Below are positions 1 through 54,474 of a stretch of 54,474 nucleotides of DNA, piece by piece. The first letter of the stretch is position 1. Each line of letters begins with the position of its first letter. A program made the position numbers and the translations under genes. The stretch covers positions 1 through 54,474 of the forward strand of contig DAHVSB010000006.1 in the NCBI GenBank assembly GCA_027324795.1, written 5' to 3'. The notes beneath the pieces are model-generated. The model had not been told where the DNA came from, did no database searches, and saw only the letters and a list, made by a program, of their open reading frames with translations. The stretch is from Alcanivoracaceae bacterium (GTDB taxonomy: Bacteria > Pseudomonadota > Gammaproteobacteria > Pseudomonadales > Alcanivoracaceae).

Positions 1-157
1 ATGCATCATCGCCACGCTCACGGATGGCACGAATAATACTCGCCACCCGCTCGCCCACTTCCACATCGCGCTCCTCACTCCAAGCGGTAAGGGCATCTAG
101 TTGTTGCCAAAAGTCGTCCGCCTGCGTGCTTAATCGGTTCACTGAAAAATCGCTCAT
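1..157 (-). CDS. hisD: Histidinol dehydrogenase, N-terminal fragment (runs off the window edge)
   Basis: Reverse complement of 157..1 reads [52 protein letters not shown], resembling the HisD N-terminus; ATGA overlap with the hisG stop (154-157). Not in the ORF track because truncated. Confidence 0.8.
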
Positions 158-813
158 GCGCTTTCTCCTTGAACTTTAGCCGCAACAGCATCAGCCAATA
201 AATCAATTATCTGTTGGATTTCTTGATGACGCGTTTTCATGCTGGCCTGGTTAACCACTAAGCGGCTAGATATATGGGCAATGAGCTCAGTGGGCTCAAG
301 GCCATTAGCACGCAAGGTGTTACCCGTGTCCACCACATCCACGATACGGTCAGCAAGGCCAACTATGGGTGCCAATTCCATGGCGCCATAAAGCTTTATC
401 ACATCTGCTTGCTGGCCCTTGCTGGCATAATAGCGGCGCGTAATATCTACAAACTTTGTAGCCACTCGAATGCGACCGTGAATAGGAGCGGCATCCTTAG
501 GTGCAGCCACCATCAATTTGCAGCGAGCAATATGCAAGTCTAGGGGTTCATAAATACCGGCTCCGCCATGTTCCATAAGCACGTCTTTGCCAGCTACGCC
601 CAAGTCCGCAGCACCGTATTGCACATAGGGAGGCACGTCTGTGGCGCGGATAATGATGATTTTCACATCTGGGCGATTGGTGTCGAAAATAAGCTTTCGA
701 GACTTCTCAGGGTCTTCTAGCATATGAATGCCTGCCGCTTCTAGCAGTGGCAGGGTTTCTTTTAAAATACGGCCTTTAGACAAGGCGATGGTCAACGGCT
801 TTTGAGTGGCCAT
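154..813 (-). CDS. hisG: ATP phosphoribosyltransferase, short form
   Basis: 219 aa; [23 protein letters not shown] and [16 protein letters not shown] motifs; next to hisD. Confidence 0.95.
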
Positions 814-845
814 GACATTCCTCAGTGTTTAGTGAATTTAGTGGC

Positions 846-2117
<1,272 letters not shown>

Positions 2118-2127
2118 TTAAAGAGGT

Positions 2128-2370
2128 TTAGCCTTGCTGCTTTGCCCATTCATCGGGGGTAAAAATTTGCATTTCCACTGCGTGGATAGCGCCACTGGCA
2201 ATATGTTCATTCAAACAACCGTAAACAAGCTGTTGGCGACGCACTCGATTTAAGCCCTCAAATGCTGGCGCCACCACCAACACTTGAAACTTACCGCCGC
2301 CACCTTCCACTCTCACCTCGGCGTTTTCAATACCTGCGGCCACTAAGGCCTGAACCTGTGATGCATCCAC
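2128..2370 (-). CDS. ibaG: BolA/IbaG family protein
   Basis: 80 aa BolA-like; adjacent to murA as in other gammaproteobacteria. Confidence 0.85.
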   Translation of the reverse strand: MDASQVQALVAAGIENAEVRVEGGGGKFQVLVVAPAFEGLNRVRRQQLVYGCLNEHIASGAIHAVEMQIFTPDEWAKQQG

Positions 2371-2449
2371 GCTGTAAAACCTCTCATTTATTTAATTTGC
2401 AAAAACCGCTATATGATAAGGGTTTTCGCCATAAAAAGCAGAACACTTA

Positions 2450-3088
2450 TTATTCTGTTTCTGCAGAAATTTCATCTAATCCCAAATCCGCAGACCAGTT
2501 GTTAATTACTTTATCTAAATCATTGTCGTTCGCCGCCATATCTTGAGCGAACTGGATTTGGAAAATACGACCTAGGTTCAAGTTATTTACAATGACATTG
2601 TCCACTTTCCATTGCTCATCGCTAAGGGTCATGGTGTAAGCAATGGGCAGCACTTTGCCATCCTCGGTTTCAAACTCCATTTGTACACGGGCACGATTGC
2701 CTCGCACATCGCCATCAGCCAAAGGCAAAACTCGGTAACTTTGTCCCTCGTACAGGGTGATACCCGCCGCATAAGTATTCACTAAACTCGCGCGAAACTG
2801 CTGTAAAAACTTATTACGCTGCTCACGGTTAGCTTGGCTGAAATACTCTCCCATCACGGCACGTGTAATACGGCGAAAGTCCACCATGGCATCTAATTCT
2901 TCATCCACTACCTTTTGGGCGTAGCGGGGGTCTGCCTCCAGCTTCTCACGGTCGGCCTCAATGCGTTCCACTAGCCTATCCACTGCCACCCGAATCACCT
3001 CATCGGGAGATTGCTGCGCATAAGCTAAACTTGAGCTCAACATAACAAAAGCCACGACCAACCACTGTAAAAACCCTTGCCTTTTCAT
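2450..3088 (-). CDS. mlaC: Phospholipid-binding protein MlaC (Ttg2D)
   Basis: Signal peptide; VDFRRITRAVMGEYFSQANREQRNKFLQQFRASLVNTYA motif of the MlaC/Ttg2D family. Confidence 0.9.
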   Translation of the reverse strand: MKRQGFLQWLVVAFVMLSSSLAYAQQSPDEVIRVAVDRLVERIEADREKLEADPRYAQKVVDEELDAMVDFRRITRAVMGEYFSQANREQRNKFLQQFRASLVNTYAAGITLYEGQSYRVLPLADGDVRGNRARVQMEFETEDGKVLPIAYTMTLSDEQWKVDNVIVNNLNLGRIFQIQFAQDMAANDNDLDKVINNWSADLGLDEISAETE

Positions 3089-3291
3089 TGCTTAAACCTC
3101 TTTTTTATAAATAATCATTTGTTCACTTGGGATGGGCTGAGTATTTTGTTGTTACCACTGTTGCCAAAAGTACTGCCCGTCATTTTCTCTATGACCACAA
3201 CAATCAACCGATTACTGCACAATACCTCTATCACCACACCACTTTTGGCGCGTTGGCATGTATACTAGCGAAATCAATTAAGAGAGACATT

Positions 3292-4263
3292 ATGACGCAT
3301 TCATTTCTTACTGCTGGGCGCCGTGTTTTAGAAATTGAAGCCGCCGCCATCACTGCACAAATCGACTCTATTAACGAGCAGTTTGAACAAACCTGCAAAC
3401 GCATACTCGATTCTAGGGGCCGCGTTATTGTGACAGGCATGGGCAAATCTGGCCATATTGCAGCCAAGGTTGCAGCTACCTTAGCTAGCACAGGCACCCC
3501 CGCTTTCTTTGTGCATCCTGCCGAAGCCTCGCACGGAGACTTAGGCATGATAACACCAGAAGATATAGTGCTCGCCTTTTCCAACTCTGGTGAAACTAGC
3601 GAGGTACTCGCCATTTTACCTGTGTTAAAACGCCGCAGTATTCCGCTGATCAGCCTCACTGGTCGCCCTGAATCCACCTTGGCTACGCAAGCGGATATTC
3701 ATATTCCTGTTATCGTGCATGAAGAGGCCTGCCCCTTAAATTTAGCGCCCACCTCTAGCACCACTGCCGCATTAGCTATGGGAGATGCCCTCGCTATTGC
3801 CCTGCTAGAAGCACGAGACTTTTCTGCCGAAGATTTTGCTCTTTCTCACCCTGGCGGTAGCTTAGGTCGGCGGTTGTTACTACAGGTGGCAGACATTATG
3901 CATACGGGAGAGCGCTTGCCCGTGGTTTCCACACACACACCCATTCGTGAAGCCATCATAAAAATCAGCCAAAAAGGCCTAGGCATGACAGCTGTTGTGC
4001 ACGCTAGCGGTGTCTTGGCTGGCGTTTTTACTGATGGTGACTTGCGCCGCCTCTTTGACCAAAACAATCTTGATCTGCAAACTACTCCCATTGAGCAGGT
4101 AATGACCAAAAACCCTGTGGTGGCAACCTCCAAAATGCTAGCCGCCGAGGCACTTAACCTTATGGAAACGAGGAAGATTAATGGTCTTATTGTGGTCAAC
4201 GATAGCAGTGAGCCCGTGGGGGCGCTCAACATGCACGACCTATTAAAAGCAGGAGTTGTATAA
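3292..4263 (+). CDS. kdsD: Arabinose-5-phosphate isomerase (SIS + CBS domains)
   Basis: GMGKSGHIAAKVAATLASTGTPAFFVHPAEASHGDLGMI; start set at MTHSFLTAGRRVLEIEAAAI (ATG 3292, RBS-like agagaga) rather than the longer ORF. Confidence 0.95.
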   Translation: MTHSFLTAGRRVLEIEAAAITAQIDSINEQFEQTCKRILDSRGRVIVTGMGKSGHIAAKVAATLASTGTPAFFVHPAEASHGDLGMITPEDIVLAFSNSGETSEVLAILPVLKRRSIPLISLTGRPESTLATQADIHIPVIVHEEACPLNLAPTSSTTAALAMGDALAIALLEARDFSAEDFALSHPGGSLGRRLLLQVADIMHTGERLPVVSTHTPIREAIIKISQKGLGMTAVVHASGVLAGVFTDGDLRRLFDQNNLDLQTTPIEQVMTKNPVVATSKMLAAEALNLMETRKINGLIVVNDSSEPVGALNMHDLLKAGVV

Positions 4264-4788
4264 GTGCGATACCGTATTAATGATGATGAGCTCCGAGAGA
4301 AAGCTCGCCGCTTAAAGCTCATGGCTTTTGATGTGGACGGCGTTATGACAGATGGTCGCTTAGTTTTTAACGCCGATGGCGAAGTCGTAAAAGTTTTTCA
4401 TGCGTTGGATGGCCAAGGACTAAAGTTTCTGCGTGAAGCCGGCATCAAACTTGCCATTATTACGGGCCGCAATTCGCCCATGGTGCAAAAGCGCGCCAAT
4501 GACTTAGGATTCCATAAAGTCGTACAAGGCCGAGACGACAAGGGCATAGTGCTTCAAGCCATTGCCAATGAATTTGGCTACTCTTCTGAAGAAGTGGGTT
4601 ACGCCGGTGATGACGTACCTGATGTCTCTGCCTTACAGTGGGCTAGTCTTTCTTTCTCTGTGCCTAATGCCCATCGCAGCGCTTTTAACACCGCCCATAT
4701 TATTACGGAGCGCACAGGCGGCATGGGGGCGGTACGAGACATTTGCGATATCATCCTCGCTGCACGCTTAGGGGAGTCGTTACCGTGA
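4264..4788 (+). CDS. kdsC: 3-deoxy-D-manno-octulosonate 8-phosphate phosphatase
   Basis: HAD motif MAFDVDGVMTDG; GTG start right after the kdsD stop. Confidence 0.95.
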   Translation: MRYRINDDELREKARRLKLMAFDVDGVMTDGRLVFNADGEVVKVFHALDGQGLKFLREAGIKLAIITGRNSPMVQKRANDLGFHKVVQGRDDKGIVLQAIANEFGYSSEEVGYAGDDVPDVSALQWASLSFSVPNAHRSAFNTAHIITERTGGMGAVRDICDIILAARLGESLP

Positions 4789-5342
4789 AAAGTAGCGGCT
4801 TATTTAGCGCCATTGGTGTGCTTGCCTTAAGTCTGCTTACCTTAATGCTGCTGAATGAATGGGATGGACGCTTACCTTCTGATAAAGAGAAGGCAAAAAT
4901 AGCGCCACTGATTATTGCTTATAACATTACGGGCAAAAATTTTACCCCTGAAGGCTACCTAGAATACCGTGTGCATGCTGAACAACTGATAGAAAACGAT
5001 GCCGACAACACCACAGAGTTGGTACAGCCCGATGTACATATTTTTCAGCAGGACAGCCGCCCTCAATGGCACATCACTAGCCGTAATGCTTTGTACACTA
5101 GCGGGCAAAACCAGCTTACCCTTAGCGGTGATGTTTATGCGCAGCAACTTGACGCGGAGCGGCTTTCCATTGAAAGCGACGCGATTACTTATTTTTCCAA
5201 ACAGGAACGCATTAGCACACAACACCCAGTAAGGGTCAAACAAGGCGCCAACATTACCACCGCAGGGGGCATGCAAGCAGATGCCAACACCGGTATTTTA
5301 GAATTATTTAGCCCAGTGGAGAGCCGTTATGCAATGCCGTAA
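4785..5342 (+). CDS. lptC: LPS export system protein LptC
   Basis: Position between kdsC and lptA; single TM helix followed by YLEYRVHAEQLI...; GTG start 4785 overlapping the kdsC stop. Confidence 0.88.
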   Translation: MKSSGLFSAIGVLALSLLTLMLLNEWDGRLPSDKEKAKIAPLIIAYNITGKNFTPEGYLEYRVHAEQLIENDADNTTELVQPDVHIFQQDSRPQWHITSRNALYTSGQNQLTLSGDVYAQQLDAERLSIESDAITYFSKQERISTQHPVRVKQGANITTAGGMQADANTGILELFSPVESRYAMP

Positions 5343-5826
5343 GGCACTTATCTACAGCTGTTTATTGTTTGGTATTTGGGGCTATAGCAGTCAAGTTACC
5401 GCTCAAGAAAGCACCAATGACGAAATAATTATTAGCGCCAACAGCGCGCGCTTTCATCAAAGCGAAGGCTGGGGCATTTACCAAGGCAAAGCGGAACTTG
5501 AACAAGGCCAACGCCACATGGCCGCCGATACCATCAAGCTGTTTATAGATAAAAACGGTGACCTTGAACGTGTAGAAGCAGAAGGAAACCCTGTAACGCT
5601 TCGTGATGGGGAAGACATCCAAGCTCGCGCTGATTTTTTACTGTACGAGGTAAAAGCAGACACTATTACCCTTACCAAAAATGCATACATCAATAGCGAA
5701 GGTCGAACCTTTGAAGGTGCCAAAGTGGTGTATCATCTCACCACTCGAAATGTTGAAGCTGATGGCGGCGATGAAGGTGAGCGCGTCAGGTTAGTGATAC
5801 CAGCGGATAAAAAGGGTGACAAATGA
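5329..5826 (+). CDS. lptA: LPS export periplasmic protein LptA
   Basis: Signal peptide, OstA-like repeats ([39 protein letters not shown]). Confidence 0.92.
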
Positions 5827-6548
5827 AGCAACTGAAGGCTCACAACTTGGCCAAAAGCTATAAAGGCCGCCGTGTAATTGAAGATGTATCTCTGTCAGTA
5901 AACTCCGGCCAAGTTGTAGGTTTACTTGGCCCAAATGGTGCAGGCAAAACCACCTGTTTTTATATGATTGTGGGCCTAGTGCCCCCAGATTCCGGTTACA
6001 TTACTATTGGTGACGAGGATATCACTGCCCTGCCCATGCACAACCGAGCCAAAAAAGGGATCGGTTATTTGCCTCAGGATGCTAGTATTTTTCGCCGCCT
6101 CACTGTAGCTGACAATATTATGGCTATTTTAGAAACTCGCAAAGAGCTTAGCCGCCAGCAACGCCAAGAAGAGCTCGAAAAGCTACTCGAGGAATTCCAT
6201 ATCACGCATATCCGCGACAGCTTAGGCATGAGCTTATCTGGAGGTGAAAGGCGGCGCGCTGAGATCGCTCGCGGCCTAGCCACAGATCCAGCGTTCATTT
6301 TATTAGACGAACCGTTTGCAGGCGTTGATCCCATTTCAGTAAACGATATCAAAAGTATTATTCGCCACCTCAGCGAGCGCAATATTGGCGTCCTAATCAC
6401 CGACCACAATGTGCGTGAAACACTGGATATCTGTAACACCGCCTATATTGTCAGCGCAGGCCATATCCTTGCTGAAGGAAGTCCTGAAGAAGTGCTCGCC
6501 AACCAGCAAGTACGGGACGTCTACCTGGGAGCGGATTTCAGGCTTTAA
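5823..6548 (+). CDS. lptB: LPS export ABC transporter ATP-binding protein LptB
   Basis: Walker [10 protein letters not shown], signature [16 protein letters not shown], Walker [14 protein letters not shown]. Confidence 0.97.
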
Positions 6549-6759
6549 TTGTCTAAGATTAACTCAATAATAAATTTCCTAATAGCGCCACTACCCAAGC
6601 TTATAACTTCATGCCATGATGGAGTTGTGGTTTAGAACGAGGCGCCTACGACACGCATTCATGTACCTAGGCTGCCCACTCAAACCGCACTTTGATACAA
6701 TTCTGGCCCTCACCTATGCTAATAGGCGGGCCCGATAATAAGACTGAGAGGAGTCAGCT

Positions 6760-7059
6760 ATGCAAATAGAAGTTGTTGGTCGCCATTTAGATATCACAGA
6801 CGCACTTCGCAACTATGTGCATGATAAATTCTCACGTATTGATCGTCATATCGATACCATCACTAGCGTTAGGGTCACCTTGGCGCCTGAGCCTAACGCC
6901 CACAAGGCCGAATCCACCATCCGCCTAGCTGGTAACGAGCTGTTTGCTTCGGCTGAAGCGCACGATATGTACGCTGCCATTGACCTACTTATCGATAAAA
7001 TGGATGGCCAAGTGCGCAAACATAAAGGTAAAATTGTTAACCGCAACCAGGGTAATTAA
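6760..7059 (+). CDS. hpf: Ribosome hibernation promoting factor, short form
   Basis: 99 aa, MQIEVVGRHLDITDALRNYVHDKFSRIDRH; upstream of ptsN. Confidence 0.93.
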   Translation: MQIEVVGRHLDITDALRNYVHDKFSRIDRHIDTITSVRVTLAPEPNAHKAESTIRLAGNELFASAEAHDMYAAIDLLIDKMDGQVRKHKGKIVNRNQGN

Positions 7060-7081
7060 CTGACCAACACGGGCTAAAATA

Positions 7082-7555
7082 ATGCGCATGCGAGATCTGC
7101 TCACCCCTGAAACCACGTTTTTCCAGGTGGAAGGGGCTAACAAAAAAAAGCTTTTAGAGTTCATTGCTGAACGCTTGGCTGAGCTCAATCCAGAGCTAGA
7201 GGTTGATACCGTATTTGATGCATTGCTTGCTCGTGAAAGGTTAGGTACCACCGCTCTTGGGGAAGGCATTGCTCTTCCCCATTGCCGTTTAGGGTGCTGC
7301 ACCCAGCCACGCGGTTTGCTACTCACCCTCAAAGACCCAATCGAGTTTGACGCTCAAGACAATCAAGCCGTGGATGTTATTTTTATGCTCTTAGTGCCCG
7401 ACAGCGACCCAGAAGAGCACCTCAACACCCTCAGCCGCATTGCTGCACTCTTTAGCCAAGCAGAATATCGTGATGCTTTGCGCGCAGCCAACACCAAAGA
7501 CGCGCTTTACCGCGCCGCCATCAACTCTAGCATAGAGCTAGAACTGGCAAGCTAA
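7082..7555 (+). CDS. ptsN: PTS IIA-like nitrogen regulatory protein
   Basis: EIIA-type fold motif ALGEGIALPHCRLG; between hpf and rapZ. Confidence 0.93.
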   Translation: MRMRDLLTPETTFFQVEGANKKKLLEFIAERLAELNPELEVDTVFDALLARERLGTTALGEGIALPHCRLGCCTQPRGLLLTLKDPIEFDAQDNQAVDVIFMLLVPDSDPEEHLNTLSRIAALFSQAEYRDALRAANTKDALYRAAINSSIELELAS

Positions 7556-7574
7556 CACCGAGGCTTATTGAGTT

Positions 7575-8429
7575 ATGAAGTTACTGATTGTGAGTGGCCG
7601 TTCCGGCTCCGGAAAAACCACCGCCCTACAAGCCCTTGAAGATCAAGGCTATTACTGTGTTGATAATTTACCTTTAGGGCTTCTACCTGCGTTAGCAGAA
7701 CAACTACTGACCGAACTGCCTTTGGACTCACAAAATGTCGCTGTGGGCATCGATGCACGCAATTTACGCTCGCAACTCCCGCAGTTTGGCGAGCTACTGG
7801 CCCAAGTTAAAAACCCTTCGCTGCAATGCGAAGTTATCTACTTAGATGCCGATGCAGACACGTTGCTAAAACGCTTTAGCTCCACCCGCCGTCGCCACCC
7901 CTTAAGCGACCATGATATGTCGTTATCTGAAGCTATTGCACATGAAAAAGAGCTTTTGAGCAGCATCCAAGAAGTGGCAGACTTATTAATCGACACACGC
8001 CAACTCACTCCCCATGAGCTGCGAAATTTAGTGCGTGAACGTGTGGCCCAGCGCGAAGATGAGCTATCTTTGTTGATCCAGTCCTTTGGGTTTAAGCACG
8101 GCGCTCCCACGGATGCTGACCTAGTGTTTGATGTTAGAATGCTGCCCAATCCCTACTGGGACACAGAGCTGCGTCCATACAATGGCAAGCAGCAACCGGT
8201 GATTGATTTCCTAGATAACCAACCGCAAAGCGCTGATATTCTACAGGATATAGAGCAGTTGCTACTTTCATGGTTGCCACGCTATCAGCACAGTGATCGC
8301 AGCTATATCACAGTGGCCATTGGTTGCACCGGGGGGCAGCACAGGTCAGTTTATACCGCTGAAGCGATTGCTAAACGCCTTAGCGAGCACCACTGGCCCG
8401 CCAAGGTTCGGCACTTACATATGCGCTAG
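7575..8429 (+). CDS. rapZ: RNase adapter protein RapZ
   Basis: GRSGSGKTTALQALEDQGYYCVDNLP and IGCTGGQHRSVYTAEAIA. Confidence 0.96.
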   Translation: MKLLIVSGRSGSGKTTALQALEDQGYYCVDNLPLGLLPALAEQLLTELPLDSQNVAVGIDARNLRSQLPQFGELLAQVKNPSLQCEVIYLDADADTLLKRFSSTRRRHPLSDHDMSLSEAIAHEKELLSSIQEVADLLIDTRQLTPHELRNLVRERVAQREDELSLLIQSFGFKHGAPTDADLVFDVRMLPNPYWDTELRPYNGKQQPVIDFLDNQPQSADILQDIEQLLLSWLPRYQHSDRSYITVAIGCTGGQHRSVYTAEAIAKRLSEHHWPAKVRHLHMR

Positions 8430-9788
8430 TTATGCACCTGCCACTGTGAGAGGAGCAAGCAATAAGCTCCCAGTATGGATACCGCCACGCTGGTCAACGT
8501 CATTGCCCACAGCCTCTATGCTCATAAACATATCTGCAAGGTTCCCCGCCACGGTGAATTCTTCTAGTGGATGCGCAATGACACCATTTTCTACCCAATA
8601 CCCTGCGGCACCGCGGGAATAGTCCCCCGTCAGGGCATTGACTCCTTGCCCCATTAGCTCAGTCACCAAAATACCTGTGCCCATTTGTTCGCATAATTGC
8701 GCCAAATTTTTATCGCCTGCAGGCAGAGCCAAATTACGCACACCGCCACCATTACCCGTGGGCGCAAGACCTAAACGGCGCGAAGAATATAAGCTCAACA
8801 CATAGCTGCGCAACACTCCCGCTTCTACAAAATTCTGTGCGCGTGTCGGCAATCCATCACTATCGAACGGTGCAGAAGCGGGTCCTTGGAGCAAATGCGG
8901 GTGCTCAGCGAGGGTAACCCACTCGGGAAACACTGGAGTATCTAAACGATCGAGCATAAAAGATGCTTTGCGGTATAAGGCGCCACCACTGATGGCGCTA
9001 ATAAAATGCCCTAGCAAGCCACGCGCCACCTCCGCATGAAAAATCACTGGCCACTTACCAGTAGCTGGCTGCTTAGCCCCTAAACGCGACAAAGTGCGCT
9101 CCGCAGCCTTTGCACCAACTTCTTCAGGTGCCATAAGCATGGCTGGATTGCGGTGAGCGTGGTAATAATAATCACGCTGCATCTCGCCCTTAGCTTCTGC
9201 CACTAAAGCACAGGACATGCCGTGACTGGTGGAAGGATAAGCCGCCACAAAGCCTTGCGTGTTGCCGTAGGCTCGCACACTAAAACCAGAGGTAACGGTG
9301 GCGCCATCGGAGTTAACAATACGCTTATCCTCACGCCCCGCTTGCTCCACCTGTTGCGCCAAAGTAATCGCTTCCTCAGGCGAGAGTGCCCACGGGTGGT
9401 GCAAATCTAATGCCGGCAGCGAGTCTGCCTGTGCTAGCAATTCTTTAGGGGCCAAACCATTCGCTTCGTCTTCACCTGTATGCTTCGCAATCGCCAGAGC
9501 CGCAGCCACTGTTTCTTTGATGCTGTTGGGCGAAGTATCTGTACTGCTCGCAGACCCCGTGCGCTGCCCCACATATACTGTTAACGACACACCTTGGTTA
9601 TGGTGGAATTCGAGCGTATCCACACCGCCCATACGCACTTCCACAGACAAACCCTGGCTCACTCCTAAATTTACTGCAGCCGCACTAGCCCCTTGGCGCT
9701 CAGCTTCTGCTAAAATCTCGTTCACTTGTTGCTTTAACTGCTCCACATCCACTTGGGTGGTGTTTGCATGAGGTGCTAATTTTGTCAT
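8430..9788 (-). CDS. pmbA: Metalloprotease PmbA/TldE
   Basis: 452 aa; TldD/PmbA family sequence; adjacent to yjgA. Confidence 0.94.
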   Translation of the reverse strand: MTKLAPHANTTQVDVEQLKQQVNEILAEAERQGASAAAVNLGVSQGLSVEVRMGGVDTLEFHHNQGVSLTVYVGQRTGSASSTDTSPNSIKETVAAALAIAKHTGEDEANGLAPKELLAQADSLPALDLHHPWALSPEEAITLAQQVEQAGREDKRIVNSDGATVTSGFSVRAYGNTQGFVAAYPSTSHGMSCALVAEAKGEMQRDYYYHAHRNPAMLMAPEEVGAKAAERTLSRLGAKQPATGKWPVIFHAEVARGLLGHFISAISGGALYRKASFMLDRLDTPVFPEWVTLAEHPHLLQGPASAPFDSDGLPTRAQNFVEAGVLRSYVLSLYSSRRLGLAPTGNGGGVRNLALPAGDKNLAQLCEQMGTGILVTELMGQGVNALTGDYSRGAAGYWVENGVIAHPLEEFTVAGNLADMFMSIEAVGNDVDQRGGIHTGSLLLAPLTVAGA

Positions 9789-9838
9789 TTCTTTGCCTAT
9801 ACCACTGGCTTATTTAACACGTAAACAAGGCCACATTA

Positions 9839-10369
9839 ATGAATGATTTTTTCCAAGACGACCATGTGAGTAAAAGTGAGCTCAAACGCGAAAGCGCCCG
9901 CCAACAAAAGCTTGGTGAACAACTCATGACTCTTTCCTCAGAGCAACTCGCGCGTTTGCCACTCAATAGTTCTTTATTAAACGCTCTCAACGAAGCGAAA
10001 CGCATTCATTCCCACGAAGCTCGCCGTCGCCACGCGTCTTATGTGGGCAAACTAGTGCGTGCCTCCGACGATATCGCCATCGAAGAAGCGCTTACCGCCC
10101 TTCAAGACCCGCTGCGCGAGCAACGGTTGCTGCACTGGGTCGAGCGTTTGGAACAAGCACCTCAAGAGAATGCACAACTCTTCAATGAGATACTTAGTTT
10201 TTTCCCACACAGTGATCGCCAACACTTGCGCCAATTAATCCGTCACTTTATCAGCAGCATGCCAGAAGCAGAAAACCCTGACGCAGCCGCCAAACAAAAA
10301 TTTAGACGGGAAAAGCGACGTCTCCATCAATATTTACGGGAGCTTGACCAACAAGCCCCGCTTTATTAA
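9839..10369 (+). CDS. yjgA: DUF615 / YjgA (DarP-like) ribosome-associated protein
   Basis: SKSELKRESARQQKLGEQLMTLSSEQLARLPL; divergent from pmbA as commonly seen. Confidence 0.92.
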   Translation: MNDFFQDDHVSKSELKRESARQQKLGEQLMTLSSEQLARLPLNSSLLNALNEAKRIHSHEARRRHASYVGKLVRASDDIAIEEALTALQDPLREQRLLHWVERLEQAPQENAQLFNEILSFFPHSDRQHLRQLIRHFISSMPEAENPDAAAKQKFRREKRRLHQYLRELDQQAPLY

Positions 10370-10831
10370 TTAGTTTAAAGGCGGCATAAATTGGGCTAAC
10401 TGATCTGAGGTGCGCCGCAAATGCGCACTCAACTGGCTCGCCACATTCGCCAGCATAACCAATGCCCCTTGGGGGTGCCGCTCCTTAAACTGTTCAAACC
10501 CCTTGCGCGTAAGAATAATAATGACTGAATCACGCTGAGCCACCACCGTGGCTGAGCGAGGTGCTTTTTCAAGTAATGCCATTTCGCCGAAGGAATGTCC
10601 CGCCGTTACTGTGGCAATGGCCATTTCTTCTTCCTCTGACAAACGCTTCAACACACGCAAAGTGCCACTTACCACAAAGCACATAAAATCACTGGCATCA
10701 CCTTCAGCGCATACGGTTTCAGCGGTTGCATAGGAATTCACAAAAACAAGTTTGCTTAATGCTTGTAGCTCTGCCGCACCCATTCCCTTGCAAAGTGTCA
10801 TGGCAGCGAGGGCTTGCTGAATATTAGACAT
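10370..10831 (-). CDS. Single-domain cyclic nucleotide-binding protein
   Basis: cNMP-binding fold (AEGDASDFMCFVVSGTLRVLKR...GHSFGEMALLEKAPRSATVVAQRDS). Start placed at ATG 10831 preceded by aaggag, not at 10861 inside tldD. Confidence 0.85.
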   Translation of the reverse strand: MSNIQQALAAMTLCKGMGAAELQALSKLVFVNSYATAETVCAEGDASDFMCFVVSGTLRVLKRLSEEEEMAIATVTAGHSFGEMALLEKAPRSATVVAQRDSVIIILTRKGFEQFKERHPQGALVMLANVASQLSAHLRRTSDQLAQFMPPLN

Positions 10832-10844
10832 TGCGAAAGTCTCC

Positions 10845-12290
10845 TTAAGAGGCTGTGCCACCTATGGTGAGGGCATCCACGCGCAAACTTGGTTGGCCCA
10901 CCCCTACAGGGACAGACTGCCCGTCTTTGCCGCAAACGCCAACCCCTGAATCTAAGGCTAAATCGTTACCCACCATGCTAATACTACGCATGACTTCGGC
11001 ACCACTGCCGATAAGAGTGGCACCTTTCACAGGATATTGAATTTTTCCATTTTCCACCCAATAGGCTTCGTTGGTGGAAAATACAAAGCGCCCAGAGGTT
11101 ATATCCACTTGCCCACCACCAAAGTTTACCGCATACACCCCCTTATCGAGGGAAGCCAAAATTTCAGCGGGGTCAGAGTTGCCTGGCAGCATATAAGTAT
11201 TGGTCATGCGTGGCATGGGTAAATGGGCGTAAGACTCTCGGCGGCCGTTGCCCGTGGGCTCAAAACCGGCTAAGCGAGCATTGTGCTTATCTTGCATATA
11301 CTTCACTAAACGGCCATTTTCAATCAAGGTGTTAACTTGTGTAGGGGTGCCCTCGTCATCGATAGTAAGCGAGCCACGGCGGTGAGCCAATGTGCCGTCA
11401 TCCACCACTGTACACAACGGCGAAGCCACCATTTCACCCATTTGCTGGGCATATACTGAGGTTCCTTTGCGATTAAAATCGCCCTCTAGCCCATGACCCA
11501 CTGCTTCGTGTAACAGCACACCCGGCCACCCCGGGCCTAACACCACAGGGAACACCCCCGCCGGCGCTGCTTGTGCCTCTAGATTCAGCAAGGCAATACG
11601 CACAGCTTCTTTGGCCCAAGCTTCAACTCTTCCTTCTTCCAATAACCAATCATAAGTTACGCGACCACCGCCACCAGCGCTGCCACGCTCGCGGCGCCCA
11701 TTGCGCTCAACGATAACGGAAACGTTAAAACGCACCAAAGGGCGAATATCAGCCCCAAAGGTGCCATCAGTGGCAGCGACCATGATATTGTCGTGGGCAG
11801 CATGCAGCGAAGCAGATACCTCGCACACCGCTGGGTCTAAAGCGCGTGTATAAGCATCTAAACGTTGAAGCAAAGCAACTTTTTGCTCCGACTCCCAACT
11901 TAAGATGGGGTTTTCGGCGGTGTATAGGGGCGCCGAGGCCGTCGACACTAAAGGCTTGACCTTGCCACTCATCCCCATACGCACAATGCTGCCAGCCGCT
12001 CCGGCCACCTGCTGTAACGCCTGTTGAGAAAGATTATCGGTATAAGCAAAACCTGTTTGCTCACCACTAATCACGCGCAGCCCCGCACCATGCTCCAGAC
12101 TAAAATAAGCATCACGCACGACGCCATTTTCAAGCACCCAACCTTCGGTATGGCTGTGCTGCAAAAAGATATCCGCATAATCCGTTTGTGGTCCTGCCAC
12201 GGTGGCCAAAATACTTTCCAAGATTTGGCTAGTAAGCGCTGTGGGAGCTAATAGCACCTCTTCAGTACGCTTTATCAACGAATTTGTCAC
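10845..12290 (-). CDS. tldD: Metalloprotease TldD
   Basis: [20 protein letters not shown] zinc motif; 481 aa. Confidence 0.96.
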
Positions 12291-12312
12291 TCGCTAAACT
12301 CCTAAACAGCCT

Positions 12313-15300
12313 TTAATAGGCATATTGCTGACGTTTTTTTGTATAGATTCCACTGACGTCTTCCACTCTGGGGTTCTTCCACCCCCCCCTCACTTGGTAC
12401 TCCATAGACGTCATTTTTTCTAAGCGGTTGCCCCAAAGTCGCTCCACCACAAATATGCCTGCACAGGTGGCGGGGCCTGCAAAACAACCTGCATACAAGT
12501 TACTAGAAAGGGGCAGAGTTACTTCAATTCCACTATCCAGCTCCCCCGTGGCCATATCAAGCACACCCGCTATTTTAAACTCCGCAGATGGCGAAAGGAT
12601 TTGCGCATTGGTTGTAATTACCGTAGAACCTTTTAAGCGGTAATCTCCTGTGAGCTTATCCACTACTAAGCCCTTTTGCACCACATCTGAAAAGTCCAAA
12701 CGCAAACGGCGCCCCAACGTGTGTCCCACATTCAAAACGCCTAGCATACGCAATGCCGATGTACGCTTATCTGAGGTGGGCAAAAACGCCCTATCCACCC
12801 GCAAGCTCACATCACCCTCGAGTTGTTGGTAATCAAGCTCCCAGGGCGCGCCTTGCCAAGCAACCTTCCACTGGCTGCTCGCTTGCTCCCCTTCGATAAA
12901 AGAAGCAAGACCAAGCTCGCGAAATAAAGTACCTAAGTCTTGGCTATCAATAGTCGCTTCAAGCTCGCTGGTTTGTTGTGCTTTGTGTTCTTGCCACCGC
13001 AACTGCCCCATTAATGTGGTGCCATGCCAACGCCCTTGCAAGGCCTCAAACAAAATACCATTGGCCATGGGTCTCAGCTGTGCTTGCCAACGCCCCAGCG
13101 CCTTGCCCTTGACTTGCAACTCATTAATGCGCACATCCGCCACAGGAAAAGTAGTGGGGGTTGCTTTAAATGGCAAAGTTGAAGCAGATAACGCCTTGGT
13201 TTTAAAAGGCCAAATCAATTTGTCCACATGTGCTGTTAAGGGCCTATCCCCACGTGGCTGATACTGGTTAGGCACCCACAGTTCGCCGCTCAATCTTTCG
13301 CTTTGCATCTGTAATTGCCACGCCCTTTCCTCTTGTGTGAAGGCAATATCACCCGTCCCCACCTGACCTAAGCCACCCAAACTCAATTCCTCTACCGCCA
13401 AAGCTAATTGAGTTGTGGGCCATTGTGAGCCAGCCAAAGCATTATCGCTGTCAGCAAATAATTGCTGCCATTCCAAAACATCTAACTGCGCCACCTTGCC
13501 TGTAATGGCAATTCCCTGGCTAGGCAGCACAGCTTTACCGCCACCAAAATGCACCACTCCGCGCTCTAGCCCTTCGTTGTTCAGCTGCATCTCGCCCTGC
13601 AACAACTCGCTACGCAGCGCAAATCTCTGGCCTCGATGGCTGGGGTGCCAGGATAAGGTAAGCGGCAACTTATCTTTACTGGCCTTATGAAGGGGTGCGG
13701 GTAAATCCACGCCCACACCTTGCAAGTCAGAATACACTTGCCAGCTCACTGCATGTTCAGCTTGGCGTGGGATATTTAAAGAAAACTGGTACTCCATTTG
13801 TCCCCACAGATGCTTCATCCAGTCCATCGACTGCCATTGGCGCAGCTGTTTCATGGCCACGTCGCCGACCAACGATAGCTGAGTATGGTTCTCGCTGCTG
13901 GTGATGCGCCCTGTTATGTCCCGTTCAAATAAACGGCCAGTGAACTTAGAAACCTGTAGCCCTTTTTCAAGCGAGAAAACAGCATCGCCCGTGAGCTGTG
14001 TGGCGAACAAATCGAGAGATTCTGAGCCAAAGGCCACCTGGCTTAAATGTGCATTCACCTCAAGTGCCAGTTTTTCTGCTTTGGGCGCCAACGGTATAGC
14101 TAGCATTAACTGGCCTGATGCCGTTCCTCCCTGCACCTGCCATTGCTGCAATGCTTCTGGCACTTGAGCCACCAGTGGCGTTTGGGTGAACAAACGGTTT
14201 AGCGCCTCCGCCTCTCCATCAAAAAAACCGCTCGCGACTAGCCGATTGCGTTCAGGTTGCGGTGATATATGCAATTGGATTTGACGTAATGACTGGCCTA
14301 AATAGTGGGCGCTCAGTGATTCACCTGTGACTTCAGCGCCATTAATTTGTACCTCTCCATTAATTTGGCGCATATTTGGCCAGCCTGGCGCCAAATGAAG
14401 CTCTGCTGATTGTGTAGCGAAGGACATTAAAAAAGTCCTTTGCCAAGGCATTTCTATGGCTGGCTTTACAGTCCCTTCATACAGAAACCGGCCTCTTTCT
14501 AGCTCACCGCCCACAAAAGCTTGCTCTAGCCATTGGCTTGCTGCTTCGGGGATTTTACGCAATGGAATGTAAGTGGCTGCACGGCTCACGCGCCCTTGGG
14601 CCACCTCTGCCCTAAGCTTTAAATAAGGGGGGGCGTTTTGGGGTAAATAAAGCGCAAGCAGCGCCTCACCCATGGCATCTTGGTTAAGCACCTGTAATCG
14701 GCTTGATGTTACTGCATAACCCTCGGACTCTTTGTGCCAATGCAAGCTTCCTTGGACCTCGCCCGAAAGTTCTTGTTTAAACAAATTGGGCAAGCCAAGG
14801 CGAATAGGCTGCGGTTCTATAAAAGCTACCCCTTCTTGAGGAGTTGCCGATATCCAGCCATAAACACCAGACAGCTTCGCGACCTCTTCATCCGTGCCCA
14901 CAGCCACATCTTGAAAACGCACACTGGCTCTGTGCCATTGATAGTTTTCGCCGAGCAAATAAAATTCAGAAATTCTACCTTCAGGCGCAGCGTCTAGCAC
15001 TCTAGGGGCAGGTTCAGGAAGCGGAAAAGGCCACGCTTTTATATGGCGCGCCAAACCACTTAAGGATATATTTTCACCGCGCATTTGCCACTTAACGCTT
15101 TGCGACTCATCCTCCTTCACATCCAACCACAGAGGCCCAGCATTTAATCGACCCGCTTCATCATTGTGGCCCTCAATAGATTCTAGCTGCAGCGCATAAC
15201 CGCTAGCAGTACGGTTACCGCGCACAACCACAGCCGCATCATCAAGAGACCAGAGCCCACTTTGCTGGCGATGAACTACACTTATTTGAGCTTGGCTAAG

Positions 15301-16158
15301 TACAAGTGTGGACTCTGCTAATCCACCTTTTTGTAGTTTTCCCCACAATTCCACCTTGCCCCCAATGCGCGCTGGCACCAAGTCTAGTGGCCATTGCTCC
15401 GGCAACCAACGCTCTAAACGTTCACCATCCAATGCCAAGTAAACGACACCTGCTAACTCATTAAACGCGTAAGCTTTATGATTCAAATGTAGCCGCGTAG
15501 AGAAAGAAAGCGCATGATTAGAAGCTTTAAAATCTAGCCCTAATAAGCGTTTACCGCCCTGCTTAATTAGCACAAATCGTGCGTCATCGCTTTCTATACT
15601 GGGTTGTTCAGGGAAATCAAAACGTAGTTGTATCTTTTCTAGCACCACGTTTTGCTGATCGTAAGCCAACTCCAACAGATTGCGCAGCTGCTCAGCACTT
15701 AGTGCCGTGGGCTGGGTGCTATCACCCTGCCCACGCAAGCGCACATTCCCCTGCTCATCCACCACCAAATGAAGACTGGCGCCGCGTAATTTAAGTTTGC
15801 GTAATTGCAAATTTCGGCGCCAAATGGAGCGCCAAAGGTCGATGGTAATATCCGCAGCTTCAACAACAAAAGGGCTCACGCCTTTATCTGAAGGAACAAG
15901 CTGCAGCTCTTGTAGATAAATAGTAGGCGAAAACCCTTTCACCTCTCCCCTAATGTGGCCAACCTCCAGCTCCACTGACAATTGCTGCTCAATGCGCTCT
16001 TCTAGTAAATGCGCAATCTCAGGTAGCCAATGCATCGCCACCCGCACACCGAGGGAGAGCATCAAGAGTAAGCACAAGCAAAGGGCCGCTACTGCGGAAA
16101 CAAAGACACCTAGCGATGGGAACCGAGTTTTTGCTGCCTCTACTGATCGCTTTGCCAC
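12313..16158 (-). CDS. yhdP: YhdP / AsmA-like very large inner-membrane-anchored lipid-transport family protein
   Basis: 1281 aa, N-terminal TM, AsmA-like beta-rich body; located between maf and tldD. Confidence 0.9.
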   Translation of the reverse strand: MAKRSVEAAKTRFPSLGVFVSAVAALCLCLLLMLSLGVRVAMHWLPEIAHLLEERIEQQLSVELEVGHIRGEVKGFSPTIYLQELQLVPSDKGVSPFVVEAADITIDLWRSIWRRNLQLRKLKLRGASLHLVVDEQGNVRLRGQGDSTQPTALSAEQLRNLLELAYDQQNVVLEKIQLRFDFPEQPSIESDDARFVLIKQGGKRLLGLDFKASNHALSFSTRLHLNHKAYAFNELAGVVYLALDGERLERWLPEQWPLDLVPARIGGKVELWGKLQKGGLAESTLVLSQAQISVVHRQQSGLWSLDDAAVVVRGNRTASGYALQLESIEGHNDEAGRLNAGPLWLDVKEDESQSVKWQMRGENISLSGLARHIKAWPFPLPEPAPRVLDAAPEGRISEFYLLGENYQWHRASVRFQDVAVGTDEEVAKLSGVYGWISATPQEGVAFIEPQPIRLGLPNLFKQELSGEVQGSLHWHKESEGYAVTSSRLQVLNQDAMGEALLALYLPQNAPPYLKLRAEVAQGRVSRAATYIPLRKIPEAASQWLEQAFVGGELERGRFLYEGTVKPAIEMPWQRTFLMSFATQSAELHLAPGWPNMRQINGEVQINGAEVTGESLSAHYLGQSLRQIQLHISPQPERNRLVASGFFDGEAEALNRLFTQTPLVAQVPEALQQWQVQGGTASGQLMLAIPLAPKAEKLALEVNAHLSQVAFGSESLDLFATQLTGDAVFSLEKGLQVSKFTGRLFERDITGRITSSENHTQLSLVGDVAMKQLRQWQSMDWMKHLWGQMEYQFSLNIPRQAEHAVSWQVYSDLQGVGVDLPAPLHKASKDKLPLTLSWHPSHRGQRFALRSELLQGEMQLNNEGLERGVVHFGGGKAVLPSQGIAITGKVAQLDVLEWQQLFADSDNALAGSQWPTTQLALAVEELSLGGLGQVGTGDIAFTQEERAWQLQMQSERLSGELWVPNQYQPRGDRPLTAHVDKLIWPFKTKALSASTLPFKATPTTFPVADVRINELQVKGKALGRWQAQLRPMANGILFEALQGRWHGTTLMGQLRWQEHKAQQTSELEATIDSQDLGTLFRELGLASFIEGEQASSQWKVAWQGAPWELDYQQLEGDVSLRVDRAFLPTSDKRTSALRMLGVLNVGHTLGRRLRLDFSDVVQKGLVVDKLTGDYRLKGSTVITTNAQILSPSAEFKIAGVLDMATGELDSGIEVTLPLSSNLYAGCFAGPATCAGIFVVERLWGNRLEKMTSMEYQVRGGWKNPRVEDVSGIYTKKRQQYAY

Positions 16159-16730
16159 ATCGCCACTCCTGCGTCTTCGAGCATTTGGGCTGTTTGCGCT
16201 AAGGGCAGGCCTACAACATTGCTATAACAGCCATTAATGGCACTAACTAAAGCAGCACCAAAGCCTTGTATGCCATACCCCCCTGCTTTATCGAAGGGCT
16301 CGCCCGTGGCGATATATTGTTCTAAATATTGAGTGGACAGTTGACGGAAAGTCACTTGGGTAGTGACAGCATGAGTTTTTACACCTGCACTGGTGCATAG
16401 GGCAACTGCTGTTATCACCACATGGGTGTTACCACTTAAGCGCTGCAAATTAGCCAAGGCCTGAGCACGAGAGGCCGGCTTATCTAATAAGTTGCCCTCA
16501 AACAACACCACTGTGTCTGCGCCTAAAACGGCTGCATCCTCACGATTTACCCGCTGCCAACCCACCCGCGCTTTATCTTGCGCTAACCGTAACGCGCAAT
16601 CTTTTGCATTCTCTAATGGGAGCGGCGTTTCATCCACCTGGATATCATCAATGACTTCAAACTCCACTCCTATTTGCTCAAGCAAGGCTTTACGTCTTGG
16701 CGAAGTGGAAGCTAAATACAAGGTTGTCAT
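16140..16730 (-). CDS. maf: Maf nucleotide pyrophosphatase
   Basis: LYLASTSPRRKALLEQIG and GADTVV; start refined to MTTLYLAS (16730), overlapping the mreD stop. Confidence 0.94.
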   Translation of the reverse strand: MTTLYLASTSPRRKALLEQIGVEFEVIDDIQVDETPLPLENAKDCALRLAQDKARVGWQRVNREDAAVLGADTVVLFEGNLLDKPASRAQALANLQRLSGNTHVVITAVALCTSAGVKTHAVTTQVTFRQLSTQYLEQYIATGEPFDKAGGYGIQGFGAALVSAINGCYSNVVGLPLAQTAQMLEDAGVAMWQSDQ

Positions 16731-17221
16731 TAACGCACCATAAATCGTATCTGAAGGATTCGTAACATCCCGAACAAAGGACGCCAAAATAGTGCTGAAA
16801 ACAGCACCGGCAGCAAAGTCAGCATGGGTGACACGGTGTTCTCACCCAAGGAGCTATTCAAAATATGGGCACTAAATGCAGCAACACCTAGCAATAAAAA
16901 TACTGCAAAGGACTGTTGTAGTGCTCCATACACTCGCAAACGCTTATAACTATTTAATGTTAAGTAAGCGAGCAAAGCAAAAGATATGGCGTATACGCCT
17001 AACACGCGCCCGAGTAAAAGATCGGCATATAGGCCTGCCAAGAGGCCGGCCAAAACACCAATCCGGTGAGGGAGCGCCAACACCCAAAACACCAACATCA
17101 TGCCAATCCAAAGCGGCCGTCCTGCGCTAATAGCATCAGGCAAAGCAATCACTTGCAATAATCCAGCAAGCAAAAACGTCATCACAATTAACAGTGTTCC
17201 CGAAGCTGGCTGCATACGCAT
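16730..17221 (-). CDS. mreD: Rod-shape determining protein MreD
   Basis: Hydrophobic 163-aa protein following mreC. Confidence 0.9.
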   Translation of the reverse strand: MRMQPASGTLLIVMTFLLAGLLQVIALPDAISAGRPLWIGMMLVFWVLALPHRIGVLAGLLAGLYADLLLGRVLGVYAISFALLAYLTLNSYKRLRVYGALQQSFAVFLLLGVAAFSAHILNSSLGENTVSPMLTLLPVLFSALFWRPLFGMLRILQIRFMVR

Positions 17222-18099
17222 TATTCCTCGCCCTCTTCTGATGCCACCAATAACACATGGGACACTTTATCAATCTCGGCAGTTGGCGCCGCTTCCACCG
17301 TCATAAATGCATCCCCAGGCTCCACATGCAAGCTCACGATTTTGCCCACGGGATAACCTTGAGGATAACGCTGGTCTAAGCCAGTACTAACAAGTAAATC
17401 TCCCACCTCCACATCAGCGGTGGTGGGTACATACATCAGGCGCAATTTATCCACTTGCCCTGTTCCAGCTAAAATTGCGCGCACGCCATTACGATTAATT
17501 TGGACAGAAAGTGCATGGCTAGAGTCCGTTACCAATAGAACCCGAGAAAAAGAAGCCCCTGCTTCTACTACTTGCCCAAGCAGCCCCTTGGCATCAAGAA
17601 CCGCTTGGCCAACTCGAACCTTGTCGTTGGCGCCCTTATTCACCACCACCTCTTGGCGACTAGGATCAGGGTCAATACCAATAATTTGTGCGGTGAGTAC
17701 TTTCGTATTTAATTCTGCGGCTGAGTTTAATAGTTGCCGCAAACGAGCATTTTCAGCCTCAAGCACCGCAAGCTTCTGCACTCTCTGCTGCAATACCAGT
17801 AACTGCCGCTCCATAGAGGCATTTTCAGATATTAACTGACTACGGCTTTTGCTCTGCTCTTTGCCCCATTGCATCATCGCCGTGGGCAAATGAGCCACAT
17901 AGTGAACTGGTGCCACTAAATAAGAAGCCACGTAACGCGGCTTTTCTAGATAAGAAGTTCTATGATCCACAAACATCAAGACGAAGGAAAGCACCGCCGC
18001 CAGCAAGAGACGGTAAGAAGGTTTGGGGGTACGAGAATGTAAGCCTTTAATCGTTAGCCTCCAAGGGCATGTTGGACGCCCAACACACAAGCCCACCAT
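17221..18099 (-). CDS. mreC: Rod-shape determining protein MreC
   Basis: N-terminal TM, coiled coil, GQVVEAGASFSRVLLVTDSSHALSVQINRNGVRAILAGTG. Confidence 0.93.
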   Translation of the reverse strand: MVGLCVGRPTCPWRLTIKGLHSRTPKPSYRLLLAAVLSFVLMFVDHRTSYLEKPRYVASYLVAPVHYVAHLPTAMMQWGKEQSKSRSQLISENASMERQLLVLQQRVQKLAVLEAENARLRQLLNSAAELNTKVLTAQIIGIDPDPSRQEVVVNKGANDKVRVGQAVLDAKGLLGQVVEAGASFSRVLLVTDSSHALSVQINRNGVRAILAGTGQVDKLRLMYVPTTADVEVGDLLVSTGLDQRYPQGYPVGKIVSLHVEPGDAFMTVEAAPTAEIDKVSHVLLVASEEGEE

Positions 18100-18117
18100 G
18101 AGTGGGCTCTTGGGTAA

Positions 18118-19179
<1,062 letters not shown>

Positions 19180-19474
19180 TTAATCTTTATAAAATGCCGT
19201 CATACAAAACCGAGCGAATCTCATTATCGTTTAACAAAGTGCGCCAAAACCAGAGGCGCAAGAAAACAAACCTACTTACAAAAGTGCTCTCACGGCAAAA
19301 ATAGTTGGAAGGCGAACTCTAACAATGGTTCACCTTTTGGGCAAGCAAAAATAGCCCAATGAGAACAAGGTCAACTAGCGCTAGGGCCACTATTTATGCT
19401 ATTTTACAGGGCATTTTTCATAGCACTGCTGACTTCGTCTCGGCAGCACTTATTAGCCACGGAGAACTACTCTC

Positions 19475-19765
19475 ATGTCCCTTAGCCAAGATGACCTAAT
19501 CCGTTTGGCCAAGCTTTCACTGCTAAATTTTAGCGAAGCCGAGCTCAACGCATTGCAGCCTCGCCTCAATCAACTCACCAACGTGATAGCAGAATTAGCT
19601 TCCATCGACACTCAAGGCGCACAGCCACTTATCCACCCCTTCGATGGCACAGCGCCACTACGCACAGACGCGGTAACAGAACCTGATTACCGCGACCAAG
19701 TGTTGCCTTTGTCAGCCAATACGGCTGATTCCCATTATGTGGTACCGCAAGTCATTGAAGAATAG
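19475..19765 (+). CDS. gatC: Asp/Glu-tRNA amidotransferase subunit C
   Basis: 96 aa, GatC-like, directly upstream of gatA. Confidence 0.94.
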
Positions 19766-19773
19766 GAAGCGCC

Positions 19774-21231
19774 ATGCACCAACTTACATTAACTCAGTTA
19801 CAACAAGGGCTTGCCAACGGCGACTTTACTGCCACGGATATCGCGGAGCACTATTTATCGCGCATCGAAGCCCATGACCCACAACTTAATAGCTTTATCA
19901 CCATCACAGCTGACCAAGCATTAGCACAAGCCAAAGCCGCTGATAAAGCCCGCGCCAAAGGTGAAGCTGGCCCATTAAACGGCCTCCCCATTGCCCACAA
20001 AGATATGTTTTGCACCCAAGGGGTAAAAACCACTAGCGCCTCACGCATGCTTGATAACTTTGTGCCCCCTTATAACGCCACCGTGGTGGAGCGCTTACAG
20101 CAAGCCGGCATGGTGATGCTTGGCAAAACCAACATGGACGAATTTGCCATGGGTTCCTCCAACACCACCAGTTTTTATGGCGCCGTAAAAAACCCATGGC
20201 AGCCGGACTGCGTACCGGGTGGCTCCTCTGGCGGCTCCGCTGCTGCAGTGGCAGCACGCTTAACCCCTGCCGCCACGGGCTCCGATACGGGTGGCTCCAT
20301 TCGCCAGCCCGCAGCCCTTACAGGCATCACTGGGCTCAAACCCACCTATGGTCGTATTTCCCGTTGGGGCATGATTGCCCTCGCATCGAGCATGGACCAA
20401 GCGGGTCCCATGGCCACCACCGCAGAAGACTGCGCCTTACTACTCAACGCCCTCGCTGGCCACGATAATAAGGACAGCACCAGTGCCACCCAAGCGGCAG
20501 AAGACTATACCCAAGGATTACAGCAGCCCATTAGCGGTTTGCGTATTGGCGTGCCGGAAGAGTTTTTCCCTGAAACCCTATCTTCGGGTGTGGCCAACCC
20601 CGTGCGCGCTGCCCTCTCTTTACTTGAAGAGCAAGGCGCTGTGCTGGTGCCTATTTCTTTACCATGCCTTGCCTGGGTGGTGCCCACTTATACAGCGTTA
20701 GTTGCCGCAGAAGCCTGTTCTAACCTATCGCGTTTTGATGGCGTGCGCTTTGGCCACCAATGCGACAACCCCAAAGACATCGAAGATTTATTCACCCGTA
20801 GCCGCAGCGAAGGCTTTGGCGCCAATGTGAAAGAGCGCATTTTGCTCGGCAATAGCATGTTGTCAGTGGAGAACTACCAGCGTTATTACGTCAAAGCCCA
20901 ACAGGTGCGCCGCTTAATCAGCCAAGCCCTCACCGAAGCGTTGCAAGAAGTGGATCTTATCGCTGGCCCCACCACTCCAGATGTGGCCTTTGGTTTTGAT
21001 GATAAGCAAGACCCAGTGAGCATGAACCTTTCCGACACCTTCACCATAGGTGCCAATCTTGCGGGCTTACCGGCTATTTCTTTCCCAGTGGGCTTTGAGC
21101 AAGGCTTGCCCGTGGGCGCGCAACTTATTGGCGGTGCATTTAAGGAAGCTCAATTACTGCAAGTGGTGCATCAATATCAGCAGGCCACCCAATGGCACCA
21201 AGAAACCCCTAAGCTAGGAGCGGCACAATGA
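19774..21231 (+). CDS. gatA: Asp/Glu-tRNA amidotransferase subunit A
   Basis: Amidase signature [32 protein letters not shown]. Confidence 0.98.
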
Positions 21232-22676
21232 TTGAATGGGAAACCGTTATTGGCCTCGAGGTGCATGTGCAACTCACCACGGCCTCCAAAATATTCTCGG
21301 GCTCGAGTACTGCCTTTGGCGCTGAGCCCAACAGCCAAGCTAGCCTCATTGATTTAGGCTTGCCTGGCACTTTACCGAGTGTAAACCGAGCCGCCATAGA
21401 GCAAGCCATCAGCTTTGGACTTGCCATAGGCGCCGACATCAACCAGCGCTCCGTGTTTGAGCGCAAGCACTATTTTTATCCCGACTCTCCCAAAGGCTAC
21501 CAAACCACACAAAATGACGAACCCATTGTGAAAGGCGGCGCCATCGAAATCGAGCTGGAAAACGGCGAGCGTAAAACCATTCGTATTCACCATGCTCACC
21601 TAGAAGAAGATGCAGGAAAATCAAGCCACGAGGGCTTTCAGGGTAATTCGGGCATTGATTTAAACCGCGCAGGCACCCCCCTCATTGAGGTAGTATCTGA
21701 ACCTGACATGCGCTCTGCAGAAGAAGCTGTGGCCTTTGCTCGCGCACTGTATAGCATCGTTACCACCCTTGGTGTGTGCGATGGCAAAATGGCTCAAGGC
21801 TCGTTGCGTTTTGATGTGAACGTTTCTGTGCGCCCTAAAGGCCAAGAAGAGTTTGGCACGCGCACCGAAACCAAAAACCTTAACTCTTTCCGCTTTATGG
21901 AAGCCTGCATCAAACAAGAAGTGGCACGCCAAATTGATGTACTCGAAGACGGCGGTAACGTGGTGCAAGAAACCCGCCTTTACAATGGCGACACCCACAC
22001 CGCTCGCTCCCTAAGAGTGAAAGAAGATGCAGACGACTACCGCTACTTCCCTTGTCCAGACATTCCCCCTGTGGTGGTAAGCAGCGAAGATATAGAAGCA
22101 CTAAAAGCGGCACTGCCTGAGCTACCCGAGGCACGTAAAGCACGCTTTGTGAGCGAATACGAACTGTCGAACTACGACGCCACCCAGCTCACCACGGAGC
22201 GTCACACCGCGGATTACTTTGAAGCAGTGGCCAAACATTGCGGCGACGCCAAGCTAGCGGCTAACTGGGTACTCGGGGATGTGGCTGGCATGCTTAACCA
22301 ACAGGAACTAAGCATTACGGACTCCCCCATTAGTGCAGAGCAGCTCGGCGAGCTGATCACTCGCATTAAAGATGGCACTATTTCTGGTCGCATCGCCAAG
22401 CAAGTGTTTGATGCCGTGTGCGAGAGTGGCAAAAGCCCCGATGCCATCATCGAAGAGCAAGGGTTAAAACAAGTGTCCGATTCTGGCGCACTTGAAAAAA
22501 TCGTAGACCAAGTGCTAGCCGACAATCCGGAGCAAGTGGAAGCCTTCCGCGCTGCCGAAGAGCACCGCCAAAAACGTATGTTCGGTTTCTTTGTGGGCCA
22601 AACCATGCGCTTAAGCCAAGGCAAAGCAAACCCACAGCAGGTGAACCAAATCCTGCAAGAAAAATTAAAAGGATAA
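21228..22676 (+). CDS. gatB: Asp/Glu-tRNA amidotransferase subunit B
   Basis: [30 protein letters not shown] overlap with gatA. Confidence 0.98.
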
Positions 22677-22679
22677 ATC

Positions 22680-23495
22680 ATGAGCACCAAAGAGTTTCGG
22701 CAACGCGTACGCGTTGATATAGAGAATCATATTGCTCAAGTTCGCATGATTCGTAGTGAAAAGTACAACGGCTTAGATTTGGCCATGCTCCACGCCTTAA
22801 TTGAAGCCGCCGAATGGCTGCGCCCACAGCGCGAACTAAGAGCGGTGATATTAAGCGGTGAAGGAGCAGCTTTTAGTACAGGGCTTGATGTGGCGAGCGT
22901 TACCAAGGCTCCCGCTAAAATGTTCGCCGCTTTTATCCCTTGGAGCAAAAGCGACAACGTATTTCAACGCGCTTGCTGGGCTTGGCGCCAAGTCCCCGTC
23001 CCCGTGATTGCAGCACTCCACGGCCACTGCTACGGTGGCGCTCTGCAAATTGCGTTAGCAGCAGATTTCCGCTTTAGCACCCCCGATTGCAAGCTCTCAG
23101 TGATGGAAATAAAGTGGGGCCTAGTGCCAGATATGACGGGCACCCTTACCCTACGTGAACTCTTGCCCATGGACGTGGCAAAGAAACTGGCCATGACAGG
23201 CGAAGTCATAAGTGCTGAGCAAGGTTTGCAATACCATTTGGTGACAGAGCTCCACGAAGACCCAGTGGCTGCTGCCCTAGCGTTTTGCGATACCTTGGTG
23301 GAGAAATCCCCCGATGCTCTAGGCACCATCAAGGTGCTGTTTCAGGATAACTGGCACGCTAGCCCCAAGCGTGCTTTAGCGCGGGAGCGCTTAGCGCAAT
23401 TGCGAATCTTGCTAAATAGCAATCAACGCCGCGCCGCTCAAGCGGCCATCAAAAAACAAGTGGCAAAATTCCAGCCACGCAAGCTGCCACACTAA
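22680..23495 (+). CDS. Enoyl-CoA hydratase/isomerase (crotonase) family protein
   Basis: VPVIAALHGHCYGGALQIALAADFRF crotonase motif; starts 3 nt after the gatB stop. Confidence 0.9.
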   Translation: MSTKEFRQRVRVDIENHIAQVRMIRSEKYNGLDLAMLHALIEAAEWLRPQRELRAVILSGEGAAFSTGLDVASVTKAPAKMFAAFIPWSKSDNVFQRACWAWRQVPVPVIAALHGHCYGGALQIALAADFRFSTPDCKLSVMEIKWGLVPDMTGTLTLRELLPMDVAKKLAMTGEVISAEQGLQYHLVTELHEDPVAAALAFCDTLVEKSPDALGTIKVLFQDNWHASPKRALARERLAQLRILLNSNQRRAAQAAIKKQVAKFQPRKLPH

Positions 23496-23504
23496 CTCTT
23501 CCTT

Positions 23505-23530
23505 GGCCTAGCACTCGCTAGGCCCCTTTC
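23505..23530 (+). terminator. Probable intrinsic terminator of the gatCAB-crotonase unit
   Basis: GGCCTAGC-ACTC-GCTAGGCC perfect 8-bp stem followed by a pyrimidine-rich cctttcccc tail (weak U-tract). Confidence 0.55.
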
Positions 23531-23567
23531 CCCTGCGCTCATTTCAAGGCAAACTACCCTCGAGTTA

Positions 23568-26030
23568 TTGCCATACTGCAAAGGGGTTATCTTGAAAAGC
23601 TTATCAACTGTTTTCGCATTTATTTTAGGGTTCTCCCTTATGGTTTGGCTGCCCGCTCATGGGCAACAACAAGCGCTATCCACCGCTGATCCAACCGTTT
23701 ATACCGCGCTTGAAAAGCGCCTTCATACGGCAATACAGCAGCGCCAATTACTCGAACAAGAACAATTCACTCTACAGCAACACATTGCCAATAGCCGCCA
23801 ACTAATGGAGCAACTGCAGGCTCAAACGGATGCCCTCGAAGGCAGCCTATTATTAGCGCAGCTTTTGTATCAACAACAACAGCAGCTACCCGAACCCTCG
23901 CCGTTATTGTTTAGCGACAACGAAATTGCCGATTGGCGCATTGAGCAATTTGAGTTACAACAACTCATCAAAGAAAATAGCAATGCGAACACTGCTAAAG
24001 AGCTTTACAGCCATTTAGAGCAAGTGGCCACCTTGGCTATTCAAAACCGAGGGCTGCATCAAGAGCTCACCAGCATGCTAAAAGAAAGCCACGAGCTCAT
24101 TACAGAGCAGCTCTTTTGGATGCCCAGCAGCCGCCCACTTAATCGTCATTGGTGGCAACAATTACCCTATAAGCTGTGGCACGACATGAGTCATGCCCCC
24201 CTTGCTCCTTTAACCGCCGCCGCTATAAATGGCATCAAAAAACAATGGCCATGGTTGCTACTTGCAGGCTTATTCAGTGTGGGCTTACGCATGTATCGCC
24301 AACGTTGGCGCGCGCAACTTGAAGCAATACAAGAACAAGTGGGGTTTGTGCATTACGATGAACCCTTCCACACCGCCAAGGCTGTCTTTCTCAGCGCCTT
24401 ACTGGTCTTACCTTGGCCCTTATTATTACTCGCTAGCGCCATTATTTGGCTTCCTTCTTACAGCGAGCAACCTATTGCGTTCGCCATCCACTGGCAGCTA
24501 GCTATTGCCTTATGGTTCATTCTGTGGGCACGCCTACTACTACAGGACAATGGAATTGCCATTGGGCACTTCCGCTGGAGCGCCTCTTTTTGCCAGCAAG
24601 TATCACGGCGCTTGGCTCATTTTGCGTGGCTGCTGCTTCCGCTGCTGTGGTGCATTCAGCTCGGCTTTAAGCAGCCCGCAAGTTTACTCAGCAACTCACT
24701 GGCCCCCCTCGTATTCATATTGTGTTGCGCTTGGCTAGCCCTATTACTATGGCGCCCTTTGCCGCACCAACAAGAAAAACTCCCCCTACGTCAAGTGCTC
24801 ACCTCCCTTTTGCTCATTGCAGTACCATTCACCATGGCTGCTGCCACCGCCTTGGGTTATCACTTTAGTGCCATTACTCTGATGCAGCGCTCCCTAAGCT
24901 CGGCCGCTGTGATTTGGCTCAGCATAGTGTTGTACCAAATGGCTTTGCGCACCATCACTGTACTAGCTCGCCAACTGGCCCATCATCGGGCGGTATTGCG
25001 CCGTCAGTACCACGAGCAAAAAGGCGATGTGCTAGATAACCACAGCAGCGCCGAAGAAGATGCCTTGGAAGTGGATCTTTATCGTCTCAATGAGCAAGCG
25101 TTGCAGTTAATCCGTTGGATGGCTGTGCTAGCAGCCTCGCTGGTGTTGTATTACCTTTGGGCCGACATCATTGGCACACTCTCCTACCTAAACCGCATTA
25201 CCCTTTGGCAAAGCAGCGGAGGCGACGCCACCACGCTAGGGCATGCGCTCGGTGCTGGTCTTATTTTAGCGGTAAGCCTTGTTATGGCTCGCAACCTACC
25301 TGCCCTTGTGGCGGTAACCCTGCTCTCACGCTTGGCTTTAAAGCCTGGGAGCAGCTACACCATTACCGCCTTGCTCACCTATGTGCTCACCGCCACTGGC
25401 ATTGTGTGGGCGCTTGCAGTGATAGGGGTGTCTTGGGATAAGTTGCAATGGTTAGTAGCAGCGCTGGGCTTTGGGCTAGGCTTTGGGCTACAAGAGATTT
25501 TTGCCAACTTTGTCTCTGGCATTATTTTATTATTTGAACGCCCCGTTCGCGTGGGCGATTACGTCAGCATTGGCACCTACACAGGGACAGTGACACGTAT
25601 TCGTATCCGTGCCACAACCATTCGCGACAACGACAAACGCGAAGTCATCTTACCCAACAAAGCTTTTGTCACCGATCGCTTCACCAACTGGACACTTACC
25701 GACACCACCACCCGCATTAGTATTACCGTGGGCTTTGATTATGACGCTGATCTTGTGGCCACCAAGCAATTGCTGCTTGATGCCGCCAACAACAATCCTA
25801 GAGTGCTTAAAGACCCAGCACCCGCGGCTCTATTTACTAACTTTCAAGACAGCACCTTAGAGCACACACTGAGAGTGCATGTCAAAACCTTATCCGATCG
25901 CTCTCGCGCCATCGATGAATTAAACCGCAATATTATGGAGCTAGCTCGCGAGCGCAATTTAAACATTGCTTTCAACCAACTTGAAGTCACGCTCAAGAAC
26001 CAGGAAGGCAAGGTACTTAACATGGTATAA
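23568..26030 (+). CDS. Large mechanosensitive channel (MscK/MscM-type, MscS domain)
   Basis: Signal-like N-terminus, coiled coil, multiple TMs, C-terminal AALGFGLGFGLQEIFANFVSGIILLFERPVRVGDYVSIG. Confidence 0.93.
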   Translation: MPYCKGVILKSLSTVFAFILGFSLMVWLPAHGQQQALSTADPTVYTALEKRLHTAIQQRQLLEQEQFTLQQHIANSRQLMEQLQAQTDALEGSLLLAQLLYQQQQQLPEPSPLLFSDNEIADWRIEQFELQQLIKENSNANTAKELYSHLEQVATLAIQNRGLHQELTSMLKESHELITEQLFWMPSSRPLNRHWWQQLPYKLWHDMSHAPLAPLTAAAINGIKKQWPWLLLAGLFSVGLRMYRQRWRAQLEAIQEQVGFVHYDEPFHTAKAVFLSALLVLPWPLLLLASAIIWLPSYSEQPIAFAIHWQLAIALWFILWARLLLQDNGIAIGHFRWSASFCQQVSRRLAHFAWLLLPLLWCIQLGFKQPASLLSNSLAPLVFILCCAWLALLLWRPLPHQQEKLPLRQVLTSLLLIAVPFTMAAATALGYHFSAITLMQRSLSSAAVIWLSIVLYQMALRTITVLARQLAHHRAVLRRQYHEQKGDVLDNHSSAEEDALEVDLYRLNEQALQLIRWMAVLAASLVLYYLWADIIGTLSYLNRITLWQSSGGDATTLGHALGAGLILAVSLVMARNLPALVAVTLLSRLALKPGSSYTITALLTYVLTATGIVWALAVIGVSWDKLQWLVAALGFGLGFGLQEIFANFVSGIILLFERPVRVGDYVSIGTYTGTVTRIRIRATTIRDNDKREVILPNKAFVTDRFTNWTLTDTTTRISITVGFDYDADLVATKQLLLDAANNNPRVLKDPAPAALFTNFQDSTLEHTLRVHVKTLSDRSRAIDELNRNIMELARERNLNIAFNQLEVTLKNQEGKVLNMV

Positions 26031-26276
26031 GGCAGCAAAGTGGCCAAAATTCAAGCAACCCTGCACAATTTAGACCAAACAGTCACAAAGATATAACAGA
26101 AAAGGGTCAAACTCTTGCGTATTTTGCCTATACTAAGGCCTCGCATATTTAGGCTTTATCTAGCCATGGGGAAAACCCCAGCGTTTTAGGCCGCCGAACT
26201 CTATTTAGAGTTGGCTGTCTGTGTTTCACGGGGCACCTAGTGCCAACCGTTCCGATACCATTTGGAGAGCATCACT

Positions 26277-28427
26277 ATGATCTACTCTGGCCCGTCCGTC
26301 AGCGTTGAGCTGCTTGACGATGGCATCGCCGAGTTGAAGTTTGATCTTCAGGGCGAATCCGTCAATAAATTTGATCGCGGCACTTTAGAAGATTTTGGCA
26401 AAGCCGTCGACGCCATTAAAGCAAACCAAGATGTCAAAGGGGTAATCGTTACCTCTGGCAAGAGCGTGTTTATCGTGGGCGCCGACATCACCGAATTCAC
26501 CGATATGTTTAAGCTGCCCGAGGAAGAAATTGCCCAATGGTGCTTAAGCGCTAACAAGGTATTTAATGCCTTTGAAGACTTGCCCGTACCCACAGTGTGT
26601 GCGGTGAACGGCATCGCTCTAGGCGGTGGTCTTGAAATGGCGCTATCTTGTGATTTCCGCGTATTAAGCACCAAAGCACAAGTGGGCCTCCCTGAAGTGA
26701 AGCTTGGTTTATTCCCCGGCTTCGGCGGCACCGTACGTTTACCTCGCCTCATTGGTGTGGATAACGCTGCTGAGTGGATCGCCGCAGGCGGCCAGCACAA
26801 AGCTGAACGCGCTCTAAAAGATGGCGTTGCTGATGCCGTTGTAGCGCCTGAGCAGTTAAAAGATGCTGCCATTGCGTTAGTAAAAGAGTGCCTCGAAGGC
26901 AAAATTGATCACCTTGCTAAGCGCCAAGAAAAGCTTGAGCCGCTTAAATTGCCACCCCTCGAAAACATGATGGCATTCCAAACTTCTGGTGCTATGGTGG
27001 CCCAGCAGGCGGGTCGCAACTACCCAGCACCCATGGCAGCCATCAACACCATGCAGCAGCACGCTGGCATGAACCGCGATCAAGCTCTAGAAGTGGAAGC
27101 CAAAGGCTTTGCTAAAGTAGCTAAGACCCCACAAGCCACTGCTCTTGTTGGCCTCTTCTTAGCAGACCAAGCCGTAAAACGTGCCAATGGTGCCCACATT
27201 AAGAAAGGCGCCGCCGAAGTGAAGCAAGCCGCGGTGCTTGGTGCTGGTATCATGGGTGGTGGTATCGCTTACCAAAGCGCTTCCAAAGGCACCCCCATCA
27301 TTATGAAAGACATTGCCGACAGTGCACTTGAGCTCGGCATGAAAGAAGCTAGCGGCTTGCTTGAGCGTCAGCTGAAGCGCAAGCGCATTGATGGTGCCAA
27401 AATGGCCAAAACCCTCTCTTCCATTCGCCCCACCCTTAACTACGGCGACTTCGGTAACGTGGACGTAGTAGTAGAAGCCGTGGTGGAAAACGAGAAGGTG
27501 AAAAAAGCCGTTCTTGCTGAAACCGAAGCCGAGCTAAAAGATGGCGCGGTATTAGCTTCCAACACCTCTACTATTTCCATTAACCGCTTAGCGGAAGCGG
27601 TGAAAAAGCCTGAAAACTTCGCCGGTATGCACTTCTTTAACCCTGTGCATATGATGCCCTTGGTGGAAATTATCCGCGGCGAAAAAACCTCTGATGAAAC
27701 CGTTGCTACTCTCGTAAAATACGCCCAAGACATGGGTAAAAACCCGGTAGTGGTGAACGACTGCCCCGGTTTCCTAGTAAACCGCGTATTGTTCCCCTAC
27801 TTCGGCGGTTTCGGCATCTTGCTACGTGATGGCGCTGATTTCCAAGCCGTTGATAAGGTAATGGAAAAGTTCGGTTGGCCCATGGGCCCTGCTTACTTGC
27901 TCGACGTGGTGGGTATTGATACCGGCGTTCACGCTGCAGCAGTAATGGCTGAAGGCTTCCCCGAGCGTATGCAGTACGGCTTTAAAGACGCCACCACCGT
28001 AATGTACGAAAACGAGCGTTACGGTCAGAAGAACGATAAGGGCTTCTACAAGTACGAGCTCGACAAGCGCGGCCGTAAGCAAAAAGTGGTTGATGAAACC
28101 ACCTATGAGCTACTGGCTGGCCACGTGGGTGAGCGTAAAGAGTTTGATGAAGAAGAAATCATCGCACGTCTCATGATCCCCATGTGCACCGAAACTGTTC
28201 GTTGCCTCGAAGATAACATTGTAGGCTCTGCTGCAGAAGCTGATATGGCCATGATTTACGGCATTGGCTTCCCTCCATTCCGCGGCGGCCCCTTACGTTA
28301 CATTGATTCCATTGGCGTAAAAGCCTTCGTCGAGCTATGCGATAAATACGCCCACTTAGGTGGTATTTACGAAGCGCCACAAATGTTGCGCGACATGGCT
28401 GCCAAAGACGAAAGCTTCTTCGGCTAA
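26277..28427 (+). CDS. fadB: Multifunctional fatty acid oxidation complex subunit alpha
   Basis: Crotonase + 3-hydroxyacyl-CoA dehydrogenase domains; start refined to ATG 26277 with ggagag RBS. Confidence 0.96.
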
Positions 28428-28438
28428 TCGGACATTAG

Positions 28439-29626
<1,188 letters not shown>

Positions 29627-29650
29627 CGCTTGTTATCCCGCTCAAACAAA

Positions 29651-29680
29651 AACCCCAGCTTTTTAGCTGGGGTTTTTTAT
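29651..29680 (+). terminator. Intrinsic terminator between convergent fadA and hemN (possibly bidirectional)
   Basis: CCCCAGCT-TTTT-AGCTGGGG stem followed by TTTTTT and preceded by an A-rich run. Confidence 0.9.
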
Positions 29681-29693
29681 TGCTCTTATTCAG

Positions 29694-31064
29694 TTAAATG
29701 GCTCTGGAATAACGCTCCGGCCCCGCCACCGTAATATATTCATCAAACACCATGGCAATGTTGCGCAGGAACAAACGCCCTTTAGGGGTCACTTTTAGCT
29801 GATCAGTGCCAAGCAAAATTAATCCGTCCGCCACCAGCTCGGTGACATTCTCTAGCTCTGCGGCAAAATATTCACCCACTTTAATACCAAATTCTGCCTC
29901 TATTTGGGCAAAGTCTAAGACCCCTTGGCACATAATATCTTGGATCACACGGCGACGAAGCTTGTCTTCTTCGGTCAAGGTAAAACCACGCATCACTGGC
30001 AATCGCCCTTCACCCAAGGCTTCTTGGTAGGCAAAAATATCCCGCGTGTGTTGTGCATAAGTGGTATCTAAGTAACCAATAGCAGACACACCCAAGGCCA
30101 ACATATCGAGCTCTGCGTAAGTGGAATACCCTTGAAAGTTACGCTGCAAGGTACCCTCTTTTAAGGCAATGGCCAGCTCATCCTCAGGCAAAGCAAAGTG
30201 ATCCATGCCGATATATTCATAGCCCGCCTCGGTGAAGGCATCGATGGTGAGCTCAAGCAGTTGAAGCTTTTCTTCGCTGTCAGGCAAATCCGCTTCATTG
30301 ATTTGTTTTTGCGTTTTAAACAACTGTGGCATGTGAGCGTAACTGTACACAGCTAAACGCTCAGGTCGCATGGCAATCACAGTGTCTAATGTTTGCGCAA
30401 AGCTCTCTACGGTTTGCTTAGGCAGGCCATAAATCAAATCCACATTAGTGGATCTAAACCCGAGTTTGCGCCCTGTTGTTAGTACCGCTTGGGTTTGCTC
30501 CACCGATTGAATACGGTTAACGGCTTGTTGTACCTCTGGATCAAAATCCTGCACACCCAAGCTCATGCGGTTAAAACCGAGCTCTTTGAGCACAGCAAGC
30601 TTCTCATCGGTAACAGTGCGCGGATCTATCTCAATAGAAAACTCCCGCTCAGGCGCATCGCTTAAACGAAAGTGTTTGCGTAAATCTCCCATCACCCTGC
30701 GTAAATCTGCTTCATTGAGGTAAGTGGGCGTACCGCCACCAAAATGCAGTTGCGTCACTTCTCGCCCGCCAAACCATTTGGCCTGCATCTCCATTTCTAT
30801 TTCAAGAAAATCTAAGTAGCTTTCTGCACGCTTGTAATTAGCGGTAATCACCTTGTTGCAGCCGCAATAAAAACAAATGGTATTGCAAAAGGGGATGTGC
30901 ACATACAAGGAAAGCGGCGCCTCTTTTTTCCCTACTTGCGCCGCCACCTGGGCATATTCCAGTGCACCAAATTCCTCAGAAAATTGTGGCGCCGTAGGGT
31001 ATGACGTATAACGCGGGCCGCGCACATCGTATTTACGCAACAGGTTACGATCAAACTGCAACAT
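29694..31064 (-). CDS. hemN: Oxygen-independent coproporphyrinogen III oxidase
   Basis: Radical SAM HIPFCNTICFYCGCN; RKYDVRGPRYTSYPTAPQF; start refined to ATG at 31064. Confidence 0.95.
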   Translation of the reverse strand: MLQFDRNLLRKYDVRGPRYTSYPTAPQFSEEFGALEYAQVAAQVGKKEAPLSLYVHIPFCNTICFYCGCNKVITANYKRAESYLDFLEIEMEMQAKWFGGREVTQLHFGGGTPTYLNEADLRRVMGDLRKHFRLSDAPEREFSIEIDPRTVTDEKLAVLKELGFNRMSLGVQDFDPEVQQAVNRIQSVEQTQAVLTTGRKLGFRSTNVDLIYGLPKQTVESFAQTLDTVIAMRPERLAVYSYAHMPQLFKTQKQINEADLPDSEEKLQLLELTIDAFTEAGYEYIGMDHFALPEDELAIALKEGTLQRNFQGYSTYAELDMLALGVSAIGYLDTTYAQHTRDIFAYQEALGEGRLPVMRGFTLTEEDKLRRRVIQDIMCQGVLDFAQIEAEFGIKVGEYFAAELENVTELVADGLILLGTDQLKVTPKGRLFLRNIAMVFDEYITVAGPERYSRAI

Positions 31065-31143
31065 GGCTCTGTTTCTCCTCCTCACATGATGAGACAAAGC
31101 ATAACGAATTCTGTATAAGAAGGTGGAAATATGGCAGGGAAAA

Positions 31144-31157
31144 TTGATTGAGAACAA
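31144..31157 (-). promoter_or_regulatory. Putative FNR/Anr box upstream of hemN
   Basis: TTGATTGAGAACAA vs consensus TTGAT-N4-ATCAA: 9/10 conserved positions match; 80-93 bp upstream of the hemN ATG. Confidence 0.6.
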
Positions 31158-31195
31158 GGTTGCCGCAACAGCTTTTTTCCCAACGCTAATATGGC

Positions 31196-31236
31196 GCAAT
31201 AAAAAAGCTCCCAAGACTAATGCCTTGAGAGCTTTT
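31196..31236 (-). terminator. Intrinsic terminator downstream of the Big_5 lipoprotein gene
   Basis: AAAAGCTC-C-CAAG(8-nt loop)CTTG-A-GAGCTTTT stem; on the minus strand followed by a T-rich tract. Confidence 0.75.
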
Positions 31237-31257
31237 ACCCTTAACTTACGCGATGAG

Positions 31258-33627
31258 TTAGCTACAGGTTCCCAAACCAAGCAAACCACCGAGTACGTTG
31301 CAAAGCCCCTCTACAATGCCTGTGCCTAAGTTTTCTAACGTTGTCAGTAACGCTGGCCCCTTCTCATCATCTCCTAGGAACAGTTCCTCAAGACCTGCTT
31401 GTAGATTTCCATCCATAAACAAGCCCGCCACTGTTTGTCCTAAATCTGGGTTTTCACCTAGGGTGGTACTTAACGCATCCACTAATGCTTGGGTACTCAA
31501 CCCCTGATTCCCTAACTCACTATCGTCGCCGAGCAGTAGGTCTAATACACCTTTTTTATCACCACCCTCAGGGGCAACTAAACATACATTCCCTAATGCT
31601 GAAGCGCACTCACCGCTGCTTTCATCAGCAGGTATTAATAAAGCCTCTAACAAGCCTCTTGCACCATCCTCTCCGGCTAGCAACTTTTCTAAGCCTGCAT
31701 TGCCTTCGCCATCGCCCAGCAATAACTCAGGCAAGATGGACTGCAAACCTTGATCACTAATCAACAGCTGCTCCAATCCCTTTTGAAGGTTGCCCTCTAA
31801 GAAAAGATTCTCTAGCAGCGTAGTTAATTCGCCATCATCGTTTTCAAGCAAGGTTTCTAGCGCATTGGCTAGTTTTTCTTTGCCGCCAATCTGACCTGCT
31901 AACGGTGCTAAAGGACCGTTTTCATCATCGAGTAATAAATCCACTAACCCTTCATTATTGCCTTCTCCGCCAAGGATACATAAGCCAGATACGTTACTCG
32001 CACAATTAACCACATCTATAGGGCCCTCACCATTAATGCGGAATGCAATGGTGGCATCGGAAGCCATGGGATCAGCATTTTCATCTGCAGGCTTAACATC
32101 GTTGCTAGCTACGGTGATTTCATGATGACGCCCTTCAGCCAGTGGAGACTCAGGGATAAAGCGAATGGTATCGTCTCCTTCGCGCTCACAACTACCGTTA
32201 ACTACTTCTCCATTACCATCGGCATCCAATGCGTTGAGTGTTAATGGACACTGATCAAACTCCACAGGTTGGTTAAATGTAATCACAGGGGCAACGTCGG
32301 CACTCACGTCTTGATCACCGTCCTCGGGGTCCGTATGCACAACCGCCAGGCTACCATCGCCTACATTGAACTCAAGTTCTATGGAGTTATCCAAAGCCAT
32401 GGAGTCATCAGCTTCCGCGGTAACCCTATCAGCGTCCACCACCAGTCGATAATCCCCTTCGTCGAGAGGCTCGTTAGGGTTAAACTGAATCTCGTTACCC
32501 TCCTCTGACAACTCACATTCGCCTGCCACTGGCGTTTCCACACCATCTGCATCAAGCTTCACTAGGTGAATGGCGCACTCGTCACCCATCACCACAGGCT
32601 GATTAAACTCAACTGCAGGAGTAATACTTGGTAGCACATTTTGAGCACCTGCTTCGGGTGTGGTGCTCACCACGGCTAAGTTAGCGAGGGTCTCAAACGT
32701 CACCACCTCTCTGTCATCCATGGGATCTGCCACTTCATCGGCAGCTGCGACACCTTCACTATCAATCACTAGTTCATAGGTGCTGCTAGGCTTAAGCGGC
32801 TCCGCGGGCGTTACAGTTACCTTAGTGCCATCCTCGGTTACCTCACAGTTAAGTTGTTCATATTGTGTTTCTACTAACGGGCTCTTGGGCTCGCGCTTTA
32901 AAGTTACATTAGCGCCCTCACCTCCACAAACAAGACTGTTCGTATCAATGGGTTGGTTAAACACCACCACGGGTTCCACGTTTAACGCCACGCCGTCGTC
33001 GCCATTCTGCGGCACTGTGTAGGCTATTTCTAAATAATTATCTTCGCCCGTGGTAAATTGATTTTCTTGCTCAGTAACAGGATCACCATTTTCATCCACC
33101 AGTGGCTCTCCTGCTTCATCTAAAAACACCAGGTATTTAGAACCGCTAGCACTGCCTTCACACTCAGCCGCCGCAATACCGCTTTCACCATTAGCCTCCA
33201 TGTAAAAGCGATACCCAGTGTTAGCTAACAAATGCGGCTCAGCTGGCTGAAAGCTCACATCTTGGCCATTCACTGTAGGCGTTAGCACCACCGCCTCTTG
33301 GGGCTCTGCCGTTGTTTCTAAACCAAAGGTGGCATTATGTAAGCTTTGGGCATCGGGCTCATGGGTAAAGCGCGCCAATATATAAGCACCCGTGGCCACA
33401 TCATCGCGCCCATCTTGCGGATACACTTGAGACCACTGCAACCCAAAAAACTGTTCTTCATCTTGACACCAGCTTGCGTCTGGGGATGGCCCTGCTTCCA
33501 CTGGCACCTCAATGCGCAAGCTATCTGAGCTTCCTCCATGACCACCGCCCAATTCTTTACACCCAGTAACGAGCAAGGCTGTGGTTGCCAATAGGGATAC
33601 CGCATAAAAAGTTGAGTTTCTCATCAT
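31258..33627 (-). CDS. Large Big_5/SbsA-type Ig-like repeat lipoprotein with duplicated leucine-rich C-terminal module
   Basis: Lipobox LLVTGC near the N-terminus; repeated 'P..G...V.....P...FNQP(V/I)' segments typical of Big_5; C-terminal (G)LxxLLLGD-type repeats. Confidence 0.85.
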   Translation of the reverse strand: MMRNSTFYAVSLLATTALLVTGCKELGGGHGGSSDSLRIEVPVEAGPSPDASWCQDEEQFFGLQWSQVYPQDGRDDVATGAYILARFTHEPDAQSLHNATFGLETTAEPQEAVVLTPTVNGQDVSFQPAEPHLLANTGYRFYMEANGESGIAAAECEGSASGSKYLVFLDEAGEPLVDENGDPVTEQENQFTTGEDNYLEIAYTVPQNGDDGVALNVEPVVVFNQPIDTNSLVCGGEGANVTLKREPKSPLVETQYEQLNCEVTEDGTKVTVTPAEPLKPSSTYELVIDSEGVAAADEVADPMDDREVVTFETLANLAVVSTTPEAGAQNVLPSITPAVEFNQPVVMGDECAIHLVKLDADGVETPVAGECELSEEGNEIQFNPNEPLDEGDYRLVVDADRVTAEADDSMALDNSIELEFNVGDGSLAVVHTDPEDGDQDVSADVAPVITFNQPVEFDQCPLTLNALDADGNGEVVNGSCEREGDDTIRFIPESPLAEGRHHEITVASNDVKPADENADPMASDATIAFRINGEGPIDVVNCASNVSGLCILGGEGNNEGLVDLLLDDENGPLAPLAGQIGGKEKLANALETLLENDDGELTTLLENLFLEGNLQKGLEQLLISDQGLQSILPELLLGDGEGNAGLEKLLAGEDGARGLLEALLIPADESSGECASALGNVCLVAPEGGDKKGVLDLLLGDDSELGNQGLSTQALVDALSTTLGENPDLGQTVAGLFMDGNLQAGLEELFLGDDEKGPALLTTLENLGTGIVEGLCNVLGGLLGLGTCS

Positions 33628-33660
33628 TATTCTCCTTGTTATGGCATCAACACCACAGAA

Positions 33661-34698
33661 TTATTTAAGCATCTCAATGACGTCTTTCTTCCCAGAAATC
33701 GTGGCTTCTACCCGCCTGTTTTGCGCACGGCCTTCCTCTGTGCTGTTATCAGCGATAGGTTGGGAAGCGCCCATGCCTGTCGTGCGTATACGCGAGGGAT
33801 CGATACCGAACTCCGTAACGAGCACTTGCATTACAGCTTCTGCTCGACTGCGAGAGAGGTCTTGGTTGTAGGAATCCAACCCAATATTGTCTGTGTGGCC
33901 TTCTAAAAGGAGGGTGCTATCGGGATACTCCACCATTTTTTCAGCGATTTCGCCGATATCGGGGTAATACTCTTCGAGCACAGTGGTTTTATTAAACTCA
34001 AATTCCATATGAAGCGTGATGTACATTTCTTGGGTTAGCATCACTGGGCAACCATCTGCATCAAGACGTGCGCCCGCAGGTACGTCTTTGCACTTGGGCT
34101 CTGGTAAAATAATTGGCTCTTCCACCTCTACTATCTGCTTAGGTTTTTTCTGCCCAAACAACAAATTGACAGCCATATAAGGCTGACGATCAGCAAAACG
34201 GTCTTTGTCTAGCGTGATAATGTGGCGATACCCCACATCTAGCATTAAATGCTTGCCGAGCATGCGCTGTAAGCCTATTTCACCAAACCCGGCGTCTGTT
34301 TGTGATTTTTTGAAATTATCAGGCTTCATTTGGTGGTATTGATAACCTAACCCTGCATAAGGGTAAAAATCCCAGAACAGGTCATAAACACTATGCAAGC
34401 GACCACCTAGCAAAGCTTGATGGTCTTTTATGTCTTCATCAAAATGGCGCATTTCGGTTTCGCCGTAACCGTATTGCGCTTGCAAGGAAAACTTGTGGTT
34501 AATACGCCACCCTAGATGTACGGCGGGCTGCCAAAAATTATGTACATCACCATCTGGGTTTTTTCCTTTTTGGATATCGTAATAAGAACCTTCAATCCCG
34601 AAATAGCCAAACGGTGCAACACTTGGGTTGGCGCTGAAAGCCATTATTGGCACCAGAGTGCCCATAGCGGCAATGAGTAACTGCATTTTTATCTTCAT
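33661..34698 (-). CDS. OmpA-family outer membrane protein (beta-barrel + OmpA_C peptidoglycan-binding domain)
   Basis: Signal peptide, beta-barrel-like N-terminus, C-terminal LLLEGHTDNIGLDSYNQDLSRSRAEAVMQVLV...GASQPIADNSTEEGRAQNRRVE. Confidence 0.93.
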   Translation of the reverse strand: MKIKMQLLIAAMGTLVPIMAFSANPSVAPFGYFGIEGSYYDIQKGKNPDGDVHNFWQPAVHLGWRINHKFSLQAQYGYGETEMRHFDEDIKDHQALLGGRLHSVYDLFWDFYPYAGLGYQYHQMKPDNFKKSQTDAGFGEIGLQRMLGKHLMLDVGYRHIITLDKDRFADRQPYMAVNLLFGQKKPKQIVEVEEPIILPEPKCKDVPAGARLDADGCPVMLTQEMYITLHMEFEFNKTTVLEEYYPDIGEIAEKMVEYPDSTLLLEGHTDNIGLDSYNQDLSRSRAEAVMQVLVTEFGIDPSRIRTTGMGASQPIADNSTEEGRAQNRRVEATISGKKDVIEMLK

Positions 34699-35061
34699 TG
34701 TTATAACTCCCTCATGCGAGCACTTTATGTTATTGTTTTATTAACTGTTTATATTATGAAGGGGAGCATTCTGGCTTGCCTATAAGGAATGGTGACTATT
34801 TTGATGAACGGCTTAACTCTTTTAACCTATAAAAAAGTAAGCACTTTTTACCAAAATCGATATTATCTCTCGTGGTAAATAAAGGCCGTCAATATAAATG
34901 AGGGGTCGTTAGCAAAAAAGCCAAATAACACTTGAACATGCTTTATGTCTTGGGCAGCCTAATAGCGTTTCTAATTCCTTATTACTTAATTTTCACCTTT
35001 GAATAATTAACACAAACAGTATGCAGGCCTAAAACCGAAGCATAAAATACGGGGCACTAGC

Positions 35062-38000
35062 ATGGCATTGGGAGCAAACTTCACTACTTTTTCTAACACG
35101 CAGGCAAACACTAAAGCACTTGCCAGACCACGTTTATTTGCGCAACTCAATCATTTCCAGGATAAAGCCGCTACCTGGATTGTGGCAGCTGGGGGCTATG
35201 GAAAAACCACGCTCGCTGTAAGTTACGCCGCATCCCAAAACAAGCCTCTCATTTGGCTCCTTATACCAGAAGCAGGCATGTCAGCAGGGGAGTTCTTCTT
35301 TAAATTACGCCAAGAAACTATTCGCTCTGTGGGAAAGGCGGCCTCTCAGCTACCCATATTCAGCCCAGAATACAGTGCATCCTCAGCCACCTTTGTGCGC
35401 CAATTTGCTGAGCTTTTTGCCAACTGCGTTAATTATGACGCCATACTTTTATTAGATGATTTACACCATGTGGCTGCAAAAGATCCCTTGCAACCTCTTA
35501 TAGCCCTTTTCGCCCAAGAACTAGACGGCAAGGTGCAAACTTTAATTGCTAGCCGCCATGAACCCGCTCCGCCATGGATAAAGCTCCGTAGCCGCGGCAA
35601 GCTCGCTTTTATCGATGAAAACCAGCTCGCTTTTAGCTTAGAAGAATCCACTGAACTCCTAACGCAACAAGGGCTTCCTCAGCAAAAACTAGCGCGGTTA
35701 TTGCCGCAAATTGATGCCATGGTGGGCGGTTGGGCCGTAGCGCTTATGCTGTTGCTAGAGCACTGGCAGCGCACCACTTCTCTACCGGACAACCTGCGCC
35801 AAGATTTAAGTTTAGATGATTGGTTCTTGCATGAAATTTATTTACCCCTGACAAGCAAAGATAAGCAAGTACTGCGCTATTGTTCCCAGCCAAGCCTGAT
35901 ACCAGAAGCCTGCGTTAATGCTGCCACTGACATAAAAGATGCCCACAAGCGTTTAGCTAAACTCGCCCAAGAACATGCTTTTATTTTTATTGCACCCAGC
36001 ACTGGGGGTGGCCGCCATTACCGTTTTCATGATTTATTTAAAGACTTTCTACGCCGCCAATTCCAACAAGAAGATCCTAAAGAGCAGCAGAGCGCCATTA
36101 TAGATGCGTGGGCCACCAGCTTATGGCAAGAAGGATTTTGGGAACTCGCCGCCCCCTTGCTGATAAAGCAAAAAAACTGGGAGGCTCTAGCTACGGGTAT
36201 TAATCACATCGCATTAGATCTTCTACACTCGGGGCGTGGTGACAAGCTTTATAGCCTCCTTGCCGCCATCCCTGAATCCATTCGCCGCACCAAGGCCCAT
36301 CTGCGCCTGTGGGAGGGTATTTGCTTAACCTTGATAAACACCTCTGCGGCGCGAGAGCTTATGAGCAGTGCCTGGGAAGAACTCAGCCAGACAGAGGATT
36401 ATGTTCACTTGGCTATTGCCTGGAGCGGCATCGTGGACAGTATTTGGCTTGAGTGGGCTCATGTTTCCTTGTATGAGCGATGGATCGCAGAGTTTGAGCG
36501 TTTTGAAACTGTTTTTCGCGAGCATCTCCCACTACCACTGTGGCATGCCGTGCTAAGAGGGATTGTTACCGCTATCTCTTATGGGCGCCCACTAGACCCT
36601 TCTCTACAAGATTGGGAGCGGGAAGCTATTGCCGCGCTATCCTGTAACAGCATGGCTGATTCTGAAAGGGTTATGCTAGCTAGCCAACTTATGTACCTTA
36701 ATACTTGGCAATTTGGTCGCCGCGCGGGTGCTAGCCGCATCATGGCCATTATGGAAAATCAACAGGAGGTTATTCAACGCTCTTCACCCTTGGCGCAGTG
36801 TTTATGGAAAACCTTCACAGCTCTCTGGGCTTTTTTATTCGAAGCTGATGCCGCCACTTGTTTTCAAGAGGCTGAAATCGGTCGGGATCTCATTCGAAAC
36901 TACGGTATTGGCACTTGGGATGATGCCGTTCCCGCCGTGCACTGCGCTCTCGCCTTTAATAACGCCGCCGCAATGAATGAATGGGTGGCTTGGTTTATGC
37001 GCACCGAACCCAAAACGCACCGTCCTTTTTACGATACTTTTCAGGCACATTTTCTATCGGCTCAAGCTTGGGTAAATAACGAGCGCTCTGCCGCCCTAGA
37101 CCACGCCAAGGAAGCTGTGGCAGTAGCAGACAAGCACGGCTCTATTGCAATTTCTGCGCTGTTTCGCGGCATCTATGCTGGCTTATTGGCCGAAAATGGC
37201 TTCTTCACAGAAGCACTGTTGATGGCAAGAGAGGCAAGACATCAGCAGCACGGTTTTGGCAGCGACTTTTTAAATATCGGTTTGTATTTGAACCTCGCCA
37301 AAATCCCCCTTTACCGTGGCCAACCACAGCGCGCCCTTCCTTATTTACGGTTAGCTTTTGCTGCGGGAGAGCGCCAACGTTTATTTTTCCCTATTTTTAT
37401 TAACAATAAAGATCTATCCCATATGTGTGGGTTGATTTTAAAAGAGGCCCCCAATAATGCCTACGCTCTATGGCATATTAAAGCGCGTAAGTTAGCACCA
37501 CCTTCTATGGCTGCATTACAACAACACTGGCCTTGGCATGCCACCATCAATGTTTTAGGTCGTTTTGTATTGCTTGCACAGGACCAATCAACACAACCCC
37601 TTCCTGGCGGCAAGCAGGGCACGAGCAAACTATTGAGCCACCTAATTGCAGCTGGCCCCAATGGTATTTCACAAGAAACGTTGGCGCGGACTATTTGGCC
37701 GGATAGCGAACCAGAAAACGCCCTCAATAGCTTATACGTAGGCTTGCACCGCTTACGCAAAAACCTATTTAAAGAGCCTAAAGCTATTTTAAACGAAGAA
37801 GGACGAACCCGATTTAACCCCCATCTAGTACAAGTGGACGCTTGGCAACTACAGACATTGAGCACACGAGCAAAAACACTCTCTAACAGCGCTTTAAGCC
37901 AAGCCCTAGAGCTGTACCAAGGGGAGGCGCACCTACCAGGCATGGAAGAAGTGGAGGCTGACATTTGGCGCTTAAAAATTTCTTCAGCCTATGAAAATAT

Positions 38001-38253
38001 AGCCACAGAATATGCTCAGCGCCTGGAACCAACAGATCCACGTGAGGCACTAAGCGTCTACCAGAAAGCCTTAGAACAAGTGCCCTTGAGCACCTCCCTG
38101 TGGTGTGGCGTACTGCGCTGTGAGTCCATGCTCGGTAACCAACAAGCCATACATCAGCATTACACATTGCTGAGCCAGCGTTTTGAGCAAGAGCTCGGTA
38201 TGGCACCCCCCGCAACACTCTCAGAGTTATACCAATCGCTAGTGAAGTCATAG
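35062..38253 (+). CDS. MalT-like STAND ATPase transcriptional regulator with C-terminal wHTH + BTAD (SARP-like) domain
   Basis: N-terminal P-loop AAGGYGKTTLAVSYA, Walker-B-like ILLLDDLHHV, helical-repeat middle; C-terminal 'SKLLSHLIAAGPNGISQETLARTIWPDSEPENALNSLYVGLHRLRKNL' followed by a BTAD-type TPR tail. Confidence 0.85.
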   Translation: MALGANFTTFSNTQANTKALARPRLFAQLNHFQDKAATWIVAAGGYGKTTLAVSYAASQNKPLIWLLIPEAGMSAGEFFFKLRQETIRSVGKAASQLPIFSPEYSASSATFVRQFAELFANCVNYDAILLLDDLHHVAAKDPLQPLIALFAQELDGKVQTLIASRHEPAPPWIKLRSRGKLAFIDENQLAFSLEESTELLTQQGLPQQKLARLLPQIDAMVGGWAVALMLLLEHWQRTTSLPDNLRQDLSLDDWFLHEIYLPLTSKDKQVLRYCSQPSLIPEACVNAATDIKDAHKRLAKLAQEHAFIFIAPSTGGGRHYRFHDLFKDFLRRQFQQEDPKEQQSAIIDAWATSLWQEGFWELAAPLLIKQKNWEALATGINHIALDLLHSGRGDKLYSLLAAIPESIRRTKAHLRLWEGICLTLINTSAARELMSSAWEELSQTEDYVHLAIAWSGIVDSIWLEWAHVSLYERWIAEFERFETVFREHLPLPLWHAVLRGIVTAISYGRPLDPSLQDWEREAIAALSCNSMADSERVMLASQLMYLNTWQFGRRAGASRIMAIMENQQEVIQRSSPLAQCLWKTFTALWAFLFEADAATCFQEAEIGRDLIRNYGIGTWDDAVPAVHCALAFNNAAAMNEWVAWFMRTEPKTHRPFYDTFQAHFLSAQAWVNNERSAALDHAKEAVAVADKHGSIAISALFRGIYAGLLAENGFFTEALLMAREARHQQHGFGSDFLNIGLYLNLAKIPLYRGQPQRALPYLRLAFAAGERQRLFFPIFINNKDLSHMCGLILKEAPNNAYALWHIKARKLAPPSMAALQQHWPWHATINVLGRFVLLAQDQSTQPLPGGKQGTSKLLSHLIAAGPNGISQETLARTIWPDSEPENALNSLYVGLHRLRKNLFKEPKAILNEEGRTRFNPHLVQVDAWQLQTLSTRAKTLSNSALSQALELYQGEAHLPGMEEVEADIWRLKISSAYENIATEYAQRLEPTDPREALSVYQKALEQVPLSTSLWCGVLRCESMLGNQQAIHQHYTLLSQRFEQELGMAPPATLSELYQSLVKS

Positions 38254-38360
38254 CACTTGCAAGTAACAGCATGCTCGGCAAGCCATACTGCCTCGCACTT
38301 TAGTTGTAAACTACCTGAGCCAAATCAAGGAAACAAAACACAATAACAGTAGCATCGATT

Positions 38361-38389
38361 TTCGGACAAACATTAGATCTAGATATAAT
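38361..38389 (+). promoter_or_regulatory. Candidate sigma-70 type promoter for the receiver-like/GTPase pair
   Basis: Perfect -10 TATAAT (38384-38389) with a poor -35 (TTCGGA) at 17-bp spacing; AT-rich intergenic region. Confidence 0.4.
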
Positions 38390-38410
38390 AACAATATAAA
38401 GAGAAAACCG

Positions 38411-39493
38411 ATGCGCAATCACCATACCGCAGCAAAAGTTATGTTGGTGGGATTTCCTCATCGCCAGCAGACACTGTTTGCTCAATTATTTAAGCAACCA
38501 AATTTCCAAGCATTCACGCTAGTGGACCAAGCCCCCATTGATGTGGCCATTGTGGACCTTGACGCGCCCCAAGCGGAGGAGAACTGGAAAGTGTTTCGTC
38601 GAAACTTTCCGCAAACGCCTGCTATCACTGTATCGTTAACACCTAAAGAACAAAAAGGTCCTTACTGGTTAGCAAAACCCGTTAATCTTCATGCACTGAA
38701 GTCTCTCCTAGCCTCATTAAACCCACATGGCACAACTCAGCAGCCCTCATCGAGCACGCTAATCGATACAAAGCGCTCGCATATTTCTGCGATGCTAAAA
38801 AATGGCGCAGAACCCACCCAACAAAAATACAGCTCAACCAATGAGCTATCATTTCATCTGACCACCGCTAATAGTAGTTATCAAGTAAATGATTATTTAG
38901 AAGGAAAACTAAAAAACGCAATTTTAAAAACAAAGAAAAGGCATACAGCCCAAAAACTTATCGGCCACTTACAAGGCGCCCCATTGCCTGGCGATTTATA
39001 TATTCTGCCTGATTGCCACAGCATTGTTACCGATATTAAGCCACGATTTTTACGCGCGCTAAGCTTAATTAATCTTAGCCAAGAAAAAGCAGTTTTTGAA
39101 TTTGCCCCCTTTAACCATCCTGTTCCCCCATTAGAAACAAAAGTTCATTGGCAAACTTTTTTGTGGCAATTAAGCCTCTGGACTTCTCGCGGCCGCTTGC
39201 AACAACAAATTACTCCTAAGCAAGCTTTTACTTTGACTCAATGGCCAAATTTTAACTTACTCAATGAGTTTCCCCATGCCCTCAAATTAGCCGCCTGTTT
39301 GGCGCGCAATAGCTGTATGCCGAAGAATATTGCCGAAAAACAAAATGTCCCCCTTCCCTACGTGTACTCTTTTTTAAGCGCAGCAAATTCTTTAGGCCTA
39401 CTGAAACAACAAGCAGAAACAATCTCTCAGCCGCCTCAAAATGCGGTTCGTGAGCTATTACAACGCATGCTTAAACGATTAACAGCGGAGTAA
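38411..39493 (+). CDS. Degenerate response-regulator-receiver-like protein with novel C-terminal region (possible winged helix)
   Basis: N-terminal ~100 aa look like a REC fold: VAIVDLDAP (phosphoacceptor-like Asp), ITVSLTP, LAKPVNLHALKSLL (Lys-Pro motif), but the acidic pair after beta-1 is absent. C-terminal 'AACLARNSCMPKNIAEKQNVPLPYVYSFLSAANSLGLL' looks HTH-like. Confidence 0.6.
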   Translation: MRNHHTAAKVMLVGFPHRQQTLFAQLFKQPNFQAFTLVDQAPIDVAIVDLDAPQAEENWKVFRRNFPQTPAITVSLTPKEQKGPYWLAKPVNLHALKSLLASLNPHGTTQQPSSSTLIDTKRSHISAMLKNGAEPTQQKYSSTNELSFHLTTANSSYQVNDYLEGKLKNAILKTKKRHTAQKLIGHLQGAPLPGDLYILPDCHSIVTDIKPRFLRALSLINLSQEKAVFEFAPFNHPVPPLETKVHWQTFLWQLSLWTSRGRLQQQITPKQAFTLTQWPNFNLLNEFPHALKLAACLARNSCMPKNIAEKQNVPLPYVYSFLSAANSLGLLKQQAETISQPPQNAVRELLQRMLKRLTAE

Positions 39494-39495
39494 CC

Positions 39496-40050
39496 ATGAA
39501 AGAACAACGACGACTTGTTTTTGCGGGGCCTGTGGGCTCAGGCAAAACTACAGCAATTAGAGCACTGTCCGACGAGCCAATCATTAGCACTGAAGCGCTC
39601 ATCAGTGGCAACAACAAAGATGCTGACAAGCGCCACACCACTGTGGCGCTAGATTTTGGCGTTATTCATCTCGATGATAAAACCAACTTGCAGCTTTACG
39701 GCACACCTGGGCATCAACATTTTGATTTTATGTGGGATATTGCCGCGAGGAACAGCATAGGATTGCTTTTATTGTTAGATGGACGCCGATCTAATCTTTT
39801 AGAGGATTTAACTGTTTTTACCCAAGCCTTTAGGCAACTACTCCAAGCGGGAGGCTTCGCGGTTGGCATCACTCATGCAGATAAAGTACAGAATCTTGAG
39901 TTGCTGCGCGGACAGATCAACCATGAAATCGAACGTTTACAGCTGGTGGCACCTGTGTTGAGCATCGACCCTCGCCAACGCAAAGAGGTAGTAAAGCTCA
40001 TCAAAGCCCTGCTTTACACCCTCGATCCAAGCCTCATAAAGGTGAGTTAG
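39496..40050 (+). CDS. Small Ras-like GTPase (COG2229 / MglA-SRPRB-like)
   Basis: G1 VFAGPVGSGKTTAIRAL; G3-like LQLYGTPGHQHFDFMWDIAA; G4-like ITHADK; 184 aa; 2 nt after the upstream gene. Confidence 0.85.
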   Translation: MKEQRRLVFAGPVGSGKTTAIRALSDEPIISTEALISGNNKDADKRHTTVALDFGVIHLDDKTNLQLYGTPGHQHFDFMWDIAARNSIGLLLLLDGRRSNLLEDLTVFTQAFRQLLQAGGFAVGITHADKVQNLELLRGQINHEIERLQLVAPVLSIDPRQRKEVVKLIKALLYTLDPSLIKVS

Positions 40051-41147
40051 TCCACCTTATGCTCCCGCGCTAAAAACTCCGTGGACTGCATTTCTAAAAG
40101 GCGGCTTCGAGTGCGAGCGAACTCAAATTCGAGCCGCCCGTCTTGATATAATTCATCAATTCCCACTGCCGCTGTGATAATTAGCTTAACGCTGCGGTCA
40201 TAGAGCTCGTCCACCAGATTAATAAAACGGCGGCACTGGTCATCCATATGACCGTCCATTTGCGGTACATTGGCCAATAGCACGGTGTGGAATTCTGTCG
40301 CTAGCTCAATGTAGTCGTTTTGACTGCGTGGACCATCACACAAAGCCAAAAACTCAAACCAACCAATACCTGGTGCTGTGCGTACTGATTGAATCAAACG
40401 ATTTTCAATGGATAGCTTAGCCGCCTCTCGCACGCGCTCTGGATAACTATTTAGCGTGTTAAAGCGCTCCGCCAGAAAAACATCAGCCGCATCATCCAAA
40501 GGATAATGAAACAGCTCCGCTTGCTCCAACAAACGCAAACGATAATCCGTACCGCCATCCACATTCAATATGGTGGTATTTTCCTTTAAAAGCGCTATGG
40601 CTGGCAAAAAGCGCGCGCGCTGCAGGCCATTATAATAAAGGTTGTCAGGCACAATGTTCGAGGTTGCCACCAATACCACCCCCTCTTCAAACAAGGTTTC
40701 AAGCAGGCCTGCCAAAATCATGGCATCGGTAATATCGGTGACAAAAAACTCATCAAAACACAGTACCCGTGTGGTGCGCGAAAACTCTTTCGCAATAGCC
40801 ACTAAAGGGTCTTTTTCGCCTTGACGCGCTTTCATTTCGCCATGGATATAGCGCATAAAGCGGTGAAAGTGCATACGTTGCTTGGCCGCGAACGGCAAGG
40901 ATTCAAAAAACACATCCATCAGATAGGTTTTGCCTCGCCCCACTCCACCCCACATATAAAGGCCCTTGATTTTAGGGCGTTCTTCACGACGTCTAAACCA
41001 CCCTTTTTTGGGTATCGGCGCGGTGAGCTGTTGGTAAATTTCATGAAGGTGCCGCACTGCTGCTTCTTGGGCCGCATCGTGATGGAAGTCAGGTCGTTTT
41101 AAATCCGCTTGATAACGCGCTAAAGGTGTGTGCATAAATCCGTACAA
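40047..41147 (-). CDS. zapE: Cell division protein ZapE (AFG1-like ATPase)
   Basis: GLYMWGGVGRGKTYLMDVFFESLPF; RMHFHRFM; VLCFDEFFVTDITDAMIL. Confidence 0.95.
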   Translation of the reverse strand: MYGFMHTPLARYQADLKRPDFHHDAAQEAAVRHLHEIYQQLTAPIPKKGWFRRREERPKIKGLYMWGGVGRGKTYLMDVFFESLPFAAKQRMHFHRFMRYIHGEMKARQGEKDPLVAIAKEFSRTTRVLCFDEFFVTDITDAMILAGLLETLFEEGVVLVATSNIVPDNLYYNGLQRARFLPAIALLKENTTILNVDGGTDYRLRLLEQAELFHYPLDDAADVFLAERFNTLNSYPERVREAAKLSIENRLIQSVRTAPGIGWFEFLALCDGPRSQNDYIELATEFHTVLLANVPQMDGHMDDQCRRFINLVDELYDRSVKLIITAAVGIDELYQDGRLEFEFARTRSRLLEMQSTEFLAREHKVD

Positions 41148-41229
41148 ATTTCAGGTGGCTAGATTGGCGGTGGCTCAATGTAGCCATCTAAAAGGATTTT
41201 GGCAAACCTCGCCAGCCATGGTGCTTTCA

Positions 41230-41868
41230 CTAGGGATGGCGGCTTAATTGAATAAGCGCCTGCAGCTCCACTAATTTGCCATGAAAGAAATGCCCTGCTT
41301 CTATCCGCAGCACAGCGGGCATTAATGGGCTTTGTGCCACCCATTGATAAACCGCTCGCGGTGAAACAATATCGTCCTGCTCCCCTTGGATGACCAACAC
41401 CGGGCAATCGGTTTGGGTAAACGAAGAAAAATCAAAGTTTTCCACACTTGGCGCCACCAACAGCACGTGTTCAGCGCCCCGCCCCAATACTGCCAATTGG
41501 CAAGCGCCAGAAGCGGCCACATAGGTACCGAAAGAAAACCCCGCTAAGCGTAATGGCAAGCTGGGATAGCGCTCGCGCAACCATGCCACTACGGCTAAAA
41601 GGTCTTCTGCCTCACCGTCACCACCGCCATAGCTGCCATGACTACCACCCACACCACGATAATTAAACCTGACAACAGCACCACCCAATTCCCGATAAGT
41701 GCGCTGCAAAGTGGTGACCACTTTGTTATTCATGGTGCCTTGGTACAGCGGATGAGGGTGACATACAACCGCAATAAAAGCCGGCGGCGATGCTTCGCAT
41801 TCTAAAACAGCCTCTATATCACCTACTGGGCCTTGAATAACCACGGATTCTCGCTGCAATGTTGTCAT
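41230..41868 (-). CDS. Alpha/beta hydrolase family protein
   Basis: VVCHPHPLYQGTMNNKVVTTLQRTYRELGGAVVRFNYRGVGGSHG; AGFSFGTYVAAS. Confidence 0.9.
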   Translation of the reverse strand: MTTLQRESVVIQGPVGDIEAVLECEASPPAFIAVVCHPHPLYQGTMNNKVVTTLQRTYRELGGAVVRFNYRGVGGSHGSYGGGDGEAEDLLAVVAWLRERYPSLPLRLAGFSFGTYVAASGACQLAVLGRGAEHVLLVAPSVENFDFSSFTQTDCPVLVIQGEQDDIVSPRAVYQWVAQSPLMPAVLRIEAGHFFHGKLVELQALIQLSRHP

Positions 41869-42033
41869 TTTTACTCCAAATCAATAGACACTTAAAAATT
41901 CTAACAATTTACTTGCTTGCGTGCTTGGCCTTCATCGCGAGCTGTGGTGCAATAGCCCAGTGCAATTCAATTGTCGGCTGATGCCCATTTGCCATTGCAT
42001 CTCTTAATGAATGCACTTTCCGAGGAGTTAATC

Positions 42034-42594
42034 ATGAGTTCCACAATGCAAATGATTTTACTGTTTTGTGCAGGGCTCGTTTGTGGGACCGCGCTAGCCT
42101 ATGTGTTTTTACCCATGCGGCGCAAATCAAAAGACTTACAGAAAGAACGTGACCAAGCCATAATCGCTTTAAAGCAGCACCAAGAAAAGGTAGACCGTCA
42201 TTTTTTGCGCACAGCTGAATTGGTCAACCAATTGACTGTGTCATATCGTGCAGTCCACGAACAACTATCGGAAGGGGCGCGCAGCCTATGCACTCAAGAA
42301 GGGCGCGACCTTGCCATGTCACAGCATTTAGACACGCTGCCAGGCTACCCTGGACAACAGCCCAACACGCCTCAGCAGCCATTGGATTATGCGCCTGCAG
42401 CACAAGGCACGCTTGATGAAGCCTATGGCTTTGAAGAGCAACCACAACCTAGCGAGCTATTCACACCCGTGGATGATATCGGCCAAAATGAGCTAGAAGC
42501 CCCCGTGCTTTCTGAGCCACCAAGAGATTATGCCGATGGATGCACCGACCAAGGCTGCACACCTGCGGAACTCGGCAACCGCTCACCGCACTAA
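42034..42594 (+). CDS. zapG: DUF1043 family protein (ZapG/YhcB-like)
   Basis: N-terminal TM, then coiled coil and HFLRTAELVNQLTVSYRAVHEQLSEGARSLC; start refined to ATG 42034 after cgaggag; near zapE. Confidence 0.85.
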   Translation: MSSTMQMILLFCAGLVCGTALAYVFLPMRRKSKDLQKERDQAIIALKQHQEKVDRHFLRTAELVNQLTVSYRAVHEQLSEGARSLCTQEGRDLAMSQHLDTLPGYPGQQPNTPQQPLDYAPAAQGTLDEAYGFEEQPQPSELFTPVDDIGQNELEAPVLSEPPRDYADGCTDQGCTPAELGNRSPH

Positions 42595-42646
42595 TCCCAC
42601 TACTTGTGGCATAATGGCGCACCGCGGTTCAAAAAGGTTTTAAGTT

Positions 42647-43810
42647 ATGCCACAAGAGGTAGCGCGTTCCCGGGCCATGCGCAATACGAGTATTGCGGGT
42701 GCCCTTGTTAATACACTTCTCACCATTATCAAAATTATTTTTGGGATAATTACCCAATCCCATGCTCTTGTTGCCGATGGCATTCACTCGTTAGCCGATT
42801 TAAGCACCGATGTCATGGTATGGTTTGCAGCGCGTTTTACCGCTATGCCTGCTGACAAAGACCATCCTTATGGGCACGCTCGCATCGAAACCGCGTTTAC
42901 AGTGATTTTAGCTCTGATTCTGGGGGTTACTGCCTTAGGCATTGCCATGGATGCTGGCCAACGCTTATTAAGTGCTGACACCTTGCTTCACCCCACCCCG
43001 CTAGCCATGGCCATCGCTGCCATTTCCATTGTGGCTAACGAAGGGCTTTACCATTACACCATGGCTGCTGCCAAACGTTTTAAATCAGGTTTGTTACATG
43101 CCAATGCGTGGCACCACCGTTCCGACGCTATTTCATCAGTGGTGGTACTACTGGGAGTGGCCGGTAGTTTACTCGGCTTTATTTATCTCGATGCCATCGC
43201 TTCCATCGTGGTGGCAGTAATGATTGCCCGCATTGGCTGGGAGCAAGGCAAAGGCGCCATGCTAGAACTTATTGATACGGCACTTGAGCCCAAAAAAGTC
43301 CGAACTATTCGCAATATTATCAGTGAAGTAGAGGGCGTTGATGATATTCATATGCTGCGCACTCGGCGCATGGGCGGCAACGCTTTGGTGGATGTGCATG
43401 TGGAGGTCAAACCCCGAATCAGTGTTTCTGAAGGACATCAAATCAGCGAATATGTGCGCATGAAGTTGATTAACTCCATTACTGAAGTTACAGATGTTAC
43501 CGTACATATCGACCCTGAAGATGACTCTAAGCACCTGGCCAACTTAGACTTGCCCTTACGCCGACGAGTGATCGCAGAACTAAGTCAGGTCTGGGATACG
43601 TTGGTAGACAGAAAATACCTTCAAACCTGTAATTTGCACTATTTATCAGGCCAAATACAAGTGGATTTACTGCTCCCCTTTGAGTATTTCGTTAGCCCAG
43701 AAGCTTCTCAAGCTTTAACCCAACAGCTTATGCAAGCGGCCTCCCACTATAGCTATCTTGATGAAGTGCGAATTTATTATGGTGAGCCTGTTAAGCTCAC
43801 AGAAACCTAA
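42647..43810 (+). CDS. Cation diffusion facilitator family transporter
   Basis: ALVADGIHSLADLSTDVMVW; DHPYGHARIET; LLHANAWHHRSDAISS. Confidence 0.94.
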   Translation: MPQEVARSRAMRNTSIAGALVNTLLTIIKIIFGIITQSHALVADGIHSLADLSTDVMVWFAARFTAMPADKDHPYGHARIETAFTVILALILGVTALGIAMDAGQRLLSADTLLHPTPLAMAIAAISIVANEGLYHYTMAAAKRFKSGLLHANAWHHRSDAISSVVVLLGVAGSLLGFIYLDAIASIVVAVMIARIGWEQGKGAMLELIDTALEPKKVRTIRNIISEVEGVDDIHMLRTRRMGGNALVDVHVEVKPRISVSEGHQISEYVRMKLINSITEVTDVTVHIDPEDDSKHLANLDLPLRRRVIAELSQVWDTLVDRKYLQTCNLHYLSGQIQVDLLLPFEYFVSPEASQALTQQLMQAASHYSYLDEVRIYYGEPVKLTET

Positions 43811-43819
43811 AACACCAAC

Positions 43820-43846
43820 TAGGGGCCAGCCTCGGCCCCTATTTTT
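43820..43846 (+). terminator. Intrinsic terminator after the cation efflux gene
   Basis: TAGGGGCC-AGCCTC-GGCCCCTA stem followed by TTTTT. Confidence 0.9.
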
Positions 43847-43850
43847 GCAC

Positions 43851-44390
43851 TTAAAACGACGATCCTGGCTGTTTAAGAAATTCTATTTCCTCAACGCTAG
43901 ACTCACGCCCTAGTATTTCATTACGGTGTGGATAGCGGCCAAACCGATCCACAATCATCTTATGTTTTAACTCGAACTCATAGTTATTTGCGGATGCATG
44001 CTCTTTAAACAGGGGGACAGCAAGCTCATGAATCAACTTAGATTCGCTATGCATATAAGGCATTAGCAAAAACCCCCGCTCTGCTTCACTGCCGAGCTCA
44101 GCCAAAACTCCAGCACGCACGGCTTCTTGGGATAAGGCTAAAGCCATGGAATCCTGCGCAAAAGCCTTAGGTGAGTTGCGATACACATTACGGGAAAACT
44201 GATCGAGCACTATGATTTCAGCCAAGCGGCCTTGTGCTGTGTCTCGCCATGCATATAGCTCTCCTGCGGCCGCCTGAATTAATAGCCTGGTAAATTTCCG
44301 CGCAATGAGTGCATCAAACTCGGCGTCAGTTTGCCACCACTGGGCGGGCTCCGCTTCTTTAAACCAAAAATCTAATACTGCTAGCTGCAT
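43851..44390 (-). CDS. DUF924 family protein
   Basis: VLDFWFKEAEPAQWWQTDAEFDALIARKF; IVLDQFSRNVYRNSPKAFAQD. Confidence 0.93.
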   Translation of the reverse strand: MQLAVLDFWFKEAEPAQWWQTDAEFDALIARKFTRLLIQAAAGELYAWRDTAQGRLAEIIVLDQFSRNVYRNSPKAFAQDSMALALSQEAVRAGVLAELGSEAERGFLLMPYMHSESKLIHELAVPLFKEHASANNYEFELKHKMIVDRFGRYPHRNEILGRESSVEEIEFLKQPGSSF

Positions 44391-44411
44391 AGGGTTTTCA
44401 CTTGTTAATTA

Positions 44412-45038
44412 TCACTCTGCCAAAATTTTCTGCACCAGTGGCCACAGGTTTTCTACCAACTGTGGCTGTGCCTCAGCCGTAGGATGAATACCATCTTCCT
44501 GCATTAAATGGGGTTCGCCTCCCACCTGATGCAAAAAGAAATCCAATAAATACACCTCTTCTTCAACCGCTAGCTCTTGAAAGGTGTGATGGAATGCTAC
44601 GCTGTAGCGCTCACCATAATTCGGCGGAATTCGCATTCCCAACAACACCACCTGAGCACCTTGCTCTTGGCTTAAGCGAATCATGGTGCGCAAGTTTTCT
44701 TTCATTTGCCCAAGGGGTAAACCACGCAACCCATCATTACCACCCAACTCAATAAACACCCAACTAGGTGCATGTTCCTCAATCAAAGCCGGCAAGCGAG
44801 TTACCCCGCCAGCTGTGGTATCACCACTAATAGAGGCATTGATTATGCTAACCTTGTGGCCTTCGTCTACCAAGCGCTGCTCAAGCAGAGCCACCCAGCC
44901 ATCTTCTAGAGGCATGCCATAAGCGGCGCTAACGCTATCCCCCAACACTAGCCAGGTGTTGGCGTAAGCTGTAGAAGCCAAGCATAATAAGCCGCTAATA
45001 AATACGTTCAAAAACCAACTTTTAATTGAGTAGTCCAT
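44412..45038 (-). CDS. tesA: Arylesterase / acyl-CoA thioesterase I (SGNH hydrolase)
   Basis: Signal peptide then LVLGDSVSAAYGMPLEDGWVALLEQRL; FIELGGNDGLRGLP; start refined to ATG at 45038 (ORF track start is 65 codons upstream). Confidence 0.92.
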   Translation of the reverse strand: MDYSIKSWFLNVFISGLLCLASTAYANTWLVLGDSVSAAYGMPLEDGWVALLEQRLVDEGHKVSIINASISGDTTAGGVTRLPALIEEHAPSWVFIELGGNDGLRGLPLGQMKENLRTMIRLSQEQGAQVVLLGMRIPPNYGERYSVAFHHTFQELAVEEEVYLLDFFLHQVGGEPHLMQEDGIHPTAEAQPQLVENLWPLVQKILAE

Positions 45039-45705
45039 GCAAAAACCTATCTTGGTAGCAAAACGTGTGGGGAAATCAGTTCCTCTCAATGGCGAGGCGT
45101 TAACTATTCTTAAGGATATCTCACTGACCGTGCACCAAGGTGAAAGCTTAGCCATTGTCGGCCGCTCCGGCTCAGGTAAATCCACCTTACTTGGTTTGCT
45201 AGCTGGGTTAGATACACCTAGTAGCGGTAGCATCTTATTAGCTAGACAAAAGTTAGAGCAATTAAATGAAGATGAAAGAGCTGCCGTACGTGCGCAGCAT
45301 GTGGGTTTTGTCTTTCAATCGTTCCAATTACTCAACAGCCTTACCGCCCTAGAAAATGTCATGCTACCCATCGAGTTAAAGCAAATGCCCAACGCTCGCA
45401 TTCAGGCCACAGAGTTACTAAAGCGCGTCGGGTTATCCCATCGCTTAACCCACTATCCCACGCAACTTTCCGGCGGTGAGCAGCAGCGTGTGGCCATTGC
45501 CCGTGCGTTCGCCGCAGAACCTAGCATTTTGTTCGCCGACGAGCCCACCGGTAACCTCGACCACGCTACAGGCAATATGGTAACTCAATTGCTATTCGAC
45601 CTTAACAAAGAGGCAGGCACCACATTGGTGCTTGTTACCCATGACCCCAACCTTGCCGCTCGTTGCCAACAACAAATCTCCTTAGAGGCTGGAAAAATAC
45701 AATGA
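45037..45705 (+). CDS. ybbA: ABC transporter ATP-binding protein, YbbA/LolD-like
   Basis: [41 protein letters not shown]; divergent from tesA as in E. coli. Confidence 0.9.
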
Positions 45706-48194
45706 CCACCAGCTACAACACTTTAGCAACACTGGCAATTAAACAGAGCTGGCGCGAAGCGCGGGCATTTACTGTGCTGTTCTTCGCCCTGCTAGTTGCC
45801 GTGGCTAGCAGCAGCACCGTGGGCTTTTTTGCCGAACGCTTACACCTTGCCATGACGAGCAAGGCAAGCGAGTTTCTAGGCGCGGATTTAGTCGTAAGCG
45901 GCACCGCTGATGCCACCGAGGAACAGCTATCTTTGGCTCATTCCCTCGGTCTCACAGGCACTCACACTGTGGAATTCAGCACAATGCTGGCGAGCCAAGA
46001 GGAAATGGTGCTCGCTAACATTAAAGCCATAACCGCGGATTATCCATTAAAGGGAGAACTGCGCTCCCAAAGCGCCCTACAAGCATCAGAAACCACAAAA
46101 TACACCCTAGAAGCAGGCCATATTTGGCTCGAAGCTAGCTTATTTGATCGCCTGCAACTAACGCCTGGCGACACAGTGGAAGTGGGGGCCACCCACCTCA
46201 CTGCTTCGCGCATTCTATCCCACGAACCAGCCCAAGCAGGGAGTGGTATGGGCGCATTTCAACCACTTGCCCTAATCCACCAAGACGATCTCAGTGCAAC
46301 CCAAGCCGTACAAGCAGGTAGCCGTATTTTTTATCGCTATTTATGGCTTGGCGACGCCACCGCTATCAGCAAATACCAACAGCAAGTGGCCCCTCTGTTA
46401 CTCCCCCAACAACGCGTTCAAACCCTAGAAGATGCGAGCCCACCACTATTTCAAACACTCAACAAGGCGCAACAATACTTAAACCTTACCAGCTTAGTGG
46501 CGGTTCTCTTGGCTAGCGTAGGCATTGCCTTAAGTGCCACTCATTTTGCTCAAAATCGCCTGCAGCAAGCAGCATTATTACGCTGCTTTGGACTTTCCCG
46601 CAGGCAAACTTTAAGCCTTTTTATGCTGCAACTATTGCTCGTTGGCGCTTTGGCTGCATCCCTTGGGGCTGTTATCGGCTGGGGAGCGCAGAAAGCTTTA
46701 TTTTATATGTTGGCAGACTTGCTACCCCAATGGATACCTGAGGCCACCCTAAGCACGGGCTTATTTAGTGTAGGAATCGGCCTATTAATACTCTTTTGCT
46801 TTGCTCTCCCTCCTTTACTGGCACTAGGACGTGTGCCTCCTATGCATGTTTTGCGCCAAGAAGCGGCACCCTTACCCACACAGGCTTGGATAATTTACGC
46901 TTTAGCTTTATTAGGTTTGACGCTTACGATGTGGCAACTCAGCCTTAATATTGGGCTCACTCTGTTGTTGCTAACGGGCGGCCTAGCCACCGCTTTTCTT
47001 CTTGGTGTGGCTGTGTATGGCTTACTAGCGCTACTGAACCAACGTTTATCATCACATCTCAGTTGGCGTTTAAGCCTTGGTCACCTTTTACAAACTCCTC
47101 TGCTCGCTATTAGCCAACTTCTTGCTTTTGCTTTAATTATGTTAGCCATGAGCTTAGTGGTGTTGCTTCGCAATGAGCTACTTGAAAACTGGCAACAACA
47201 ACTGCCGAAGGATGCACCGAATCATTTTGCATTTAATATCATGCCCCACGAGCAAGCGGGTTTTGCTCAGCAGCTTAACCAAATCAGCAGCAACGTATCA
47301 CCTTATTACCCCATGGCGCCGGGGCGTTTAACCCATGTGAATGGCATCCCCATCAAAACCTATCTTCCTGATAACTCCCCCGCAGAAAGAACGGTGCAAA
47401 GAGACCTCAATCTTACTTGGACGCAAACACTTCCCCAAGGCAACCAAATAATCAGCGGCCAGTGGTGGCCAAGCCAAAGTGAGCTTGCTCCTATTTCTGT
47501 GGAGGACAAGCTAGCCAAACGTTTGCAACTCACACTTGGCGACAAAGTGACGTTTAATTTAGGCGGACAGCCCCTTGAAAGCCAAGTGGCCAATATTCGC
47601 TCCGTGGACTGGGGACTAGTGCAACCTAACTTTTTTATTATATTTGCGCCCGGTTATCTAGAAGCTCTACCTCACACTTGGCTTGCTAGTTTTTATGTAA
47701 ATTCTGGTCGCACTGCAGAATTGCACGCGCTACGCCAGAAATACCCTGCGGTGAGCCTACTCAATGTGAAAACGGTTTTAACACAGCTGCAAAGCATTAT
47801 GGCGCAGGTTAGCTTGGCGATAGAAAGCCTGCTTATCTTTGTGCTCATAGCTGGGTTTATGGTGCTGCTAGCGGGCATACAAACCACTCTCTCTAGCCGC
47901 ATCCAGCAAAGTGCTTTGCTGCGCTCTCTAGGCACCAAGCGCAGCTTCATTCAACGCTTACATGTTATGGAGTTCGCCAGTTTAGGAGCCGCCAGCGGCA
48001 TATTGGCTTGGATAGCAACGGAGCTAACAAGCTTCGCGCTTTACCGTTGGGCTTTTGAAATTCCTTGGCAACCACACCCTTGGCTATGTTTGCTACCACT
48101 TGCTGGGGCATTGCTCATTTGCGGGGTGGGAATGCTTGGCACGCGCCGAGTGGCCGTTACTAGCCCGATACAAATTCTACATCACAGCAATTAA
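45702..48194 (+). CDS. ybbP: FtsX-like ABC transporter permease, YbbP-like
   Basis: 830 aa, 10-TM-like permease with FtsX domains; ATGA overlap with the ATPase gene; start refined to [21 protein letters not shown]. Confidence 0.9.
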   Translation: MTTSYNTLATLAIKQSWREARAFTVLFFALLVAVASSSTVGFFAERLHLAMTSKASEFLGADLVVSGTADATEEQLSLAHSLGLTGTHTVEFSTMLASQEEMVLANIKAITADYPLKGELRSQSALQASETTKYTLEAGHIWLEASLFDRLQLTPGDTVEVGATHLTASRILSHEPAQAGSGMGAFQPLALIHQDDLSATQAVQAGSRIFYRYLWLGDATAISKYQQQVAPLLLPQQRVQTLEDASPPLFQTLNKAQQYLNLTSLVAVLLASVGIALSATHFAQNRLQQAALLRCFGLSRRQTLSLFMLQLLLVGALAASLGAVIGWGAQKALFYMLADLLPQWIPEATLSTGLFSVGIGLLILFCFALPPLLALGRVPPMHVLRQEAAPLPTQAWIIYALALLGLTLTMWQLSLNIGLTLLLLTGGLATAFLLGVAVYGLLALLNQRLSSHLSWRLSLGHLLQTPLLAISQLLAFALIMLAMSLVVLLRNELLENWQQQLPKDAPNHFAFNIMPHEQAGFAQQLNQISSNVSPYYPMAPGRLTHVNGIPIKTYLPDNSPAERTVQRDLNLTWTQTLPQGNQIISGQWWPSQSELAPISVEDKLAKRLQLTLGDKVTFNLGGQPLESQVANIRSVDWGLVQPNFFIIFAPGYLEALPHTWLASFYVNSGRTAELHALRQKYPAVSLLNVKTVLTQLQSIMAQVSLAIESLLIFVLIAGFMVLLAGIQTTLSSRIQQSALLRSLGTKRSFIQRLHVMEFASLGAASGILAWIATELTSFALYRWAFEIPWQPHPWLCLLPLAGALLICGVGMLGTRRVAVTSPIQILHHSN

Positions 48195-48217
48195 CTACTT
48201 TATAAAGGAGCTTTCCT

Positions 48218-48604
48218 ATGTATTCCATGAGCTTTGTACCACGGTTTTCAGAAACCGACGCCTTTGGACACATTAATAACACAGTGCTAAATGTTTGGTT
48301 TGAAGCCGCGCGCGGCCCTTTATTTGAAATTTTTTATGATAAGAATGAAAGCTTACAAACCATGAATTTAATTTTGGCGCGTACTGAAGTGGATTTCGTC
48401 GCACAAATCTTTTATGGCCACGAAGTAGAAGTACAAACGCACATTGAGAGTATTGGCAACTCATCTTTCGTGGTGGCCCATGAGGCATATCAGAAGGGGG
48501 AACTCGTGGCTAAGGGTAAGGCTGTGCAAGTGCACTTTGATCACGACACTCAACGCAGCAAACCACTCACTGAAGAACTTAAAGAGCGGCTCTTACAGCT
48601 ATAA
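48218..48604 (+). CDS. 4HBT-family acyl-CoA thioesterase
   Basis: PRFSETDAFGHINNTVLNVWFEAAR hotdog motif. Confidence 0.92.
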   Translation: MYSMSFVPRFSETDAFGHINNTVLNVWFEAARGPLFEIFYDKNESLQTMNLILARTEVDFVAQIFYGHEVEVQTHIESIGNSSFVVAHEAYQKGELVAKGKAVQVHFDHDTQRSKPLTEELKERLLQL

Positions 48605-48610
48605 AACACT

Positions 48611-48628
48611 GCAGGGCCGAAGCCCTGC
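48611..48628. terminator. Bidirectional terminator-like hairpin between convergent thioesterase and fadI
   Basis: GCAGGGC-CGAA-GCCCTGC perfect 7-bp stem; weak flanking T-tract. Confidence 0.6.
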
Positions 48629-48637
48629 ATATTTCGC

Positions 48638-49939
48638 TTACTCGGACTCAAGCACCATGGCCACACCAATACCACCCGCCGCACAAGCAGTGGTGAGGGC
48701 TAAACCACCGCCACGGCGTTTTAACTCATTAACCGTTTGGCTGATAATGCGCGCCCCTGTAGCGCCAAATGGGTGACCGTAAGCAATGGAACCGCCATTT
48801 ACGTTTAGTTTGCTGCGATCCACAGCACCAGGCGCTGACAAGCCCGTGTATTGCTGCACATAAGCTTCATCTTCAAAGCCTCGCAAGTTACACGCAATCT
48901 GGCCCGCAAAGGCTTCGTGCATATCAATAATGTCCAGGTCGTCCATGGTAATGCCCGCACGAATCAACGCCATGGGCGCCGCTAATACGGGCCCCATGAG
49001 CAAATCATCTGCTGGGGTTTTAGCCGCAAATCCATAAGAACGAATATAACCTAGCGGCTCATATCCCAGTGCCTTTGCCTTACGCTCACTCATCAGCAAT
49101 AAAGCCCCAGCGCCATCCGTAAGTGGACTGCTATTAGCAGCAGTAACAGAGCCCGTTTCACGATCAAACACGGGTTTCAGTTTGTCATAGCCGCTACGCT
49201 CTGAATGAGTACGCACTAAGTTATCTTCTTTGATTGGCGTGCCATCAGGCAAAAAAGCAGTCATCACCTCATTATCTAAGCGACCTTCCGCCCAAGCACG
49301 GGCGGCGTTGGTATGAGAAGCATGAGCAATGTCATCTTGCTCCTGGCGGCTAATGCCCCACTTTTTCACCATTTTCTCGGTGCTTTCGCCCATGGTTTCA
49401 CCCACAGAATACTCCGTGATAGAAGGGGCTTGAGGAAGCATATCTTTGAGTTTTAGCTTACTTAACAAGCGCACTTTTTCTTTTATGGTTTTAGCGAAAT
49501 TCACATCGCGCAAAGTGGCGCTAAATTCAGCAGACAAGGGAACGCGAACATGGCTAGTGGAATCCACGCCCCCAGCAATACCAATATCGGTGTAACCCGC
49601 CACAATGTTATCCGCCAAGCTAGCTGCAGTTTGGAAGCTAGTGGCGCAGGCACGGGTGATAGAATAAGCATCAAGTCCATCGAGCCCCAGCGCTAAGGCA
49701 ATTTCGCGGCCAATAAAAGGTGCCTCTGGCATCATCACCGTCATACCAAACACCAGCTGCTCTACCTCAGCTTGGCTTAGGTTGTTACGGTTCATTAACT
49801 CTTTAACCACCATGGCGCCTAAATCAATGGCATTCACATCTTTAAAATGAGTGGCAATACGTGCAAAAGGGGTACGCAAACCATCAACAATGGCCACACG
49901 ACCACCGCGGCCCGCTAAATTCATCCGACGAACAGGCAT
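48638..49939 (-). CDS. fadI: Acetyl-CoA C-acyltransferase FadI
   Basis: VAIVDGLRTPFARIATHFKDVNAIDLGAMVVKELMNR; ACATSFQTAASLADNIVAGYTDIGIAGGVDSTSHVRVPLS; start refined to MPVRRMNLAG (49939). Confidence 0.9.
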   Translation of the reverse strand: MPVRRMNLAGRGGRVAIVDGLRTPFARIATHFKDVNAIDLGAMVVKELMNRNNLSQAEVEQLVFGMTVMMPEAPFIGREIALALGLDGLDAYSITRACATSFQTAASLADNIVAGYTDIGIAGGVDSTSHVRVPLSAEFSATLRDVNFAKTIKEKVRLLSKLKLKDMLPQAPSITEYSVGETMGESTEKMVKKWGISRQEQDDIAHASHTNAARAWAEGRLDNEVMTAFLPDGTPIKEDNLVRTHSERSGYDKLKPVFDRETGSVTAANSSPLTDGAGALLLMSERKAKALGYEPLGYIRSYGFAAKTPADDLLMGPVLAAPMALIRAGITMDDLDIIDMHEAFAGQIACNLRGFEDEAYVQQYTGLSAPGAVDRSKLNVNGGSIAYGHPFGATGARIISQTVNELKRRGGGLALTTACAAGGIGVAMVLESE

Positions 49940-50082
49940 ACAAAGCTCCTTGAAAATTGCTAGCGCCACTAGCTTACGCCAGCAGCTTTACATTGAACAA
50001 TGTCAATGTGTCGCAGTGTAAAGCGCAGAGATACAACGTCAACGCCGTAGCGACAAGCCGTTGGCTGCCTATATCTCTCCGC

Positions 50083-51330
50083 CTAGGCACGCAAACGGGT
50101 TCGCAGCGTCCCCCAACCTCCTTCAAGGCTAGTCATTAACAGCGACTTCAACCCTGATTCATTGGGTTTAGGATGCTTACCATTACCTAGCCGACGTAAT
50201 TGACGGCCATACCACATGACTTCCATCATGGCGGCATCGTCCACCATTTTAATACCTGTGCTAATAGGTTTTACTTGGTGTCGGCTAGGTTGGCCAGAGA
50301 GCAAACGTTTAGGTGCCTCGGGTTCGATAGCTAGCAAACGCGCAATGCCAACAAAATCCACCGCCCCACTGGCCAAGGCCCCTTCCATGCCTTCGGGCGA
50401 GCGAAAGCCACCCGTTACCACCAATGGTGTGGAAGTGGTTTGACGTGCTTTTTCAGCAAACTCAAGAAAGTAAGCTTCCCGCTTTAGTGTGGATTCTTTT
50501 TTAGGGTATTCTTTCCCCGTCATGGCAGGTTCCTCGTAAGTCCCGCCTGAGATTTCTATCAAATCCATACCAGCGGCACTAAGCTCGCGAATCACCTCTA
50601 AAGATTCTTCTTCGGTAAAACCACCGCGCTGAAAATCAGCCGAGTTTAATTTAATGCCCACGGGGAATTCATCACCTACTTGACGGCGAATCTCCTTGTA
50701 CACTTCCAACACAAAGCGGCGACGATTTTCTGCATTACCGCCCCATTGGTCGGTGCGCTGATTATGGTGACCTGACAAAAACTGACTCACCAAATAACCA
50801 TGGGCGCCATGGATTTGCACTCCAGAGAAACCGGCTTTTTTTGCAATGGCAGCGCTGCGGCCAAAACGTTGGATAATATCGAGGATTTCTTCTTCGGTGA
50901 GTGCCCGCGGTGTAGCAAACACATTTCTCAGTTCAGGGGCAAAAGGAATCGCAGAAGGGCCGACTGGGTCTTTCACTAGGGTGCGCAGCACCTGCTTACC
51001 TGGGTGATTAAGCTGCACCCATAGCTGAGTGTCATTCTGAGTACCTGCCTGCGCCCATTGCTTTAGCATGGGAAAATCCCGTTCATCCTCCATAACAAGG
51101 TTACCCGGCTCGCCCAAGTGGCGACGATCCACCATCACATTACCTGTGACTAGTAGCCCTACACCACCTCTCGCCCAACGATCATACAAGCGTATTAGCT
51201 GTGGCGTCATGCGATTATCCCAAGTCCCCAGCCCTTCACTCATGGCTGATTTAAACAAACGGTTCTTTACCACCGCACCACTGGGCAATGTGAAAGGTTG
51301 ATTTAATTGTGTTGGTTTTTCCTGACTCAT
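50083..51330 (-). CDS. NADH:flavin oxidoreductase (Old Yellow Enzyme family)
   Basis: AKKAGFSGVQIHGAHGYLVSQFLSGHHNQRTDQWGGNAENRRRF. Confidence 0.94.
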   Translation of the reverse strand: MSQEKPTQLNQPFTLPSGAVVKNRLFKSAMSEGLGTWDNRMTPQLIRLYDRWARGGVGLLVTGNVMVDRRHLGEPGNLVMEDERDFPMLKQWAQAGTQNDTQLWVQLNHPGKQVLRTLVKDPVGPSAIPFAPELRNVFATPRALTEEEILDIIQRFGRSAAIAKKAGFSGVQIHGAHGYLVSQFLSGHHNQRTDQWGGNAENRRRFVLEVYKEIRRQVGDEFPVGIKLNSADFQRGGFTEEESLEVIRELSAAGMDLIEISGGTYEEPAMTGKEYPKKESTLKREAYFLEFAEKARQTTSTPLVVTGGFRSPEGMEGALASGAVDFVGIARLLAIEPEAPKRLLSGQPSRHQVKPISTGIKMVDDAAMMEVMWYGRQLRRLGNGKHPKPNESGLKSLLMTSLEGGWGTLRTRLRA

Positions 51331-51339
51331 GTATTACTC

Positions 51340-52524
51340 CTACGCGTGGGCTAACGATGGTTTGGTGATCTCTTGCGCCAACACCATTGCCGTGGTGATG
51401 AGCATAAAGCTTAAAGCAGCCCAAAAAACACCTACTGCCATATGCTGATCTAAGAGGTAGCCAAACAATAAGGGGCCAAGCACGCCACCCATATTAAATC
51501 CCGTGGAAACAATGCCAAAGGTACGCCCTTCTGCTCCCACAGGCGATGCCGCGCGCACCAACATATCTCGCGATGGCGCCACCACACCGGTTAAAAAGCC
51601 AATCATACCCAATAGCACCACCAAGCTAATACCTGCTAAAGGTAGATAAATCAGCACCGCCACGAGTAATGCCGCCAATGCAAAAGCAACAGCCGCTAAA
51701 AACCCATGCTTTTCAGTTTTATCTGCCAATACGCCACCGCTGAGCACGCCGATGGCGCTAGCAAACAAAAATGCCGTTAGCGCTTGGTTGGCATTGCGCA
51801 AATTAATCTCAAACCCTTCCACCAACGCTGCGGAAGAAAACTTTTCTAGCCCGCCGGTGCTTAGGCTCAGCATTAAAAACAACAGCGTTAACCCCGCAAT
51901 GGTGTTGAAAGGTATTTTTACTGGACGAGTTTGGCTGTCCCCCACTACTTGTGGTGACGCAGAGGCCGCCACAGGCACTGGGTAAAAATATAAAAACGCC
52001 AAGGCAATCACGGCTAACCATGCCGCCACCGCAAAAGCTGCACTGATATTTAGCCACAATGCCACACCCACCAATAATGGCGGCGTGGCAGCCGCCCCAA
52101 GAAATCCGGCGAACGTATGAATTGAAAATGCACGGCCCATTTTTTTAGCTTCCGTGCCCTGCGACAATAACGCATAATCCGCAGGGTGATACACACCATT
52201 GGCAACACCGGCCGTTCCCATGGCAAATAGCAAACAATAATAAGTGGGAAATATCGCCAACAGCGCAAAACTCCCCGCGCCCACGCCAAGTGCGGCCATT
52301 AACATACGCCTAGCGCCCCACTTGTCCACCATAAACCCAAGGGGGGCCTGCACCACGGCAGAAACCACATTAAAAACAGCAATGGCAATGCCTAGCTCAA
52401 TAAAACTCACTCCCATCATGGCAGGCAGCAAAGGCAACAAAGCAGGCACCGCCATAATATGCACATGGCTTACAAAATGCGCCGCTGCCACTTGGCTTAA
52501 TACTTTCGTACTTTTCACAAACAC
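51340..52524 (-). CDS. MFS transporter
   Basis: 12-TM-like; PLGFMVDKWGARRMLMAALG motif; 9 nt upstream of the OYE gene. Confidence 0.92.
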   Translation of the reverse strand: MFVKSTKVLSQVAAAHFVSHVHIMAVPALLPLLPAMMGVSFIELGIAIAVFNVVSAVVQAPLGFMVDKWGARRMLMAALGVGAGSFALLAIFPTYYCLLFAMGTAGVANGVYHPADYALLSQGTEAKKMGRAFSIHTFAGFLGAAATPPLLVGVALWLNISAAFAVAAWLAVIALAFLYFYPVPVAASASPQVVGDSQTRPVKIPFNTIAGLTLLFLMLSLSTGGLEKFSSAALVEGFEINLRNANQALTAFLFASAIGVLSGGVLADKTEKHGFLAAVAFALAALLVAVLIYLPLAGISLVVLLGMIGFLTGVVAPSRDMLVRAASPVGAEGRTFGIVSTGFNMGGVLGPLLFGYLLDQHMAVGVFWAALSFMLITTAMVLAQEITKPSLAHA

Positions 52525-52574
52525 TCCTCAGTGATTATTGCAGCAGCAATTGTGCCACAAGCTAAAAGCGAGGC

Positions 52575-52609
52575 ATAAAAAAACCCTTTGGCCTGAACAC
52601 CAAAGGGTT
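52575..52609 (-). terminator. Intrinsic terminator downstream of the metal-dependent hydrolase gene
   Basis: AACCCTTTGG-N8-CCAAAGGGTT perfect 10-bp stem; minus-strand T7 tail. Confidence 0.9.
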
Positions 52610-52628
52610 GTTGTTAAAGTAGGATAAA

Positions 52629-53501
52629 TTAAGCGCTGAGCTTCTCGTGATAGGCCAAGAAGTTATCAAGCTGCTCTAAGTGGTGACGGTTATCATGATC
52701 CCAAGGATGGAAGCCAGGCTTAAAGTAAGAGAAGTAGTTACCTAGCTGACGACGTAACATACCAATATCGCCCACGGTGTAACGTAAAAACTTACGCCAA
52801 CCATCCACATTGGTGAGCTGACCTTCTGTTCTTAGCACCTGTAAAAAAGTTGGGATAACTAAACCCCAGAAGATCACAGTAGCAGCCACCAAGCCAAAGC
52901 TACGGATGCCATAAGCTTTCCAGTCATCGCCCATGACAGCTTCCCACACATCATAAGCCACCGCCTTGTGCTCTACTTCTTCTAGAGCATGCCAGCGCCA
53001 TAGGGCTGCATAATGTGGATCTGCACCGGCTGAAACTCGTTCATCCGACAACACAGCTTCACCCAACAAGGCAGTGAAGTGTTCTAGTGCAATGGTAGCC
53101 GACAAGCACAAGGAAGCTGGTAAGTGCTCGCTAGCGCCTTCTAAAATACGCTGTACGAGCTTTTCAAACTTAGCACCCACAGGCACTCGGCTAAAGAAAG
53201 CATCGTTATAAGTTTCGTGCTCACGGCCATGCATAGCTTCTTGGCCAATAAAAGCTGTTACCGCTTTTTTGAGCTCAGGGTCAGTGATTTGTGAGCGATA
53301 GTGGCGCACACTGCGAATAAAGAAACGCTCACCAATCGGTAATACTGTGGAAAAAGTATTTAAAAAGTTGGTGAAAATGGGGCCTGCTGCCCAGTGCCAT
53401 TCACCAATAATTTCAGGGTCAAGTTTAAAGTTTAAGTCACGACGTGTAGGCTGCATCATGGACTTTACAGCTGCAATGCTGAGTTTTGGCAGTTTGGTCA
53501 T
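52629..53501 (-). CDS. Metal-dependent hydrolase (PF10118-like)
   Basis: FIGQEAMHGREHETYND; ALEHFTALLGEAVL; WRWHALEEVEHKAVAYDVW: ferritin-like/di-metal His-Glu pattern. Confidence 0.85.
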   Translation of the reverse strand: MTKLPKLSIAAVKSMMQPTRRDLNFKLDPEIIGEWHWAAGPIFTNFLNTFSTVLPIGERFFIRSVRHYRSQITDPELKKAVTAFIGQEAMHGREHETYNDAFFSRVPVGAKFEKLVQRILEGASEHLPASLCLSATIALEHFTALLGEAVLSDERVSAGADPHYAALWRWHALEEVEHKAVAYDVWEAVMGDDWKAYGIRSFGLVAATVIFWGLVIPTFLQVLRTEGQLTNVDGWRKFLRYTVGDIGMLRRQLGNYFSYFKPGFHPWDHDNRHHLEQLDNFLAYHEKLSA

Positions 53502-53712
53502 GGTCTTTCTCCCTATGTTTATTTTGTAGTGCTACTTATTTTTTCTTAGCGCTTGCAACCAATGATATAGCGAATGTATCAGTTGCCAATGACAAAGACG
53601 CGCAAAGCATGACCAAAACTGCCTTTTACCAAGTCTCAAAGGTCAATAGACCTTTTAATTCAATAGGTTAAAAGGCCAAAACCTGTGCTTTGTATTGTTA
53701 ACAATCCAGTAT

Positions 53713-54474
53713 TCACACTTGTAAAGGCGCGTATTTACGTAATCTAAGCGCGTTTCCAAGCACAAAAACACTGGACAATGCCATAGCGCCGGCCGCAAAT
53801 TCAGGCGCAAGCAAAATACCAAATGCTGGGTAAAGCACCCCCGCTGCCACGGGAATCAGCGCGGTATTGTAAGCAAACGCCCAAAACAGATTTTGGCGGA
53901 TGTTGCGCAACGTAGCCTGTGATAAAGCAATCGCTGTGGGGACGCCACGTAAGTCACCGGACATCAATACCACCTCAGCTGCTTCCATGGCCACATCGGT
54001 GCCCGTGCCAATGGCGATGCCCACTTCGGCCGCCGCTAAGGCTGGCGCGTCGTTAATGCCATCGCCCACAAAGGCCACTTGGCCATGGGCTTGGCGCAAA
54101 CGCTCCACCGCTTCCACTTTGCCATCAGGCAATACTTCCGCCACCACTTCATCAATGCCCAAACGCTTGGCAATGGCATTAGCAGTGTGCTGGTTATCGC
54201 CGGTAATCATGGCAACTTTGAGCCCAATGGCATGCAGAGCTTGAATGGCCGTTGGGGTGGTTTCTTTTATTGGGTCTGCCACGGCAATAATGGCCGCCAG
54301 TTTGCCATCAATGGCGGCATACATGGGGGTCTTCCCTTCCTCCCCTAAGGCTTGAGCTTTGGCGCTGAATGCTTCTACAGAAAGCCCGAGTTTGGTCATT
54401 AAACGGTCGGCACCAATATGAATATCATGGCCCTCCACTTGGGCGCGCACACCAAACCCCGTAATGGATTCAAA
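53713..54474 (-). CDS. copA: Heavy-metal (copper-type) translocating P-type ATPase, C-terminal part (runs off the window)
   Basis: [60 protein letters not shown]; the frame stays open to 54474. Confidence 0.88.

Follow-up and report, generated by a model that had tools for sequence, protein, structure and literature searches.

An orphan MglA-type GTPase and a conserved OmpA-lipoprotein gene pair at a probably composite locus of an Alcanivoracaceae bacterium

The GTPases of the Streptomyces conservons (CvnA-D) belong to Group 2 of the MglA proteins, and an MglB-type protein is their usual partner. Group 3 MglA systems consist of MglA, one or two MglB proteins, and a protein whose receiver-like and winged-helix-like ends are joined by a variable linker (Wuichet and Sogaard-Andersen 2014, PMC4316618). 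Their GTPases, found in beta- and gammaproteobacteria, have no Asp in G3 and no Lys in G4 (PMC4316618). A group 3 mgl locus of Snodgrassella has been experimentally tied to motility and gut colonisation (PMC11112851). Among envelope loci, the Acinetobacter fil operon is described as having six genes, and FilF, whose gene lies among others for the outer membrane, as a 641-aa outer-membrane protein with a signal peptide (PMC4751259).

We analysed a window of 54,474 nucleotides, which is contig C121 of a draft genome (2.05 Mb, 154 contigs, 87% complete). A first-pass annotation had described a block of five genes flanked by hemN and zapE. The ORF listing confirmed the five ORFs with their coordinates, spacings, and flanks, and Pfam and NCBIfam agreed with the domain calls, the receiver-like fold being recovered from a structural model and a structure search. 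The start of hemN is more likely to lie near 31070, and the last gene of the block, encoding the GTPase, is convergent with zapE and overlaps it by four bases. The composition and codon use of the block are native to the genome, and a horizontal island was rejected on this basis.

The OmpA-lipoprotein pair and the STAND regulator

The minus-strand part of the block comprises an OmpA gene (33661-34698, 345 aa) and, after a gap of 33 bp, a lipoprotein gene (31258-33627, 789 aa). The OmpA protein combines an OMP_b-brl barrel with an OmpA peptidoglycan-binding domain. The lipoprotein has the lipobox LVTGC, followed by four Big_5 stretches (Pfam, E 7e-37) and C-terminal leucine-rich repeats, with the final sequence LCNVLGGLLGLGTC. 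Between the lipoprotein gene and hemN lies an inverted repeat, AAAAGCTCCCAAG/CTTGAGAGCTTTT (31203-31236), whose hairpin and T-rich end make it a likely terminator of the lipoprotein transcript.

OmpA homologues with 30-49% identity adjoin a homologous lipoprotein gene in nine other genomes from three families: five of genus g4 in the source's own family f1 (G003, G015, G010, G019, G022), one of f20 (G210), and three of f40 (G239, G219, G175). In the window and in all nine, the lipoprotein gene is directly downstream of the OmpA-barrel gene on the same strand. The lipobox, a Big_5 part, and an LC...C ending at the C-terminus are common to the family f1 lipoproteins. Conservation of gene order thus establishes the pair, with OmpA first and the lipoprotein second, as a real unit, in agreement with its grouping in the first-pass annotation. 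It would form a two-gene envelope operon for a peptidoglycan-anchored outer-membrane barrel and a long lipoprotein, and the two proteins presumably work together. The fil operon, compared by description only, resembles this locus in that outer-membrane genes are grouped.

In genus g4 (L068-L072), a second OmpA-barrel gene (32-35% identity to the window OmpA) is located just upstream of the pair, and response-regulator and kinase-like genes occur some kilobases away. A role of OmpA in TraB-like outer-membrane exchange was rejected; the match covered only the C-terminal OmpA part and fell far under the family cut-off.

The pair is separated from a plus-strand STAND gene (35062-38253, 1063 aa) by an AT-rich divergent region of 363 bp (34699-35061, GC 0.35). 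The encoded protein shares the NB-ARC-type ATPase N-terminus of MalT-type STAND regulators: residues 10-416 match the NCBIfam MalT model (E 6e-35, below the equivalog cut-off), with GGYGKTT as Walker A, and a helical middle follows. MalT itself ends in a LuxR-type helix-turn-helix, whereas the window protein, which has no LuxR-type DNA-binding domain, ends in a winged helix (Trans_reg_C, weak and under the Pfam cut-off) and BTAD (over the cut-off). A literature search for STAND/BTAD returned no relevant paper.

Full-length orthologues with 41-49% identity were found in G370, G421, G224, and G623, and G134 matches in the C-terminal part only (~32%). Lipoprotein genes unrelated to that of the window adjoin four of these five. 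In G370 and G421, which belong to one genus, the neighbour is a lipoprotein gene in divergent orientation with a beta-amylase gene behind it (GH14 by Pfam in G370); in G224 and G134, a lipoprotein from a different family is encoded downstream. This adjacency was recognised post hoc; it comes from about three independent lineages and does not hold in G623, where no envelope gene neighbours the orthologue. Because the closest orthologues adjoin lipoprotein genes, local control of an envelope gene by the STAND protein is mildly supported. The protein would bind ATP and an inducer, oligomerise, and activate transcription through its winged-helix/BTAD end. Its target, judged from the family architecture and the orthologue neighbours, would most likely be the divergent ompA-lipoprotein operon; we regard control of ompA as a tentative assignment, slightly short of an even chance. 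Within the divergent region, an imperfect 33-bp dyad at 34847-34879 is a possible operator; dyads of the same geometry arose in 11 of 300 shuffles. An operator shared by the orthologues was rejected, as no 8-mer or motif was found to be common to all five upstream regions.

At L131:12432-16093 and L139:3490-7204, the STAND orthologues are divergent to lipoprotein and beta-amylase genes (GH14 with CBM20 in L131), and a starch-related inducer is suggested for this lineage.

The STAND protein might instead regulate the plus-strand genes that follow it, or distant genes. The lack of an envelope neighbour in the close orthologue of G623 and the lack of a common operator point in that direction, as do the distant relatives (~25% identity), which adjoin genes of many kinds with no lipoprotein pattern. 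Against this, lipoprotein genes accompany the orthologues in three lineages, and the gene is divergently placed, as is typical of local regulators. On balance, we consider another target unlikely, and the adjacent OmpA-lipoprotein operon remains our preferred candidate.

The receiver-like protein and the orphan GTPase

A 157-bp AT-rich gap (38254-38410) separates the STAND gene from a plus-strand gene for a receiver-like protein (38411-39493, 360 aa), which is followed after 2 nt by the GTPase gene (39496-40050, plus strand, 184 aa). Within the gap, a TATAAT box near 38384 suggests that the receiver/GTPase pair has its own promoter. The box was read from the sequence and is absent from the promoter scan because its -35 hexamer is weak.

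The 360-aa protein matched no Pfam or NCBIfam family. In the AlphaFold model (14 rows), its first 105 residues are receiver-like and the linker is disordered; Foldseek matched receiver domains to the N-terminal part (best E about 1e-3), in which Asp and Lys are kept at receiver-typical positions. By profile, the protein matched a paralogue in the same genome, encoded at C110 (L040:9975-11105, 32%), and its counterparts in relatives. The gene is somewhat AT-rich, as is its C110 counterpart. We take the protein to be a pseudo-receiver with a putative winged-helix-like C-terminus, as described for Group 3 MglA systems (PMC4316618).

The GTPase matched small-GTPase families (Pfam/NCBIfam), and its model (pLDDT 90.6) matched Rab, Rho, and MglA structures; G1, G2, and the fold are retained, and model confidence is high. 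A PDB sequence search gave weak matches only, and a scan of the contig database gave one distant archaeal match, which was uninformative. Like Group 3 MglA proteins, it has neither the G3 Asp nor the G4 Lys (THAD in place of [NT]KxD), and its gene likewise follows one for a receiver-like/winged-helix-like protein. It differs from them in G5 (DPR versus DAR) and in G3, which reads GTPGHQHF in place of GTPGQxRF. The Gln of this motif is present in 51 of 52 GTPases compared, the window protein being the sole exception. The GTPGH reading comes from one draft genome, in which three nearby residues also differ, more than a single sequencing error gives. The conservon GTPases, a related class, also have a GTPGQ-type G3, and the five ORFs include no CvnA histidine kinase, CvnB Roadblock, or established CvnC; the window is, moreover, gammaproteobacterial. 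The placement of the GTPase in the MglA/conservon world by the first-pass annotation can thus be narrowed to the Group 3 MglA type.

A further difference from Group 3 is the lack of an MglB/Roadblock gene in the block. Neither Pfam, run over the genome, nor four home-made models detected one in the window or elsewhere on the contig (L041), and a hidden Roadblock gene in the window was rejected; a partner too divergent for these models could exist. The absence had been noticed in the first-pass annotation and turns out to be unusual. A Roadblock-type gene lies near the GTPase in 32 of 34 related neighbourhoods, a count in which some loci had served to build the models, making their matches circular, and many others had not. 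The two exceptions are G028, with a truncated GTPase gene, and G218, with a much longer one. A literature search for Roadblock/DUF4388 in Acinetobacter found nothing. Because the contig has no Roadblock gene, we regard the window pair as a relative of Group 3 MglA and not as a full member system. Like the Snodgrassella locus, it is proteobacterial with an orphan component; there the orphan is mglB (PMC11112851), and here it is an mglA-type GTPase with its receiver-like partner.

The same genome encodes a second GTPase, 42% identical, at C110, which carries the only Roadblock gene of the genome over the Pfam cut-off. The C110 operon (L040:8793-13285) has the order Roadblock, PAS, PhnD-like, 162 aa, receiver-like (32%), GTPase, and winged helix/weak Roadblock, and operons of this type, differing in gene order, are found in G062, G207, G100, G378, G090, G330, and G236. 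In the tree, the branch of the window GTPase measures 1.75 versus 0.64 for the C110 copy. Long branches were flagged, and the exact placement of the window GTPase is therefore unsure; direct descent from the C110 copy is not claimed.

Several features of the related loci deserve mention. The PhnD-like protein of C110 (Phosphonate-bd, E 9e-38) has no obvious signal peptide, is odd in a cytoplasmic GTPase operon, and recurs in seven other genomes. A Roadblock gene at L042:10041-10403 lies under shadow frames in the ORF listing and was seen only by profile search. In three Group 3-like loci (L043:1616-2983, L106:8346-9686, L115:8422-9768), which represent a variant operon type, the gene after the GTPase encodes an ABC-type ATPase; in L043, this ATPase carries a phosphatase-like motif, HCKAGLGRTG, close to its end.

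Comparison with these relatives identifies the window genes as an apparently diverged Group 3 MglA-type pair that lacks both the Roadblock gene and the G3 Gln. The pair is probably a duplicated, fast-evolving copy that acts apart from the STAND protein and the envelope operon. Its GTPase would probably hydrolyse GTP slowly or not at all, serving as a nearly locked switch or as a scaffold for its pseudo-receiver partner, or might borrow the C110 Roadblock proteins; the odds that it is slow or locked are about even.

A duplicate in decay, with no function left, would also account for the long branch and for the loss of the conserved Gln and the Roadblock gene. Such a case appears to exist in G028 (L047:8040-8807), where the GTPase is truncated to 135 aa and preceded by a mere fragment of the receiver protein, with no Roadblock gene; we read it as a Group 3-type pair in decay. 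In the window, by contrast, both genes are full-length open reading frames, G1, G2, and the fold are preserved in a high-confidence model, and the receiver protein retains its Asp and Lys. Decay is thus quite improbable here, and we favour the diverged copy.

One module or three units

The first-pass annotation had proposed the five genes as one module, for which co-conservation across genomes was expected. We examined 65 related neighbourhoods (34 GTPase, 22 STAND, and 9 OmpA-lipoprotein loci), obtained by scanning 392 genomes of the order for all units and 369 of the class for STAND only, with one genome of the source genus, 87% complete. The three units never occur together in them, and no cross-unit partner was found except one generic OmpA-domain match; the nine OmpA-lipoprotein loci gave no STAND, receiver, or GTPase match. 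Because the units do not co-occur, the five-gene system was rejected. The block probably represents three separately evolving units that are adjacent only in this genome.

Most of the relatives compared retain the two genes upstream of zapE, but another gene, not the block, occupies its far side; at some of these loci, the choice of longer shadow frames prevented a clean reading. From our reading of the sequences, this appears to be an acyl-CoA-dehydrogenase-like or ribosomal-protein gene. As these relatives have zapE without the block, the block is lineage-specific.

The annotation had further proposed that the envelope genes are controlled by, or signal to, an ATPase/GTPase switch. Part of this holds: the OmpA-lipoprotein pair is conserved, and the STAND protein, whose orthologues lie beside lipoprotein genes, may control the adjacent envelope gene. 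The wiring of the GTPase and receiver to either of them found no support, and there is no evidence linking the third unit to the first two. The three plus-strand genes run in the same direction, and cotranscription could occur.

A real, recently assembled surface-signalling module, with the STAND protein as ligand sensor, the pseudo-receiver/GTPase pair as its modulator or as signal carrier, and the OmpA-lipoprotein surface complex as output, would be consistent with the compact arrangement, the unidirectional plus-strand set, and the native composition, and also with a GTPase gene that is intact and conserved in its nucleotide-binding motifs despite fast change. We consider it very unlikely, given that the five genes are not co-conserved, that a promoter-like site of its own precedes the receiver gene, and that every unit is found complete elsewhere without the other two. 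We also consider very unlikely the specific version in which this lineage combined a STAND-BTAD sensor with a pseudo-receiver and its Ras-like GTPase, which lacks a GAP and has a His-type G3, to form a cytoplasmic switch over the OmpA-lipoprotein surface complex.

The reading as three units removes a five-gene candidate system and leaves two testable leads. The OmpA and Big_5 lipoprotein pair is kept in three families, and we found no described function for it. The orphan Group 3 MglA-type GTPase has neither a GAP gene nor the Gln, although its genome has a complete system at C110. It thus allows a natural test of how these little-studied switches are turned off and of whether paralogues have one GAP in common.
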